A stretch of 64,000 nt of DNA, taken from the NCBI GenBank assembly GCA_947259105.1, contig CAMYKU010000004.1, positions 1-64,000 of the forward strand, written 5' to 3'. Shown here in pieces: positions 1 through 64,000 of this stretch. Positions within the stretch are counted from its first letter, which is position 1. Each line of letters starts with the position of its first letter. The notes under the pieces were generated by a model that saw nothing but the letters and a program-made list of their open reading frames with translations, had not been told where the DNA came from and did not search any database. Origin of the DNA: an uncultured Alphaproteobacteria bacterium. Lineage in GTDB: Bacteria > Pseudomonadota > Alphaproteobacteria > UBA8366 > JADFVY01. The translations under genes were made by a program, and so were the position numbers.

Positions 1-308
1 CCATGCACGAAGGGATGGGTGTTCTCGAGCCCCGGCGGGCCGACCGTCGCCCGCCGCACATGGGCGATCACCGCATGCGAATAGACCTGCGCCGCGGCCT
101 TGCGGAAATGCTCGCCCCGCCAGGCCGCCCAGGCCTGCTTTTCCAGATACGGCACGCCGTCGGGATAGGCGGCGATGCCCCAACCGTGATCGTTCGGCAG
201 GCCCGCCATGTCCTGGCGGCTCTGCGACATCAGCGCGTTCTGGGCGTGGACCAGGCTGCATTCCACCCGGGTCGGCTCGTTGGCCCGGAAACCATACAGG
301 CGGCACAT
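1..308 (-). CDS. class II glutamine amidotransferase, 3' part cut off by window edge
   Basis: The reading frame starts at the ATG read from 308 downward and runs off the left edge, leaving about 102 residues. It begins MCRLYGFRANEPT; Cys2 becomes the N-terminal nucleophile of an Ntn-type glutamine amidotransferase after Met removal. The segment NDHGWGIAAYPDG and the later HVRRATVG and NTHPF motifs are typical of the YafJ/EgtC-like class II amidotransferases, which release ammonia from glutamine for an acceptor domain or act as amidohydrolases. It is the last gene of a minus-strand run (LssY_C lipoproteins upstream, 171 nt gap). The family call is firm; the substrate cannot be told. Confidence 0.85.
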   Translation of the reverse strand, partial: MCRLYGFRANEPTRVECSLVHAQNALMSQSRQDMAGLPNDHGWGIAAYPDGVPYLEKQAWAAWRGEHFRKAAAQVYSHAVIAHVRRATVGPPGLENTHPFVH

Positions 309-479
309 GGGCGATCTCCGGTTCGGCGCAACGCAGTCTACACGATTGCGGCGGTGCGGCCGATGATCGAGGTCAAAAGCGGCGGTGTGACGGGGCCGGC
401 CGCGGACACCGCTACGGCTGCGGCAAGGGGGGCAGGATAACCGATGGCTGCGAATGTCATGACCGCTCCTCCGGCGCGG

Positions 480-1754
480 TCAATCCTCGTCGGCTGTTGC
501 CCACGGTATGAGCTCGATTTCCGCGATATCGACCGGCTGCGACGAAACCCACAGCACGACACGATAGCCGTCGGTAAAGTAAGGGTCCCCGGTCAGATTG
601 CCGCGCGGGTCGTCGATGGCAGCCGGGCCGACACCGGCGACGTATCCGAACCTCGCCAGCGACTGTGCGTAGGCCAGATTCTCGAGCAGGAATTCCCGCG
701 TCTCGTCGACGTCCGGATCGATCTTGTGGGTGACGATGGTCTTGGTCGTGAACCGCACGCCAATATCCCGGCTGATCTGCCCGATCCAGACCGGCTTGCC
801 CTTATAGCGCACCGGGGTGAGCCAGAGCCGGAGGTGGTTGCGCTCGTGAATGGTGTCCCTTGCCTTCTGCAGCGCCACATCCTGGGCCCTGCCGAAGACA
901 TACAGGCTGCTGACCGGAGAGTAGCGGTACGCGCCGCCGAACAGGAAGGAGATCGCGGTCTTGATCGCCGAGCCGCGATAGACGGTTTCGGTCTCGTCCC
1001 AGCCCGCGCGGATGAAGGCGTAGTACACATCCGCCGGATCGCCGATCACAACGATGTTCAGCGGGTCGCCCGGATCCCTGGAGTCCCTGTCGGAGACGCA
1101 GCACGGGAGTGTCTCAAGATAGCGTTTCAGCTCCGCACCGGAATAGTCGACCCACGCATCTGCCGCGTAGAGGGTATCCCAATCCACATTGTGGTGGTCG
1201 ATCCTGAGCCCCGGGACGGGGACGAAGAAGGTAAAGCGATAATGCTCGTCTTTTTGGCCGACCAGATCGACGTTGAAGGCCTTGGTGCCCTCATCCAGGC
1301 CGGTGAAGACGAACCCCGAGCGGGTCTCGCCGGGATACACAACGACGGCCATGCCGCTCTCGAAGAAATGGAGATTCATCTTGGTGTTGAGCTTTTCCGG
1401 ATCGCGCTGCTGCAGAACCGCCGCCTCGATGGGCGTGAAGTAGACTGCGTCCAGACCAAGCGGCAGAAACGTCAGAGATGCGGCCCCGCGGTTCTCGATC
1501 TCGAGCCAGACCGGCTGAACGCCCCGGTTATACAAAGACCCGCCGAACAGCTGCCGCGTCTCGCCGGCGCTGGGCACCGCCGCCGCGACCGTGACCGCAC
1601 CGTCCTGCTGAACCTGTTTGCGCTCGAGAAAAGCCGCCTGATCCACGGGTGCGGGACTGTAGTCTCCGGCGCAGCCCGCGAGAGCCAGCAGCACGAGACA
1701 GGGACCGAGAACCCGTACGCCCGTCAGATGGAGTGGCCAGCGGATTTGTAACAT
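480..1754 (-). CDS. LssY_C-domain lipoprotein, copy 2
   Basis: This 424-residue protein starts at the Met giving a short signal peptide that ends in the lipobox LALAGC (Cys28), so it is predicted to be a periplasm-facing lipoprotein. The C-terminal region (about residues 230-370) has the pattern of the LssY C-terminal domain: DPLNIVVIGD, RAGWDET, the SSLYVFGR and LRLWLTPVRYKG stretches and a DPDVDETREFLLENL helix. The N-terminal part (35-200) shares VQPVWLEIENRG and GTKAFNVDL blocks with the neighbour at 1804-3048, so the two are tandem paralogues (49 nt apart). Function is unknown; LssY_C is usually found fused to DedA/PAP2-type membrane proteins. Confidence 0.85.
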   Translation of the reverse strand: MLQIRWPLHLTGVRVLGPCLVLLALAGCAGDYSPAPVDQAAFLERKQVQQDGAVTVAAAVPSAGETRQLFGGSLYNRGVQPVWLEIENRGAASLTFLPLGLDAVYFTPIEAAVLQQRDPEKLNTKMNLHFFESGMAVVVYPGETRSGFVFTGLDEGTKAFNVDLVGQKDEHYRFTFFVPVPGLRIDHHNVDWDTLYAADAWVDYSGAELKRYLETLPCCVSDRDSRDPGDPLNIVVIGDPADVYYAFIRAGWDETETVYRGSAIKTAISFLFGGAYRYSPVSSLYVFGRAQDVALQKARDTIHERNHLRLWLTPVRYKGKPVWIGQISRDIGVRFTTKTIVTHKIDPDVDETREFLLENLAYAQSLARFGYVAGVGPAAIDDPRGNLTGDPYFTDGYRVVLWVSSQPVDIAEIELIPWATADED

Positions 1755-1803
1755 CGCACCGCGGCAGCCACCAATTTTCGCTCGGTTTTCTGCGGTCACG
1801 CCG

Positions 1804-3048
1804 TCACCTTTTCATCACCCGGTCCCACCGCAGACGGACAACTTCGAGAAGCGAGACCGGATCGCCCGATGGCCAGATCACAAGCTGGTAACCAAGGGTA
1901 AAATAGCCGTTGTACTTGAACCCCAGTACCGACTCCGAGACGGGCACCGGCTCGACCGCCGCGCGCCATGCCATCTGCGCCAGGCTCTGACCGTACCACA
2001 AGCTCTGCAGGAGGTAGTACTGGGCTTCGTCGATATCCGGATCCTGGGAGAGGATACCGAAAAGACCCGGCAGCCGGTGGATTACCTGGGCGAGCCAGAC
2101 CGGGCGGCCGTCTACTCGCATGGGCGCAAGCCAGATCGCCAGCTCGTTGCGGTCGTTCTTCCCGCGGGCCTTGCGCAGTAACGCGTCGGCCCGCCGCCCG
2201 AAGAGATAGCGCGACTCGCTGGCCGGCGATTCGCTGAGTTCGCTTTTGGCCGCCGTTTCCTGCCAGCCGGACCGCAGCAGCGCCGCCCGCAAGTCCGAGC
2301 CATGCCCGATGAAGATGACATTTACGGGTTCACTGGGCGCATTTCCAGCGGCGTCCGTGGTGAAACGGGGCAGGTTTTCCAGGCCGGCACGCAACCCGGC
2401 CTCGTCCAGGTCGGTGATCCGGTCCTCGGTGTAGAGGCCGGCAAAATCGACCTCGGCATGATCCGGGATGAACCCGGGCACGTCGATGAAGAAGGTGAAC
2501 GAATAATCATGCTTGTCTGCCCCGAACAGATCGACATTGAACGCCTTCGTGCCGAGCCGGGCATTGGTGAACACGAAGCCCGACTCCTTCCCGCCGGGTT
2601 CGATGAACCGAGCCATGGCCGCGTCATGGTAATAGCTCTCCATTGCCGCACGGGCTTGTCCGGAGAATCCGCCGCGATGGATGTAGGCGACCTCGACCGG
2701 CGAAAAATAATCGGGGTCGATGCCCGTGGGTGCGAGCCGCACGCGCACAGGACCGCGATTCTCGACCTCGAGCCAGACCGGCTGAACGCCTCGTTCGTAA
2801 AGCGGCACGCCAAACAGCCTGAGGGTTTCGTCGGGCCCCGGCACAGCGGCGCGAACGGCCAGGTCGCCCTCGGACCGGGTCTGGGCGCGCGACTGGAAAT
2901 CGACCGACTCCAGGGGTTCCGGCCGAAAGGAATTGCCGCCGCAGGCGGCCAGACCGAAACATGTGACGGCAACGACGAGTCGACGGAACGGGCGCCACCG
3001 ATATTCCGGTGCGCTCACGGCGTCGCCCGCCTGGCCGGGAAGCGGCAT
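1804..3048 (-). CDS. LssY_C-domain lipoprotein, copy 1
   Basis: A 414-residue paralogue of the protein at 480-1754. The start at 3048 is preferred because it places a basic N-terminus before a hydrophobic stretch ending in the lipobox FGLAAC; a longer open frame upstream would overlap the phosphotransferase fusion gene and looks non-coding. The shared N-terminal block (GVQPVWLEVENRG, GTKAFNVDLFG) and the LssY_C region (EPVNVIFIGHG, RSGWQET, RYLFGRRADALLRKARG, DPDIDEAQYYLLQSLWYGQSL) are clear. It lies 103 nt behind the fusion gene at 3152-7249 on the same strand, so the three may be one transcript. Predicted periplasmic lipoprotein of unknown role. Confidence 0.84.
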   Translation of the reverse strand: MPLPGQAGDAVSAPEYRWRPFRRLVVAVTCFGLAACGGNSFRPEPLESVDFQSRAQTRSEGDLAVRAAVPGPDETLRLFGVPLYERGVQPVWLEVENRGPVRVRLAPTGIDPDYFSPVEVAYIHRGGFSGQARAAMESYYHDAAMARFIEPGGKESGFVFTNARLGTKAFNVDLFGADKHDYSFTFFIDVPGFIPDHAEVDFAGLYTEDRITDLDEAGLRAGLENLPRFTTDAAGNAPSEPVNVIFIGHGSDLRAALLRSGWQETAAKSELSESPASESRYLFGRRADALLRKARGKNDRNELAIWLAPMRVDGRPVWLAQVIHRLPGLFGILSQDPDIDEAQYYLLQSLWYGQSLAQMAWRAAVEPVPVSESVLGFKYNGYFTLGYQLVIWPSGDPVSLLEVVRLRWDRVMKR

Positions 3049-3151
3049 CTGCTTGCGTTGTTTCGTGCAGCTGGCATCTGAAGCGACACTAGCGCATTGT
3101 CTACTCAAGTGGAATCGATTCGCGCCGGTCGGGGCCTTGCCCCCGGAGGTA

Positions 3152-6100
3152 TCAGAGCAACTCGATGCTGCCGTCGGGATTGAGCTGCACCCGGTCGCCG
3201 GTCGCGATCCGCTGCAGCACGCCGCGTGCGCCGACCACGGTCGGCACGTTGTATTCGCGCGCCAGGATCGCCGCATGGCTGAGCCAGCCGCCGATCTCGG
3301 TCACCACGCCGGCGACCCGCGGCAGGGCCGGCGCCCAGGTCGGATGCATGAAGCGGGTGATGAGAATCTCGCCGTTCTCGAGGGAGTCGAGAGAAGTGCC
3401 GGTCGCCACCCTTGCCTTGCCGCTGATCGGCGCGTGACCGGCGACGAGGTCGCCCTTCAGCAGCGCCTCATGGCCGTTCAGGGCACGCTGCTCGCCATCG
3501 AGGGACAGTTGCTCCAGGTCGAACGGCGTCAGGTCGGACGGCATCGTCGGCAGGCTCGCGAGAATTTCCGCCGCTTCCTGCCGCTGCTCGATCGTCACCC
3601 GCGCCGCCTTCAACGCCGCACCGTCGCGCAGCTCGGCGATCTCCTGCCGGGTCAGATAGAAGATATCGTCGTCCAGCCCCAGACGCGCCGACAGGGCCAG
3701 CAGAATCCGGCGGATCACGGCGAGTTCGCGCAGGCTCTGGTGCTTCGCCTCTTCCTTGAGAAGCTGGAAATTGCCGGCCCGCTGGACGCACAGCCGCAGC
3801 GCCTTGTCGCCCGGCGGCCTGGCCTGGAGCTTCTTCGCCGATTTCGCGTCGTGCGACGCTGCGACGAGTTCCTCGACCAGTTCCGGCGATTCCATGTAGC
3901 GCGGATCGGCGACCTCGTAATCGACCGGCGCGCGGTGGCCGAACAGTTCGAGGAAGTCGCGCGGCTTGGCGCGGCCCGCCTTGACATCGGCAAGCAGCGC
4001 CATCGCCCGGTTGACCACCGTCGGCGGCATGGTCGAGAGATACTCGGCCGCGGGCAGGCCACGCTTTGCCAGCTGCCGCTCGGCCTGCGAGAAGTAAAAA
4101 TTCGCCGCGATATTGATGATATGGGCCTGCACGTAGTTTTCGGTGATGAACCGCGTGCAGACATGATCGAGCATCGAGAACAGCTCGGTCTCGTTGAACT
4201 TGATGAAATCGACCAGTTCGTAAACCCGGATTTCCTCGTCCAGCACCGGCAGGAACTTGTTCCAGAACCGGTCTTCGATCGCCGGCGCCATGCGGGTCAT
4301 GCGCAACGCCGTCAGGAAGCCGCCCGATTTCCGCATGCGCCGCTGTTCCTCCAGCCGGTTGACATACAGCGCGCCGAATACCGAGGTCACGAAGGGCGGG
4401 TCGTCCTCGCCGACGTCGTAGCGGATGCCGAGACCGCGGCATGCCATGTCCATGGTGCCGCCGGGCTGCCACATCTCCTCCATCAGCGCCAGGCTGAAGG
4501 GCGTCGGCCGCGGCAGCAGTTCGGACAACTCGTTCTGCACGAAGATCGCCTCGTCGGGGCGGGCGCCCATGGTCAGCGCGAGCAGCCGGTGGCGCTCGCT
4601 CTCGAGGAGGCAGGCGCGGGCGTTGGCATCCTGGTTGCGGGCCAGCGCCGTGATCGCACGCGATTGCAGGATCACGAACCGCCCCTTCGCATAGGCCCAT
4701 TCCACGTCCTGCGGACCGCCGAAGAGACTCTCCAGAATGCGCCCGAGTTCGAGCAACGGGGCAAGGTCGATCGGCGGCGACGCCTCGTCCATCAGCTGGC
4801 CCGAAAGACGGCCGAACTCGTACGACGTGGCGTCCGCGGTGCCGTCGACGACGCCGACTCCCAGGCCTTCGGCCAGCTCCACCAGGATGCTGCCGCTGCG
4901 GCCGGGATGCTCGGTGAACATCACGCCGGCATATTCGGCGTCGACCATCTTCTGGACGACGATGGCGCCGTTTTCGCCGGACTGTTGACCGTAGGTGCTT
5001 GCGGAATCGGCCCCGAACGACTCCAGGACGCGGCGCAGCGCGTCGCGCAGCCCGTCCCGCTCGACGTCCAGCACGGTCTCGAACACGCCGGCATAGCTGC
5101 GGTCGTCGCCGTCCTCGTTGAGGCCGGAGCTGCGCACCGCGGCGCGGTCGAAGCGCATCTTCTTCCAAAGCGCGTCGACCAGCTTCCAGTTCTGCGGCGA
5201 CAGGACGTCCGCACCGCCGGACCCCAGCGCATCGCAGGTGACGACGAAGCCATCGGGAACCGCGATCCCCGCTGCGGCGATCTCGGCCAGATTGCCGCCC
5301 TTGCCGCCGGCGAGGTCCGGCCGCCCGGCAATGTCCTTGAACGCGCAGACCTGGACGACCTTGCCGCGCGGGGCATCCTGCCTCTCCGTGCGGCCGGAGG
5401 TCCCTTGTGCGATCTCGACGCGGGATCGGATCCACATGCTCTGCAGGGCCATCAGGCCGATGCTGTATACGAGATAGAGGTTGACCGCGCCGCTGATCGG
5501 GATCGTCACCAGCGCGAGAAACGCGGCCGCCAGAAGCCGCAGGGTCGTATAGACCAGCGACGGCTTCGCGGCGGCGGATTGCAGGTGCAGGAACACGAGC
5601 GTCCCGAGCACCGCCGGCAAGGCCAAGATCGGATCGGGGCGCGAGATATCCGGTACCCACAGGAACTCCACCGGGAATTCTCGGGCCACCGCATCGACCG
5701 CGAAGAAGAACGCCAGGAACAGCGGAATCTGGATGACGATGCCGATCATGTTCAGCCCGGGCGTCAGCTTGTGACGCCCGTTGATCACCCGCATGGCGCG
5801 ACCCAGCCGCACCCGGTCGGCACCGATACGCTGCTTCAGGTCGGCCATTTCCGGCCCAATACGGCGCATCACGGCCTGGTCGCGCTCGGCCTTGGCGGTG
5901 AGCGGGAAGACCAGCAGGCGCAGGCCGAGAACCACGAAGAATATCGCCAGCGTAATCGAACCGGTCACCCCGGCCGTGACCCGCAGCAGCGCCGCCAGGG
6001 GCGCGCTCACGAAGTCGAGCAGGCTTCTCGACCGGGCCGCCTCCCACTGGGCGACATGGGCGCGCGAGGACCCGGCCACGAAATACTCGTGCGGCACCGT

Positions 6101-7249
6101 ATAGCGGCCGAGATACTCGAAGCCGGCCCGCGACAGCCGCAGGCCGAGGATCTTGGCGTAGAAGCAGCTGCGCTTGTCGTAACAGGGGGCGATGACCGGG
6201 GCCTGCGGCAGGGCGTCGATCGCCGCGTTCATGTCCGCCGTCGTCATCTTGCGGATCGGCATGTTGATGGCGCCCGGCAGGTGACCTTGCCCGAAATCCT
6301 CCGGATACCGGACGTCGATGAATGTGACGTTCCGCTCGGCGACGTACTGCGCCACCTCGTCCGTGTCGAGCAGGACAGCGTCGTTCCCATAGGCCGGCAG
6401 GCCGCGCAGTTCAGTCACCGCCGCGCCCTCGAGGCCGGCGACATCGCGGTTCTCCGAAAGCCATTTCTCGAATCCGCCGACGACGAACTTGCAGGGGATT
6501 CCCTTGGCCACCAGCTTCGCGCACGTCTCCGAACTGCGATTCCCAGAAAAGCACAGGAGCACGTTGGTCTTGTTCTTGCGCACCCCGTATTTCCGGAAGT
6601 TCGCCGTCAAATCGGGATAACGAACCTGGGCGAACTGGGGCAGGTGCCCGGCCTCTTTTTCTTCCGGCTCGCGCAGATCGATGAGATTGACGTTGCTCTT
6701 GCCGTCCGGCCCGACGTCCGCGAGCAGCGCTTCCAGCTCGTCCGTCGTCATGCCGGCGGGATGGCTGACCTGATCGCTGTAGGAGAGGGTCTTCAGCGAG
6801 GTGTCGCCGACGTTCTGGCCCTTCTCGACCGACGGGCGGATCAGGGCCGCTTCCAGCCGCTGGTTCCGCACATCGGTCGCATGGGCCCACAGCAGAACGC
6901 TGATGACGGTTGCGGCGACGACGGCGGCCGCCAGGCCGCCGATCAGCCATCGCGGTGCGCCGCCAGCGCGCCGCCGGTCCGCCGCGGGTGCCTTGACGTG
7001 CTTCCGCCCGAAGAAAAGGCCGCCGAGCGTCACCGAAACCATGCCAAGGATCTGGCCGGCGCTGGACAGGAAATTGACGGCGAGATCCGGAGACGGGATC
7101 GCCAGTGCCGGCCCCGCAGCCAGCAGAAAGAGAACTCCGGCCAGCGGTAGCGACAGCCGAAGCGGCGCGCCCGGCGAACGTTCACCGCGCCGCCGGGCTT
7201 GCGGACCGATGCCCGCCGCCCCGTAAAGTGCTGCGTTACCCTGCTTCAT
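3152..7249 (-). CDS. rhodanese-rhodanese-YidC/Oxa1-like-PEP-synthase-type phosphotransferase fusion
   Basis: One uninterrupted 1365-residue frame. Residues 31-121 hold two or three hydrophobic segments. Rhodanese 1 (about 165-270) keeps the active loop LLCFSGNRSS with Cys233; rhodanese 2 (about 292-395) has APCYDKRSC with Cys356. Residues 412-608 look like a YidC/Oxa1 insertase core with five hydrophobic segments; Arg444, five residues before PLT, matches the groove arginine of YidC. Residues 630-870 are an ATP-grasp PPDK_N domain (LAGGKGGNLAE, AAVRSSGLNEDG, SYAGVFET, PQDVEWAY, LQSRAI). After a central region (about 870-1250) comes the swivelling domain with GGWLSHAAILAREYNVP; His1325 is the phosphohistidine. 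The PEP/pyruvate TIM barrel of PEP synthase is absent, so the order ATP domain-unknown domain-His domain resembles rifampin phosphotransferase. Predicted membrane-bound; substrate unknown. Confidence 0.88.
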   Translation of the reverse strand: MKQGNAALYGAAGIGPQARRRGERSPGAPLRLSLPLAGVLFLLAAGPALAIPSPDLAVNFLSSAGQILGMVSVTLGGLFFGRKHVKAPAADRRRAGGAPRWLIGGLAAAVVAATVISVLLWAHATDVRNQRLEAALIRPSVEKGQNVGDTSLKTLSYSDQVSHPAGMTTDELEALLADVGPDGKSNVNLIDLREPEEKEAGHLPQFAQVRYPDLTANFRKYGVRKNKTNVLLCFSGNRSSETCAKLVAKGIPCKFVVGGFEKWLSENRDVAGLEGAAVTELRGLPAYGNDAVLLDTDEVAQYVAERNVTFIDVRYPEDFGQGHLPGAINMPIRKMTTADMNAAIDALPQAPVIAPCYDKRSCFYAKILGLRLSRAGFEYLGRYTVPHEYFVAGSSRAHVAQWEAARSRSLLDFVSAPLAALLRVTAGVTGSITLAIFFVVLGLRLLVFPLTAKAERDQAVMRRIGPEMADLKQRIGADRVRLGRAMRVINGRHKLTPGLNMIGIVIQIPLFLAFFFAVDAVAREFPVEFLWVPDISRPDPILALPAVLGTLVFLHLQSAAAKPSLVYTTLRLLAAAFLALVTIPISGAVNLYLVYSIGLMALQSMWIRSRVEIAQGTSGRTERQDAPRGKVVQVCAFKDIAGRPDLAGGKGGNLAEIAAAGIAVPDGFVVTCDALGSGGADVLSPQNWKLVDALWKKMRFDRAAVRSSGLNEDGDDRSYAGVFETVLDVERDGLRDALRRVLESFGADSASTYGQQSGENGAIVVQKMVDAEYAGVMFTEHPGRSGSILVELAEGLGVGVVDGTADATSYEFGRLSGQLMDEASPPIDLAPLLELGRILESLFGGPQDVEWAYAKGRFVILQSRAITALARNQDANARACLLESERHRLLALTMGARPDEAIFVQNELSELLPRPTPFSLALMEEMWQPGGTMDMACRGLGIRYDVGEDDPPFVTSVFGALYVNRLEEQRRMRKSGGFLTALRMTRMAPAIEDRFWNKFLPVLDEEIRVYELVDFIKFNETELFSMLDHVCTRFITENYVQAHIINIAANFYFSQAERQLAKRGLPAAEYLSTMPPTVVNRAMALLADVKAGRAKPRDFLELFGHRAPVDYEVADPRYMESPELVEELVAASHDAKSAKKLQARPPGDKALRLCVQRAGNFQLLKEEAKHQSLRELAVIRRILLALSARLGLDDDIFYLTRQEIAELRDGAALKAARVTIEQRQEAAEILASLPTMPSDLTPFDLEQLSLDGEQRALNGHEALLKGDLVAGHAPISGKARVATGTSLDSLENGEILITRFMHPTWAPALPRVAGVVTEIGGWLSHAAILAREYNVPTVVGARGVLQRIATGDRVQLNPDGSIELL

Positions 7250-7423
7250 TCCCGTTCTTTCCCTCGGAAGGCCTCGTGGCCTTCTTGTTGTGTAACCGTT
7301 TTTCTTACCCAGCCGCCTTGTCGGTTGCGTTCTGCTGCGGCCGAACCCGGATCACCGGACCGATTGCCGGCGAGACGGCGGCGCGCCGCCCCGACCGTGC
7401 CCCGGAAGGCCGGCCAACCGGCC

Positions 7424-9046
7424 TCAGGCGGCGCGGATTTCGCTCAGGAAGCCCTCCACCGCATCGAACAGGCTGTCCGCCTGCTGCGAGACTTCCCGCG
7501 ACGCGGTGAGCACCTTGTTGGCCGCCTCGCCGGTCTGCCCGGCGGCCTTGCTGACGCCCCCGATATTGGCGTTCACCTGTTCGGTGCCGTTCGCCGCCTT
7601 CGCGACCCGCAGCGCGATCTCCTGGGTGGACATCCCCTGCTGTTCGATCGCCGAGGCGATGGTCGTGGCGATCTCGTTGACCTCCACGATGATCTCGGTG
7701 ATCTTGTCGATCGCGCCGACGACATCGCTGGTTTCGTCCTGCACGGCGGTGATCTGCCGCGCGATATCCTCGGTCGCCTTGGCGGTCTGGTTGGCGAGAT
7801 TCTTGACCTCCTGCGCCACCACCGCGAAGCCCTTGCCGGCCTCGCCGGCGCGTGCCGCCTCGATCGTGGCGTTGAGCGCCAGCAGGTTGGTCTGCCCGGC
7901 GATCTCGTTGATCAGCGTCACCACCTCACCGATCTTGCTGGCCGTCGCGGACAGGCTGTGCACGGTCTGGCTCGTCGACTCGGCCTCCTGCACCGCGTGG
8001 GCGGCAACTGTGGCGGACTTGTTGACCTGGCGGCCGATCTCGGAGATCGAGGCCGACAGTTCCTCGGCCGTCGTGGCCACGGTCTGGACGTTGGCGGTCA
8101 CCTCGTCCGAGGCCGAGGTAACGGTGGCCGACTGCCGGCTTGTCTCCTCGGCGGTCGACGACATCTCCTGCGCCGTCGCCTCCATCTCGGTGGCGGCCGA
8201 CGTCACCTTGTTGGCGACGCCCTTGACCGCCTGCTCGAAGCGGTCCGCAAGCTCCAGGACGGAACCGCGCTTCTCTTCTTCGGTACGCTGTTTCGCCAAT
8301 GCCTGCTCGAGCTCGAGGCTCATCTTCTGCTCGGCGTTTTCCTTGAAGACCTGGACGGCCCGCGCCATGTCGCCGACCTCGTCGCGCCGGTCCACAGAGG
8401 GAACCAGCGTCTCGAGTTCGCCGCCCGCCAGCGCCGCCATCGCCCGCGCGATGCCGCGCAGCGGCCGGGTCATCATCCGTAACGCACCGGTGACGGCGGA
8501 AAAGACGACGACCAGAATGAACGCCAGCAGGAACAGGCCGCCGATGACCATCGTTTGCAACGAGTCACGCAACCGCTTTTCGGAGAGGACGATCGTCAGC
8601 GTGCCGACCCGCGCGCCCGCATCATTCCCGGCGTCGTCGCGATTGCTCTTGTGCACGATTTCGCGCGTGACCGGATAAATCGCGGTGTCGTTGTCGCCAA
8701 GCGGCTCGCCGAAGGCGGCGATCTCCTTGCCGTTGGCGCCTTCGACCGCGGCAAAGCGGAAATCCGGATCCTTGGTCAGGGTTGCCAGCATGCTGGCCGC
8801 CTGCTCGAACTCGAAATCCCAGATCGGCCGGGCGAGCCCTGCCGACTGGACGTCGGCGAGGAACTCGGCCCGGGACTCGAGATCGGCCCTACGGTCGCTA
8901 TGAATTAGGTACATGGCAACCGCAACGGCGGACACGAAGACGACGGTAATGGCCGCCGAAATCAAGACCTGCACCTTGGCGTGCAGCGAGAGCCGCAGGC
9001 CTTTTCGTATGCGAAGTGCGGTTGCGTCTGTATTCATAGGCTGCAT
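7424..9046 (-). CDS. methyl-accepting chemotaxis protein
   Basis: A 540-residue transducer. TM1 (about 25-47) and TM2 (about 165-187) enclose a small periplasmic sensor of some 115 residues containing RPIWDFEF and [12 protein letters not shown], a pattern common in small sensor domains. A HAMP domain follows (about 188-242), then the long helical signalling region with the hairpin tip [20 protein letters not shown]. The start at 9046 is preceded by GAGG eight bases away. It lies 44 nt downstream of the PhnD-like binding protein gene on the same strand, so it may report the ligand of that protein to the chemotaxis machinery. No che genes are in the window. The 174 bases behind it hold no gene. 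Confidence 0.95.
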
Positions 9047-9090
9047 GGTAGGGTCCTCTCTCTCGTCGTCTGGATCCGGCTGAGAAGCAG

Positions 9091-9969
9091 TCAGCGCATC
9101 GAGGCCTCGGTCTCGAAGAACCGGCCGTTCTCTTTGATCGACTGGCGGATCACCTCATAGTCCGCGTCCGTGCCCGGCAGCATGCCGTCGACCTTCAGCG
9201 CCTTGAGGGCTTTCGCGTCCGACATCTCAAGCAGCGCCGCCTGCAGCGCCTCTTGGATGCGGCTGTCCATGCCGGCACGGCCGACCCAGGGCTTGGTCAC
9301 GTTGGGGAACGTCACCAGAACGCGGATCGGCACACCCTTCTTGACCAGCTTGTTGAAGGTGCTCTGCTTCAGGGCGCCGGCTTCGAACTCGCCGCGACCC
9401 ACGGCGATCCCGACCTTGTCGTGGCGGCCGAGATATTCATAGCGGGACAGATCGCCGGCACGGACGCCATTCTCGACGAGATGGAGCTGCGAGAGATAGC
9501 GGCCGATCGTCGACTGGTCGTCGCCGAACGCGAACGATTTGCCGCGCAGCTGGGCGACGCTGTCGATATCGCTGTCGATTCCAACGCAGATGATGCCATT
9601 GAATGTCTTGGCGCCTTTCTTGCTCTCCATCGCAAGGATCGAGAGTTCCGGCTGCCGCCCCTTGCCGAGCACGTACGACGCCGGACCGAGACGCGTGAAG
9701 TCGACGCGGCCTTCGACCAGGTCGTCGAGGCCACCCTCATAGGTCGGCGAAACCTTCAGGTTGATCGTGACCGACTCACCAAGGCGATCGGTGAGGTCCC
9801 GTTCGAGAGCAGCCAGGGCCGGACGGAACTGTCGCTCCAGCTCGCCGCGGCTGTCGGTCGCATAGACGCCGAAATTCAGCGTCACTTCGGCCTGCGCTGA
9901 CTTGCCGATCACGACGGCTGCCAGGAAGGCAAGAGCCAGCAAGCCGGCCCGACGGATAGTCGAATTCAT
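9091..9969 (-). CDS. PhnD-like phosphate/phosphonate-type ABC substrate-binding protein
   Basis: This 292-residue periplasmic protein starts at the ATG behind a strong GGAGGA site and has a signal peptide ending near SAQA. Features of the PhnD/type 2 periplasmic-binding fold are [22 protein letters not shown] at the start, [15 protein letters not shown], a [19 protein letters not shown] hinge-side segment and FNVxK-type C-terminal helices. No permease or ATPase gene is next to it; instead the downstream neighbour is a chemoreceptor. It may therefore serve signalling rather than uptake. Ligand unassigned: phosphonate, phosphite and sulfonate-type anions are all possible for this family. Confidence 0.85.
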
Positions 9970-10511
9970 TCTGAAATCCTCCAAACAATTGAATTCCCGC
10001 ACCCTTCCAATTGCCGGAGACCAGCGCGCCTCAACCGAAGCTCAGAACGCGTGGCAAATTGTCTAAAATTCTCTCCAATACTTCCTTGTGTTCGATGAAT
10101 CAACATCGAACGGAAGTTTTTTCTTGGCAGAGTAAACAACGTTGTAAAAATGACATTATTCCCGGATCGTTTAACATTCTATAAATCGCCTAACAAAGTG
10201 CTAACCGAGCTGTCCGGTGCACCCTCATTTTCGGGCTTCCAGCAAGCGAACCCGCCCTTTTGGGGACATCCAAGCGGGCTCGACATCAGACGATGCAATA
10301 TGTGGGCCAAGTCTTGGTAATATTATGAGGACTGCAGGGTTTGGAAGTGCCTTGACTTTGGTTAATAAAATACCGCGCGGCCTGTGCCGGAGCCACGCAT
10401 CGTGATGGCGACCGCACGGTGTATGGCCCCCGCAGCGCATTCGCAGCAGATCGCTGGACCGGCGTGCCGCGCGGTGGCATCCTTTGCGGAACAGTGTGCG
10501 GGGAATGGAGC
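9970..10511. other. gene-free, AT-rich divergent intergenic region
   Basis: About 540 bases between the divergent PhnD-like and DUF1194 genes. It is much richer in A+T than the rest of the window between about 10050 and 10200 and near 10310-10370. I see no open frame with a plausible start and ribosome site. It contains the hairpin with a T-run described at 10080-10125 and must hold the promoters of both flanking genes, which I could not assign with confidence. Confidence 0.6.
10080..10125 (+). terminator. intrinsic-terminator-like hairpin on the + strand
   Basis: Arms GTTCGATG (10090-10097) and CATCGAAC (10104-10111) are perfectly complementary with a six-base loop; the stem is extended by ACTTCC (10080-10085) pairing with GGAAGT (10112-10117) around a four-base bulge, and TTTTTTCTT follows. 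This is a textbook rho-independent form for + strand transcription, yet no + strand gene precedes it. It could end an unseen small RNA antisense to the PhnD-like leader or could be structure in that gene's 5' untranslated region. Confidence 0.5.
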
Positions 10512-11318
10512 ATGGGACGGTGTCTTTCCGCGGTGCTGCTGTTGCTGGCGAGTCTGATGCTGCCGGCCGCGGCGGCGGCCGACACGCCGGTCGATCTCGA
10601 GCTGGTCCTGGCGGTCGACGTATCGCTGAGCATCGACGTCGCCGAGGCCGGGCTGCAGCGCGAAGGCTATATCCAGGCGTTCCGCAATGCGGAGGTGGTC
10701 CGCGCCATACGGTCGGGCATCCTTGGCCGGATCGCGGTCACCTATGTCGAATGGGCCGGGCCACATCAGCGCCGGGTGGTGGTCGGCTGGACCCTGGTCG
10801 ACGGCGGCGGGACGGCCGAGGCCTTCGCCAGCGCGCTGGAGCTGAGCGCCCCGGGGTCGGCCCGGCGCACCTCGATCAGCGGCGCCATCGATTATGCGCT
10901 CCCGCTGTTCGCCGGCAACGGGTTCGAGGGCACGCGCCGGGTCATCGACGTCTCGGGAGACGGCCCGAACAACGGCGGCGGCCTGGTGACGGGTGCGCGC
11001 GACCGGGCGGTCGCCGCCGGCCTCACGGTCAACGGGCTGCCGATCCTCGACGACAGCGGCGGCATGTACTCGTGGTACAACATCCCGAACCTGGACCTGT
11101 ACTATCACGACTGCGTGATCGGCGGGCCCGGCGCGTTCATGGTCGTGGCCGAGGATTTCCGCGATTTCGCCCGCGCCGTGCGCCGCAAGCTGATCCTCGA
11201 GATCGCCGGAACGATGCCGCGGCTGATGGCGGCGCAGTTCGCGCGCGACGAGCGCGCAAGCCCGCCCTGCGACATCGGCGAACGCCTGCGCCAGACCCGC
11301 GAGGAAGAGGATTTCTGA
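10512..11318 (+). CDS. DUF1194 (von Willebrand A-like) secreted protein
   Basis: A 268-residue protein with a signal peptide (MGRCLSAVLLLLASLM, cleavage after AAAADT or nearby). The mature part starts VDLELVLAVDVSLSID, in which DVSLS is a MIDAS-like metal site of a von Willebrand factor A fold, and it keeps SGDGPNNGG later on. This matches the DUF1194 family, common as a single-copy periplasmic protein in alphaproteobacteria and without an established role. The start was set by the signal peptide and a GGAG a few bases upstream; a longer frame from 10419 lacks these. Stands alone, divergent from the PhnD-like gene. Confidence 0.87.
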   Translation: MGRCLSAVLLLLASLMLPAAAAADTPVDLELVLAVDVSLSIDVAEAGLQREGYIQAFRNAEVVRAIRSGILGRIAVTYVEWAGPHQRRVVVGWTLVDGGGTAEAFASALELSAPGSARRTSISGAIDYALPLFAGNGFEGTRRVIDVSGDGPNNGGGLVTGARDRAVAAGLTVNGLPILDDSGGMYSWYNIPNLDLYYHDCVIGGPGAFMVVAEDFRDFARAVRRKLILEIAGTMPRLMAAQFARDERASPPCDIGERLRQTREEEDF

Positions 11319-11384
11319 GGCTGATCAAAATAACGTGACTGGCCGGAGAGCGATGACCTGCCGACCGAAGCCGAAGGCGCAGGG

Positions 11385-11460
11385 TGGTGGGCCCGGCAGG
11401 ATTCGAACCTGCGACAACACCGTTATGAGCGGTGCGTTCTGACCGCTGAACTACGGGCCC
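11385..11460 (-). tRNA. tRNA-Ile2 (anticodon CAU, lysidine type)
   Basis: A 76-nt cloverleaf with encoded CCA. The acceptor arm GGGCCCG pairs with CGGGCCC, the T-arm carries GTTCGAATC, and the anticodon loop is CTCATAA, giving CAU. The first-stem C4-G69 and C5-G68 pairs are the determinants used by TilS for tRNA-Ile2, which argues for the AUA-reading isoleucine tRNA rather than an elongator Met tRNA; it lacks initiator features such as the C1-A72 mismatch. Elongator Met remains a weaker alternative. Confidence 0.85.
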
Positions 11461-11643
11461 GCCCCCTATATAGCAGGCTCGCCACGAAATGCGAGGGGGC
11501 TGGGAAACTCCGCCGCCGGGCGGTACGGCGACAACGCGGTCGACCGGAATGCGAGTCTGGAGCCGCATCCCGCCGGCCCGGATTTTCATTTTGCGAACGG
11601 CGCGCCGGCCACGGCATCCAGCAGGCGCCTGCGGCCGGCAGGA

Positions 11644-12495
11644 TCAGGCGGACACGACCGTCCCCTGGGCCACGTCCAGCACCATCAAATCCGCACCGAT
11701 GGTGACCGGGCCGTCGAAATCCGCCTTCACTTCCTGGTAAAGCGCTTCCGTATCGCAATCCGGCGGCACGAAATGGGTCAGCGCCAGCCATTTGGCCCCC
11801 GCCTTCGCCGCCACCTTGCCGACGTCGCCGGAGAGCGTGTGGTAGGAGGCGACGTTCTCGACGGTTTCGGCCGTGCGCACCCCTTCGAGGACCGGAATCT
11901 CGCGGTGGACGAAGACTTCATGCAGCAGCAGGTCGGCGCCCCTTGCGGCCTCGATGAGCGCGTCGCACGGGCGGGTGTCGCCGGAAATCGCCAGTTTCGC
12001 CGCGGCGGTTTCGAAAACATACCCGTAGGCGTGGCGGACCGGCTTGTGATCGACTTCGACGGCCCGCACGCGCATGGCGCCGAATTCCATCGTCTCGCCG
12101 GGCTTGATCTCGGTCACCTCGGTCTGAAGCGCGAGGGCGGAGGGGCGGCGTTCGTGGGCAATGCGCTGCTCCATTTCCGTGTGCCACAGCGATACCAGCC
12201 CGTCCACATAGCGGTAGGTTCCCGGCGGGCCGTAGACCTTCTGCGGCCGGTCGCGCCCCTGGTGCCAGGACGAGATCACCAGCTGGAAGAGATCGACGAT
12301 ATGGTCGGAATGCATGTGGGTGAGCAGCACCGCGTCGATGTCGCGCCCGCTGATCCCCGCCTGGGCCAGCCGCTGCGTCACGCCCGAGCCGCAATCGACC
12401 AGCAGAACTGTGCCGTCATGGCGCACGATCTGCGCCGGGCCGTAGCGGTCCGCACTGACGATCGGGCAGCCGGTACCGAGAAGCGTGAGTTCCAT
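11644..12495 (-). CDS. MBL-fold metallohydrolase, RNase Z/arylsulfatase-like
   Basis: A 283-residue enzyme with the metallo-beta-lactamase motif THMHSDHIVD (residues about 59-68), a later SGDTRP metal-ligand aspartate and LTHFVPP near the C-terminus, as in RNase Z-type and related hydrolases. The N-terminus MELTLLGTGCPIVSADRYGP is typical for this subgroup (GTG-P-x-D-R-GP). No signal peptide, so cytoplasmic. RNase Z proper usually carries a longer exosite, which I do not see, so a small-molecule phosphodiesterase or lactonase role is equally open. Stands alone between tRNA-Ile2 and the repeats behind rpoD. Confidence 0.85.
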   Translation of the reverse strand: MELTLLGTGCPIVSADRYGPAQIVRHDGTVLLVDCGSGVTQRLAQAGISGRDIDAVLLTHMHSDHIVDLFQLVISSWHQGRDRPQKVYGPPGTYRYVDGLVSLWHTEMEQRIAHERRPSALALQTEVTEIKPGETMEFGAMRVRAVEVDHKPVRHAYGYVFETAAAKLAISGDTRPCDALIEAARGADLLLHEVFVHREIPVLEGVRTAETVENVASYHTLSGDVGKVAAKAGAKWLALTHFVPPDCDTEALYQEVKADFDGPVTIGADLMVLDVAQGTVVSA

Positions 12496-12581
12496 GGGTG
12501 AGGCCCCGGGCGATCGGTGAGTGCTGGATGGGGTTTATAAACCACCGAGGCGCGGGAAGGAAAGTGCGGTCGGTCAAGGAT

Positions 12582-12688
12582 GCGCACCCCCACCCCGACC
12601 CTCCCCCGTCAAGGGGGAGGGTGAAGGGAGGCGGGCTTTTCTGTGAAGTCCTCCCCCTCGATGGGGGAGGATTTAGGTGGGGGTGCGC
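12582..12688. repeat. repeat family R1: paired inverted copies (locus A)
   Basis: Two copies of a palindromic GC-rich unit (CCCTCCCCC-3 to 4 bases-GGGGGAGGG) face each other. Their outer ends are the perfect inverted repeat GCGCACCCCCACC at 12582-12594 and 12676-12688. The same unit recurs at 18975-19112, 19455-19515 and 39199-39296. The whole looks like a small non-autonomous mobile element of about 107 bases, dropped between the MBL gene and the rpoD terminator. Confidence 0.85.
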
Positions 12689-12702
12689 TTCGGCAGGCGA
12701 GG

Positions 12703-12725
12703 AAAAAAAGGGGCCCGAAGGCCCC
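12703..12725 (-). terminator. rho-independent terminator of the rpoD transcript
   Basis: Read on the minus strand: GGGGCC, tetraloop TTCG, GGCCCC, then seven T. A six-pair GC stem with the very stable UUCG loop and a clean U-run. It lies behind the sigma 1.1 micro-ORF, so that ORF is inside the rpoD transcript. Confidence 0.9.
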
Positions 12726-12745
12726 TCGTCCGCTATTCATGCCAC

Positions 12746-12925
12746 CTATTTCTCGACAACGTTGATATGTTCTTCCATCAGCATCACCATGACGGCTTCT
12801 ATCTGCTCCGACGACGTCGTATCCTCGGGAATCGCCTCATTTAAATCGGCGACCGTGACCTTGCCGCTTTTCCGGCCCTTGGCCAGCAGCGCCTGGATCG
12901 CTGGCGTCTCGGTGATGTCCCGCAA
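12746..12925 (-). CDS. stand-alone sigma-70 region 1.1 micro-protein behind rpoD
   Basis: After the rpoD stop codon (12935-12937) the same frame stays open for 62 codons and encodes a second copy of sigma region 1.1: AIQALLAKGRKSGKVTVADL, NEAIPEDTTSSEQIEAVM, ending EEHINVVEK. It matches the start of this RpoD ([40 protein letters not shown]) at roughly half the positions. There is no ATG before the domain; candidate starts are TTG at 12923-12925 (59 residues, chosen) or CTG three bases upstream, with AGGG near the rpoD stop as a weak ribosome site. Alternatives are stop readthrough or a decaying duplication, but the codon-level conservation argues for selection. Region 1.1 normally masks sigma from DNA, so a free copy might modulate sigma or holoenzyme. 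Confidence 0.65.
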   Translation of the reverse strand: MRDITETPAIQALLAKGRKSGKVTVADLNEAIPEDTTSSEQIEAVMVMLMEEHINVVEK

Positions 12926-12934
12926 CAGCCGACC

Positions 12935-15031
<2,097 letters not shown>

Positions 15032-15093
15032 GCAGTTAACCCCGCTAATTCATGTGCGCCCGGGATCCCCCGGCCGCATCCAATCTGCGCCCA

Positions 15094-16941
15094 TCAGCCA
15101 CCGTCGTCCCACTCCCCGGCATCGTGCAGTCCGTCTTCGGACTCGCGCATCCGGCTATCGCTGAGTTCGACATCTTTGCGAAAAGCCAGAAACCGCGCCT
15201 CCCTTTCCTCGTCCGGGTGCTCTGCTGTATAACGTGCGGAGGCCTCCAATTCTTCCATTCGCCGCCCCTGAAAAATGAACGCGAGCACTTCCGCAAGCCC
15301 GGCGCGCGCCGCCGCGACCGGGGATTCCGGCCGCGCGAACGCAGCATGGACCAGAACGTCATCGGCGCACAGCGCCCCTATCAGAGGGGCGAAGCCGTCC
15401 CGTGAGAGGTGGCGTTTCAGTGTCTCCGCGTCAAGGTCTGGTTCCGCAGCCAGTTGTTTTTGTAGCGCCTGCAGCAGGTTGTCAAAATCGGGGTCCAGTT
15501 CGGCATGGGAGAGCGAAGCACTGAACTCATCGGCCAGTTCTGGGTGCTGCAGCAGGGTGGCCAGCACCACCTGCTGCCGGCGGCGCGGGAACGCCGCGGC
15601 GCTGGCCAGCGCCCCACCGCCGGGTATGGGCCGCTGCAATCCCGGCCCGCCGCCGCCGCCTTGCCGCCGCACGGCGCGGAAATTGCGGTACAGCCGCTCG
15701 CGGAACGCCGACCAGTAATGGTCCTGCACCACGCGGTCGACGATCTGCCGCGCGCGCCCCCGCAGCCGGCGCTCGAGATCGGCCCGGCGCTCCGGCGTGT
15801 CGAGCGACCGCATGCCGAGCTCCAGCCGCCAGATCAGCTCCGACATCGGCACCCCGTCATCGAGGATGCGGCGCATCGCCGCAGCCCCGCTGGCAGCGAT
15901 CAGGTCGTCCGGGTCCTTGCCGGGCGGCAGCATCGCGAAACGCAGCGACTTGCCGGGGCGGAGCAGCGGCAGCGCCCGGTCGGCGGCGCGGGCGGCGGCG
16001 CGCGCCCCCGCCTCGTCGCCGTCGAAACACAGGGTCGGCTCGTCCGCGTGCCGCCACAGGGCGGTGATCTGGTCTTCGGTCAGCGCGGTGCCGAGCGGCG
16101 CCACCGCCCCCTCGAACCCGGCGCGGTACAGCGCGATCACGTCCATGTAGCCCTCGGCGACCACGAGCTGCGCGCCGTCGCGCACCGCCGCCGCGGCGCG
16201 GTCGAGGTTGTAGAGCGTGTGGCCCTTGTGGAACAGCGGGGTTTCCGGCGAGTTGATGTATTTCGCGGCCTTCGCGTCGCCCAGCAGCCTTGCCCCGAAG
16301 GCCACGATGCGGCCGCGCCGGTCGGCGATCGGGAACATCACCCGGTCGCGAAACAGGTCGTACGGCGCGCCCCCGTCGTCGGGTTGCTTGAGCAGGCCCG
16401 CCTCGACCAGCGTTTCGGCGGTGAAACCCTGCCCGGTCAGCGCCGTCTTCAGCGCGTCCCGCGAATTGGGCGCGAAACCCAGCCGGAAATGACCGATCAG
16501 CTTCTCGTCGAGACCCCTTCCCGTCAGGTATCGCCGGGCCGCGCCGCCGGCCGCGCCGCGCAGCTGGTCGGCGAACCAGCGCGACGCGGCATCGACGGCC
16601 TCGGCAAGGCCGACGCGCCGTTCCTCCTTCGCACGCTCCTCCGGCGTCTGTTCCGGCATCTGCAGGCCGGCCAGTCCGGCAAGCTGCTCGACGGCGTCCA
16701 GGAAGCTCAGCTTCTGGGTATTCTGCACGAACGAGATCGCGTCGCCATGGGCGCCGCAGCCGAAGCAGTGATAGAAGCCCTTGTCCTCGTTCACCGTGAA
16801 CGAGGGCGTCTTTTCATTGTGGAACGGGCACAGGCCGAGATGCTCGCGGCCCTTGCGCACAAGCTTGACCCGCCGGCCGACGACATCCACGAGACCCACA
16901 CGGTCCTTGATGTCGTCGAGAAAACGTGGCGGAAACGCCAT
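15094..16941 (-). CDS. dnaG: DNA primase
   Basis: A 615-residue primase that makes RNA primers at the replication fork. The N-terminal zinc-binding domain has Cys38, His41, Cys59 and Cys62 (LCPFHNEKTPSF and HCFGCGAHGDAISF). The catalytic TOPRIM section shows VVAEGYMDVIALYRAG and CFDGDEAGARAA, giving the acidic metal-binding residues. The C-terminal part is the less conserved helicase-binding domain. Length fits the family. It is 62 nt upstream of rpoD and likely co-transcribed with it. Confidence 0.98.
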   Translation of the reverse strand: MAFPPRFLDDIKDRVGLVDVVGRRVKLVRKGREHLGLCPFHNEKTPSFTVNEDKGFYHCFGCGAHGDAISFVQNTQKLSFLDAVEQLAGLAGLQMPEQTPEERAKEERRVGLAEAVDAASRWFADQLRGAAGGAARRYLTGRGLDEKLIGHFRLGFAPNSRDALKTALTGQGFTAETLVEAGLLKQPDDGGAPYDLFRDRVMFPIADRRGRIVAFGARLLGDAKAAKYINSPETPLFHKGHTLYNLDRAAAAVRDGAQLVVAEGYMDVIALYRAGFEGAVAPLGTALTEDQITALWRHADEPTLCFDGDEAGARAAARAADRALPLLRPGKSLRFAMLPPGKDPDDLIAASGAAAMRRILDDGVPMSELIWRLELGMRSLDTPERRADLERRLRGRARQIVDRVVQDHYWSAFRERLYRNFRAVRRQGGGGGPGLQRPIPGGGALASAAAFPRRRQQVVLATLLQHPELADEFSASLSHAELDPDFDNLLQALQKQLAAEPDLDAETLKRHLSRDGFAPLIGALCADDVLVHAAFARPESPVAAARAGLAEVLAFIFQGRRMEELEASARYTAEHPDEEREARFLAFRKDVELSDSRMRESEDGLHDAGEWDDGG

Positions 16942-17006
16942 GTCGGTCGTTGCTCCCGGGAACGGGGAATCCCGTCCCCCCTTATAGCACGTCGCGGCGG
17001 GCGCGG

Positions 17007-17465
17007 TCAGCCGGAGAGCAGCGCCTTGGCCACCTGCCCCGCCTTGGCGAAATCCATCTGCCCGGCATATTCCTCGCGCAGGGTAGCCATGACCTTGCCC
17101 ATCTCCTTCAGGCCGGAGGCCCCGACCGATTCGATGGCCTGCCGGATGGCCGCCTCGATCGCGGCGTCGTCCATCTGTTCCGGCAGATAGCCCTCGATGA
17201 TCTCGATTTCCTCGGCTTCCTGCCGGGCCAGCTCCTCGCGGCCGCCCTTCTGGTACATCTCGATGCTCTCGCGGCGCTGCTTGATCATGGTCTGCAGCAT
17301 CGAGAGGATATCTTCCTCGCCGATACCCTCGGTCTGGCCCTTGCCGCGCGCCGCGATGTCGCGGTCCTTCAGCGCCGCCAGAATCAGGCGCAGCGTCGCC
17401 GTCGCGCGCTGCTGCTTGGCCAGCATCGCCTTCTTGAGTTCCTCGTTAAGACGCTCGCGCAACAT
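17007..17465 (-). CDS. GatB/YqeY-domain protein
   Basis: A 152-residue cytoplasmic protein starting MLRERLNEELKKAMLAKQ, with TLRLILAALKDRDIAARG, the helix QRRESIEMYQKGGREELA and the C-terminal GLKEMGKVMATLRE, which together define the YqeY family (tRNA-dependent amidotransferase B-like domain). Its position next to dnaG and divergent from carA is conserved in many alphaproteobacteria. The molecular role is unsettled; a tRNA-related function is inferred from the shared domain with GatB. Confidence 0.93.
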   Translation of the reverse strand: MLRERLNEELKKAMLAKQQRATATLRLILAALKDRDIAARGKGQTEGIGEEDILSMLQTMIKQRRESIEMYQKGGREELARQEAEEIEIIEGYLPEQMDDAAIEAAIRQAIESVGASGLKEMGKVMATLREEYAGQMDFAKAGQVAKALLSG

Positions 17466-17689
17466 TGCTTGTGCCTGTTCTTCGGGGATGCCACATACGC
17501 CGGGGACAGCGCGGAACAGTCGTCCCGGCCACCTCCAGCCGCCTGCCCCGAATGCCGCCTGGGTCTCCCCCTAACAGACCCCCGCCGGGCGCAGGGCCGA
17601 TAACCTACCCGATCCGGGCTGCTAAGGCAAACCGATACGGCGTTAATAACTTATTGATATTAAACAAGAAAGAGAATCAACCGGTTGGC

Positions 17690-17722
17690 TTGACTGCGGC
17701 CCGTCTTTTGCTTAAAAGACGG
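17690..17722 (+). promoter_or_regulatory. putative carA promoter with overlapping inverted repeat
   Basis: TTGACT at 17690-17695, 17 bases, then TAAAAG at 17713-17718 is a good -35/-10 pair about 70 bases before the carA ATG. Overlapping the spacer and the -10 is a perfect nine-base inverted repeat (CCGTCTTTT at 17701-17709, AAAAGACGG at 17714-17722, four-base loop), a possible operator for pyrimidine/arginine control or a leader hairpin. No leader peptide was found between it and carA. Confidence 0.5.
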
Positions 17723-17790
17723 CGCGATTGGTTCGAAGCGCTTGCCGGCGCAGGCCGACCCCACTCCCCCGGAAAGGGGACGCGAGGCAT

Positions 17791-18963
17791 ATGTCCGAAA
17801 CAAAGCCTGCCAAGACCGCCGTGCCCCCGGGCGTCACGGCGGCATTGGTTCTGGCCGACGGGACGGTATTCTGGGGGCAGGGACTCGGCGCCGCCGGCGA
17901 GACGGTCGGCGAGGTTTGCTTCAACACCTCGATCACCGGCTATCAGGAGATCATGACCGACCCGTCCTACGCCGGGCAGATCGTCACCTTCACATTCCCG
18001 CATATCGGCAATGTCGGCGCCAATCCCGAAGACGTCGAAACCGTCACCCCGGCCGCGCGCGGCTGCGTGCTGCGGGCAGAGGTCACCGGCCCGTCGAGCT
18101 GGCGCGCGGCGCAACCCTTCGACGCCTGGCTGAAATCGCAGAACCTGATCGCCATCGCAGGTGTCGATACACGCCGCGTTACCCGCCGCATCCGCGAGTC
18201 GGGCGCGCCCGCCGGCGCGCTGGCCCATGCGCCGGACGGCAAGCTGGACATCGCCGCGCTGCAGGGACAAGCCGCCGGCTGGCCGGGGCTCGAGGGCATG
18301 GACCTCGCCAGGGAGGTCAGCTGCACCCAGACCTACCAATGGGACGGCTCCACCTGGGCGCTGGGCCAGGGGTACGGCCGCCAAGAAAATCCGCGCTTCC
18401 ACGTGGTGGCGATGGATTTCGGCGCCAAGCACAACATCCTGCGCTGCCTGACGGCGCTGGGGTGCCGGGTGACGGTGGTTCCGGCGAATGCCAGCGCCGA
18501 AGACGTGCTGGGCTTCGAGCCCGACGGCGTGTTCCTCGCCAACGGCCCGGGCGACCCCGCGGCGACCGGCGAATACGCGGTGCCGACGATCAGGGCCATC
18601 CTGGAAACCGGCAAGCCGGTGTTCGGGATCTGCCTCGGCCACCAGATGCTGGCGCTGGCGCTGGGCGCGCGGACCGAGAAGATGCATCACGGCCACCGCG
18701 GCGCCAACCACCCGGTCAAGGACCTGGCCACCGGCAGGGTCGAGATCACCAGCCAGAACCACGGCTTCGTGGTGGCCGCGGAGTCGCTGCCGGACGGCGT
18801 CGAGATGACCCATGTCTCGCTGTTCGACGGCTCGCTGGAAGGCATACGCTGCACCGGCCGCCCGGTGTTCAGCGTGCAGTACCACCCCGAGGCCTCCCCC
18901 GGCCCGCACGACTCGCATTACCTGTTCGAGCGCTTCGTGGCGATGATGGAGGAGCATTCGTGA
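17791..18963 (+). CDS. carA: carbamoyl-phosphate synthase small subunit
   Basis: A 390-residue glutaminase subunit that hydrolyses glutamine and channels ammonia to CarB for carbamoyl phosphate used in arginine and pyrimidine synthesis. The N-terminal domain has TGYQEIMTDPSY and GVDTRRVTRRIR; the class I amidotransferase domain has FGICLGHQML with the catalytic cysteine, and VQYHPEASPGPHDS with the histidine. The ATG at 17791 (MSETKPAK) was chosen over an upstream GTG because of GAGG just before it and typical CarA length. carB follows after a 560-base insertion carrying repeats and a DUF559 gene. Confidence 0.97.
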   Translation: MSETKPAKTAVPPGVTAALVLADGTVFWGQGLGAAGETVGEVCFNTSITGYQEIMTDPSYAGQIVTFTFPHIGNVGANPEDVETVTPAARGCVLRAEVTGPSSWRAAQPFDAWLKSQNLIAIAGVDTRRVTRRIRESGAPAGALAHAPDGKLDIAALQGQAAGWPGLEGMDLAREVSCTQTYQWDGSTWALGQGYGRQENPRFHVVAMDFGAKHNILRCLTALGCRVTVVPANASAEDVLGFEPDGVFLANGPGDPAATGEYAVPTIRAILETGKPVFGICLGHQMLALALGARTEKMHHGHRGANHPVKDLATGRVEITSQNHGFVVAAESLPDGVEMTHVSLFDGSLEGIRCTGRPVFSVQYHPEASPGPHDSHYLFERFVAMMEEHS

Positions 18964-18974
18964 CTCTCGTGGCC

Positions 18975-19112
18975 ATGCGCACCTCCTCCCTGACCCTCCC
19001 CCATCAAGGGGGAGGGAATTATAGTTGGAGCGAGGGCGCTGGCGCTGGAGCGGATGAAATCGGAAAATTATTCCCTCCCCCCTCGTGGGGGAGGGTTAGG
19101 GAGGGGGGGCTG
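18975..19112. repeat. repeat family R1: paired inverted copies (locus B, left)
   Basis: One R1 copy in + orientation (18975-19038, starting ATGCGCACC) and one in - orientation (about 19065-19112, starting ATTCCCTCCCCC). Each has the core CCCTCCCCC-spacer-GGGGGAGGG. Together they resemble the foldback element at 12582-12688 and stand between the carA stop and the DUF559 start. Confidence 0.85.
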
Positions 19113-19120
19113 CCGGCTCC

Positions 19121-19501
19121 ATGTCCACACGGAAGGCGAAGGAGTTACGGCAAAACCGCACTGAGGCGGAAAAACGTCTGTGGGAGCGGTTGCGGCGCAA
19201 ACGAATCGACGGGTTCCGGTTTCGCCAGCAGGTACCGCACGGACGGTATATTGCCGATTTCGTTTGTTTCGAGGCAAGGCTCATTGTCGAGCTGGACGGG
19301 GGACAGCATGCCGAGCAGGCCGCATACGATGCGGATCGGACCGAGTGGCTGGAATCGCAAGGGTTCCGGATACTTCGATTCTGCAATAACGAGGTTTTCG
19401 AGAACATCGAAGGCGTCGAGACGGTCATACGGGCAGCGCTCCGCTCGGGAGGCGATGCGCACCCCCTCCCTGGCCCTCCCCCATCGAGGGGGAGGGAATA
19501 A
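19121..19501 (+). CDS. DUF559 endonuclease-domain protein inside the car operon
   Basis: A 126-residue protein of the DUF559 (Vsr/PD-(D/E)XK-like) family. Seen are LRQNRTEAEKRLWERLR, GFRFRQQVPHGRYIADFVC, the core IVELDGGQH and ILRFCNNEVFENIEGV, in family order; these supply the D...E/Q-x-K/H-like nuclease residues. Its last 15 or so codons (about GDAHPLPGPPPSRGRE) are translated from the R1 repeat, so the repeat forms the C-terminus and stop. It sits between carA and carB, which are normally adjacent, and is flanked by R1 copies in opposite orientation. Probably a recent insertion; may cleave DNA or help move R1 repeats. Confidence 0.85.
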   Translation: MSTRKAKELRQNRTEAEKRLWERLRRKRIDGFRFRQQVPHGRYIADFVCFEARLIVELDGGQHAEQAAYDADRTEWLESQGFRILRFCNNEVFENIEGVETVIRAALRSGGDAHPLPGPPPSRGRE

Positions 19502-19515
19502 GGTTGGAGCGGGCG
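19455..19515. repeat. repeat family R1 copy (locus B, right)
   Basis: A + orientation copy running from ATGCGCACC to TTGGAGCGGGCG. It is a near-identical direct repeat of 18975-19038 and an inverted repeat of 19065-19112. It overlaps the 3' end of the DUF559 gene and stops eight bases before the carB start codon, so it also carries the carB ribosome-binding region. Confidence 0.85.
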
Positions 19516-19522
19516 TGGTCTG

Positions 19523-22777
<3,255 letters not shown>

Positions 22778-22886
22778 AGACATTTCCCGGCGCGGATTCA
22801 ATTTCGAGCCGGCGGCCCCGGACAAGCCGCTGGCAGAGGTTTTTTTTGCGGCAAGCCGGGGCGTTGCATCAGAGGAACGTGAGACT

Positions 22887-23360
22887 ATGGAAAAGGTGCC
22901 GATGACCGCGGGCGGATATGAGCGCCTGCGCGAAGAGCTCAGAAATCTGAAATCGGCGGAGCGGCCGGCGATCATCCAGCTGATTGCCGAGGCGCGCACC
23001 CATGGCGACCTGTCGGAGAACGCCGAATATCACGCGGCACGGGAACGCCAGAGCTTCATCGAAGGCCGGATCGGCGAACTCGAGGACAAGATCAGCCGCG
23101 CCGAGGTGATCGACGTATCCAGGCTAAGCGGCAAGATGGTGAAATTCGGCGCCACCGTGACCATCGCCGACGAGGAAACCGACGAGAAGTCGACCTACCA
23201 GATCGTTGGCGAACTCGAGGCCGACATCTCCCAAGGCCTGCTCTCGGTGACTTCGCCGCTGGCCCGCGCCATCATCGGCAAGACCGTCGGCGACCAGGTC
23301 GAGGTCGCAACGCCGCGCGGCACGAAGGATTACGAGGTCGTCAAGGTCAGGTTCAAGTAA
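22887..23360 (+). CDS. greA: transcription elongation factor GreA
   Basis: A 157-residue factor that stimulates RNA cleavage by backtracked polymerase. It starts [20 protein letters not shown] and has the coiled-coil tip region [20 protein letters not shown] with the acidic D/E pair, then an FKBP-like C-terminal domain with [18 protein letters not shown]. The ATG at 22887 follows AGAGG; the longer frame from 22734 overlaps carB and lacks family resemblance. Located 109 nt behind carB, an arrangement frequent in alphaproteobacteria. Confidence 0.97.
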
Positions 23361-23375
23361 ACCGGTACGACGGAT

Positions 23376-23861
23376 TCAGTCCGCTTTCTCCACGTCGATC
23401 GGCACCCCGACCTCGTTCTTCGAACTGCGGATCGACAGCATGGATTTCACATGGCTCACATTCGGCGCCGCCGTCAGCGTGCTCGTCAGGAACCGGTTGA
23501 AGCTGTCCATGTCCTCGGAGACGATCTTGAGGATGAAGTCGGTCTCGCCGGTCAGCATGTAGCATTCGCGGACCTCCGGCCAATCCGCAACGCGCGCCTC
23601 GAAGGCCACAAGATCGGCCTCGGCCTGGCTGGTCAGCCCGACATGGGCGAACACGGTAACGCCGAAGCCGAGCCGATCGGGCGGGATATCCGCATGGTAG
23701 CCGCGGATGTAGCCCGCCTCTTCGAGTGTCCGCAGGCGCCGCAGGCAGGGCGGCGCGGAGATGCCGGCCCGGCGTGCCAGCTCCACGTTCGGCATTCTGC
23801 CATTGTCCTGCAGATCCCGAAGGATCTTCCGGTCGATCTTGTCGAGTTTTACGCGCCGCAT
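23376..23861 (-). CDS. Lrp/AsnC-family transcriptional regulator
   Basis: A 161-residue regulator. The N-terminal helix-turn-helix (LDKIDRKILRDLQDNGRMPN, SAPPCLRRLRTLEEAGYI) is followed by a RAM ligand-binding domain (VFAHVGL, ECYMLTGETDFILKIVSEDM). It belongs to the Lrp subgroup that senses amino acids and controls their metabolism. Convergent with greA (15 nt between stops) and divergent from the ELM1-like gene, so autoregulation or control of that gene is possible but not shown. Confidence 0.95.
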   Translation of the reverse strand: MRRVKLDKIDRKILRDLQDNGRMPNVELARRAGISAPPCLRRLRTLEEAGYIRGYHADIPPDRLGFGVTVFAHVGLTSQAEADLVAFEARVADWPEVRECYMLTGETDFILKIVSEDMDSFNRFLTSTLTAAPNVSHVKSMLSIRSSKNEVGVPIDVEKAD

Positions 23862-23989
23862 GGGAAAGTGCTCCGAATGGGTGCCGTGCGCAATTATATT
23901 ACAACTCGGGCGCGGGCTTGCAAGTGCGGCGAAAGGTTGAATAGCGTGTGGCGGAGGACCGGCCCGATGTCAACCAGGGAAGCCGAACC

Positions 23990-24961
23990 GTGAGCGACAA
24001 TGTCACCTGGGTCCTGACCGACGGCAAGGCGGGGACGCACAACGGCGCGCTCGGCCTGGCGGAGGCGGTCGGGCTTCCGGTCGTCGACAAGCACATCCAC
24101 TCGGCGCTGCCCTGGCGGTGGCTGCCGCCGCTGCTGTGGCCGAAGGGCGTGCTGGGGGTCGGCGCCGGCGGCGACCCGCTGGATCCGCCCTGGCCGCGGC
24201 TGGTCGTCAGCGCCGGCGAGCGCTCGGTCGGCCCGGCGCTGGAGATCAAGCGGCGCGCCGGCGACGCCACATTCTGCGTCCACATCCAGCATCCGCGGGT
24301 CGATCCCGCCCGGTTCGACCTGGTGGTCGTGTCGGCGCACGACCGGCTGAGCGGCCCGAACGTCAGGCGGACCGTCGGGGCGCTTCACCGGGTCACGCGG
24401 GATATTCTGGACGACGCGGCCGCACGGTTCGGGCCGGCCTTCGCGCATCTCCCGCGGCCGCTTGTGGCGGTCCTGATCGGCGGCGCCAACCGGGTCTACC
24501 GGTTCGACGGCAAGACGGCCGAGCGGCTGGCGGACGATCTTGCCGCCATGGCCCGGAACACAGGCTGCGGGCTGCTGATCACGGCGTCGCGCCGGACCGG
24601 CGCCGTCAATCAGGCGCTGCTGCGCGAAAAGCTGCGCGATTTGCCGGTGGAATTCTGGGACGGAGACGGTGAAAACCCGTATTTCGCGTTTCTGGCGCTT
24701 GCCGATGCGCTGGTCGTTACCGGCGATTCGGTCAACATGGTGACGGAAGCGTGTTACACCGGCAAACCGGTGCATGTGTTCCACCTGCCCGGCGGGGCGC
24801 GGTCCAAGTTCGCGCAGTTTCACGAAGCCCTGGCCGCGTCGGGGGCGACAAGGCCGTTTTCGGGGCGGCTCGAAACCTGGCCCTCTGCGGCGCTGGACGA
24901 GCGATCGCCGTTGGCCGATGAAATCCGCGGGCGGCTCCGGAATGCTGGCGCAGGGGTGTAA
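23990..24961 (+). CDS. ELM1-family (mitochondrial fission ELM1-like, GT-B-type) protein
   Basis: About 323 residues from the GTG at 23990; an alternative GTG lies at 23948. The protein opens NVTWVLTDGKAGTHNGALGL, matching the DKxGHxxQ-type N-terminus of bacterial ELM1 homologues, and contains VAVLIGGANRVYRF, SRRTG and a donor-site-like segment ADALVVTGDSVNMVTEACYT. In plants ELM1 recruits dynamin; bacterial members are predicted glycosyltransferase-like and often sit near lipid A or envelope genes. The downstream 2OG oxygenase begins 31 nt later, so the two are likely one transcript. Function is unproven. Confidence 0.85.
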   Translation: MSDNVTWVLTDGKAGTHNGALGLAEAVGLPVVDKHIHSALPWRWLPPLLWPKGVLGVGAGGDPLDPPWPRLVVSAGERSVGPALEIKRRAGDATFCVHIQHPRVDPARFDLVVVSAHDRLSGPNVRRTVGALHRVTRDILDDAAARFGPAFAHLPRPLVAVLIGGANRVYRFDGKTAERLADDLAAMARNTGCGLLITASRRTGAVNQALLREKLRDLPVEFWDGDGENPYFAFLALADALVVTGDSVNMVTEACYTGKPVHVFHLPGGARSKFAQFHEALAASGATRPFSGRLETWPSAALDERSPLADEIRGRLRNAGAGV

Positions 24962-24992
24962 TCGGCGCTATCTAGTGACCTAGACCCGACGG

Positions 24993-25619
24993 ATGTCGCC
25001 CATGCTTATCGATCTCGACCTGCTGCGCGAATCGCCCCTCTCCGGCGACCCCTTCGACCACATCGTGGTGCCCGGATTCATTCGGCAGGAGGCGCTGGAG
25101 GACCTGCACGGCGACTATCCAGACGTCGGCAGGCCAGGCAGCTTCCCGGTCAATACCGTGACGTTCGGGCCGTCCTTCGGCCGGATCCTCGAGGAAATCC
25201 AGTCGCCGGAAATGACCGCCGCGATCGGGGAGAAGCTTGGGGTCGAACTCGCCGGAAAACCGACCATGGTGACGGTACGCGACCGGTGCCGCGCCCGGGA
25301 CGGACAGATCCATGTCGATTCCAAGGGCAAGGTGGTGACGGTGCTGATCTACATGAATCCGCCCTGGGAAGAGGCGGGCGGGCGGCTGCGGCTGCTGCGC
25401 GGCCCCGACGACATCGAGGACTACGCCGCCGAGATCCCGCCCAACGAAGGCACGCTTCTGGCCTTCCGTTGCACGCCGGACGCCTGGCACGGGCACAAAT
25501 CGTTCGAGGGCCGCCGCCGCGCCATACAGCTCAACTGGGTGGTCGGCGAACGCTACGTGAAACGCGAGCAGCGCCGGCACCGGGTTTCGGCCTTCTTCAA
25601 GCGAATCAAGGGGGGCTGA
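24993..25619 (+). CDS. 2-oxoglutarate/Fe(II)-dependent oxygenase
   Basis: A 208-residue protein with the double-stranded beta-helix iron motif: His-x-Asp in QIHVDSKGKVVTVLIYMN, the glycine-rich AGGRLRLLRG turn and a distal WHGHKSF histidine followed by RRRAIQLNWV, whose arginine would bind 2-oxoglutarate. Closest in layout to the small 2OG-FeII_Oxy_3 group that hydroxylates sugars, peptides or small metabolites. It directly follows the ELM1-like gene, which suggests a shared modification pathway of unknown substrate. Confidence 0.85.
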   Translation: MSPMLIDLDLLRESPLSGDPFDHIVVPGFIRQEALEDLHGDYPDVGRPGSFPVNTVTFGPSFGRILEEIQSPEMTAAIGEKLGVELAGKPTMVTVRDRCRARDGQIHVDSKGKVVTVLIYMNPPWEEAGGRLRLLRGPDDIEDYAAEIPPNEGTLLAFRCTPDAWHGHKSFEGRRRAIQLNWVVGERYVKREQRRHRVSAFFKRIKGG

Positions 25620-25643
25620 CGGCAGCCGGGGCGGTCTGGCGTG

Positions 25644-25773
25644 TCAGCGCATCGTCCACTTGCGTGGACTCGGCGTCGGCCCGCTCCCCCACCCGGCCAC
25701 CCACAGTGTACGATACCGTTGGGTGGCCGGGTCGGGGAGCGGGCTGGAGCGAACCTGACGGATTATGCGCTAA
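25644..25773. repeat. MITE-like element M1 (copy 1) with long hairpin
   Basis: The ends TCAGCGCATCGTCCACTTG and, inverted, TTAGCGCATAATCCGTCAGG are related terminal inverted repeats. Inside, 25-base arms at 25679-25703 and 25720-25744 are complementary at 24 of 25 positions. The same end sequence recurs at 34037-34277, 34695-34741 and 36608-36799. It separates the 2OG oxygenase from the LysR gene and could also act as a transcription barrier. Confidence 0.85.
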
Positions 25774-25815
25774 TTTCCTTTTCGCGGGCGATGCACCCGT
25801 GCATTGTAGGTTTCC

Positions 25816-26706
25816 ATGGACTGGGACAAGTTGAGAATCTTCCACGCCGTCGCCGACGCGGGCAGCTTCACTCATGCTGGCGAGACGCTGAATCTGAGCC
25901 AGTCGGCGGTCAGCCGCCAGGTCAGCGCGCTGGAGGAAAGCCTGCATATTCCCCTGTTCCACCGCCATGCGCGCGGACTGATCCTGACCGAGCAGGGCGA
26001 TGTGCTGTACCGGACCGTCAAGGAAGTGTTTCACAAGCTCGCGATGACGGAGGCGCTGATCTCGGAAAGCCGGGAGCGCCCCTCGGGCCCCTTGAAGGTC
26101 ACCACCACGGTGGCGTTCGGCACGACCTGGCTGACCCCGCGGATCAAGGAGTTCATCGAACTGTACGCCGATGTCGAGGTCAGCATCATCCTGACCGACG
26201 GCGCGCTGGATCTGAGCATGCGCGAGGCGGATGTGGCGATCCGCATGACGGCGCCGCGGCAGCCGGATCTGGTGCAGCGCCACCTCCTGACGGTGCACAG
26301 CCATATTTTCGCCGCGCCGGAGTACCTCACCGATCACGGGACCCCGAAATCAGCGGAGGATCTCGACAGGCACAGACTGATCGTCTACGGCCAGGAAGTG
26401 GCGCCGCCGGTTTCATCGATAAACTGGCTGATGGACGCCGGGGCGGATGGCGAGAACAGCCGCCGGCCGATCCTGCGGCTGAACAATCTGTACGGAATCT
26501 ACCGCGCGGTGCGCAGCGGGCTTGGCATGGCGGCGCTGCCCGATTACATGATATCGGAAAACTCCACCCTCGTGCAGGTGCTCCCCGAATTGTCTGGGCC
26601 GGCGATCGAGGCCTATTTCGTCTACCCGGAGGAGTTGCGACAGTCGAAACGGGTTTCCGTTTTCCGGGATTTTCTGCTACAAAAAGTCGCAGAAGGGAAT
26701 TTTTGA
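25816..26706 (+). CDS. LysR-family regulator, VtlR/LsrB type
   Basis: A 296-residue LysR regulator. The opening MDWDKLRIFHAVADAGSFTH with LNLSQSAVSRQVSALE and LFHRHARGLILTEQG is nearly diagnostic for the VtlR/LsrB branch known from Brucella, Agrobacterium and Sinorhizobium, where it activates the small RNA genes abcR. The effector domain follows (about 92-290). Unlike Sinorhizobium LsrB, described as redox-active through cysteines, this protein has no cysteine at all. A structured RNA with a strong terminator follows directly, matching the regulator-abcR gene order. MITE copy M1 lies just upstream. Confidence 0.88.
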   Translation: MDWDKLRIFHAVADAGSFTHAGETLNLSQSAVSRQVSALEESLHIPLFHRHARGLILTEQGDVLYRTVKEVFHKLAMTEALISESRERPSGPLKVTTTVAFGTTWLTPRIKEFIELYADVEVSIILTDGALDLSMREADVAIRMTAPRQPDLVQRHLLTVHSHIFAAPEYLTDHGTPKSAEDLDRHRLIVYGQEVAPPVSSINWLMDAGADGENSRRPILRLNNLYGIYRAVRSGLGMAALPDYMISENSTLVQVLPELSGPAIEAYFVYPEELRQSKRVSVFRDFLLQKVAEGNF

Positions 26707-26774
26707 GGGCCTCCACACGTTGTTGAAGACGAGTGTATGCATAGGCAGCAGGGTCAGCCATGCAGTTTTTGCAT

Positions 26775-26831
26775 ATCAGAATTGTCTAATCTGGTGTGGA
26801 ACTTGCTGAGTTTGGTGCCTATTTATGTATA
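26775..26831 (+). promoter_or_regulatory. putative LysR box and promoter of the sRNA
   Basis: ATCAGA (26775-26780) and TCTGGT (26790-26795) form an imperfect dyad with T-N11-A geometry, the usual LysR site. TTGCTG (26803-26808), 17 bases and TGTATA (26826-26831) could be the -35 and -10, predicting a start near 26838. The dyad ends about 10 bases before the -35, where an activator would bind. Confidence 0.45.
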
Positions 26832-26837
26832 GCTTGA

Positions 26838-26969
26838 GCGCCCTTGTGGCGAGCAAGCCTAGGTTGCGGGCGCAACGCCCGTAACCGAAGGGTCTTCGGA
26901 CCCTACGTCTCCCAGACGTGAAGCCTCCCTGTTCAACTTGCCGGACCCTTGTGGTCCGGCATTTTTTTT
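26838..26969 (+). ncRNA. candidate AbcR-like (alpha-r15 type) trans-acting sRNA
   Basis: No coding frame fits, but the + strand folds into a chain of hairpins: 26862-26886 (ten pairs, loop GCAAC), 26889-26904 (AGGGTC-TTCG-GACCCT), 26905-26919 (ACGTCT-CCC-AGACGT, exposing CUCCC), an open stretch containing GCCTCCCTGTTC, and a terminator 26940-26969 (eight-pair stem GCCGGACC/GGTCCGGC then eight T). Two CUCCC anti-Shine-Dalgarno motifs, about 130 nt length and location behind a VtlR/LsrB-type gene are the marks of AbcR sRNAs, which repress ABC-transporter mRNAs with Hfq. The 5' end is inferred. Confidence 0.7.
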
Positions 26970-26986
26970 GGCCGGAAAGAAAGAAA

Positions 26987-27011
26987 ACGGGCCGCACATC
27001 GTGCGGCCCGT
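26987..27011 (-). terminator. terminator of msrP
   Basis: Perfect 11-base inverted repeat (26987-26997 with 27001-27011, loop of three) followed on the minus strand by TTTTCTTTCTTT. It ends the msrP transcript 25 bases behind its stop codon and lies back-to-back with the sRNA terminator. Confidence 0.85.
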
Positions 27012-27036
27012 CATATTTGGAAATCGCCTGTCGCCC

Positions 27037-28014
27037 CTACATGAACAGTTTCTCGCCCTCCAGCCCCTTGTACAGGTGGGCGACGAACTCGCCATAGCCG
27101 TTGAACAGGCGCGTCGGCACCCGGCCGCCGCCCAGCACGCGCTCGGTCGCCTGGCTCCAGCGCCGGTGGGGCACCTCGGGATTGACGTTGGCCCAGAAGC
27201 CGTACTCCGCACCCTGCACGGACTCCCAGAAACTGACCGGCCGTTTGTCGGTGAAGGTGAAGCGCACGATCGACTTGATCGACTTGAAGCCGTACTTCCA
27301 CGGAACCGCCAGCCGCAGCGGTGCGCCCATCTGCTTGGGCACCGGCTTGCCATAGGCGCCGGTGACCAGGAACGCCAGCTCGTTGGTCGCTTCCTCGATG
27401 GTCAGCCCGTCGGTATAGGGCCACGGATACCAGGACTGCCGCAGGCCGGGCATGGTCGCCTTGTCGGCCTGGGTCTCCATGACCACGTATTTCACGCCGC
27501 CCAGCGGCTGCGCGAGGTCGACCAGCGCCTTGAAGGGAAAGCCGCTCCACGGCACGTCCATCGACCAGGCCTCGACGCAGCGGTGCCGGTAGAGCCGTTC
27601 TTCCAGCGGCATGCGATTGAGCAGATCGTCGATGGCGATGGTGAATTCCTGTTCCACCATGCCGTCGATGCGCACCTCCCAGGGCCGGACCTTCATCGCC
27701 TGGGCCGCGTCGGAAATTTCCTTGTGGCTGCCGAACTCATAGAAATTGTTGTAGGTGGTGGAGAGATTCCGGGGAGTTATCTCGCGGTCGAGCCGATACC
27801 GCAGGTTCCGGTCGACCGGGTAGAGTCCCGCCGACGGGTCCGCTTCGGCGCGGGCCTCGCCATCGCAGCCGGCAAGCAGGCCCGCCGCGCCGCCCATCAG
27901 CAGCACCGGCCCGGCGGCAATCGATTTGACCAGCCGGCGGCGGTCGTGGAACAGGGACTCGTCGGTCGCCTCGCGCTCCGGCCGCTCCCAGCCACGGGGA
28001 ATCTTGATCAGCAT
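27037..28014 (-). CDS. msrP: protein-methionine-sulfoxide reductase catalytic subunit MsrP (YedY)
   Basis: A 325-residue molybdopterin enzyme that repairs oxidised methionine in periplasmic proteins. Start at 28014 behind GAGGAGAGG. The N-terminus carries a Tat motif (HDRRRLVKS) before a hydrophobic stretch. The Mo-ligand cysteine is in YRHRCVEAWSMDVPWSGFP, and MGAPLRLAVPWKYGFKSIKS is the conserved C-terminal cofactor section. The Tat signal ends in LLAGC (Cys50), so the protein may be a lipoprotein, which is unusual for MsrP. The heme membrane partner msrQ is not adjacent. The 225 bases upstream show no gene. Confidence 0.95.
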   Translation of the reverse strand: MLIKIPRGWERPEREATDESLFHDRRRLVKSIAAGPVLLMGGAAGLLAGCDGEARAEADPSAGLYPVDRNLRYRLDREITPRNLSTTYNNFYEFGSHKEISDAAQAMKVRPWEVRIDGMVEQEFTIAIDDLLNRMPLEERLYRHRCVEAWSMDVPWSGFPFKALVDLAQPLGGVKYVVMETQADKATMPGLRQSWYPWPYTDGLTIEEATNELAFLVTGAYGKPVPKQMGAPLRLAVPWKYGFKSIKSIVRFTFTDKRPVSFWESVQGAEYGFWANVNPEVPHRRWSQATERVLGGGRVPTRLFNGYGEFVAHLYKGLEGEKLFM

Positions 28015-28239
28015 CGGCCTCTCCTCGTCACTGAATTCATGGCCGCATTCATACGGCCAAAATCTCACGCAGTCCTCACGGACGCGGTTTTCCGGCCATA
28101 ACAAATATGTGATGGTTTTCCGGAACGGACAGTCCCGGCCCGCGGAATCGGAGCGGAATCCCGTTGCCGGGCAGTCTTGGCGGCGCCGGCCGGCGGCGTC
28201 GATCGGCGCCGGCCGGCGCTTACGGTCCGAATCGGCCCG

Positions 28240-30261
28240 TCACGCCGCCTTCTTGCGGCTGGCCACCACGTCGTCGGCCAGACGCCCGGTCAGTTCGGAC
28301 AGATGGTCGAACTTCCATTCATAGGTGCCGACCCCGAAGGTCAGCGAGCGCAGCTCGACGATTATGTCGTGCAGCTCCGCCTGCGGCATGTGCGCGGCGA
28401 CCTCGTCCCAGCCCGACCAGCCCTGCTTGGCGTCGAAGCCGAGGATCTGGCCGCGGCGCTTGCTGATCAGCCCCTGTACCTTGGCGGTGTAGGCGTTCGG
28501 CACGAACACATGCACCTCGCAGATCGGCTCCAGCAGGACCGGGTTGCATTTCGGCATGGCCTCTTTCATGCCGGCGATCGCCGCGAGCCTGAACGCCATG
28601 TCCGAGCTGTCGACCGCGTGGTACTGGCCGTCGAACAGGTTGACCGCGAAATCGACCACGGGGAATCCCAGCGGGCCCTCTTTCATGTAGTCGCGTACCC
28701 CCGCCTCGACGGCCGGTATGTACTGGCGCGGCACCGCGCCGCCGGTGATCGACTCGGTGAACTCGAAGCCCGAGCCGCGCGGCAGCGGCTTGATCTCGAT
28801 CTGGACGTCGCCGAACTGCCCGTGGCCGCCGCTCTGTTTCTTGTGGCGCGCGTGCTGCTTGGTCGGTTTGCGGATCGTCTCCTTGTAGGGCGTCTGCGGC
28901 CGCCGCGACTCGACCGCCACGTGATAGCGGTTGTCCAGCCGTTCCGCCGCGACCTGCAGATGAATCTCGCCCTGGCCCCACAGCACCATCTCGTTGGTGT
29001 CCTGGTTGTGCTCCACCGAAAGCGACGCATCCTCGTCCATCAGTTTCGCGATCGCCGCCGACAGCTTCACTTCGTCCTCACGCTTCTTCGGCGTGATCGC
29101 GAACGAATAGATCGCCTGCTGGGGCGCCGGCCAGTCGACGCCGGACACGGCGCCCGACGCGCTCAGCGCCTGCCCCGATGCGACGTCGTCCATGCGGCCC
29201 ATGGCCACGATATCGCCGGCGCCGGCGGACGCGATCTTGTTCTGGGTGTGGCCCATCATGCGGAACAGCCCGCTGATCTTGTTCGATCCCAACGACATGC
29301 CGTCCTTGACCGAGCCGCGCAGCACCCGGCCCAGCGAGGTCTTGCCGGTATGCGGCATGTGATAGGTCTTGAAGACCTGGACCAGCGGGTTGCCGGATGG
29401 GGCGCCCAGCCGTTCCACCACCTTTTCGACTTCCGGGGTCTCGTGACGCAGCGCCTTCATCAGGCGGTGCACGCCGTGCGTCTGCTCGGCGGCGCCAAGG
29501 AACACCGGGACGATCAGGTCGCCGCCCAGATCCCTGGTCAGGTGCGCGTAGATTTCCTGCTTCTCGGGCACCGTGTCCTCGAGCAGCTGCTCGAGCAGAT
29601 CATCATCGAAATCGGCGAGCGATTCCAGCAGCTCCTGCCGCGCCTCGGCCTCGCGGTCCTCGATCCCGCCGGGAATCGAGATGAGATCCGAGGGCTCTCC
29701 CGGCTTGTACTGGTAGGCGCGCTCGGACACGAGGTCGACATAGCCGCTGATGGAATCGCCGTCGCGGATCGGCACCTCGCGCAGCACCAGCTTGCGCGAC
29801 GATACGCCCTGCAGCGCTTCCATCATCTCCCGAACTCGGACATCCGTGTGGTCCAGCTTGTTGATGAACACCATGTGAGGAATTTCATGCTGGTCGAGGA
29901 ATTGGAACAGCGGCGCCAGGGTCAGGGCGCGCTGGATCTCCGGGTCGCAGACCACGACCGCGACGTCGGCCACCATCAGGGCGGACTGCGTGTCGTTCCA
30001 GAATTCCACCGATCCCGGGCAATCGAGGAAATGCCAGGTCTCGCCCAGGAATTTGCCGGTCGCCGGCGAAATTTCGACGCTCATATTGCGGCTGCGCGCT
30101 TCCGGCGCCGCATCGCCTACCGTGTTGCCGTCTTTCTGGTTGCCCCGCCGGTCGATCGCTCCGCAGGTATGCAGAAGCGACTCCAGCAAGGTCGTCTTGC
30201 CGCTCAAATACGGCCCGACCAGTGCTGCGACGCGCGGGGCAGCAGGTGTGGTGCCGGGCAT
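28240..30261 (-). CDS. EF-G-like translational GTPase paralogue
   Basis: A 673-residue member of the EF-G-like subgroup (about 30 residues shorter than FusA). G1 is GPYLSGKTTL, G3 is DCPGSVEF and G4 is NKLDH, so GTP binding is plausible. Domains II-V follow, with the domain IV entry GGHGQFGDVQIEIKP and the FRLAAIAGMKEAMPKCNPVL helix conserved. The normal HVDFT of EF-G switch II is replaced by SVEFW. It is not in a str operon. Such paralogues act in ribosome recycling or under stress in some bacteria, but the role here is unknown. The 238 bases between it and htpG hold nothing I recognise. Confidence 0.9.
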   Translation of the reverse strand: MPGTTPAAPRVAALVGPYLSGKTTLLESLLHTCGAIDRRGNQKDGNTVGDAAPEARSRNMSVEISPATGKFLGETWHFLDCPGSVEFWNDTQSALMVADVAVVVCDPEIQRALTLAPLFQFLDQHEIPHMVFINKLDHTDVRVREMMEALQGVSSRKLVLREVPIRDGDSISGYVDLVSERAYQYKPGEPSDLISIPGGIEDREAEARQELLESLADFDDDLLEQLLEDTVPEKQEIYAHLTRDLGGDLIVPVFLGAAEQTHGVHRLMKALRHETPEVEKVVERLGAPSGNPLVQVFKTYHMPHTGKTSLGRVLRGSVKDGMSLGSNKISGLFRMMGHTQNKIASAGAGDIVAMGRMDDVASGQALSASGAVSGVDWPAPQQAIYSFAITPKKREDEVKLSAAIAKLMDEDASLSVEHNQDTNEMVLWGQGEIHLQVAAERLDNRYHVAVESRRPQTPYKETIRKPTKQHARHKKQSGGHGQFGDVQIEIKPLPRGSGFEFTESITGGAVPRQYIPAVEAGVRDYMKEGPLGFPVVDFAVNLFDGQYHAVDSSDMAFRLAAIAGMKEAMPKCNPVLLEPICEVHVFVPNAYTAKVQGLISKRRGQILGFDAKQGWSGWDEVAAHMPQAELHDIIVELRSLTFGVGTYEWKFDHLSELTGRLADDVVASRKKAA

Positions 30262-30500
30262 GTCGTTCTCCTTTCCGGATTTTCCATGGTTACCGTCCGG
30301 CGCCGCCGCGTAAACGGGCGCCGCCGTCCCCTGTAGCGGGCATGGTTCCAGCGCTGCCGCCGGGATGCAAGGGAAATCGCCGCGGAAATGGTCGCACGGC
30401 CTCCGGCGGACCGGCCGAACACGATCCGCGCCTTACCCGCCTGCCCTCGGAACCCCGCGCACTCGACCGGGCAACCCCCTCCGGGACGGGGCCGCCTCCC

Positions 30501-32435
30501 CTACCCCAGCCCCGCCGTCATCACCTTGCTCATGCGGCGGGCGAAGTCGGTCGGGTCGGTGACCGGCTCGCCCTCGAGAAGCCGCGCCTGGTCGAGCAGC
30601 AGGTGCGCCGCATCCTCGACCACCGCGGCCTTGCCGTCGGCCCGTGCGGCCTTGCCCAGCGCCTTGATCAGGGCGTGTTTCGGGTTGATCTCCAGGATCC
30701 GGGCGGCGGCCTGGTCGAGCTGCTTGTGGGCGCGCAGGATCCGCTCCAGATGGATGTCCATGTCGCCCTCCCCGGCAACCAGGCAGACCGCACTGTCGGT
30801 CAGCCGGTCGGAAGTGCGTACATCCTTCACCTGCTCGCCCAGCGCCAGCTTCATCGCCGCGACCAGCGGCGCGAGCTCGGCCGCCGTCTTGTCGTCTGGC
30901 GCGTCTTCCTTTTCGCCGCCCTCGATCTTCGAGAGATCCGCGCCGCCGCGCGTCACCGACTTGAACGGCCGGGTCTCATAAACCCCGACCATCGGCACCC
31001 AGAAATCGTCCACCGGGTCGCACAGCAAGAGCACCTCGACGCCCTTCGCGCGGAAGCCCTCGATCTGCGGGCTTTTCGCCAGCGATTCGGCGTCGTCGCC
31101 GCTGATGTAATAGATCTCGTCCTGGCCCTTCTTCATGCGGCCGATATAGTCGTCCAGCGACACGAGCCCGTCCGAAGCGGTGGAGCGGAACCGGGCAAGC
31201 TTTACGAGCCGGTCGCGCTCGCTCGCCCCCTCGTAGATGCCCTCTTTCAGGACCGCGCCGAAACTCGTCCAGAACGCGGCGAACGCTTCCGCCTCGTTCT
31301 CGGCCTTGTTTTCCAGGTCGTCGAGCACACGCTTGACGATGCCCGATCGGATTTTGGCGGTCACCGGGTTGTCCTGCAGCATCTCGCGGCTGACGTTCAG
31401 CGGCAGATCCTCGGAATCGACGATGCCGCGCAGGAAGCGCAGCCAGGGCGGCACCAGGCCGGTCTCGTGGTCGGTGATGAACACGCGCTTCACATACAGC
31501 TTCACGCGGGACTCGCGTTCCGGCTGGAACAGGTCGAACGGCCGCGTCGACGGCACGAACAGCAGCGCCCGGTAGTCGATCACGCCTTCGGCATGGAAAT
31601 GCAGGGTCGTCCACGGGTCGTCGGCCATGTGGGCGACGTGGTGGTAGAACTCCCTGTACTGGTCTTCCGTGATCTCCGATTTCGGACGGGTCCACAGGGC
31701 GGCGCCGGTATTCGCCTGTTCGGCCTCGCCGCCGGATTCGGCCAGCGTGATCGGGAAGGGGATATGGTCGGAATAGCGCTTGACAATGCCGGACAGCCGG
31801 TCCCTGGCAAGGAAGCCGTCCTCGCCGTCGTGCAGATGGACGGTGACGGTGGTTCCGCGCCCCTCGCGCTCGGCCGGCGCGATGGTGAAGCTGCCCTTGC
31901 CGTCGGACGACCACAGCCAGGCTTCGTCCTCGCCGGCGCGCCGGGTCGTCACGTCGACCCGGTCCGCGACCATGAAGGCGGAGTAGAAACCGACGCCGAA
32001 CTGGCCGATCAGCGAGGTGTCCTTGCGGGCATCGCCCGTCAAATTGTCCAGGAAGGCTGCGGTGCCGGACTTCGCGATGGTGCCGAGATTGGCGATCAGG
32101 TCGTCGCGGTTCATGCCGACGCCGTTGTCGGCGATCGATAGCGTGCGCGCTTGCCGGTCCACCGTCACGGCGATCCGGTAGTCGGCGTCGCCGGCCGCCA
32201 GATCCGGCTCGGTCAGCGCGGCGTGGCGCAGCCGGTCGCAGGCATCCGAGGAATTGGAAATCAGCTCGCGCAGGAAGATGTCCTTCTCGCTGTAGAGCGA
32301 ATGCGCGACGATGTCCAGGAGGCGGCTCATCTCCGCCTGAAAGTTCAGCGTCTCCGCCTTCCCCCTGTTCTTCCCGCCCTTGGAAGTCTTGCCGCCCTTC
32401 GCGGACTTTTTCGGTTTGGTCTTCGCGTCGGCCAT
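30501..32435 (-). CDS. htpG: molecular chaperone HtpG (Hsp90)
   Basis: A 644-residue Hsp90. After a Lys/Gly-rich 28-residue N-terminal tail comes the GHKL ATPase domain: FLRELISNSSDACDRLRHAA, SIADNGVGMNRDDLI and IGQFGVGFYSAFMVAD. Middle-domain markers DLPLNVSREMLQDN and the catalytic-loop arginine region follow, then the C-terminal dimerisation domain. The basic tail is not typical of HtpG and may be an optional extension; Met36 region has no better start. Possible heat-shock promoter upstream (separate entry). Confidence 0.97.
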   Translation of the reverse strand: MADAKTKPKKSAKGGKTSKGGKNRGKAETLNFQAEMSRLLDIVAHSLYSEKDIFLRELISNSSDACDRLRHAALTEPDLAAGDADYRIAVTVDRQARTLSIADNGVGMNRDDLIANLGTIAKSGTAAFLDNLTGDARKDTSLIGQFGVGFYSAFMVADRVDVTTRRAGEDEAWLWSSDGKGSFTIAPAEREGRGTTVTVHLHDGEDGFLARDRLSGIVKRYSDHIPFPITLAESGGEAEQANTGAALWTRPKSEITEDQYREFYHHVAHMADDPWTTLHFHAEGVIDYRALLFVPSTRPFDLFQPERESRVKLYVKRVFITDHETGLVPPWLRFLRGIVDSEDLPLNVSREMLQDNPVTAKIRSGIVKRVLDDLENKAENEAEAFAAFWTSFGAVLKEGIYEGASERDRLVKLARFRSTASDGLVSLDDYIGRMKKGQDEIYYISGDDAESLAKSPQIEGFRAKGVEVLLLCDPVDDFWVPMVGVYETRPFKSVTRGGADLSKIEGGEKEDAPDDKTAAELAPLVAAMKLALGEQVKDVRTSDRLTDSAVCLVAGEGDMDIHLERILRAHKQLDQAAARILEINPKHALIKALGKAARADGKAAVVEDAAHLLLDQARLLEGEPVTDPTDFARRMSKVMTAGLG

Positions 32436-32472
32436 GGCTGATGCTCGCTCCGTTAAGCCTCGATTGGTGGCG

Positions 32473-32504
32473 AATATATGTGGAAGGGATCGCGATCATG
32501 CAAG
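32473..32504 (-). promoter_or_regulatory. possible sigma-32-type promoter of htpG
   Basis: Read on the minus strand, CTTGCA (32499-32504), 15 bases and CCACATAT (32476-32483) resemble the alphaproteobacterial heat-shock pattern CTTGAA-spacer-CCxxATxT, some 40 bases before the htpG ATG. Only partial consensus match, so this is tentative. Confidence 0.3.
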
Positions 32505-32523
32505 ACCGCCCGAGGCTCGCCTG

Positions 32524-32717
32524 ATACCAAGGATCGCTGATAATGACTCATTTGACCGGGTTCCCTTGTCCGTCCGTCAGGCGCGATTCGCGCAGCGGTG
32601 CTGGCGCACCGTAAGCGGACCGCAACGCAGCGGACGATCAAGGGAGCCCGGCCTGCGGTGGGGCGCGGCGGCCCGCCGCGCGCCATCAAATGGGTCATTA
32701 TCAACGCTCCTTGGTAT
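32524..32717. repeat. MITE-like element M2
   Basis: A 194-base element with inverted ends starting ATACCAAGGA; the arms match at 25 of the first 28 positions and continue into GATAATGAC and CATTTGA. A second, inner symmetry pairs CGGGTTCCCTTG with CAAGGGAGCCCG. No coding frame is convincing. It lies between divergent htpG and the secreted-protein gene at 32777, ending 59 bases before that start codon. Confidence 0.85.
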
Positions 32718-32776
32718 TACGCCGCGCTTCATGCTATCGGTTGCGCAGCGATTCGCGGGAGAGGAAAGGAGCGGCA

Positions 32777-33289
32777 ATGCGCAAGGTCCTGTTGGTGATA
32801 TCGTCGCTGGCCGGGGCGGCGCTCCCCTCGTGGCAGGCCGTGGCCCAGGACGCCATCGGCAAGGCGTTCGAGGAGACTCTCTTCAGGGAAGAGACGATCA
32901 GCGCAAGCGTGCGCGAGCATCCGGACGTGTCGGACCTCTCCAAGGCCGAGATGAACCGCGTGCTGCAGGCGCGGGACGTGGTGAGCCGGTTCTTCCGGCG
33001 CCTTACCGACGCCGGCGGCGGCAACGTGATCGAGCTGCTCGAGGCGCCGCTGGCCTCGCAATACAAGGATCGCAACGCGCTGCGCCGTGAGCGGTTCGGG
33101 GCGGAAAGCTACCTGAGTTTCGAGATCTTCGACTTCCGGATTTCCGGCGACGGCAACGAGGTCAAGTTCCGTTATTTCCTCGGCGAAAACGACAAGGGCC
33201 GCGCCATGCTGCGCCAGCGCGCCGTCACTCTGAGAAATGCGGGCGGCCGCTGGCTGATCGCCGAGTTCGACAACTTCGAATTCGATTAG
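32777..33289 (+). CDS. secreted protein of unknown function
   Basis: A 170-residue protein starting at an ATG behind AAAGGAG, with a signal peptide (MRKVLLVISSLAGAALPS, cleavage after AVAQ). The mature part is alpha/beta with FEIFDFRISGDGNEVKFRYF and ends GRWLIAEFDNFEFD, an arrangement resembling NTF2-like or DUF3828-type folds (residue-level call not possible). Not recognised. The region upstream is MITE M2, which may carry its promoter. pcm starts 84 bases further on the same strand. Confidence 0.75.
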   Translation: MRKVLLVISSLAGAALPSWQAVAQDAIGKAFEETLFREETISASVREHPDVSDLSKAEMNRVLQARDVVSRFFRRLTDAGGGNVIELLEAPLASQYKDRNALRRERFGAESYLSFEIFDFRISGDGNEVKFRYFLGENDKGRAMLRQRAVTLRNAGGRWLIAEFDNFEFD

Positions 33290-33373
33290 CCGGCGCCGAG
33301 CAGCCGCCACGGAGCGGCGGCGTGTGCGAGCCGCCGGACGACGGCCGGCCCTCCGAACCGGGCATGAGGCGAG

Positions 33374-34039
33374 ATGCAGGACGAATTTGCCGCGGCACGC
33401 GAACGGCTTCTCGCCGAGATCGATTCGGAGGTGCGGGATACCGCCCGCTGGCTCGGCACCGACCGGCTCGACCCGGCGGTGCGCGCGGCCATGGCGAGCG
33501 TGCCGCGGCACGCGTTCGTGCCCGGCTGGGAGCAGCCCTATGCGTATGAAAACCGGCCCCTTTCCATCGGCCGCGGACAGACCATCTCGCAGCCCTACAT
33601 CGTCGCGGCGATGACCCAGATGCTGCGCCCGCACCCGAAGATGCGGGTGCTCGAGGTCGGCACCGGATGCGGCTACCAGTCGGCGGTGCTGGCGTCGGTG
33701 GTGGCCGAGGTCTGGTCGGTCGAGCGCATCGCCGAACTGGCCGACACGGCGGCCGAACGGCTGGCCCGCCTCGGCTATGCCAACATCCATGTGAAGACCG
33801 CCGACGGCAGCCTCGGCTGGCCGGAGCACGCGCCCTATGACGGCATCCTGGTGACCGCGGCGGCGGCGGCCATGCCGCAGGCCCTGGTCGACCAGCTCGG
33901 CCCCGGCGGCCGGATGGCGATCCCCATCGGCGTCGGCCGCTTCGAGCAGACACTGACCCTGGTGGAAAAGGACAGGCAGGGCAAGGTCTCGGTCGAGCCG
34001 GGACTCCCCGTCGCCTTCGTACCGCTGGTGGCGGGGTAG
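33374..34039 (+). CDS. pcm: protein-L-isoaspartate O-methyltransferase
   Basis: A 221-residue SAM-dependent repair methyltransferase acting on isoaspartyl residues of aged proteins. Motifs are RHAFVPGWEQPYAYEN, GRGQTISQPYIVA (isoaspartyl-binding), VLEVGTGCGYQSAVLA (SAM site) and the C-terminal PIGVGRFEQTLTLVEK. Length and order fit Pcm. The stop codon TAG falls in the left end of MITE copy M1 (34037-34277), so the last residues could have been altered by the insertion. Confidence 0.95.
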   Translation: MQDEFAAARERLLAEIDSEVRDTARWLGTDRLDPAVRAAMASVPRHAFVPGWEQPYAYENRPLSIGRGQTISQPYIVAAMTQMLRPHPKMRVLEVGTGCGYQSAVLASVVAEVWSVERIAELADTAAERLARLGYANIHVKTADGSLGWPEHAPYDGILVTAAAAAMPQALVDQLGPGGRMAIPIGVGRFEQTLTLVEKDRQGKVSVEPGLPVAFVPLVAG

Positions 34040-34277
34040 TGCTTTTCAAGTTTGTTCGACGCCAGCGCCGAGCGACCTGATACTTCGAGACGCGGCTGCG
34101 CCGCTCCTCAGCATGAGGCATGGAACATCGAGATGTTGGAGCCTCATGCTGAGGAGGGCCGAAGGCCCGTCTCGAAGTATGAGGTCGCGCCGCCGGCGCA
34201 AGCGCGAATCGAGACAATCACGATCAGCTTTATGGGCGCGGGCCGGAACCGATTCCACGCGAGCGGATAATGCGCTA
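34037..34277. repeat. MITE-like element M1 (copy 2) containing palindrome R2
   Basis: The right end (34264-34277, inverted) reads close to TTAGCGCATTATCC and the left end close to TAGTGC...TTCAAGTT, the M1 ends. Inside at about 34074-34186 is the palindrome R2: GATACTTCGAGACG ... CTCAGCATGAGG and its mirror CCTCATGCTGAGGAGGGCC ... CGTCTCGAAGTATGAGGTCG. R2 recurs inside 36608-36799 and, split, at 39100-39433. Confidence 0.8.
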
Positions 34278-34307
34278 TAGTGCGCACGGGGGTGACAGGA
34301 GGTTACG

Positions 34308-34697
34308 ATGCTCAAGAAGACCATCGCCGTCGCCAGCATGCTGGCAACCCTCGGACTCGCAGCGCCGGCCCTGGCCGATGGGTACGGCCACCGGCACGGC
34401 CATTACCGCGGCCACGGCCACTATTACCGCGATGACGGCGCCGCTTTTTTCGCCGGCGGGCTGCTGCTCGGCGCGCTCATCGGCCATCTGGCCACGCCGC
34501 GCACGGTTTATGTGGCGCCGCCGCCCGCCGTCTATGTACCGCCGCCTCGGCCCGCACCGGCCAACTGCCGCACGATCTACGGCACCGGCTACGTCAACGG
34601 CCATCCGGCGGAATTCCAGGGCACCGGCTGCTACGATGCTTACGGCAATCTCAACGCCGTGCCCGGCAGCGAGCGGTTTCTGCGGTACCTGAACTAG
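34308..34697 (+). CDS. His/Tyr/Gly-rich secreted small protein
   Basis: A 129-residue protein with a signal peptide (MLKKTIAVASMLATLGLAAP, cleavage after ALA). The mature N-terminus is a His-Gly-Tyr repeat (GYGHRHGHYRGHGHYY), followed by a short hydrophobic Gly/Ala segment (AAFFAGGLLLGALIGHLA), Pro-rich VYVAPPPAVYVPPP and two cysteines. The layout resembles small envelope proteins with possible metal binding by histidines. Starts behind AGGAGG. Its TAG stop coincides with the start of M1 copy 3. Function unknown. Confidence 0.75.
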   Translation: MLKKTIAVASMLATLGLAAPALADGYGHRHGHYRGHGHYYRDDGAAFFAGGLLLGALIGHLATPRTVYVAPPPAVYVPPPRPAPANCRTIYGTGYVNGHPAEFQGTGCYDAYGNLNAVPGSERFLRYLN

Positions 34698-34741
34698 CGC
34701 GTTGTCCGTTAAGTTCGCGCCGGCCCGCTCCCGCACCCGGC
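34695..34741. repeat. MITE-like M1 end fragment (copy 3)
   Basis: TAGCGCGTTGTCCGTTAAG followed by CCGGCCCGCTCCCGCACCCGG, homologous to the right half of copy 1 (25720-25773, inverted). Only one end is present, so it is a remnant. It supplies the TAG stop of the gene at 34308-34697. Between it and 34839 there is about 100 bases without a gene. Confidence 0.7.
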
Positions 34742-34838
34742 ACAGCGGCCGCCGTTCGCCGTGACAAGGGTCCGGGACGCTTCTATACTCTTGGCGCAGT
34801 TTATCTCGTAATGCGGGTAAGAGACGGGAACGCTATCC

Positions 34839-36113
34839 ATGACGACAGCCGGCGATCAGGTCATCAAGCTGCTGGAGCTGGGTAACATCTTCAGCCGGGC
34901 GACGAACAAGGACCGGGTCGACGCGCTCAATGTGTTGAAGGCGGATCCCCGGATCGATGCGACAATTGCCTATCTCGAGCGGAAAGGCGCGCTGGGAGCG
35001 CTCCTTGCGCGCTACCATTTGCGGCGCGCGCCGTCGCTGTTCGATCTGACCATGACCCTGGCGGCGCGGGTGACCCCGGTTTTCGCCGGGATGATCGAGG
35101 CGCGCCTCCGCATCTTTCCCTATTTCGCACCGGAAGCGAGCAAGCTGACCGCCCGTCTCGGCGTGCCGGCCCGCATCTTTCGCATAGCCAACGACTTGAG
35201 CGTCAACCTGGCGGGGCATGGCGTCGTGCACCGCGCCGGGATCTGCACGACAGCGCCCGCGCCGACCGTGCCGACCTCTCCCAGCGCATCGTTCACCGGC
35301 AGCGGCGCGACGGGGCGCGATATCTTCGCCACACGGATGCCGGCCGGGGACCAGGCGCGCATCGCCTGGGAGCAGGCCCGCCACAACGGAGAGGACCCAC
35401 GCATGGCGGGTCCCGTCTCGCGGCGCTATGGCAACCCGCTCATCGGGCTGAGGTTGCCGGGAAGCGCGGCCGAGCGCCAGGCGCAGGCCGGGCGGGTCGC
35501 GTGCCTGACCATCTCATCGCTTTTCGCGCCGGTCTACACAAGCGGCATGCCGTCGCGCGCCACGGTCATGGCCGCGGCAGCCCGGCTTCACCGGCTGACC
35601 CCGGAGATCATCGGCGGCGTCATCCTCGCGGAGCAGCGCGACCAGTCGAGAAACGAGGACATGCTGGACTTCACCGCCGCCACGCATCCTGTCTATCGGC
35701 GGACCACCTCGGTCGGCCTGGCGCAGATTCGCGACGACACCGCCGTTCGCGCCGACCTTTTCGCGGATTTGCTGGACAGCGCCCGCCGTAGCGCCCTCAA
35801 CCGGCGCCAGATCGCCGGGCTCCTGACCTGCGACGAGTTCAATATCTTCGCCTGCGCGCGCTACATTCGCCGGGTCGCCGACGCGGCGGTTGGATATAGC
35901 GCCGCTGCTCTTCCCGCTACGGCAACAGCATATCCCGGCATCAACTTCGCCGCCTACGGCGGGCACGGATCGACCTGGCCGGCGGATAACATTGCCGCGC
36001 TCGCAACCGAATACACCTCGACACCCTGGGACGATGACCTCAGAGGAGGTGGTTGGGGCCACTTCGTCAAGGAAGCCTGGGACGACATGAACGCGACAAG
36101 CATCTCATGGTAG
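34839..36113 (+). CDS. lysozyme/lytic-transglycosylase-like protein without signal peptide
   Basis: 424 residues. The first 150 are an alpha-helical region (GNIFSRATNKDRVDALNVLK, RKGALGALLARYHLRR), with a Pro/Thr/Ser linker at about 130-155. The C-terminal part (about 235-415) has the order of a lysozyme-like fold: LTPEIIGGVILAEQRDQSRN with a candidate catalytic Glu, TTSVGLAQIRDD in the place of the SLT GLMQI motif, then CDEFNIFACARYIRRVADAA and FAAYGGHGSTWPADNIAA. No signal peptide or membrane segment is visible, so export would need a dedicated system. The stop overlaps the start of the membrane-anchored protein at 36107 (ATGGTAG). Both sides carry M1 repeats. I read it as a possible peptidoglycan-targeting effector; a cryptic lysin is the alternative. 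Confidence 0.6.
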   Translation: MTTAGDQVIKLLELGNIFSRATNKDRVDALNVLKADPRIDATIAYLERKGALGALLARYHLRRAPSLFDLTMTLAARVTPVFAGMIEARLRIFPYFAPEASKLTARLGVPARIFRIANDLSVNLAGHGVVHRAGICTTAPAPTVPTSPSASFTGSGATGRDIFATRMPAGDQARIAWEQARHNGEDPRMAGPVSRRYGNPLIGLRLPGSAAERQAQAGRVACLTISSLFAPVYTSGMPSRATVMAAAARLHRLTPEIIGGVILAEQRDQSRNEDMLDFTAATHPVYRRTTSVGLAQIRDDTAVRADLFADLLDSARRSALNRRQIAGLLTCDEFNIFACARYIRRVADAAVGYSAAALPATATAYPGINFAAYGGHGSTWPADNIAALATEYTSTPWDDDLRGGGWGHFVKEAWDDMNATSISW

Positions 36114-36610
36114 GGCGCCGGCGCTTCGTGCCGGCCGCCATGCTGGGGCTGGCGGTGCTCGGGCTGGTAGCGCTCGGGCTGGCGGTGCTCTGGGCCTTCG
36201 GTAAAGGCGAACAAACCGCGGACTGGCGGGGCTGGGAGCGGGAGAGCGCGCTCGGTCTGTCCTTCGCGATGCCGCCGGGACGCATCGCCAACGTGTTCGG
36301 CACGCGCATTGACCTGGACAAACCGGCGGCGGTCCGGACCACCAATTACATCGCGCTTTATCCGGACGGGCCGCCACCGGCGGCCCGCCTCGGCGACGGA
36401 CCGGTGCTCCGCGAGGGCGCGACGCCGGCACCCTTCACGATACGCGAGAACCACGGCGGTTCGGGCGGGGCGGCCTACACGCTGTACACCACCAAGGATC
36501 TGGATGGACGAAGCATCGCGCTGCTGGCCGTCATCCAGGCGGAAGGTTTGTTTACGCCGTCCTTCGCCGAGGCCTGGGCAGTCTGGGAAAGCCTGCGCCA
36601 GGCGGACTAA
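36107..36610 (+). CDS. membrane-anchored small protein, putative partner/immunity protein
   Basis: 167 residues starting inside the preceding gene (seven-base overlap, ATGGTAG), implying translational coupling. Three basic residues (GRRRF) precede one hydrophobic segment (about 8-30, AMLGLAVLGLVALGLAVLWAF), so the rest should lie in the periplasm. The soluble part is not recognised; it includes SFAMPPGRIANVFGTRIDLD, YIALYPDGPPPAARL and ENHGGSGGAAYTLYTT. A periplasmic anchored protein coupled to a lysozyme-like protein suggests immunity or delivery, by inference from context only. The TAA stop is the first codon of MITE copy M1 at 36608. Confidence 0.6.
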   Translation: MVGRRRFVPAAMLGLAVLGLVALGLAVLWAFGKGEQTADWRGWERESALGLSFAMPPGRIANVFGTRIDLDKPAAVRTTNYIALYPDGPPPAARLGDGPVLREGATPAPFTIRENHGGSGGAAYTLYTTKDLDGRSIALLAVIQAEGLFTPSFAEAWAVWESLRQAD

Positions 36611-36799
36611 CGCGTTATCCGTTACGTTGGGGTCGGCTGGACTGGTGCAACCTCATACTTCGAGACGGGCCTTCGGCCCTCCTCAGCATGAGGGCACAGG
36701 TTTTGGAGCCTCATGCTGAGGAGCCCCGAAGGGGCGTCTCGAAGTATGAGGTCGCGCCGCCGGCCGGACCCGATTCCACTTGAACGGACAGTGCGCTAA
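36608..36799. repeat. MITE-like element M1 (copy 4) containing palindrome R2
   Basis: About 192 bases. The left end TAACGCGTTATCCGTTACG and the inverted right end TTAGCGCACTGTCCGTTCAAG are the M1 terminal repeats. R2 sits inside (about 36649-36754) with CCTCATACTTCGAGACGGGC and its mirror GCGTCTCGAAGTATGAGG. It closes the 34308-36610 island and ends five bases before the asparaginase stop. Confidence 0.85.
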
Positions 36800-36803
36800 G
36801 CGT

Positions 36804-37859
36804 TCAGTCCCCGAACGCTTTCGCCGCGCGGATTTCCCCCACCTGCGCGCCGTTGCGGTTGGTGACCGGGACGGTGATCCAGTCGGCCAGCTTCGCCTCC
36901 ATGTCGCGGGTCAGCACGCCGATATGGCGCAGCACGGCGGACATCATCACCTCGGCGGCCCGCTTCGTGCCGTCGTCGCATTTCAGGGCGACGCCGAGGC
37001 GGTATTCGGGCAGCGATGCGCAGAACACGCCTTCGGCCCCGGTCTTCACCAGTGCGGCGCGGCCGGTGACCCGCATCACCTCGGTGCAGTAGCGGCCGGA
37101 GCCGGCGACCATGAAGGGCTCCGCCGCCACGGCGTCGGCGATGCGCCGGCAGGCGGCAGCACGCGCCGGCGGAAGATCGTCCGGCGCGCCGAACCGCGCC
37201 ATGCCAAAGGCCAGGTTCTCCAGCGGGATGGCGACGGTCGGGATAGCGCAGCCGTCGATGCCGCGCGGCGCATTGTCCAGGCCGAGGCCGCACATCGCCT
37301 CCAGCGTGCCCAGGATGCGCTGCTGCACCGGGTGGTCGAAGCGGACATAGCCGCCGGTCCCCTCGGCCATGTGCACCGCGGTGGCAAGGAACCCGGCATG
37401 CTTTCCCGAGCAGTTGTTGTGCAGCGCGGTCGGCGTCTCGCCGGCCTTTGCCATGGCGCGGCCGGTATCCTCGTGGTTCGGCCACTGGGCGCCGCATTCC
37501 AGATCGGCGACACCGAGCCCGATGGACCCGAGCCAGCGCTCCACGGTCTCGGTATGCCGCGGCTCGCCGCCATGGGAGGCGCAGGCCAGCGCGATCTCGG
37601 AATCGCCCAGCCCGAACGCCTCGGCCGCGCCGGTCTCGACCAGCGGAATCGCCTGCAGCGGCTTGATCGCGGAGCGCGGAAAGACCGGCTGCATATGGTC
37701 GCCCCAATGCGCCACGACCGTGCCGCCGGCATCGACGATGACGGCGCTGCCGCGGTGTCGCGATTCCACCATCTGGCCGCGGGTCACCTCGACGAGGACC
37801 GGATTGACGCCGGCTGACCGAATCTCCGCTCGTTCGGCGGCTTTCGTATCGTTGGGCAT
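36804..37859 (-). CDS. L-asparaginase, Rhizobium etli type II-like family (Asparaginase_II)
   Basis: A 351-residue cytoplasmic enzyme of the Asparaginase_II family, unrelated to the bacterial AnsA/AnsB fold. Seen are NPVLVEVTRGQMVESRHRGS, the FPRSAIKPLQAIPLVETG motif with the Ser/Lys pair, ACASHGGEPRHTETV, and LHNNCSGKHAGFLATAVHMA with the conserved cysteine. It hydrolyses asparagine to aspartate and ammonia. The start at 37859 (MPNDTKAAERAEIRS) is chosen by homology of the region that follows; a longer frame from 37943 looks non-coding. Divergent from the SpoU gene. Confidence 0.92.
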   Translation of the reverse strand: MPNDTKAAERAEIRSAGVNPVLVEVTRGQMVESRHRGSAVIVDAGGTVVAHWGDHMQPVFPRSAIKPLQAIPLVETGAAEAFGLGDSEIALACASHGGEPRHTETVERWLGSIGLGVADLECGAQWPNHEDTGRAMAKAGETPTALHNNCSGKHAGFLATAVHMAEGTGGYVRFDHPVQQRILGTLEAMCGLGLDNAPRGIDGCAIPTVAIPLENLAFGMARFGAPDDLPPARAAACRRIADAVAAEPFMVAGSGRYCTEVMRVTGRAALVKTGAEGVFCASLPEYRLGVALKCDDGTKRAAEVMMSAVLRHIGVLTRDMEAKLADWITVPVTNRNGAQVGEIRAAKAFGD

Positions 37860-37930
37860 GGGCCCGAAACTCCCCGCAGACGTTTCAAACAGCTTGCCTG
37901 TTCCGTGCGGCCTGTGCAAGGTTCCGCGCC

Positions 37931-38479
37931 ATGGTCGCAGCACGAGGCTATTTTGGAATCGGCGTGGAGGGAATCTCCAAGCCGCTGAATGTGGGAAACC
38001 TGTTCCGGTCGGCGCATGCCTTCGGGGCCGACTTCGTGTTCGCCATCGCGCCGGCCGTCGACCTGCGCGCGATCAATGTCTCGGACACGTCGCGAACCGC
38101 GAGGCACCTGCCGTTCTATGAGTATGCCTCGGTCGAAGAGATGGCGCTGCCGCGCAACTGCCGGCTGGTCGGCGTCGAGTTGCTGGATGACGCGGCCGAG
38201 TTGCCGAGCTTCACGCACCCGGAGCGCGCGGCCTATGTCCTGGGCCCCGAGCGCGGGTCGCTGTCGCCGGACCTGTTGGCCCGCTGCGCCTTCACGGTGA
38301 AGATTCCGACCCGGTTCTGTGTCAATGTCGGCATCGCCGGGGCGATCCTGATGTACGACCGGCTGATCACACGGCGGCGGTTCGCGCCGCGGCCCGTCCG
38401 CGCGGGCGGGCCGACCGAATCGCTGCCCGAACACATTCACGGCGACCCGGTCTTGCGGCGGGGTCGCAGCAGGACCTGA
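37931..38479 (+). CDS. SpoU/TrmH-family RNA 2'-O-methyltransferase
   Basis: A 182-residue SPOUT enzyme. Motif 1 is PLNVGNLFRSAHAFGAD with the catalytic Asn and Arg, motif 2 is YVLGPERGSLS and motif 3 is IPTRFCVNVGIAGAILMYDR, which build the trefoil-knot SAM site. It should methylate a ribose 2'-OH in tRNA or rRNA; without an extra N-terminal RNA-binding domain the target is hard to name, TrmL-like wobble methylation being one option. Divergent from the asparaginase gene (71 nt apart). Confidence 0.92.
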   Translation: MVAARGYFGIGVEGISKPLNVGNLFRSAHAFGADFVFAIAPAVDLRAINVSDTSRTARHLPFYEYASVEEMALPRNCRLVGVELLDDAAELPSFTHPERAAYVLGPERGSLSPDLLARCAFTVKIPTRFCVNVGIAGAILMYDRLITRRRFAPRPVRAGGPTESLPEHIHGDPVLRRGRSRT

Positions 38480-38523
38480 TCAATGCCTTTATCACGCCAT
38501 GTTTTTCGGTATAACGGGATGTC

Positions 38524-39051
38524 ATGATACGGATACGCAGAATACGAACAGCGGCCTTCGCCCTTGCGGCGTTCGCCACCGTCAGCCTGCCGGCCCTGGC
38601 CCAGGAGGGGCTGCAGGATCTGGGCACGTTCAAGGACTGGCAGGCGCACAGCTACAAGGAAGGCGGCAAGCTGGTCTGCACCATGTTCTCGGTGCCGAAA
38701 TCCTCCGAGGGGGATTACACCAATCGGGGCGAGGTCTATGTGTTCGTCACGCATCGGCCGGCCCACAACCGGATCGACGAGGTCAGCGTCAATATCGGCT
38801 ACACCTTCAAGAAGGGGGCGCCGGTCAACGTGGTGATCTCGGGCACGACGCATGAGATGTTTTCCGACCGCAGTACGGCCTGGACGCGCGACGCCAAGTC
38901 CGACCGGGCGCTCGTGCGGGCCATGCGGGCGGGAGCGGAAATGATCGTCCAGGGCGTTTCGGGCCGCGGCACCAGGACGACGGACACGTTTTCGCTGTCG
39001 GGGTTCAGCGCCGCGCATAACGCCATCACCAACGCCTGCAAGGTGCGGTAA
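38524..39051 (+). CDS. IalB-family (invasion-associated locus B) periplasmic protein
   Basis: A 175-residue protein with a signal peptide (MIRIRRIRTAAFALAAFATV, cleavage after ALAQ). The mature part has FKDWQAHSYKEGGKLVCTM, a beta-rich middle with EVYVFVTHRP and the family end GVSGRGTRTTDTFSLSGFSA. IalB homologues are widespread in alphaproteobacteria; some bind host cells, most have no known function. Two cysteines are present. The start is fixed by the signal peptide. It may be co-transcribed with the SpoU gene 45 nt upstream. Confidence 0.88.
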   Translation: MIRIRRIRTAAFALAAFATVSLPALAQEGLQDLGTFKDWQAHSYKEGGKLVCTMFSVPKSSEGDYTNRGEVYVFVTHRPAHNRIDEVSVNIGYTFKKGAPVNVVISGTTHEMFSDRSTAWTRDAKSDRALVRAMRAGAEMIVQGVSGRGTRTTDTFSLSGFSAAHNAITNACKVR

Positions 39052-39132
39052 GCGCATCTCCCCTCTGTGGGGGTTCGCACTTGCGCCGGCGCCACGATCT
39101 CACCCTTCGAGATGGGCCTGCGGCCCTCCTCA

Positions 39133-39360
39133 GAGCTTGTGAACCTTTCGATAAAGGGAAAATCGACGCCGGCCTGCGCCGGCGGATCATCGTGTTTTCA
39201 CCCCCACCCCGACCCTCCTCCATCAAGGGGGAGGGGGAATTTCGCTGCAAATTCAAAGCCTTCCCCCTTGATGGGGGAGGGTTGGGTGGGGGTGGCCTTC
39301 AAGCGATTTGCCGGCGAAAGCCGGCGCCAAACAGGCAAGTGTCGAAACATTCACAAACTC
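39133..39360. repeat. MITE-like element M3 inserted in R2
   Basis: About 228 bases with inverted ends GAGCTTGTGAACCTTTCGA (left) and, inverted, GAGTTTGTGAATGTTTCGA (right). It contains an R1 pair (39199-39296) and inverted GCCGGCCTGCGCCGGCGG-type segments. The host R2 palindrome resumes directly at its right end. No open frame. Confidence 0.75.
39199..39296. repeat. repeat family R1: paired inverted copies (locus C)
   Basis: Two R1 units in opposite orientation with outer ends TCACCCCCACCCC and GGGTGGGGGTGG, the same design as 12582-12688. It is nested inside M3, which is itself nested in R2, so R1 is the youngest of the three insertions or travelled with M3. Confidence 0.8.
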
Positions 39361-39488
39361 TCGGCATGAGGGCACAAGCGTTGGGGCCTCATGCCGAGGA
39401 GCGGCGAAGCCGCGTCTCGAAGTATGAGGTCGCACTGCCGGTACCGAACAACTGGAAAATGCCCCAGCGGCGGGGGCCTGCGGCCGGT

Positions 39489-39695
39489 TCAGCCGCCGCT
39501 CTCGGCCCCGAATTCGGCTTCCAGTTCGTCTTCCATACGCTGGAGATCGTCGGGCACCGGCATGCCGGTGGCGCGGATCTGCTGCAGCAGGGTCTGCAGC
39601 CTGAGCCAGATCTCGTGCCGGTCCCCCAAATCGCCCTCCATCTCGTCGATGAGCATCGACATGGCGGCTTCGAGTTCGCTGTGTTCGTTGGCCAT
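39489..39695 (-). CDS. small conserved-looking acidic helical protein
   Basis: A 68-residue acidic, helical protein (MANEHSELEAAMSMLIDEME, GDRHEIWLRLQTLLQQIR, GMPVPDDLQRMEDELEAEFG). No membrane segment. A GGA lies ten bases before the ATG. Genes of this size and character (unassigned helical proteins) stand upstream of rlmN in related bacteria, but this is memory-level support. Function unknown. Divergent from rlmN with a 174-base gap that must hold both promoters. Confidence 0.65.
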   Translation of the reverse strand: MANEHSELEAAMSMLIDEMEGDLGDRHEIWLRLQTLLQQIRATGMPVPDDLQRMEDELEAEFGAESGG

Positions 39696-39869
39696 GGGTC
39701 ATTCCGTAACCGGTTGTCCGGCTCCCAGTGTGGCGGACGCCGGGCCGCGCCGCAAGCGATCATCGCGGACCGTCGTCGATGCCGGAACAGCGGCGCGCGC
39801 ATCGGCGCGAACAGGAAGGGGCACCCGAATCCCTTTGCCTGTCGGCGGTTGGAGCCCTATATCAGCCGC

Positions 39870-41042
39870 ATGACCGATTCCGCGCCGAAGCTTGAGGATT
39901 TCATGCCCGGCGGCCCGATGGCCGCGCCGGCGGACGCGGAGTCGCGCAAGGACCTGATGGGCCTCACCCGCGACGAACTGGTGCGGGAAATGGAATCGCT
40001 GGGCGAAAAGCGCTTCCGCGCCGACCAGATCTTCAACTGGATCTATTTCCGCGGCGTCACCGGTTTCGAGGACATGACCGATATTTCCAAGCCGCTGCGC
40101 GCCCGCCTGGCGGAGACTTACCGCATCGGCCGGCCGGAGATCGTCACCGCGCAGGTCTCGGCCGACGGCACCCGCAAATGGCTGCTGCGGCTGTCCGACG
40201 GCAACGAGGTGGAGACCGTCTTCATCCCCGAGCCCGGCCGCGGCACCCTGTGCGTGTCCAGCCAGGTGGGCTGCACGCTGACCTGCTCGTTCTGCCATAC
40301 CGGCACCCAGGCCTGGGTGCGCAACCTGACCGCCGCCGAGATCGCCGGCCAGGTGATGATGGCGCGCGACGAGCTGGGCGAATGGCCGACCCCCAGCGAC
40401 GACCGGCGGATCACCAACGTCGTCCTGATGGGCATGGGCGAGCCGCTGTTCAACTACGATCATGTCAAGGCTGCCGTCGATCTCTGCAAGGACGAGAAGG
40501 GGCTGAATTTCTCGCGCCGGCGGATCACCCTGTCGACCTCGGGTATCGTGCCGGAAATCCGCCGCGCCGGGGCCGAGATGCAGGTCATGCTGGCGATCTC
40601 GCTGCATGCGGCGCGCGACGCGCTGCGCGACGAGCTGGTGCCGGTCAACAGGCGCTGGCCGATCAGGGAATTGCTGGCGGCCTGCCGCGACTACCCGTCG
40701 CTGTCGAACGCGCGGCGCATCACCTTCGAATACGTCATGCTGAAGGGCGTCAACGATTCGGACGCGGACGCGCGCGAGCTCTTGCGGGTGCTGGAGGGCA
40801 TTCCCTCGAAGATCAACCTGATCCCGTTCAACCCGTGGCCGGGCAGCCGCTACGAGACCTCCGATCCCGGCCGCGTGCAGCGCTTCGGCGAAATCATCCG
40901 CAACGCCGGCATCATGGCCACCATCCGCCGCCCCCGCGGCAGTGACATCGCCGCCGCCTGCGGCCAGCTGAAATCCCAGAGCGAGCGCATCCCGGCGTAC
41001 AAGCGGCGGGGCGAGACGAAAGGCGATCGCGCGGGAGCATGA
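39870..41042 (+). CDS. rlmN: 23S rRNA (adenine2503-C2)-methyltransferase RlmN
   Basis: A 390-residue radical-SAM enzyme modifying A2503 of 23S rRNA and A37 of some tRNAs. The radical-SAM cysteines are in VGCTLTCSFCHTG, the structural motif RFRADQIFNWIYFRGV lies in the N-terminal domain, MGMGEPLFNYDHV is the Gly-Glu SAM motif, and the C-terminal IMATIRRPRGSDIAAACGQL carries the methyl-transfer cysteine. The start at 39870 (MTDSAPKLEDFMPGG) gives normal length; the longer frame from 39081 runs through repeats. Tail residues GDRAGA end just before the micro membrane genes. Confidence 0.97.
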   Translation: MTDSAPKLEDFMPGGPMAAPADAESRKDLMGLTRDELVREMESLGEKRFRADQIFNWIYFRGVTGFEDMTDISKPLRARLAETYRIGRPEIVTAQVSADGTRKWLLRLSDGNEVETVFIPEPGRGTLCVSSQVGCTLTCSFCHTGTQAWVRNLTAAEIAGQVMMARDELGEWPTPSDDRRITNVVLMGMGEPLFNYDHVKAAVDLCKDEKGLNFSRRRITLSTSGIVPEIRRAGAEMQVMLAISLHAARDALRDELVPVNRRWPIRELLAACRDYPSLSNARRITFEYVMLKGVNDSDADARELLRVLEGIPSKINLIPFNPWPGSRYETSDPGRVQRFGEIIRNAGIMATIRRPRGSDIAAACGQLKSQSERIPAYKRRGETKGDRAGA

Positions 41043-41101
41043 CGCGCGGCCCGTCGCCGCATTACACTGTGCGCCTTGCGACAACAAAAGGGGGGTTCGC
41101 G

Positions 41102-41299
41102 ATGGCAGGTCTCTTCGCAATGGTCATCGCCTCGGCGGTGCTGTTCCTTTATCCCGCCTGGCGCATTTTCACGCGCGCCGGCTTTGCCCCCGCGACCGCG
41201 CTGACCGTCCTGGTCCCCTTCATTGGTCCGCTGGTGGCAATGGCGATCCTCACCTTCGTCGAGTGGCCCGCCACGCGCGGCCCGGAAGGAGAGGCCTGA
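41102..41299 (+). CDS. micro membrane protein A
   Basis: 65 residues, starting at the ATG behind AAAGGGGGG. Two predicted membrane segments (about 4-20 and 30-50), with WRIFTRAGFAPATALTVLVP between them, ending FVEWPATRGPEGEA. It is similar to the next gene product (both carry R-I-x-x-x-AGF and WPATR near the end), so the pair likely arose by duplication. Its stop overlaps the next start (TGATG). Confidence 0.75.
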   Translation: MAGLFAMVIASAVLFLYPAWRIFTRAGFAPATALTVLVPFIGPLVAMAILTFVEWPATRGPEGEA

Positions 41300-41511
41300 T
41301 GGTGTTCTGGCCCTATGTGTTGATGGCGGCGGCGGTCGGCATGACCGCGCGCATTGCCCAGAAGGCGGGATTTTCCGGCTGGTGGGGCTTGATCCAGATC
41401 GTGCCGCTGTTCGGCCTGGTGATGATCTGGGTGCTCGCCTTCATCGACTGGCCGGCGACCCGCCCGCCGCGCCGGCAGGACGAAGACAGGCTCATATCAC
41501 CGCCGGATTAG
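41299..41511 (+). CDS. micro membrane protein B
   Basis: 70 residues starting in the TGATG overlap behind gene A. Two hydrophobic segments with AGFSGWWGLIQIVPLFGL and VLAFIDWPATRPPRRQ; the C-terminal tail is charged and probably cytoplasmic. Shares the AGF and DWPATR/EWPATR signature with protein A. Same general design as small integral proteins of unknown function found next to rlmN in other alphaproteobacteria. The 225 bases behind it show no gene. Confidence 0.75.
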   Translation: MVFWPYVLMAAAVGMTARIAQKAGFSGWWGLIQIVPLFGLVMIWVLAFIDWPATRPPRRQDEDRLISPPD

Positions 41512-41736
41512 CGACGTCCGTCCAAACCGGACCATACCCCCTCCGAAACCCGCAGAAAACACCGGTGCATGGGGTTGTTCCGCGCGAAGCTGTCGGCACC
41601 GCCGGCCGGCGGCCGATTTCGTTCGATAGATGTCCGTGCAGTGCGTATCATGCCCGGCGCGGCAACGGGCTGCGGCCGGACAGTCCGGGCAGGCGGCCGA
41701 TTACGGGAAAACTGCGCACCGGCCGGGGGGCAGTTC

Positions 41737-42672
41737 ATGGCGGATATCGTGATCACCGAGTTCATGGACGACGCGATCGTGGCCGAACTGGCGGCGACGC
41801 ATGACGTGCGCTACCAGAAGGATCTTGCCGACCGGCCGGACGATCTTGTGCGGGAGGCCGCGTCCGCCCGGGCGCTGATCGTGCGCAACCGCACCCAGGT
41901 GACGGCGGATCTGCTGGACGCGTGCCCGAAGCTGAAGGTGATCGGCCGCCTCGGCGTCGGGCTGGAGAATATCGACCTTGCCGCCTGCGCCGCACGCGGT
42001 ATCGCGGTCTGCCCGGCACGCGGGGCGAACGCCGTCTCGGTCGCGGAATACGTCGTCGCCGTCATGCTGATGATGCTGCGCGGATTCCATCGCGTCACGG
42101 ACCGGGTGATCGCCGGGGAGTGGCCGCGCGGCGACCTGATGGGGCGCGAGGCAGCCGGCCTGACCATGGGCCTGGTCGGGTTCGGCGACATCGCGCGCCA
42201 CGTCGCGGCGCGGGCCTCGGCGCTGGGCATGGAGACCGTCGCGCATGACCCCTTCGTGCACGCCGAGGACCCGGTCTGGCGGCAGATGCGGGCGCGGCGC
42301 GTGCCGCTGGAGGACCTGCTGGACGGCGCCGACATCGTCTCGCTGCATGTTCCCCTTGCCGAGTCCACCCGCAGCCTGATCGGCGCGGCGGCGATCGCGC
42401 GGATGAAGGACGACGCCATCCTGATCAACACTTCGCGCGGCGGCATCGTCGACGAGGACGCGGTCGCGGCGGCGCTGAAGGCCGGCGAACTGGGCGGCGC
42501 GGCGCTCGATGTCTTCGCGGGCGAGCCGGTAAACGCGGACTCCGGCGCGCGGTTCCGCGGCACTCCCAACCTGGTCCTGACCCCCCATATCGCCGGCGTG
42601 ACGCATCAGTCCAACCGCTGGACCGGCGTGCTGACCGTCCGCAACGTGCTGCGCGTGCTGGAGGCGGGGTGA
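41737..42672 (+). CDS. D-2-hydroxyacid dehydrogenase (phosphoglycerate/sulfolactate dehydrogenase-like)
   Basis: A 311-residue NAD-dependent dehydrogenase. The Rossmann motif GLVGFGDIARHVAARA, the catalytic arginine in NTSRGGIVDE, the Glu in DVFAGEPVNA and the His in LTPHIAGVTH form the family triad. The opening MADIVITEFMDD and VIGRLGVGLENIDLAACAAR resemble (S)-sulfolactate dehydrogenase-type and SerA-like enzymes; substrate remains open. Start at 41737 follows GGGGGG; the longer frame is unlikely. Its last codons overlap the MFS gene (GTGA), so the two are an operon. Confidence 0.88.
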   Translation: MADIVITEFMDDAIVAELAATHDVRYQKDLADRPDDLVREAASARALIVRNRTQVTADLLDACPKLKVIGRLGVGLENIDLAACAARGIAVCPARGANAVSVAEYVVAVMLMMLRGFHRVTDRVIAGEWPRGDLMGREAAGLTMGLVGFGDIARHVAARASALGMETVAHDPFVHAEDPVWRQMRARRVPLEDLLDGADIVSLHVPLAESTRSLIGAAAIARMKDDAILINTSRGGIVDEDAVAAALKAGELGGAALDVFAGEPVNADSGARFRGTPNLVLTPHIAGVTHQSNRWTGVLTVRNVLRVLEAG

Positions 42673-43859
42673 CCGCGGACGCCCTGGTCAGCGATCCGGG
42701 CGGGGTGCGCCGGCTTGCCTTCGTCGGCCTTGCCGGCGGCCTGATCGGCGTCGGCATCTGCCGCTTCGCCTATACGCCGCTGGTGCCGGTGATGATCGGC
42801 GAAGGCTGGATTACCCCGGCCGAGGCCGGTTACCTGGGCGCGATCAACTTCGCGGGATATTTCCTCGGCGCGGCGACGGCGTGGTTCGCCGCGACGCGCA
42901 TCGGCACCGGCCGGGCCGTGCGCCTGAACCTGGCGCTGTGCCTGCTGTCGCTGGCCGCGGCGGCGCTGCCCTGGGGGTTCCATTGGCTGGCCCTGTGGCG
43001 CTTTGCGGCCGGTTATGGCGGCGCGGTGCTGATCGTGCTCGTCGGACCGGCGGTTCTCGTCCAGATCCCGGCTTCGCGCTGGGGCGCGGTCACCGGGATG
43101 ATCTTCACCGGGGTCGGTATCGGGGTCGCGGCAACGGGGACCATCGTGCCGCTGCTGGCCGGGAGGGGCGCGAGCGTCGCCTGGCTGGGCCTTGCGGTTA
43201 TCGTGCTGCTGCTGGCGGCCACGGTCCATGCGTTCTGGCGCGAGCCGCCGGAAGCCGGGCTGGCGCCGCCATCGGGCGAGCCGCCCGCACGGATGAACCT
43301 GCCCGTGATCCTGCTCTGCCTTTCCTATGCGGCCATGGCGGTCGGCATTGCCCCGCATTCCGTCTTCTGGGTGGACTATCTCGCCCGCGAGCTCGATCTC
43401 GGAATCGCCGTGGGCGGCGTGCACTGGACCGTCATCGGCCTGCTGGCGGCGGCAACGCCTGCCATAATGGGCCGGATCGGCGACCGGTTCGGCTTCGGCC
43501 GGACGCTGGTGGCGGCGATGACGGTCAGCGCCGTCGCGGTGCTGCTCCCGGTGGCCGTCCGGGCGCCCGAGCTGCAGATTCTGTCGTCCGTCCTGTTCGG
43601 CCTGACCATGCCCAGCACCGTCGCCCTGTTCGCGGGCCGCACCGGCGAGCTCGGCGGAAGGCACGGGCAGCGGCGGCTGTGGTGGCTGATGACCCTGTAT
43701 TTCGCGCTGGTGCAGGCCGGTGCGTTCTATGGCCTGTCGGCGCTGTTCGACGCGACGCAGGCCTATCTGCCGCTGTTCGCGATAGCCGGTTCGGTGCTGA
43801 TTGTCGGCACCATCGCGGTGCTCCCCGTCCGGGGACGCGGCGTCGGGAAACCGGGCTGA
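42669..43859 (+). CDS. YbfB/YjiJ-type MFS transporter
   Basis: A 396-residue integral membrane protein with twelve hydrophobic segments. The opening GLAGGLIGVGICRFAYTPLV is the hallmark of the YbfB/YjiJ family. It starts with GTG overlapping the dehydrogenase stop by four bases. Together the pair might import and oxidise a hydroxyacid; this is inferred from operon structure only. Confidence 0.92.
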   Translation: MTADALVSDPGGVRRLAFVGLAGGLIGVGICRFAYTPLVPVMIGEGWITPAEAGYLGAINFAGYFLGAATAWFAATRIGTGRAVRLNLALCLLSLAAAALPWGFHWLALWRFAAGYGGAVLIVLVGPAVLVQIPASRWGAVTGMIFTGVGIGVAATGTIVPLLAGRGASVAWLGLAVIVLLLAATVHAFWREPPEAGLAPPSGEPPARMNLPVILLCLSYAAMAVGIAPHSVFWVDYLARELDLGIAVGGVHWTVIGLLAAATPAIMGRIGDRFGFGRTLVAAMTVSAVAVLLPVAVRAPELQILSSVLFGLTMPSTVALFAGRTGELGGRHGQRRLWWLMTLYFALVQAGAFYGLSALFDATQAYLPLFAIAGSVLIVGTIAVLPVRGRGVGKPG

Positions 43860-43931
43860 GGGCCTTGCGCGGCCCCGCGCAGACGCTATAGTGCCGCCGC
43901 TCTTTACTCCACCATGCACAGGCGCAACGCC

Positions 43932-45146
<1,215 letters not shown>

Positions 45147-45165
45147 CCCCTCCCGCCTCGCGGTG

Positions 45166-45723
45166 TCAGGTACGGATCGATTTGAACAGCTGCTCGACGT
45201 CCTTGGCGTATTTCGGGTAGTAGTGCAGCCGTGTCCCCACATATGCGATGATGTGGAGCGTGTCGTCCCGCACCGTCCCAAGGACGACGCCGTCATATTC
45301 CAGGCCATCCTCCGACAGCATGCTGAACGAGAAGCGGAAGCCCGGTAAATCTCCGAATTTGGAGGGTTTGAGCCCTTTCGGCTTGACGTTCGCCCAGCCC
45401 CCGGAGGCCAGCGTCTCGACGATGAATTCCTGGATTTCGGTGTACAGCATCGTCTTGCGGAACACCGGCGCCTTGCCTTCCGGATCCTCATTCCCGGACA
45501 GCGTTTCTCCGTGGGCAACTTCCACGAAGCGCAGCGACTGCAGGGCGAAGCCGTCGACGGTCCAGATCTCGTTCTGGATCATCATCGGGCGGTTCCATTC
45601 GGTCTGAGGGATAACGCTGTAGAACCCGATCTGGATCGGTTCCTGCGGCGGCGTCGCCACGATCGAGGGAACGCAGGCGGTGGCCAGTAACAGGATGGCC
45701 AGGACGGCAATTTTCCGTGTCAT
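45166..45723 (-). CDS. lipoprotein of unknown function (third gene of lipoprotein operon)
   Basis: A 185-residue protein with a lipobox LLATAC (Cys17). The rest is an alpha/beta domain with NEIWTVDGFALQSLRFVEVA, DGLEYDGVVLGTVRDDTLHI and a Tyr-rich RLHYYPKYAKDVEQLF end, pointing to a small outer-membrane or periplasmic lipoprotein. Not assigned to a family. It starts seven bases behind the M48 stop, so it is co-translated with the two genes upstream. Confidence 0.8.
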   Translation of the reverse strand: MTRKIAVLAILLLATACVPSIVATPPQEPIQIGFYSVIPQTEWNRPMMIQNEIWTVDGFALQSLRFVEVAHGETLSGNEDPEGKAPVFRKTMLYTEIQEFIVETLASGGWANVKPKGLKPSKFGDLPGFRFSFSMLSEDGLEYDGVVLGTVRDDTLHIIAYVGTRLHYYPKYAKDVEQLFKSIRT

Positions 45724-45730
45724 CGGAGCC

Positions 45731-46891
45731 TCACTTGAGCTGCTGTATGTAGGACTTGATCATCGCGCGGTCCTCTGCCTTCGGGGCCGCGGCGAGATAG
45801 GCGCGGAACGATTTGCGCGCCTGCTTCGGCTGGTCGGACTTCCAGTACATCACACCCAGTGCGCGGTGCGTCTCGGCCGGAGCGCCCTTCGACCCGAGCG
45901 CCTTTCGATACGAACTGATGGCCTCTTTCATGTCGCCGTCATCGCCGCGCAGGCGATACAGCTCACCCTCGAAGAAATAGATCTCGCCCGCCGGATAGCC
46001 TGCTTGCAGAAGGTTGCCGAGCAGAACCTTGGTTCCTGCGAAGTCCCGTTTGCGCGTCTCGTCACGAAGCCAATCGGTGCGGTAGCGGCGGACTGCGACC
46101 CGGAACGGCTTGTTGCCCACTTTGCCCTGTCCTGCGTGCGCGCTTGCCCGCGCCTGCAGCGTCGCCAGACGTTCCTCGGTCGGCGGGTGCGAGGACAGGA
46201 AGAGCGACGGATTTTCCGCGCCCGCCGCGGTGCGCTCCTCTTCCAGGGCCACCCAGATCTTCGGGGCTTCCCGGGCGGCATAACCTGCCTTGACCATCAG
46301 GTCGAAACCGATATCGTCGGATTCGCGTTCGTGGTCGCGCGAAAACGCCAAGACGCTGGCCATCGCCGCCAGATCCGCGAGGTCGCCCATGAAGCCCAGC
46401 CCGGCCATCCGGGAGGTAACGGTGAAGACGGCCATCCTGTCGGTCTTGCTGCGGATGCTGCGCCACCGCTGTACGGAATGCCGGCGGATGTAGTGGCCCA
46501 TCTCATGGCCCAGCACGTAGGCGAGCTGCGCCTCGTTCTGCACGCGCAGCAGCGTGCCGGTCCACACCTGCATGGTGCCGTTCGGCGCCATGCTGGCATT
46601 GAAGTGCGGGGTCTGCACGATATAGAGCCGGAGATCCTTGCAGTATTCGGCGCTCAGGCGACAGGTGACCGTGCGCACATAGTCGTTGAGCGCCGCATCG
46701 GTAACGATGCGGCCGGAGGTGCTGAGATTCTCCTCCACCGCATCCATCTGCATCCACAACCCGGCCTCGTCGGTCCCGAGCGCCGGCCGCTCGCCTGGCT
46801 TCAGGTCCGCGATCGGCTCCGGCGGCGCCGTCACGCAGGCGCCGGCCAGAAGCAGGACGGCGGCGAGCGCGGGTGCTCTCATGCCGATCAT
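45731..46891 (-). CDS. M48-family metalloprotease lipoprotein
   Basis: A 386-residue protein. Lipobox LLAGAC (about Cys19), then the M48 zinc motif HEMGHYIRRHS and the third zinc ligand in HERESDDIGFDL. The C-terminal 130 residues hold TPR-like repeats (YRKALGSKGAPAETHRALGV). Such BepA/LoiP-like proteases check outer-membrane protein assembly; an envelope role fits tamA/tamB nearby. Overlaps the upstream lipoprotein by four bases (ATGA). Met4 is a possible alternative start. Confidence 0.92.
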   Translation of the reverse strand: MIGMRAPALAAVLLLAGACVTAPPEPIADLKPGERPALGTDEAGLWMQMDAVEENLSTSGRIVTDAALNDYVRTVTCRLSAEYCKDLRLYIVQTPHFNASMAPNGTMQVWTGTLLRVQNEAQLAYVLGHEMGHYIRRHSVQRWRSIRSKTDRMAVFTVTSRMAGLGFMGDLADLAAMASVLAFSRDHERESDDIGFDLMVKAGYAAREAPKIWVALEEERTAAGAENPSLFLSSHPPTEERLATLQARASAHAGQGKVGNKPFRVAVRRYRTDWLRDETRKRDFAGTKVLLGNLLQAGYPAGEIYFFEGELYRLRGDDGDMKEAISSYRKALGSKGAPAETHRALGVMYWKSDQPKQARKSFRAYLAAAPKAEDRAMIKSYIQQLK

Positions 46892-47652
46892 ATCGGGAAT
46901 CCGGAGATCAGATCGTCGACAACCTCGCGTGCCGGCTCGGCCTCCCGAAGGTCACCGGAATCGCTGTACAGGACGTTGAACCACACGATGTCGCCGCTGC
47001 GCAGATCGACGAGAGAGGCAAAACCGATCCGCTCGCCGGCCTTGGCCACAGGGGTGCCGAGAAGGCCGCCGACGATCGTCGACGCGACCATCGCCGCCTT
47101 GCGTCCACTCGTTGCGTAGCTGTCCCGCATGAAGACGTAAAGCGCAAATTCGGCGTTCTGGTCATTGCCCAGATTCCGTGCCGTCCGGCCCAGCGTCCAG
47201 TCCATGCGGCCCTGCTTCGTCGGCAACCGGTTCATCTGGCTGTAATGGTGCACAAGGATAGTCCCGCCCACCGTCGAGTGGAGTTTCTCGAGCTGTTCGT
47301 CGCGGCGTACGTTTTTCTTACTCCTGGGTTTCTTGTATCTCCGAAGGGTGAGACCGTGTTCGGCCATCGTTGTATTGAGCCCCGCGATCACGTTGTTCCG
47401 CGCGGCCTCGGTCCAGTCAGCCTTGGGTTCCTCCAGGCCGGCCGCCGTCAGCTCGGTGACCTGTATATCGACCGGCATCAGCACGACACGGGCGTTGGTT
47501 GCGTCGAGCTTGGCCGATTCGCTCGTGCCGTCGCCGCCGGTGTGCGACTCCGTCAGCGTCGTCGTGCAACCCGCCAGTGCAAATGCAGTGACCAGGATTG
47601 CCAGTGCATGGAACGTTGAACGGTGTTGCGATGTTTTCAATGGCGCGCCCAT
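46888..47652 (-). CDS. lipoprotein of unknown function (first gene of lipoprotein operon)
   Basis: A 254-residue protein. The start at 47652 (MGAPLKTSQHRSTFH) lies behind GGAGGGGAG; the frame upstream of it is unlikely to be coding. The lipobox is ALAGC (about Cys29). It contains ARVVLMPVDIQVTELTAAGL, a positive patch KKPRSKKNVRR and a glycine-rich MVASTIVGGLLGTPVAKAG. Domain not recognised. It shares four bases with the M48 gene and so belongs to the three-gene operon of lipoproteins. Confidence 0.78.
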   Translation of the reverse strand: MGAPLKTSQHRSTFHALAILVTAFALAGCTTTLTESHTGGDGTSESAKLDATNARVVLMPVDIQVTELTAAGLEEPKADWTEAARNNVIAGLNTTMAEHGLTLRRYKKPRSKKNVRRDEQLEKLHSTVGGTILVHHYSQMNRLPTKQGRMDWTLGRTARNLGNDQNAEFALYVFMRDSYATSGRKAAMVASTIVGGLLGTPVAKAGERIGFASLVDLRSGDIVWFNVLYSDSGDLREAEPAREVVDDLISGFPI

Positions 47653-47770
47653 CAGCACACTCCCCTCCGGATGCATACGGTCGCCCCCAGCGTGGGGCGG
47701 ATGCCGTATTTGTAACCGCTGAATCGTTACTGAAATATTACGGAGGGACGGAAACGCGCGATGGCAACGC

Positions 47771-50700
47771 TCAGTAGTCGCGCTTCCATTTGATGCCGAT
47801 CTCGCTCTTGTCGCTGCTGCCGACAGTGCCCTCGACCTTGATACTCGGGCTGACCTCGATCTCGACGGTCGCGGTGCCGCTGCCCACCGACGCACCCGTC
47901 TTGACGCCCACGAAGATCTTGTCGCTGACATATTTGCCGACCTCGGCGCTGCCCTCCTCCTCGTCGTCGCCGCCGGAAAATTGCAGCACGTCGAGGTTCA
48001 GCAGGCGGCGCGCGAAATCCGTGATGCCGCCGCCGCCACCGCCGGAGAGCGTTGCCACGGCCTGGCTCAGGCGCAGGGCTTCGGTCGCTGAAAGCCGCCC
48101 CGTGCTCTTGTTGAACAGGACGCGGGACAGGATCTCGTCCTGGGGAAGATCGGGGACCGACTCCATCTCGATTTCCGGTCGTCGCGCGGTTCCCGTGACG
48201 CGGATTATCGCCGTGAGATCGCCCGTTTTCAGGTCGGCCGACAGGTCGAGCGCCGGGTCTATCTCCTTCTCGCCGATGAACTGAATGCTGCCCTCCCGCA
48301 GGGCGAAGGTCTTGCCGACAAAATCGTATCGGCCGCGCAGCGGCTTCAGCTCGCCCTGGATCCTTGGCGTCGCCGTGGTGCCCGAGATGAGCAGCGAGCC
48401 GCCCCATTCCGACTCGAGGCCGCGACCGCGGACGAAGACGCGCTTGGGCATGTCGACCTGCAGGTCGAGCCGGGTCACCGATGAGCGGCGCGGAGGCGCG
48501 GCGACAACCGCCGCCTCGGATTCCCCACCCTTTTCGACGACCTCGATCTCGACCACCGCGGACGGCAGGCCGCCGGCCAGGCGAACCTCCGCTTCCTGTA
48601 CCTCGAGCCGACCGGAGATCAGGCGGTCGCCGGCGGTGCCGTTCACCGCAATGTCGCCGCTGACCACAGCGGTCAGTTCGTCGCGGCGCACCAGACGCGC
48701 CGCCTCGAAACGCGCTGCGAGGTCTATGGCGAGGTTCTGCGGTCCACCGAATTCGAGCCGCCCGGAGGCGCTGACCCGACCGGTGTCGCCATCGCTGGCG
48801 GTCGCCTGTTCGATAACGATCGCGGACTGCGAAGGCCGGGCAGAGAGTGCGAACTCCGACAGAATGGTTCCGGTGTCGAGGTTCTCATAGTGGCCGTCGG
48901 CAAGTTCGATCTGCCCGTCAATGACCGGTTCGTCGACGGTCCCCGATAGACGCAGCTCGATATCGGTTGCTCCGGTAAGGCGGTGCCGGTCGAGCTCGGC
49001 CAGTGCCCAGGCCGGGGTGATCGGCCCTTTGTACGACAGCCGGCCCTCCATCGGACGGGTGCGGATCAGCGTCGCCTGCACCGGCGCCAGCGAGATGCGC
49101 ACGGGAAGCACAATCCCGGCGCTGGCCCGGACCTCGTCGGCCCCGATCAGAATGCCGGTCACGTCGAGGGTTTCACCGCGTAGCGCTCCTCGCAAGGTCA
49201 CCGACAGACCCTCTGGCTGGCCCGGGATCTCGCCGGCGGCAAGGCCCGTCGCGGTCAGTTCCAGCTCTCCCCCGGGCCGCGAGGGTGGGCCGACAAGACT
49301 GGCGCGCATGTCGAACCTCACCGCCGCGTACTCCGGCGGCAGCGCGGGTGCAATCACGCCCATCGGGACCGACTTTGCATCGAGTCGCAGGGCGACGCGA
49401 TCGGCGGTCATACTGAATTCGCCGTCGATCTGACCTTCGCCGATGACGAGAGCGAGGTCATTGATCTCGGTCACCGGCCCGATGCGGATCGTCGCCGGCC
49501 GTGACAGCGCGACCGCCGAGTCGGCGACGGTGCCGTCCAGCTTGGTCAGGACCATGACGGTTTCTGCCCCGGGGCGCTGGATCCGCGCCGAGGCGGAGAG
49601 GTCGAGCGCGCCGCGCATCCGGCCCTTCGCGCTCAGCGATACGGCGGCATCGGCCAGGGTGCCGTTGGCCTCGAGCGAGAGTTCGTCCAGCTCGCCGCCC
49701 GCAACGAGGACTTTACGGGCCGTCGCCGACACCTCGATGGGGCCGTCACCCCGCGGGTCGCCAGACCGGACGTGCAGCTCGATCCGGCCGGCACGAACGG
49801 CGTCGCCGACTTCCACATTGCGGCCGGTCGCATCGAGCTGCACGGTTTGTTTTCCGGCCTCTCCGGCGAGCCGGACGTTCGCCTCGGCACCCCCCGCGAG
49901 CGCGCGTCCCAAGATATCCGACCACGGCTCCAGATCCGCTGCCGAGACCTGAAGCCGGCCCACGACCGCGACGCCGGTCAACGGTACCACCATATTTCCG
50001 GTCACGGTCGTACCACGTGTGGCGGCCTGCAGACCGTCGATGCGAATTCTGTCTCCGGTCTTCACGAATTCGAGGCGACCGGACAGCCCGGGGAGCAGGG
50101 CGCCGGTACCGTCGAACGCGACATCTCCGGCCGGCTGCGATGCGGCGCTGCGGACGTGGTACTGCAGCGCCATGCGATCGAACATCAGCCCGGCCGCAAC
50201 GAAATCATGCACCGTGGCAATGCCATCGACACCCGGATCCGCGAGCGGCCCCGCCACCTTGCCGCTGGCCTCCAGCCGGCCGCCGGGACGCGCATGCGTG
50301 GCTAATCCCAGGGGCGCGAGGTCGGTGACGCCGGCCATGTATTCCGCCGACACGGTCGCGGCGCCCGCCGGCAATTCGATACGGCCGGACAGGGCGATCG
50401 CGGCGCCCGAGACGCGAACCGCTTCCGCCCGCAACGCTCCGTCCGGCGCGACCGCAATCTGCCCGGCAACGGCGACGCGCGATCCCAGCAGCGCATCCGC
50501 CGCCGGGACGCCGGTCCGCAGTTCGGCGAGCGCGCCGTCGAGAGTCAACCGCAAGTCGTTGCCGGTGGACCACGCGACCGCGTAGCCGGTATCGATCGAC
50601 CCTTGCAGCGGCTTCGACACCAGATCCGACAAGGGCGCGATATCGGGGATCGTCAAGCGACCGTCGGCGGAGACCGATACCGGGTTCAGCGTCACCGCAC

Positions 50701-52144
50701 CCGTCGCACGGGTCGATCCGACGGACCCTTGCAGCGCAAGGGCCGCGACGTCGATGCGCGCCTCGCCCGGCAGCGCCGTGACGTCGAAGGTCGCGGCCAG
50801 CTCCGGGCCGAGCAGCCGGTCGACATCCGCGATGCCGCTTGTGAAACCGGACAGCCCGGCCGTGCCGCGCAGCCCGATACGGACGCCGGGCCGGGTGAAC
50901 GGACCGTCCGGCGTGATTTCGACTGCCACGGTCGTGGCGCTGGCGCGGGCCGGTATGACGGCAATTTGCTCCGCCGTTGCGTGCAGCTGTACCGTCGGGT
51001 GATCGAGCGGACCGTCGAACGTTATGGCAGCCGAGCCCGCGGCAAGAGCCGCCGGCGCGAAGAGTGGCGCGAGGGGGGCGGCATCGACGATATCGATCGC
51101 GACATCGCCGCGAACATGCCGGTCACCCCATGCCAGGATCGCCGTCCCGCTTGCCGTGACGGCGTCGCTTGCAAGCCGCTCGACGGCAACCCGGATCTCG
51201 TCCGATCCCTCCGGCCGCTGAATGTCCAGTGACAACGCGGTGCTGCCGCCAAGCACGGCCATTGCCGCCACGCCCAGTTCCGGGCCGGGCTGAAGCGAAC
51301 CGTCGATACGCGTTCGAATCCCCTCCCGCAAATCGATATCGATGGCAAGATCTGCGGCCGCAAGGGATTCGATTTCGGCCGTGAGGCGGCCCGACCAGCC
51401 ACCGGCCGGACCCTCGCCGGTGATCGAAATATCGACTGCAGGATAGCCGGGCAGGCCGACAAGCCTGGCAAGCAGCCCGCCTGGCGGTTCGACCAGCATG
51501 CCGTCGAGATCCAGCACCCGGGTGTCCGCATCGTAGGCGAAGGCGAGATCCGCCCGGCCCTCGGCGTCGTCTGTCCGCGCGACGGCCACGGCCGCTTCCA
51601 GCGTCCGCTCGGAGAACGCCAGGCTGCCGTCCGCCCGCAGCGAAACGGTCAGGCCGAGTACCGCCTCGTCGAGCAGTACCGCCTCCACGGCCAGCAGGTC
51701 GAGGACCAGATTCAGAGGCGGCAGGGTCGCGGACGCTTCGCTCTTTTTCACCGTATCCGGATCCGCCGGGAGGCGCGAGACAGTCACCTTGCCTATGCGC
51801 ACGCGGTCGATCGCCAGGGTGCCCCGGAACAGCGACATGGGCCGCCAGTCGATGCGGATTTCCTCGGCCGACAGCCACTCCCCCTGCGCGTCGGCAACGG
51901 CGAGCCGGTCGATCCGGATGTCGTATGGCAGGCTGCCCTCGAGGCGGCCGATGTCGACCGAGAGGCCACCGGGTTCGGACAGTTGCCTCTCGATTACGCG
52001 CACGAGCACGTCACGGCCGGCGCGGGTCTGAAGCGCCAGGAAGATTCCCGCAAGCGCAAGGACGAGCACCGCCGCAAGGGTGAGCGCGGCGGTGAGGAAG
52101 GGGCGTCTGCGCGCCGCTTTAGAAAGCTTGGCCCAGGCTGACAT
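47771..52144 (-). CDS. tamB: translocation and assembly module protein TamB
   Basis: A 1457-residue inner-membrane-anchored protein that spans the periplasm. A basic N-terminus (KLSKAARRR) and one membrane segment are followed by a beta-taco repeat body and the C-terminal TamB domain with SVTRLDLQVDMPKRVFVRGR, LSADLKTGDLTAIIRVTGTA and the terminal EVSPSIKVEGTVGSSDKSEI. It forms the TAM complex with TamA and takes part in outer-membrane protein assembly and lipid transport. The start at 52144 overlaps the tamA end by 26 bases. Confidence 0.93.
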   Translation of the reverse strand: MSAWAKLSKAARRRPFLTAALTLAAVLVLALAGIFLALQTRAGRDVLVRVIERQLSEPGGLSVDIGRLEGSLPYDIRIDRLAVADAQGEWLSAEEIRIDWRPMSLFRGTLAIDRVRIGKVTVSRLPADPDTVKKSEASATLPPLNLVLDLLAVEAVLLDEAVLGLTVSLRADGSLAFSERTLEAAVAVARTDDAEGRADLAFAYDADTRVLDLDGMLVEPPGGLLARLVGLPGYPAVDISITGEGPAGGWSGRLTAEIESLAAADLAIDIDLREGIRTRIDGSLQPGPELGVAAMAVLGGSTALSLDIQRPEGSDEIRVAVERLASDAVTASGTAILAWGDRHVRGDVAIDIVDAAPLAPLFAPAALAAGSAAITFDGPLDHPTVQLHATAEQIAVIPARASATTVAVEITPDGPFTRPGVRIGLRGTAGLSGFTSGIADVDRLLGPELAATFDVTALPGEARIDVAALALQGSVGSTRATGAVTLNPVSVSADGRLTIPDIAPLSDLVSKPLQGSIDTGYAVAWSTGNDLRLTLDGALAELRTGVPAADALLGSRVAVAGQIAVAPDGALRAEAVRVSGAAIALSGRIELPAGAATVSAEYMAGVTDLAPLGLATHARPGGRLEASGKVAGPLADPGVDGIATVHDFVAAGLMFDRMALQYHVRSAASQPAGDVAFDGTGALLPGLSGRLEFVKTGDRIRIDGLQAATRGTTVTGNMVVPLTGVAVVGRLQVSAADLEPWSDILGRALAGGAEANVRLAGEAGKQTVQLDATGRNVEVGDAVRAGRIELHVRSGDPRGDGPIEVSATARKVLVAGGELDELSLEANGTLADAAVSLSAKGRMRGALDLSASARIQRPGAETVMVLTKLDGTVADSAVALSRPATIRIGPVTEINDLALVIGEGQIDGEFSMTADRVALRLDAKSVPMGVIAPALPPEYAAVRFDMRASLVGPPSRPGGELELTATGLAAGEIPGQPEGLSVTLRGALRGETLDVTGILIGADEVRASAGIVLPVRISLAPVQATLIRTRPMEGRLSYKGPITPAWALAELDRHRLTGATDIELRLSGTVDEPVIDGQIELADGHYENLDTGTILSEFALSARPSQSAIVIEQATASDGDTGRVSASGRLEFGGPQNLAIDLAARFEAARLVRRDELTAVVSGDIAVNGTAGDRLISGRLEVQEAEVRLAGGLPSAVVEIEVVEKGGESEAAVVAAPPRRSSVTRLDLQVDMPKRVFVRGRGLESEWGGSLLISGTTATPRIQGELKPLRGRYDFVGKTFALREGSIQFIGEKEIDPALDLSADLKTGDLTAIIRVTGTARRPEIEMESVPDLPQDEILSRVLFNKSTGRLSATEALRLSQAVATLSGGGGGGITDFARRLLNLDVLQFSGGDDEEEGSAEVGKYVSDKIFVGVKTGASVGSGTATVEIEVSPSIKVEGTVGSSDKSEIGIKWKRDY

Positions 52145-53939
52145 AGAACTGATAAGGATCATCGATATCGGGTCGAGGGTTGATCGGGAACGCGACGTCC
52201 AGGCGGATCGGGCCGGCAATCGTGAAGTATCGCAGCCCGAGCCCGGCGGACCAGAAAAACTCCTCGCTGAAATCCGGCTGAGGCTGCTGGTAGACAGTAC
52301 CGCCGTCGACGAACGGAACGAACCCGAATTTTCCGGTCACGCGCCAGCGCATCTCGAAACTCGCCTCCAGAACCGAGCTGCCGCCCAGCGGACTGCCGCC
52401 CGCGTCGAGGGGACCGGCCAACTGAAATGCGTAACCGCGGACCGATCCGCCACCGCCGGCATAGAAGCGTTTGTTGGCCGGCAACTGGGACGTTTCCGGC
52501 CCTTGAATCGTGCCGATGCGAAAGCGCGCCGCCGGCACCAGCCATTTCTTTTCGCCGAGCCCGTAATAGGCGAAGCCGGAGAGCTCCAGAACGGTGAAAG
52601 GGTCGGTGTTGCCGAGCGTATCGTAGTAGGGTATCGCCTGCAGATGCAGTCTGGTTCCCTCCAGGGGGTCGAGAATATTCTCGGTGGTTTCGCGCTTGAC
52701 GTTCAACGGCAATCCAACAAGGTAGAATTTGGTAAGCCCGCTATCGTCGTCGACCAGGCTGTAGTCGGCCGTGATACCCGCGCTGACCCACCAGGCATCA
52801 CTCAAATCGCGCGCCAGCCCGCCGAATGCGGTAGCAGCGCGTTCGTCAAACGCGTCGGTCTGCTGCGCGCGGGCAGTGGTGGTCACGATGAGACTCTGGT
52901 CGCGGGCCAGGAAGTTCGGTTTCAGGAAGGTGGCGGTTGCCTGTTGACGGATCTCGGACGCGTGTGCCGACAAAACGAGCCTCTCCTGCCGGCCAAACAG
53001 GTTCCTGTGCTCCCACGACAAGTCTCCGCCAACGCCCTCCGAGGTCGTATACGTCAGTCCGACACCGATCGTCCGGTGCTTGGATTCCTCGACTCGTGCG
53101 GTCACCGGGAGCTGGTTGTCATCCGTGAGCTGCTCCGCCGCTTCCAAGCGGACCGACCGGAAAAGGTTCGTTCTCGAAAGAGTGCGGCGCGCTTCTTCCA
53201 GCACGCGCTGGTCGAACACTTCTCCTTCCGGCCAGCCGACGAGATAGCGGATGTAATCTTCATCTACCTTGTCGAGGCGGTCGATCGCCAGCGGGCCGAA
53301 GACGACCGGCGGGCCCGGGTCGACTTGCAGGTCGACCGTCATCGCCCGCGCATCATGGTCGACGACGGCGAGACGTTCGGCCACCTTGGCCAGTGGACGC
53401 CCCATGTTTTCCAGGTGCTGCAGCAGCTTCTCCTCGATCGCGACGATGTCCTCGCCGCGCGCGGGCATACCCGGGTTGGCCCCGAACGGGGCCGGACTCC
53501 AGGGCAGGGACTCCATCCCTGGCTGATCGCCGAGATAGTCGATCGTATAAGTCGCAAGGCTGTAGCGCGGTCCCGGATCGACCGTAATCGCAATGTGGAT
53601 CCTGTCGCCTGTATCGTCGATCTCGGCCTCGACCGTGCCCGAATAATAGCCTTCGGACCGCAGGACCGACCTGAAATTGTCCGTGTCACCGCTGATCCTG
53701 CGGCGCAGGGCGGCACGACTCGGCGACGGCTCGCGCCGAAGGTCGACAAGCTGCGAGCTGCGCTGCATGAGCTTCTGCAAATCATCGTCCAACTCGCCTT
53801 CGAACTCGACCTCATAGGCTACGCCGCCGCCGAACGGGGTCGCAAACGGCAACATCTTGCCAAGCCCGTTCGTTTCGCTGCAGCCCGTCAGCAGCAAGGC
53901 GACCGCAAGTAAGAACGGGCACGCGATGGACGTTTGCAT
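52119..53939 (-). CDS. tamA: TamA/Omp85-family outer-membrane protein with lipobox signal
   Basis: A 606-residue Omp85-type protein. POTRA-like domains occupy about 35-280 (VAYEVEFEGELDDDLQKLM, GPRYSLATYTIDYL), and the beta-barrel follows with the loop-6 motif AGGGGSVRGYAFQLAGP, the strand pattern SVLEASFEMRWRVTGKFG and end DDPYQFYVSLGQAF terminating in Phe. The signal peptide ends in LLLTGC (about Cys20) and would be read as a lipoprotein signal, which is unusual for an Omp85 barrel. Start at 53939 is behind no strong ribosome site. Precedes tamB. Confidence 0.92.
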   Translation of the reverse strand: MQTSIACPFLLAVALLLTGCSETNGLGKMLPFATPFGGGVAYEVEFEGELDDDLQKLMQRSSQLVDLRREPSPSRAALRRRISGDTDNFRSVLRSEGYYSGTVEAEIDDTGDRIHIAITVDPGPRYSLATYTIDYLGDQPGMESLPWSPAPFGANPGMPARGEDIVAIEEKLLQHLENMGRPLAKVAERLAVVDHDARAMTVDLQVDPGPPVVFGPLAIDRLDKVDEDYIRYLVGWPEGEVFDQRVLEEARRTLSRTNLFRSVRLEAAEQLTDDNQLPVTARVEESKHRTIGVGLTYTTSEGVGGDLSWEHRNLFGRQERLVLSAHASEIRQQATATFLKPNFLARDQSLIVTTTARAQQTDAFDERAATAFGGLARDLSDAWWVSAGITADYSLVDDDSGLTKFYLVGLPLNVKRETTENILDPLEGTRLHLQAIPYYDTLGNTDPFTVLELSGFAYYGLGEKKWLVPAARFRIGTIQGPETSQLPANKRFYAGGGGSVRGYAFQLAGPLDAGGSPLGGSSVLEASFEMRWRVTGKFGFVPFVDGGTVYQQPQPDFSEEFFWSAGLGLRYFTIAGPIRLDVAFPINPRPDIDDPYQFYVSLGQAF

Positions 53940-54003
53940 GTCTACCCGGCATGTTGGCACGAAAACACGGCAAAACAAGGTCGGAAAATCGGCGTTCGAA
54001 GGG

Positions 54004-54696
54004 TCACAGGGCGATGGCAGCGACTCCGAAAACCGTCTCGTGGATCAGCAGTATGGCACTGAACAATAGCAGACCGATCACCACCGGTTTCCACCCAATG
54101 CCGCGCCAGTCGATTTTGGCATTGTCCTGGATGGCCGAGAGGAACGGCGTCGTCGAAGTCGCTGCGGCGAAGCGTATCCAGGCTTCTTCGCCGCAGAGCC
54201 GCCGACGGCGGCTGTCCACCAGAACCGGCGCGAGAGCAGCAAACACCAGGAATGTGCCAAAGAACAGCACACCGGCCAGATCGCCATTAGCGACGACATG
54301 GGCGGCACCCCACAAAACCAGCGCCCAGGGGGCCGGATGGCGCGTCAGGCTCAGGATTCCCGGCGCCTTGTTTTCGCCCTCGGGCAACCGGTCTCCGCCG
54401 AGGCCCGCGTACGGGTTGGTGACGCTGGCGACCGCCAGAACGCAGGCCAGCGGCATCGCAAGCGCCGGGACCGCCCGGAGCGCCGTCGAGGGCGGCCACA
54501 GTTCGAGATAGGGCGCCCGGAAATAGGCCCAGAACACGGCGGCCATTCCCAGCACCGAGACGGTGCCGTGAAAGGTTCCGTAACCACGGCGTCCGAGCAG
54601 CGCCACCAGCGGCTCGCGGAGGGCAGGCCGTGAAATCACCGTGTGCACCGTCACGAACGCGGCCAGCAGGGCGACAAGGGGCAGGAACCCGATCAT
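54004..54696 (-). CDS. NnrU-family integral membrane protein, copy 2
   Basis: A 230-residue polytopic protein (about six segments). NnrU markers are HTVISRPALREPLVALLGRR, LTRHPAPWALVLWGAAHV and IDWRGIGWKPV. NnrU was named from nitrite-reductase-linked genes; some members are described as isomerases of carotenoids (Z-ISO relatives). Overlaps the upstream paralogue by four bases. The overlap and shared DWRGIGW signature indicate tandem duplication. Confidence 0.88.
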   Translation of the reverse strand: MIGFLPLVALLAAFVTVHTVISRPALREPLVALLGRRGYGTFHGTVSVLGMAAVFWAYFRAPYLELWPPSTALRAVPALAMPLACVLAVASVTNPYAGLGGDRLPEGENKAPGILSLTRHPAPWALVLWGAAHVVANGDLAGVLFFGTFLVFAALAPVLVDSRRRRLCGEEAWIRFAAATSTTPFLSAIQDNAKIDWRGIGWKPVVIGLLLFSAILLIHETVFGVAAIAL

Positions 54697-55409
54697 CGGA
54701 AGAGTTGCAGGATGAAATCCGGAACGATGGTCTTCCCGGATATCCATGGATGCAGGAAGGGCAGCGCGACGGCAAGGGCGACGCCGCCGAAAAGCCGAGC
54801 CCACCCGATGCCGCGCCAGTCAATCCGGTTGCGTCCCTGAATCGCGGCCAGGAACGGCACAACGGACGTGGTCATCGCCACCGGGCCCCAGTCGGCGCCC
54901 AGACTCAAGCGCCGCCGATGGTCGATATGCGCCATTCCGCCGAGGGCCAGGACCACCATCGCACTGAAGAGAACCAGGCTTGCGACATCGCCGTTGACGG
55001 CAACGTGGCCCACGGCCCACAGGGTCACCGCCCACAGGAAGGGATGGCGTGTGACGGTCACGATACCGGCCGCGGGCAGCGGGCTTCGCGCCACGGATTC
55101 GCCGCCCACCATGGTCACAGTGCGCGTTGTCATGCCGGCGACGGCCAGAATGCAGGCAAAGGGCATAAGGACGGCCGGCACATGCGTCAGGCCCAGGCTC
55201 GCCGTCCACAACTCCACCCGCGGCGCCGCCCCGTACGCGACAACGGTCCATACCATTGCCGCGATTGCCGCCAGCGAATAGACACCCCTGAATCCGGTCT
55301 CTCCGAGAACCCCGATCAGGGCAGTTCGCACGTTCATGCTGGATAACACAAAATGACCGCCGACAAAGCAGCCGACGGCCAAAACGAGCATTTCGATCGA
55401 ACCGGCCAT
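54693..55409 (-). CDS. NnrU-family integral membrane protein, copy 1
   Basis: A 238-residue polytopic protein with VGGHFVLSSMNVRTALIGVL, VTRHPFLWAVTLWAVGHVA and IDWRGIGWARLFGG, the same signature as the product of 54004-54696. The His in TRHP may ligate heme or another cofactor, as proposed for Z-ISO. Translational coupling with copy 2 points to a heterodimer. No denitrification or carotenoid gene lies nearby, so a role cannot be fixed. Confidence 0.88.
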   Translation of the reverse strand: MAGSIEMLVLAVGCFVGGHFVLSSMNVRTALIGVLGETGFRGVYSLAAIAAMVWTVVAYGAAPRVELWTASLGLTHVPAVLMPFACILAVAGMTTRTVTMVGGESVARSPLPAAGIVTVTRHPFLWAVTLWAVGHVAVNGDVASLVLFSAMVVLALGGMAHIDHRRRLSLGADWGPVAMTTSVVPFLAAIQGRNRIDWRGIGWARLFGGVALAVALPFLHPWISGKTIVPDFILQLFR

Positions 55410-55462
55410 GGTCCGATTATCGCGGCAGCAGGATTGGCCGTCTACCCCGTCATCGCGGAAAT

Positions 55463-55687
55463 CTAGCCCTTTTCGTAAAGCTTATCCGCGTCATGGACGA
55501 GGCGCATTGTCGGTTGTTCCCGGGTCTCCAGGATGTATTCCATTTCCGCTATGGCGGCGCCGATCAGGGTCATGGCAATTTCCATATTGCCTTGTTCGGC
55601 ATGGATATAGCCGGCGGCAAGATAGAGTTGTTCGAGCTCCGCCTTGATCGTTGCCTCGGTGTGTTCGTTTTCGCTTACGACCATCAT
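55463..55687 (-). CDS. small helical protein of the quorum-sensing locus (QS-small 2)
   Basis: 74 residues, starting MMVVSENEHTEATIKAELEQ with GAGGA behind a good spacing. It is helical throughout (LYLAAGYIHAEQGNMEIAM, TLIGAAIAEMEYILETREQP) and has no membrane segment or signal. It lies 89 bases behind the overlapping pair luxI and QS-small 1 and in the same direction. Its middle (YLAAGYIHAEQ ... AMTLIGAAIAEME) weakly resembles QS-small 1 (YLIGVALSAGL ... ARKLNDINLELQ). Function unknown. Confidence 0.65.
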   Translation of the reverse strand: MMVVSENEHTEATIKAELEQLYLAAGYIHAEQGNMEIAMTLIGAAIAEMEYILETREQPTMRLVHDADKLYEKG

Positions 55688-55776
55688 CGCTCTGTCCTCA
55701 TGCTTGTAACCTATTCCCCTGGCGCCGATTTAGGGGGCTGGATTTCCCGAATTTCGCGCACTACCGGATTTTCGCC

Positions 55777-55995
55777 TCAATGCTGAACGGCCCGTCGTTG
55801 TTCGGGTTGTTCGTCTTCGCCCACGGCAAGCCGCATGCATTGCAGCTCCAGATTAATATCGTTCAGTTTGCGTGCGACGTCCCCCAGGCCGGCGGAGAGC
55901 GCGACCCCGATAAGGTACGAAACCGCTTCGCTCATGTCGGAAGCGACCTGCCTTGCGCCGCCACGCGTCGGTGCGGGTTTACTTTGGATGCCCAT
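55777..55995 (-). CDS. small protein overlapping luxI (QS-small 1)
   Basis: 72 residues (MGIQSKPAPTRGGARQVA, SDMSEAVSYLIGVALSAG, DVARKLNDINLELQCMRLAV). The ATG overlaps the luxI stop by one base (TGATG), a strong sign of translational coupling. The N-terminal 20 residues are basic and disordered; the rest is predicted helical. No family recognised. A regulator or accessory factor of the AHL circuit is the best guess from position. Confidence 0.7.
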   Translation of the reverse strand: MGIQSKPAPTRGGARQVASDMSEAVSYLIGVALSAGLGDVARKLNDINLELQCMRLAVGEDEQPEQRRAVQH

Positions 55996-56630
55996 CACGC
56001 CGCCCTCAGTCCGTCCACGCGTTCCAGCGGCCGGCCGTCCATACACAGAACGCTTGATCCGAAACCATATCGTTCCCGGGCGCCTTGCGGCGCGATCGAT
56101 CGCACGGGAATGCGGAACGCGGACTCCGTGCGGCCCTCGATGACGGCGTCCTCGCCCAGCCACTCCAGGTCGCGCGGGAACAGCCGCGTCGCCTGCGCGC
56201 GCGATGTGACGCCGACCAGTTTCCTGGCGCCCTGCGCCTCGAGGTATTCGGTTACGCCGCACAGAAGCTCGGCAAGTGCCCGCTGACGGGTGGGTCTGTC
56301 GAGCGCGATATCTGCGCAGAGCCGGGTACCTTCCCACACGTCCGGCGACGACGGCAGCTCCTTCTCGTCCGCCAGATGCGGCCAGTAGGACTTGACCATA
56401 TAGGGTTCCGTCGTCCGCAAAAGACGGGTCATGCAGCGCGTCTCGCCGTCGCCGTCGCGCCACAGCAAATAAACGGCCGCCGGCGTATCGAACCGGTCAT
56501 ATTCCATACCGTCGAAATGGGCGTGCTCGATATTGCGGCACGCTACGAACATGCGAAAACGAAGGCGCGCCTGCGACGCCAGGGCGTTTCCAAACAAATG
56601 CGCGTTGGCCAGCGTGACGACGTCGATCAT
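55995..56630 (-). CDS. acyl-homoserine-lactone synthase, LuxI family
   Basis: A 211-residue enzyme making an N-acyl homoserine lactone from SAM and acyl-ACP or acyl-CoA. Residues Arg24, Phe28, Asp45, Asp48, Arg69, Glu100 and Arg103 fall where LuxI proteins carry their invariant residues (RLRFRMFVACRN, EYDRFDTPAAVYLLW, WEGTRLCADI). The usual Trp34 appears as Ile34. The start follows GAGGAA. A lux box lies 60 bases upstream (56690-56709), with luxR behind it. Acyl chain not predictable. Confidence 0.93.
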   Translation of the reverse strand: MIDVVTLANAHLFGNALASQARLRFRMFVACRNIEHAHFDGMEYDRFDTPAAVYLLWRDGDGETRCMTRLLRTTEPYMVKSYWPHLADEKELPSSPDVWEGTRLCADIALDRPTRQRALAELLCGVTEYLEAQGARKLVGVTSRAQATRLFPRDLEWLGEDAVIEGRTESAFRIPVRSIAPQGARERYGFGSSVLCMDGRPLERVDGLRAA

Positions 56631-56689
56631 GTGCCGATTCCTCTTCCCAATTACCCGGAATGAGGAAAACAGGCTTCAGCGCAACATGA

Positions 56690-56709
56690 TACTGTCGAGT
56701 CCTACAGGT
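56690..56709 (-). promoter_or_regulatory. lux box upstream of luxI
   Basis: On the minus strand the sequence reads ACCTGTAGGACTCGACAGTA. The half-sites CTGT and ACAG are separated by eight bases, as in the Vibrio consensus ACCTGTAGGATCGTACAGGT; 14 of 20 positions agree, ten of ten in the left half. It sits between the luxR stop and luxI start, where autoinducible control is expected. Confidence 0.85.
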
Positions 56710-56724
56710 ATCCCTGGGCGGGGG

Positions 56725-57432
56725 TCAGAGGCTCAACAAGCCTTTCTGAATCGCCATCACCACGGCCGTAACACGGCTCGATGTTTCCAGTTTCGCCATT
56801 GCGTTGGAAATATGGAACTGCGCCGTTCGCTCCGAGATGCCCAGGAGCTGGCTGATATCCCACGCACTCTTGCCGGCCTTGCACCAGCGCAGGCATTCGC
56901 GTTCGCGTGCCGTCAGCAGTACCGGCTGCTCGAGGCCCATGTCGGGATTCATGAGTCGCCAGCGGGCCGCATCGAACTGCGCGGCCAGCGCATTGATGTA
57001 GGGCGTGAAACGTCCGGTGTCGGTGTTTCTTTCATGGCAGCTGAGGCTGATCACGGCGGTATTGCCCCGCGGACCGTGGATCGGAACCGAAATGCCGTCC
57101 GCAACACCGACTTCGTTGCACTCTTCGAAGAAATCGTGCTGCTTCCGGGAGAGTTCGATCGATTTCCCGATGTCATTCCAGTGATAAGGCAATCTTGCGG
57201 TCATGGCGATCGGCAGGACCGGGTCGATTTCCTGGAACCCGGAATCGAAATAATATTCGGCGTAGCCGTCCGGACATATCAGGATCGGCAGATCCATGAT
57301 GTCGTTGCCGCAGACTTCGGCCACAATAATGTTGTCATAGCCGTAGCCGCCCACGGCCTCCTGGAACAGGCCGAGCAAATCCTCCGGCGTTTCAGCCCGG
57401 TTCGAGACGTCTATGAATTCGTCGACTCTCAT
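56725..57432 (-). CDS. LuxR-family autoinducer-binding transcriptional regulator
   Basis: A 235-residue regulator. The N-terminal half lines up with TraR/LasR numbering: Tyr61, Asp70, Pro71, Trp85 and Gly113 are present, whereas the Trp at 57 that hydrogen-bonds the lactone ring is Tyr57. The C-terminal helix-turn-helix is LTARERECLRWCKAGKSAWD with SQLLGISERTAQFHISNAMA. It should bind the AHL of the downstream synthase and activate luxI at the lux box. Start behind GGAGG. The 158 bases upstream contain a ten-base palindrome ATGTATACAT (57558-57567), of unknown meaning. Confidence 0.93.
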   Translation of the reverse strand: MRVDEFIDVSNRAETPEDLLGLFQEAVGGYGYDNIIVAEVCGNDIMDLPILICPDGYAEYYFDSGFQEIDPVLPIAMTARLPYHWNDIGKSIELSRKQHDFFEECNEVGVADGISVPIHGPRGNTAVISLSCHERNTDTGRFTPYINALAAQFDAARWRLMNPDMGLEQPVLLTARERECLRWCKAGKSAWDISQLLGISERTAQFHISNAMAKLETSSRVTAVVMAIQKGLLSL

Positions 57433-57590
57433 CGGCCTCCGCTTGCGATCGCCCCACCGCTACGGCACCATCCGCATGGATGGAGCGACCAGATATCCCC
57501 CACTCCGGTTGTATATTATCTCAATACGGGGGCAAGTGCACGCCTGCTGTAACCCATATGTATACATGCGGTAGCGAGAACACGATCCGC

Positions 57591-58397
57591 TTACCGCAAG
57601 ACATCCGACAGGAAGGATCCAAGCAGCGCGTTGAACGCGGACGGTCGGTCGAGGAAGGGCGCGTGGCCACAGCGCTCCATGAAGTGGATCTTGCCCCGCC
57701 ACAAGCGGGCACGGTCCAGCGACAGCAGAAACCGCCTGCTGACGAACGGATCTTCGGCGCCGGCCACGACCGCCAGCGGAACGACCGCGGTCTCGGCAAC
57801 CCGCCTGCCGTCCGCGCCCTTTCCGGCCAGCGCGCTCATCATCATGCAGTGCCGGGCCCGTCCGTCGGTCCGGCGAGCCGCCTCGAGCAGCACCGGCATC
57901 CGGTCGGCGGCGGCACCGCAACATGCCCGGGCGTAGGCTTCGGCTTCATGGGGCGTCGCCTCCTTCTGTCCTGCGAACGCCATCAGCGGGGTCTGCAGGA
58001 AGGCTTCGGCAAGTGCGTCCGGGTTGGGCGCGACGGGTGGCGTGCCCACGACCATCAGGCCGCGCAGACCGCTCCAGTGCGCCATTATCTCGAGTCCGAC
58101 GTGGCCGCCGAGCGACCAGCCGAGAACCGCCCCCTCGTCAACGCCGAGTTTTCCCAGGATCTCGAGCGCCAGTTCGCCATAGCCGGGGATGCTGTACGAC
58201 TGCTCCGGATCGCGGGCATCTGCCGATGCGCCGTGCCCCGGAAGATCGAATGCGATCATCCGGTAGCGTTCGGAAAGCGGGGATTCGAACTGGCCGGTGA
58301 AGACCTTCCAGCACATCGAGTTGCCGTGGATCAGGAGCACAGCCGGCGCCGCAACGCCGTTGTCCACGGCTGCAATCGCGCCATGTGAGGTCGCCAA
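57591..58397 (-). CDS. alpha/beta hydrolase, AidH-like (putative AHL lactonase)
   Basis: A 268-residue hydrolase. The oxyanion motif is HGNSMCW (24-30), the nucleophile elbow is GWSLGGH with Ser95, the acid is Asp216 or Glu215 in AGAEDPFV, and His245 lies in CGHAPFLDRP. The run FDLPGHGASADARDPEQSYS, GWSLGGHVGLEIMAH and GLMVVGTPPV closely resembles what I recall of AidH, the AHL-lactonase of Ochrobactrum. With a LuxI/LuxR pair directly downstream, it may open the ring of the same signal and damp the circuit. General esterase activity is the alternative. Confidence 0.8.
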   Translation of the reverse strand: MATSHGAIAAVDNGVAAPAVLLIHGNSMCWKVFTGQFESPLSERYRMIAFDLPGHGASADARDPEQSYSIPGYGELALEILGKLGVDEGAVLGWSLGGHVGLEIMAHWSGLRGLMVVGTPPVAPNPDALAEAFLQTPLMAFAGQKEATPHEAEAYARACCGAAADRMPVLLEAARRTDGRARHCMMMSALAGKGADGRRVAETAVVPLAVVAGAEDPFVSRRFLLSLDRARLWRGKIHFMERCGHAPFLDRPSAFNALLGSFLSDVLR

Positions 58398-58561
58398 GCT
58401 CCGCTCGATCAGCTTAATCGGACGGCCCCCTTCCCGTGACGGGCACCATGATAGCTCGTGACGAGAGTTTCGTGGGGGAAAATCCCGGCCGGCGCATGTT
58501 CGGCAATTACCGTGCCGGCCGCGCCCTCATTCGCTGCCATTCCGCGTAAGCCGGGCGCGCC

Positions 58562-59455
58562 TTACAGGTCCGGATCCGGAATTCCGGCCTGCCGGCAGGC
58601 CGCCACGACGGTGTTGCGCAGCAGGACGGCGATTGTCATCGGCCCGACGCCGCCCGGCACCGGGGTGATCGCCGCGGCGGTTTCGTGTGCGCCGGCGAAG
58701 TCCACATCGCCGACAAGCTTCGGTTTGTCACCGCCGGCGTCGATCCGGTTGATGCCGACGTCGATCACCGCCGCGCCCGGCTTGACCCAGTCGCCCTTGA
58801 TCATCTGCGGCCGCCCGACGGCCGCGACCAGGATATCGGCGCGCCGGCAGACAGCCGGCAGGTCGCGGGTGCGCGAATGGGCGACCGTGACCGTGCAGTT
58901 CGCGCCGAGCAGAAGCTGCGCCATCGGCTTGCCGACGATGTTGGAGCGGCCGACGATCACCGCCTCCATGCCCGTCAGATCGCCCAGCCGGTTCTGCAGC
59001 AGCATAAGACAGCCCAGCGGCGTGCAGGGCACCATCGCCTTGCCGCCGGTCGCCAGCCGCCCGGCGTTCATGACATGGAAGCCGTCCACGTCCTTGGCGG
59101 GGTCGATGGCGTCGATGACCGCCTGCTCGTCGATCTGGCCGGGCAGGGGAAGCTGGACCAGGATGCCGTGGACCTGCGGATCGCCGTTGAGCGTGGCAAT
59201 CAGCGACAGCAGATCCTGCTGCGAGGTTTCCGCCGGAAGCGTGTGCTCGAAGCTCCTCATGCCGGTCTCCTGGGTCTGCCTGCCCTTGGAGCGGACATAG
59301 ATCTGGCTTGCCGGATCCTCGCCGACCAGCACCACCGCCAGGCCCGGCGTCAGGTCATGGGTGTCCTTCAGCGCCGCCACCACCTCTGCGATTCGGCTGC
59401 GCAGGATGGCGGCGAACGCCTTGCCGTCGATGATCTTCGGGTCGATGTCGGTCAT
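58562..59455 (-). CDS. folD: bifunctional methylenetetrahydrofolate dehydrogenase/cyclohydrolase FolD
   Basis: A 297-residue enzyme of one-carbon metabolism interconverting methylene-, methenyl- and formyl-tetrahydrofolate. Conserved parts are [20 protein letters not shown] (with catalytic Tyr and Lys), [33 protein letters not shown] (NADP-binding Rossmann motif) and [20 protein letters not shown]. The start at 59455 overlaps the DUF167 stop by four bases; longer starts are in-frame but overlap more. Last gene of the YggT-DUF167-folD run. Confidence 0.97.
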
Positions 59456-59775
59456 GATACTGTCCTTCCCCATTCCTTCAGCCTGGCGATCAGGGCATCC
59501 GGGTGCCCGGAAACCAGCACGACCTTACGGCGCGACGTCGCGCCGGAGACCACGGAAAGCGACGTTTTCGGCAGTTTCCACGTCTTCGCGAGAAGTTTGA
59601 TGAGGGCGGCGTTGGCTTTGCCGGCCTCCGGCGCCGCGGTCACGGTGACCTTCAGGTTGGCCGACCCGTCGGCGCACCCCTCGACACCCGCTATGCGGTT
59701 TGCGGAGGATTTCGGCGTCAACCGGACGAAGACCTGTATGCCGTCGGGCACCTTCCGGAACGGCCCCTCAGCCAT
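59452..59775 (-). CDS. DUF167 (YggU) family protein
   Basis: A 107-residue small protein with [40 protein letters not shown] and [20 protein letters not shown], the complete YggU/DUF167 signature. The fold is small alpha/beta with no assigned reaction. It overlaps YggT upstream by eight bases and folD downstream by four, an operon order seen in many proteobacteria. Confidence 0.95.
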
Positions 59776-60067
59776 ACCGCAACAACGGGTAAATCCAATA
59801 TTCCTGGATCAGCATCTGGATGAAGATGATCAGCAGAATGACGACGAGCGGCGAGATATCGAACTGGCCGATCATTGGTATGAAACGGCGGAGGCGGCGA
59901 TATATCGGCTCCGTCGCGCTGAAGAGGAATTGGCTGACCATTTGAACGAACTGGTTGGAAATATTGATCACGCGGAAGTAGAAGAGCCAGTTCATGATGA
60001 CCGCGGCGAAGACAATGAACAAATATATATCCAGCGCCATGATGATGAGCTTGCCAACCGATACCAT
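59768..60067 (-). CDS. YggT family membrane protein
   Basis: A 99-residue protein with two membrane hairpins (about 8-28 and 70-90) and the YggT signature NQFVQMVSQFLFSATEPIYRRLRRFIP. The first gene of the run YggT-DUF167-folD. YggT homologues have been linked to osmotic tolerance and, near ftsZ-type clusters, cell division, but no definite role is proven. The region of 191 bases between it and tRNA-Ala holds no gene. Confidence 0.95.
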   Translation of the reverse strand: MVSVGKLIIMALDIYLFIVFAAVIMNWLFYFRVINISNQFVQMVSQFLFSATEPIYRRLRRFIPMIGQFDISPLVVILLIIFIQMLIQEYWIYPLLRYG

Positions 60068-60259
60068 CCCGTGTCTCTCCTGCGGGTAATTGTCTGCCCG
60101 ATGAATCCGCTGGCGACACTACCGTCATGCACCAGTGGCGGCAAGAGGAAGGGCGGGCTGACGGTCTCCTGTCGGCGGATGCAGCCCGTGCTTGACAGGC
60201 GGCCCCTTCCACCACATATTCCGCCTCGCCCGGCGGGGCGGGAAACACGCAACCTTTGT

Positions 60260-60335
<76 letters not shown>

Positions 60336-60459
60336 CCCACTCTCCGGCACAACGATATCCAAACGCCGCCGCCTAGCGCGACAACGCGGGCCCGTACTGG
60401 TCGGATTCACGCGCCCGGAGGACGACCTCCATGCCGTTCCGCGACCATGACGCAGCGCC

Positions 60460-62214
60460 TCAGCGCCCGCCGACGGCGCCGTCGCGGCGCTGGTCGGCGC
60501 CGCCGACCAGCCCGTCCGCGGTCACCTGGATGATCGAGAGGCCGCTGGTAAGGTCACGCACCGAGACGGGATGACCAAGCGCTTCCAGTCCGTCCTGCAG
60601 CGTCGCGGCGTCGCCCGGCCCGGTCACGCCGGGGATTGCAGTCTCCAGCTCGGTGTTGCCGTTGCGGTTGCCGTAGTGCGGAAGATTGATGGCTTCCTGC
60701 GGGTCCCGGCCGAAATCGATCATGTTCATGATAGACTGCGCCGTGTAGCCGATGATGCGCGAGCCGCCGGGCGAGCCGGTGACGATCTCGACCTGGCCCG
60801 CATCGTCGAACACGATGGACGGCGACATCGAACTGCGCGGCCGTTTGCCGCCCTCGACCCGGTTGGCGATCGGATTGCCGTCGCCGTCGGCGGGCTGGAA
60901 CGAGAAGTCGGTGAGTTCGTTGTTCAGCAGAAACCCTCGAACCATCACACCGTTGCCGAACGAGCTCTCGATCGTCGTCGTCATCGACAGCGCGCTGCCG
61001 TACCGGTCGACGATCGAGACATGGCTGGTGCCGCTCGACTTGGCCTTCGGGTCCGGCGCCGCAAGGGCTTCGGCGCCCGGCGGCACGCCCGGCAAGGCGG
61101 TTCCCATGTCCACGCCCGTAATGAGATCGGCCCGGCTTGCGAGATAGTCGTCGTCGAGCAATCCTGCGACCGGTACATCGACGAAGTCCGAATCGGCGAC
61201 GTAGTAATTGCGGTCGGCGAAGGCCAGGCGGCCCGCCTGGGCGAACAGATGCGCCGCCTCGACGCTGACCGGCTCCAGCCCGCTCAGCTCGAACGACCGG
61301 AGGATCCCGAGCATCTGCCCGACCGCGATGCCGCCGGACGACGGCGGTCCCATGCCGCAGACTTCGTGGCCGCGGTAATCGACGCAGACCGGCGTGCGTT
61401 CGATGACCCCGTAGCCGGCCAGATCCTCGACGGTCATGTCACCGGGGATGTTCAGGTCGCCGGTCACCGCCGCGGCGATGTCCGCGGCCACCGGCCCTTC
61501 GTAATATCCGTCCGCGCCGTCGCGCGCCAGGATGCGAAGCGTTTCCGCGTAGTCCCGGTTCCGCATCAACGTCCCCGCCGGCTTGGCCTCGCCGTCCGGG
61601 GTGGTGAAATACGCGAACGCCACGGGATCGCGGAAGAACAGGCGGGGCTCGCCCTCGGTGTTCCGCGCAAGAAGGCCGGCGACCTGGCTGCTGGTCCGCT
61701 CCGTCAGCTCGAAGCCGCCGCGCGCCAGGGCGGTTGCGGGCGCGAACAGCCGCGGCCAGGGCAGGCGGCCGTAGCGGTCGTGCATGGCTTCCAGCATGCG
61801 CGGCACGCCGGGCACGCCGACCGAAAGCCCGCTCTGCCAGGCGTTGAAGAAGCCGATCGAATTGCCGTCGGCGTCGAGAAAGCGGTTGCCGGTGGCGCTG
61901 GCCGGGGCCTTTTCACGGGCATCGAAGGTCGTGACCTCTCCGGTTCCGGCGTCGTAATAGACCACGAAGGCGCCGCCGCCGAGGCCGCTGGACTGCGGCT
62001 CGACGAGGCCGAGCACGGTCTGGACCGCAACCATGGCGTCGACCGCGGTCCCGCCATTCTGCAGGATCTTCGCGCCGGCGGCGGTCGCCAGCGGATTCGC
62101 CGTGACCACCATTTCCTTTTGAGTCGTAACGGCTTGCGGCAGGTCCTGGGCCCATGCCGCGGGTAAGAACGCCACCGCCAGCAACAGCGATGCGGTTATT
62201 GCTCTGATTTTCAT
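60460..62214 (-). CDS. ggt: gamma-glutamyltransferase
   Basis: A 584-residue periplasmic Ntn-hydrolase that cleaves glutathione and transfers gamma-glutamyl groups. The signal peptide (MKIRAITASLLLAVAFLPAA, cleavage after AWA) sets the start at 62214. The large-subunit mark SSGLGGGAFVVYYDAG lies early, the autocatalytic cleavage Thr is in KSSGTSHVSIVDRYGSALSM, and the small subunit shows SPSIVFDDAGQVEIVTGSPGGSRI. The last 14 residues are charged. Divergent from the glycosyltransferase; 236 bases between. Confidence 0.95.
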   Translation of the reverse strand: MKIRAITASLLLAVAFLPAAWAQDLPQAVTTQKEMVVTANPLATAAGAKILQNGGTAVDAMVAVQTVLGLVEPQSSGLGGGAFVVYYDAGTGEVTTFDAREKAPASATGNRFLDADGNSIGFFNAWQSGLSVGVPGVPRMLEAMHDRYGRLPWPRLFAPATALARGGFELTERTSSQVAGLLARNTEGEPRLFFRDPVAFAYFTTPDGEAKPAGTLMRNRDYAETLRILARDGADGYYEGPVAADIAAAVTGDLNIPGDMTVEDLAGYGVIERTPVCVDYRGHEVCGMGPPSSGGIAVGQMLGILRSFELSGLEPVSVEAAHLFAQAGRLAFADRNYYVADSDFVDVPVAGLLDDDYLASRADLITGVDMGTALPGVPPGAEALAAPDPKAKSSGTSHVSIVDRYGSALSMTTTIESSFGNGVMVRGFLLNNELTDFSFQPADGDGNPIANRVEGGKRPRSSMSPSIVFDDAGQVEIVTGSPGGSRIIGYTAQSIMNMIDFGRDPQEAINLPHYGNRNGNTELETAIPGVTGPGDAATLQDGLEALGHPVSVRDLTSGLSIIQVTADGLVGGADQRRDGAVGGR

Positions 62215-62428
62215 CTGCCGACTCCCTCTTATCCCGTGATGAGGTCTCTCCAAGCCCTCTCTGCAACACTAACAGCCGCAAACGCCGGGCGGCAAGCGCG
62301 AGGGGCGCCACGCGGGTACAAACCGCCGCAGCCGGCGTTTGACGGCCGGCCTGTATTGGTCAACTTGACAATGCCGCCTTGCGGGTGGGAATGTCCCTTC
62401 AACACAACGGTGATCCGAAGCTCAGGAA

Positions 62429-62437
62429 GGGGGGGGG
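62429..62437. repeat. homopolymer tract of nine G before the glycosyltransferase gene
   Basis: G9 immediately before a 13-base spacer and the ATG at 62451; it overlaps what would be the Shine-Dalgarno region (AGGAAGG). Length change by slippage would alter the ribosome-site spacing. It could also be an assembly artefact. Confidence 0.6.
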
Positions 62438-62450
62438 TGCCGGCAATTTC

Positions 62451-64000
62451 ATGAGCGCACGTCCCAATGCAGCGATCTATTACGCGCCCGAGGCCTTCGA
62501 TACCTCTCGCACCAGACTTCTTGGCAGGCACGCGGCCGGCGAAGGGTTCCTCGACGCCTTCGTCCGCCACGGCAAGGTCGATTGCCTTTATGGCTATTGC
62601 AGGACCCGCGAGGAATTCGAGAGCTTCAGGAGCTTCGTGGCCAGGGCTGCGGACTCCGACCGGAAAACGGCCTGGATCCCCCACGGCAAGCTCGATCAAC
62701 TGGCGCGGCCGGAGAGCCTGTTCGTCGGCGGCCCGGGCATCGCGGACCTGGCCTGGCAGCGTCGCCACCTGGATCCGCGGGCATACAGCATCTGCGGGAT
62801 TACGCACACCACCGCGTCGCATGCGGTCATGGACGCCATCGGTACCCTGCCGATCGCCCCCGTCCAGCCATGGGATGCGATCATCTGCACGTCGCGCGTG
62901 GTCAGGAAGACCATTGAACACGTGCTGGAAGGCTGGCAGGATTATCTCGCCACGCGCCTGGGCGCCAAGCCCTTTGTTCCGTTGCATCTTCCGGTCATTC
63001 CCCTGGGCGTCGACTGTGCGCGCTTCGAGCGCTCGGCAGCGGCGGACAAGGCGCGGCAGGAGCTTCGCCAACGCCACGGCATAGCGGAAGACGACCTGGT
63101 CGTGCTGTTCCTGGGCCGCCTGAGTTTTCACGCCAAGGCGCATCCGCTGCCGATGTACCTTGGCCTCGAGCATGCGGCGCAGCGGCTCGAGCGGCGCATT
63201 CATCTTGTCCAGGTCGGCTGGTTTGCGAATGAATACATCGAGAACGCCTTTCGCGAGGGCGCGAAGGCCTACTGCCCGTCGGTCAATGCGATATTTCTCG
63301 ACGGCAGAGAGCCGGAAATCAGATGGAACATCTGGTTCGCCGCCGACCTGTTCACCTCGCTCTCCGACAATGTTCAGGAGACGTTCGGCCTGGTGCCGAT
63401 CGAGGCGCTGGCCGCGGGGCTTCCGATGGTGGTCAGTGACTGGGACGGATACCGCGATACGGTGCGGCACGGGACCGACGGTCTCATGGTGCCGACCGCC
63501 ATGTCGCCGCCCGGAACCGGCATGGATCTGGCCTTGCGCCACGCCCTCGATCTCGACACCTACGACCGTTACATCGGCCACGCCAGCCAGTGCGTTGCGG
63601 TGGACGTCGGTGCGTGCGCCGACGCCTATACCAGCCTGCTCGGCAATCCGGAACTCAGGAAGACCATGGGCGAGGCCGGCTACAGGCGGGCCCGTGAAAT
63701 CTTCGACTGGCCGCACATCATCGCTGCCTATCAGGAGCTGTGGCGCGAGCTCGGCGATCGCCGAAGAAAGGCCGGCGTCGTTGCGCCGCTGGCCGCGGGC
63801 CGACCGCCGCATCCCTTGCGTGACGATCCCTTCTCGGTGTTCCGCAGCTACCCGTCGGCCGCGTTGCGGGACGACACCGTGATCGTCCCGCGTTTCGAGG
63901 GCAAGCCGCCGGACCTGGCAGGTTTTCTCGAAGACCCGCTGACCTCGGGCTCGAAGCAGCTGCTCGCCACGGCTGACGAGCGCGACAAGCTGCTGGCGAT
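62451..64000 (+). CDS. GT-B (family 4-like) glycosyltransferase, 3' end beyond the window
   Basis: A frame of at least 516 residues that continues past the right edge. It opens MSARPNAAIYYAPEAFDTSR, lacks a signal peptide, and carries a GT-B core: VVLFLGRLSFHAKAHP, LVQVGWFANEYI, then the donor-site motif ETFGLVPIEALAAGLPMVVS with the E-x7-E pair and SDWDGYRDTVRHGTDG. The acceptor side near the N-terminus contains FVGGPGIADLAW and ICGITHTTASH. Probably cytoplasmic and acting on surface polysaccharide or lipids. The start is preceded by a G9 tract. About 140 residues of C-terminal extension beyond the GT core are visible. Confidence 0.85.
   Translation, partial: MSARPNAAIYYAPEAFDTSRTRLLGRHAAGEGFLDAFVRHGKVDCLYGYCRTREEFESFRSFVARAADSDRKTAWIPHGKLDQLARPESLFVGGPGIADLAWQRRHLDPRAYSICGITHTTASHAVMDAIGTLPIAPVQPWDAIICTSRVVRKTIEHVLEGWQDYLATRLGAKPFVPLHLPVIPLGVDCARFERSAAADKARQELRQRHGIAEDDLVVLFLGRLSFHAKAHPLPMYLGLEHAAQRLERRIHLVQVGWFANEYIENAFREGAKAYCPSVNAIFLDGREPEIRWNIWFAADLFTSLSDNVQETFGLVPIEALAAGLPMVVSDWDGYRDTVRHGTDGLMVPTAMSPPGTGMDLALRHALDLDTYDRYIGHASQCVAVDVGACADAYTSLLGNPELRKTMGEAGYRRAREIFDWPHIIAAYQELWRELGDRRRKAGVVAPLAAGRPPHPLRDDPFSVFRSYPSAALRDDTVIVPRFEGKPPDLAGFLEDPLTSGSKQLLATADERDKLLA

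Follow-up and report, generated by a model that had tools for sequence, protein, structure and literature searches.

A conserved fusion of two rhodaneses, a YidC/Oxa1-like core and a rifampin phosphotransferase-like dikinase, commonly encoded with a sensor and a PtxB/PhnD-like binding protein

Results

Domain organization of the fusion protein

The window, i.e. the whole stretch of DNA analysed here, comprises 64,000 nt from an uncultured alphaproteobacterium. A single uninterrupted frame of 1365 codons occupies positions 3152..7249 on the minus strand (7249->3152; ATG at 7249, stop codon at 3154-3152), as supported by the ORF, the Pfam matches and full-length relatives; the initial annotation had given no strand. 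The encoded protein of 1365 aa, termed “fusion” below, consists of two rhodaneses, a YidC/Oxa1 core, an ATP-grasp domain, a substrate domain and a His-swivel domain, in this order. Pfam matches, all of which exceed the curated cut-offs, PDB profiles and AlphaFold/Foldseek agree on these domains. The domain parse of the initial annotation is thereby borne out: rhodanese and YidC were found at the proposed positions, and Cys233, Cys356, Arg444 and His1325 lie where it had placed them. All features described below are on the minus strand.

A weakly hydrophobic, signal-peptide-like stretch (residues 33-51, from hydropathy) is directly followed by an AIPSPDL motif that is invariant in a six-member alignment. 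Alignment and hydropathy place the predicted start of the mature protein at residues 50-82 (7004..7102). A transmembrane helix, preceded by a K/R-rich and hence presumably cytosolic loop, is predicted at residues 102-120 (6890..6946) from hydropathy and charge, on which the topology prediction as a whole is based.

The two rhodanese domains, both predicted to be periplasmic, comprise residues 169-265 (6455..6745) and about 290-398 (6056..6382). They were identified by Pfam (two stretches, 9.5e-19), cysteine invariance and Foldseek. The PF00581 fold with an active-site Cys in a six-residue loop is found twice (CFSGNR, starting at C233, and CYDKRS, starting at C356 and followed by C362), and both loops retain active sites of the sulfurtransferase type. 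The model of the N-terminal half matched tandem rhodaneses as well as the YidC proteins of E. coli and B. halodurans; it is of moderate quality (pLDDT 76, pTM 0.44) and does not establish the relative placement of the domains.

The YidC/Oxa1-like five-helix core (residues 433-608; 5426..5953) is supported by Pfam (60KD_IMP/YidC, 4.6e-20; PF02096, 72.7 bits versus a cut-off of 35), a PDB profile, Foldseek and a tree. With a family profile, residues ~405-614 align to all five core transmembrane segments of E. coli YidC (4.6e-26). Arg444 aligns with Arg366 of the E. coli protein and is present in 14 of 14 fusions, providing the positive groove residue. The Thr362/Tyr517 pair of bacterial YidC is absent: the former position is variable (V/I/A/S), and the latter is an invariant Leu (Leu593). 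The score for the bacterial YidC subfamily, TIGR03592, is 77.0 bits, below the cut-off of 84.3. The YidC/Oxa1 domain with its groove arginine, as initially annotated, therefore stands, whereas “insertase” stays a resemblance. In the tree, the YidC cores of the fusions group together in one clade, separate from canonical YidC (support 100/100), which indicates that the fusion has one origin.

The C-terminal part resembles rifampin phosphotransferase (RPH). Its ATP-grasp domain (residues 633-868; 4646..5353; K650, R706, E712, E850, Q862, R864) was identified by Pfam (PPDK_N, 2.8e-35), the RPH profile, Foldseek and invariance. The middle (substrate) domain (residues 869-1265; 3455..4645), assigned by Foldseek to RPH, invariance and comparison with PMC4844700, contains a K1165-E-x-x-K1169 motif where RPH has block 9. 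The phosphohistidine swivel domain (residues 1266-1365; 3155..3454), with His1325 in the motif EIGGWLSHAAI, is supported by a residue check and by Pfam (PEP-utilizers, residues 1291-1357, 8.8e-20). PEP synthase and PPDK have a central His domain followed by a TIM barrel. In the fusion, the His domain is C-terminal, and no PEP-binding TIM barrel family was matched in the Pfam search, as the initial annotation had stated. Listeria RPH was the best PDB profile match of the C-terminal half (6e-69) and was matched by Foldseek along the entire length (E 1.2e-32). Together with the Pfam result, this confirms the proposed RPH-like order of ATP, middle and His domains.

The catalytic residues of RPH are Lys22, Arg117, His825 and the Arg/Glu/Lys of block 9 (PMC4844700). 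The equivalents in the fusion, assigned by alignment, are K650, R706, H1325 and K1165-E-x-x-K1169 (with Lys for the block 9 Arg), all of which are invariant. Nevertheless, the fusion reaches only 158.6 bits with the RPH equivalog NF041857 (NCBIfam; cut-off 999), and its identity to Listeria RPH is about 20% in a structural alignment, compared with the >42% expected of an RPH. Because the middle domain has diverged from that of RPH, the fusion is expected to act on a substrate different from that of RPH, possibly a membrane-associated one.

Conservation and distribution

Homologues with the same domain order are found in Alphaproteobacteria, Gammaproteobacteria and Myxococcota, with identities of 33-77%. 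Full-length relatives in one frame have values of 77, 55, 43, 39, 38 and 33-35%. About 80 Roseobacter plasmids, one of them pPGA1_262 of Phaeobacter inhibens DSM 17395, also carry homologues of this order and identity range; the plasmid rows were left out of the alignments used for structure prediction. In one case (L022), PilZ and GAF are joined to the C-terminus of the fusion. Lachnospiraceae matches (L025-L027) were set aside as they are separate RPH-like genes at one locus, without the YidC/rhodanese frame.

In comparison with the 77%-identical relative, dN/dS is 0.12-0.23 in every domain, showing purifying selection. The sole loose stretch is a 20-residue linker (residues 613-632; 5354..5413) with a dN/dS of 0.75. 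Thirteen residues are invariant in the fusions covering them (14 to 12 sequences), i.e. C233, C356, C362, R444, K650, R706, E712, E850, Q862, R864, K1165, K1169 and H1325. The mean identity of the YidC part is 0.34, versus 0.45-0.53 for the ATP-grasp, His and rhodanese parts. One genome (G1159) encodes a related stand-alone protein without rhodanese and YidC parts, in which K650, E712, Q862, K1165, K1169 and H1325 are all lost. The retention of these residues in the fusions thus points to selection for catalysis.

Apart from the unusual architecture, nothing favours an assembly or frameshift chimera of adjoining genes. Single-frame, full-length homologues in unrelated genomes, complete plasmids and a single-contig chromosome among them, and purifying selection on each domain make this explanation negligible, and it was rejected. 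A phage or defence origin was also rejected: no relative was found among viral contigs, the only PHROG match was a weak one to a kinase, confined to the His motif, and no PADLOC family was matched. The fusion is a genuine, conserved and so far uncharacterized protein family. RefSeq labels it merely “PEP/pyruvate-binding domain-containing protein”, and our literature searches found neither a published description of it nor, in line with the initial annotation, a characterized protein of this architecture.

Neighbouring genes

An MCP gene with HAMP (7424..9046; Pfam, neighbourhoods) lies 174 bp upstream of the fusion gene, and 44 bp further upstream lies a gene for a PtxB/PhnD-like periplasmic binding protein (9091..10002; Pfam, PDB, family alignment, co-occurrence). 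A binding protein and a sensor adjoin the fusion in the lineage of the window, on Roseobacter plasmids, in Granulosicoccaceae and in G1027. The sensor is an MCP in the window and a hybrid histidine kinase or a GGDEF-EAL protein in other lineages. The kinase and GGDEF sensors share one homologous input domain coupled to differing outputs. The MCP sensor domains have no detectable relationship to it, so that a single sensor family can be claimed only for the kinase/GGDEF sensors.

The binding-protein subfamily occurs in 10 of 13 fusion genomes. Among 385 alphaproteobacterial genomes it was found in two, exactly the two with the fusion. Two genomes (G604 and G801) contain the binding protein and sensor system unlinked to the fusion, and in two others (G899 and G1094) the fusion is present and the binding protein was not found. 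The upstream binding protein and the membrane sensor, which the initial annotation had missed, are thus the conserved partners of the fusion, although the system is not always complete.

That annotation had instead suggested two LssY_C lipoproteins as possible partners. Such genes are absent near the other fusion loci examined, including that of the 77%-identical relative, and the partnership was rejected. Matches of 66.7% in this comparison stem from the predicted LssY ORF, whose start is overlong and overlaps the 3′-end of the fusion gene.

The phosphite pocket of Te_PtxB consists of Y55, Y100, S130-T131-S132, H160 and the capping Y208 (PMC5700983). The upstream binding protein does not have this pocket in full: Y88, S164, T165 and H194 are kept, while Y100, S132 and the cap Y208 are replaced by F134, I166 and K237, respectively, which are invariant in eight relatives. 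Like AioX, it is encoded next to a membrane sensor.

SoxB was found in 8 of 13 fusion genomes, compared with 6 of 57 other genomes in the class, and was under the family cut-off in the remaining 5. This hints at a link to sulfur or thiosulfate; the association is incomplete and could stem from the relatedness of the genomes and from their size.

Discussion

The fusion probably supplies the enzyme of a system for sensing or uptake that runs from the outside of the cell to the inside. More specifically, it may be a membrane-anchored RPH-type dikinase and, as such, the third and enzymatic member of a system for a periplasmic ligand, next to the binding protein and the sensor; we consider this about evenly balanced between right and wrong. 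After removal of the signal peptide, helix 102-120 is predicted to export both rhodaneses to the periplasm, where they replace the P1 domain of YidC. The five-helix core would come next, then a loose tether that leads to the ATP-grasp, substrate and His-swivel domains on the cytosolic side. As judged from gene association and from AioX-AioS, the binding protein, with Lys for the capping Tyr in its PtxB-type pocket, would capture an anionic ligand and report to the MCP, kinase or GGDEF-EAL sensor. The rhodaneses outside may sense, or act on, a sulfur-bearing or oxyanion ligand. The YidC-like groove could then pass a polar or amphipathic compound to the cytosolic side, or relay the state of the rhodaneses. 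The invariant catalytic residues suggest that the dikinase would convert ATP to phospho-His1325, AMP and Pi, and transfer the phosphate to a small-molecule acceptor in the 869-1265 domain. The topology, the ligand capture and the catalytic competence are the firmer elements of this scheme. Tentatively, an enzyme for group translocation or an enzyme acting as a receptor would have adopted an insertase fold as its membrane part: a ligand, handled by the periplasmic rhodaneses, would pass or signal via the groove to a cytosolic swivelling dikinase.

A purely signal-transducing receptor enzyme has a smaller but appreciable chance of being the correct explanation. Its periplasmic rhodaneses would detect sulfane sulfur, redox state or the binding protein in its ligand-loaded form, with the YidC-like helices acting solely as a relay, and the dikinase would make a phosphorylated small-molecule messenger or phosphorylate a protein. 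The constant sensor neighbours with outputs in chemotaxis, phosphorelay or c-di-GMP turnover speak for this, as do the PilZ and GAF domains of L022 and the catalytically dead paralogue that G1159 keeps next to a kinase from the same family of sensors. Against it, the fold is without any known messenger product, both rhodanese loops retain sulfurtransferase-type active sites, and the characterized middle domains of the RPH type, in RPH and HpeHI, bind small molecules (PMC4844700, PMC12167813).

Two further functions are improbable. If the fusion were a dedicated insertase, its core would insert a specific membrane protein, regulated by the other domains via phosphorylation and sulfur chemistry. 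All five core helices and the groove Arg are present, but we are aware of no case in which an ATP-dikinase regulates membrane insertion. The YidC part is also less conserved than the rhodanese, ATP-grasp and His parts, and a normal, housekeeping YidC is encoded in the source genome. As P. inhibens carries the fusion gene on a curable plasmid, the fusion is not an essential insertase there. An invariant groove Arg together with the apolar Leu593 would fit an insertase, since E. coli YidC cannot lose its groove Arg when position 517 is apolar (PMC8920935); the loss of Thr362 and Tyr517 does not, since Ala at either position inactivates E. coli YidC (PMC4124156). Similarly doubtful is an RPH-like detoxification or resistance enzyme that phosphorylates a toxic compound entering through, or sitting in, the membrane, its presence being announced by the binding protein and the sensor. 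Rifampin phosphotransferases are the nearest solved relatives, and the Phaeobacter gene shares plasmids with the pathway for the antibiotic tropodithietic acid (PMC5421792). However, the equivalog score is far too low, the neighbours are not resistance genes, and only the binding protein and the sensor are common to Gammaproteobacteria and the window organism; a role in resistance is thus unsupported.

What YidC/Oxa1 proteins are known for is their role as insertases. In the fusion, this fold has become a stable part, evolving on its own path, of an enzyme that spans three compartments, has catalytic sites predicted to be intact on either side of the membrane and is inherited together with a sensor pair. 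Should the groove carry or sense some small compound, this would widen the range of the YidC/Oxa1 fold and reveal a new sensing-and-phosphorylation system of marine and other bacteria. If the group-translocation or receptor reading is true, the fusion would represent an ATP-driven system of a new kind for phosphorylation across the membrane. The function can be tested now, as P. inhibens DSM 17395 is genetically tractable and its plasmid can be cured.

The fusion shares its domain order with RPH (Listeria 5hv1/5fbs) and the relatives HpeHI, RedH/PigC and RPH-like “PEP synthases”, and it keeps the RPH catalytic equivalents, with Lys-Glu-x-x-Lys in place of block 9. It differs in its low identity, its distance from the equivalog cut-off, and its membrane tethering behind YidC and two rhodaneses. 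With YidC/Oxa1/Alb3 it has in common the five-helix core with all transmembrane segments alignable, a basic cytosolic loop and the groove Arg; in contrast, two rhodaneses stand in place of P1, Leu replaces Tyr517, Thr362 is not kept, and the cores form their own clade under the TIGR03592 cut-off. Tandem rhodaneses/thiosulfate sulfurtransferases (1yt8, 6mxv) also have two folds with six-residue loops, but in the fusion both domains keep the Cys, the second loop (CYDKRSC) carries an additional invariant Cys, and the domains are predicted to be periplasmic within a larger chain. As in AioX-AioS-AioR and other PhnD/PtxB-like systems, a periplasmic binding protein of the PhnD/PtxB type is paired with a membrane sensor; here, however, the sensors have differing outputs (MCP, hybrid kinase, GGDEF-EAL), Lys replaces the capping Tyr of PtxB, and the fusion enzyme is a third component. 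Group translocation by the fusion would parallel that of the sugar PTS, although the membrane part is unrelated and the system has a binding protein of its own and an exchangeable sensor.

Gene, domains and family

The fusion gene lies on the minus strand, from the ATG at 7249 to a stop codon at 3154-3152; the initial annotation had the uninterrupted frame of 1365 codons right but gave it plus-strand coordinates. Pfam matches above Pfam's own cut-offs were two rhodaneses, 60KD_IMP (YidC/Oxa1; residues 433-608), PPDK_N, and PEP-utilizers (residues 1291-1357), and no family match to a PEP-binding barrel was found in the Pfam search of the protein, bearing out the proposed domain parse. A profile of the N-terminal half, built from 12 family members, aligned E. 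coli YidC across all five core helices (4.6e-26), with Arg444 falling on E. coli Arg366. The best match of the C-terminal profile was Listeria rifampin phosphotransferase (RPH; 6e-69). The AlphaFold models agree with these identities. The C-terminal half (pLDDT 82.7, pTM 0.79) matches RPH over all three domains (E 1.2e-32), so that the RPH likeness noted initially was recovered by profile and by fold. The N-terminal half (pLDDT 76, pTM 0.44) matches YidC over ~206 columns at 3.5 Å, as well as rhodaneses; because its pTM is low, it was used for domain identity and not for relative domain placement.

Single-frame homologues with the same domain order were found on the complete chromosome of a Rhodospirillales MAG (77% identity), at 55% and 52% identity (the latter partial), in Granulosicoccaceae (39 and 38%), and in other alpha- and gammaproteobacteria (33-43%). 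Relative to the 77% homologue, the rhodanese, YidC, ATP-grasp, middle, and His domains evolve with dN/dS values of 0.12-0.23; only the linker 613-632 is higher, at 0.75. A chimera is ruled out by these homologues and the low dN/dS in every domain; the fusion is one selected protein with a flexible tether. A Myxococcota MAG homologue (43% identity; L022:1337-6172) carries additional PilZ and GAF domains at its C-terminus, suggesting c-di-GMP control. The fusion is rare, i.e. present in 2 of 385 genomes sampled from the whole class and 3 of 398 from the phylum, with full fusions in 3 of 321 genomes of the class of locus L023. Plasmids carry it too, in 82 records from Phaeobacter, Leisingera, Tritonibacter, Parasedimentitalea, and Ruegeria.

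Catalytic residues

Invariant in every member covering the sites are C233, C356, C362, R444, K650, R706, E712, E850, Q862, R864, K1165, K1169, and H1325, including all four residues singled out initially (Cys233, Cys356, Arg444, His1325). In RPH, ATP is positioned by the counterparts Lys22 and Arg117, the phosphate is carried by His825, and the second transfer relies on an Arg-Glu/Lys block (PMC4844700). A stand-alone relative of the dikinase part in genome G1159 (L053:8692-11325, minus strand), without rhodanese and YidC parts, has lost K650, E712, Q862, K1165, K1169, and H1325, among them the catalytic Lys, the His, and block-9 residues. As these residues are invariant in the fusions, the contrast suggests that selection has kept the fusions catalytic. 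The relative, a candidate pseudoenzyme regulator, comes immediately after a hybrid kinase that belongs to the sensor family found with the fusions; the two genes overlap by 4 bp, and the kinase input domain matches those of the fusion-associated sensors.

Partner genes

Two tandem minus-strand LssY_C lipoprotein genes (480-1799, and 1804 to about 3000), 39% identical in product, had been suggested as partners, but no LssY_C counterpart occurs near the other fusion loci examined. The listed start of the upstream gene (3276), overlapping the fusion 3′ end, is probably too early. Upstream of the fusion lie, on the minus strand, a PF12974 binding-protein gene (9091-10002) and an MCP gene (7424-9046), with spacings of 44 and 174 bp; a DUF1194 gene (10419-11318, plus strand) is divergent from the former. 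The binding protein is 44-84% identical across fusion-bearing lineages. Binding protein and sensor adjoin the fusion in several lineages, the sensor being an MCP in related MAGs, a hybrid kinase both on Roseobacter plasmids (there divergent) and in Granulosicoccaceae, and a PAS-GGDEF-EAL protein in G1027; in genomes G604 and G801 the pair is located at another site. Exactly two of the 385 class genomes contain the binding-protein subfamily, and these are the two carrying the fusion (Fisher p 1.4e-5; 0.003 without the ascertained genome). The subfamily is absent from the fusion genomes G899 and G1094; the assembly of G003 is broken.

Since the kinase, hybrid-kinase, and GGDEF-EAL sensors have homologous input domains (E 1e-12 to 1e-64), different outputs have been exchanged behind a single input. 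The input domain of the MCP has diverged too far for a relation to show. Genome G006 has a second copy of the binding-protein subfamily with its own sensor kinase (L068:9306-11682); near it lies a degenerate PEP-utilizer fragment (C73:21939-22139) interrupted by an in-frame stop, and these may be what is left of another such system. RPH-like genes also occur in Lachnospiraceae loci (L025-L027; in L025 two, alongside membrane proteins and an AMP-ligase-like gene), possibly an unrelated biosynthetic cluster.

A proposed system of binding protein, sensor, and dikinase

Based on the observed domain identities, residue conservation, and gene association, we propose a system of binding protein, sensor, and dikinase. 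Through its YidC-derived membrane part, the fusion would connect what the rhodaneses do outside, by chemistry or by sensing, with an RPH-type reaction inside that phosphorylates a small molecule; its substrate, the direction of information, and the use of the groove we infer. In P. inhibens DSM 17395 the fusion gene is PGA1_RS19240 on pPGA1_262. Strains cured of this plasmid grow well (PMC5421792), which means that cultures can do without the fusion and that the gene is genetically accessible. RefSeq labels it only "PEP/pyruvate-binding domain-containing protein", and no description of the architecture or system was found in the literature searched, in line with the initial remark that no characterised protein of this architecture is known.

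Comparison with known systems

Hydropathy and charge revealed, in order, a signal-peptide-like stretch (residues 33-51), a helix (102-120) that follows a basic loop, 289 hydrophilic residues containing the rhodaneses, and the YidC helices, whose cytosolic loop is basic. The rhodaneses are thus predicted to be outside and the dikinase inside, which would place the two rhodaneses where canonical YidC has its P1 domain, poorly conserved and non-essential in E. coli (PMC4124156). The fusion cores form a single clade (100/100) against 15 canonical cores, all of them from related alphaproteobacteria, and the window genome encodes a separate YidC. E. coli YidC is inactivated by T362A and by Y517A (PMC4124156), whereas the fusions have V/I/A/S and an invariant Leu (L593) at these positions; the groove Arg is common to both. 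In E. coli this Arg becomes indispensable precisely if position 517 is apolar (PMC8920935), and the fusions therefore likely retain a hydrated groove.

The nearest relatives of the binding protein are PtxB and PhnD. Te_PtxB contacts phosphite via Y55, Y100, S130, T131, S132, H160, and the capping Y208 (PMC5700983). Y55, S130, T131, and H160 are retained, whereas S132, Y100, and Y208 are replaced by invariant Ile, Phe, and Lys, respectively. The ligand may thus be a tetrahedral oxyanion or phosphonate/sulfonate-like, rather than phosphite. SoxB, in 8 of 13 fusion genomes versus 6 of 57 class genomes, points weakly to sulfur oxyanions and is confounded by kinship. There is a real chance that binding protein, sensor, and fusion form a system of a new kind; every part of the fusion falls in a known fold family, and the whole is an RPH-type dikinase with an added membrane and periplasmic half.
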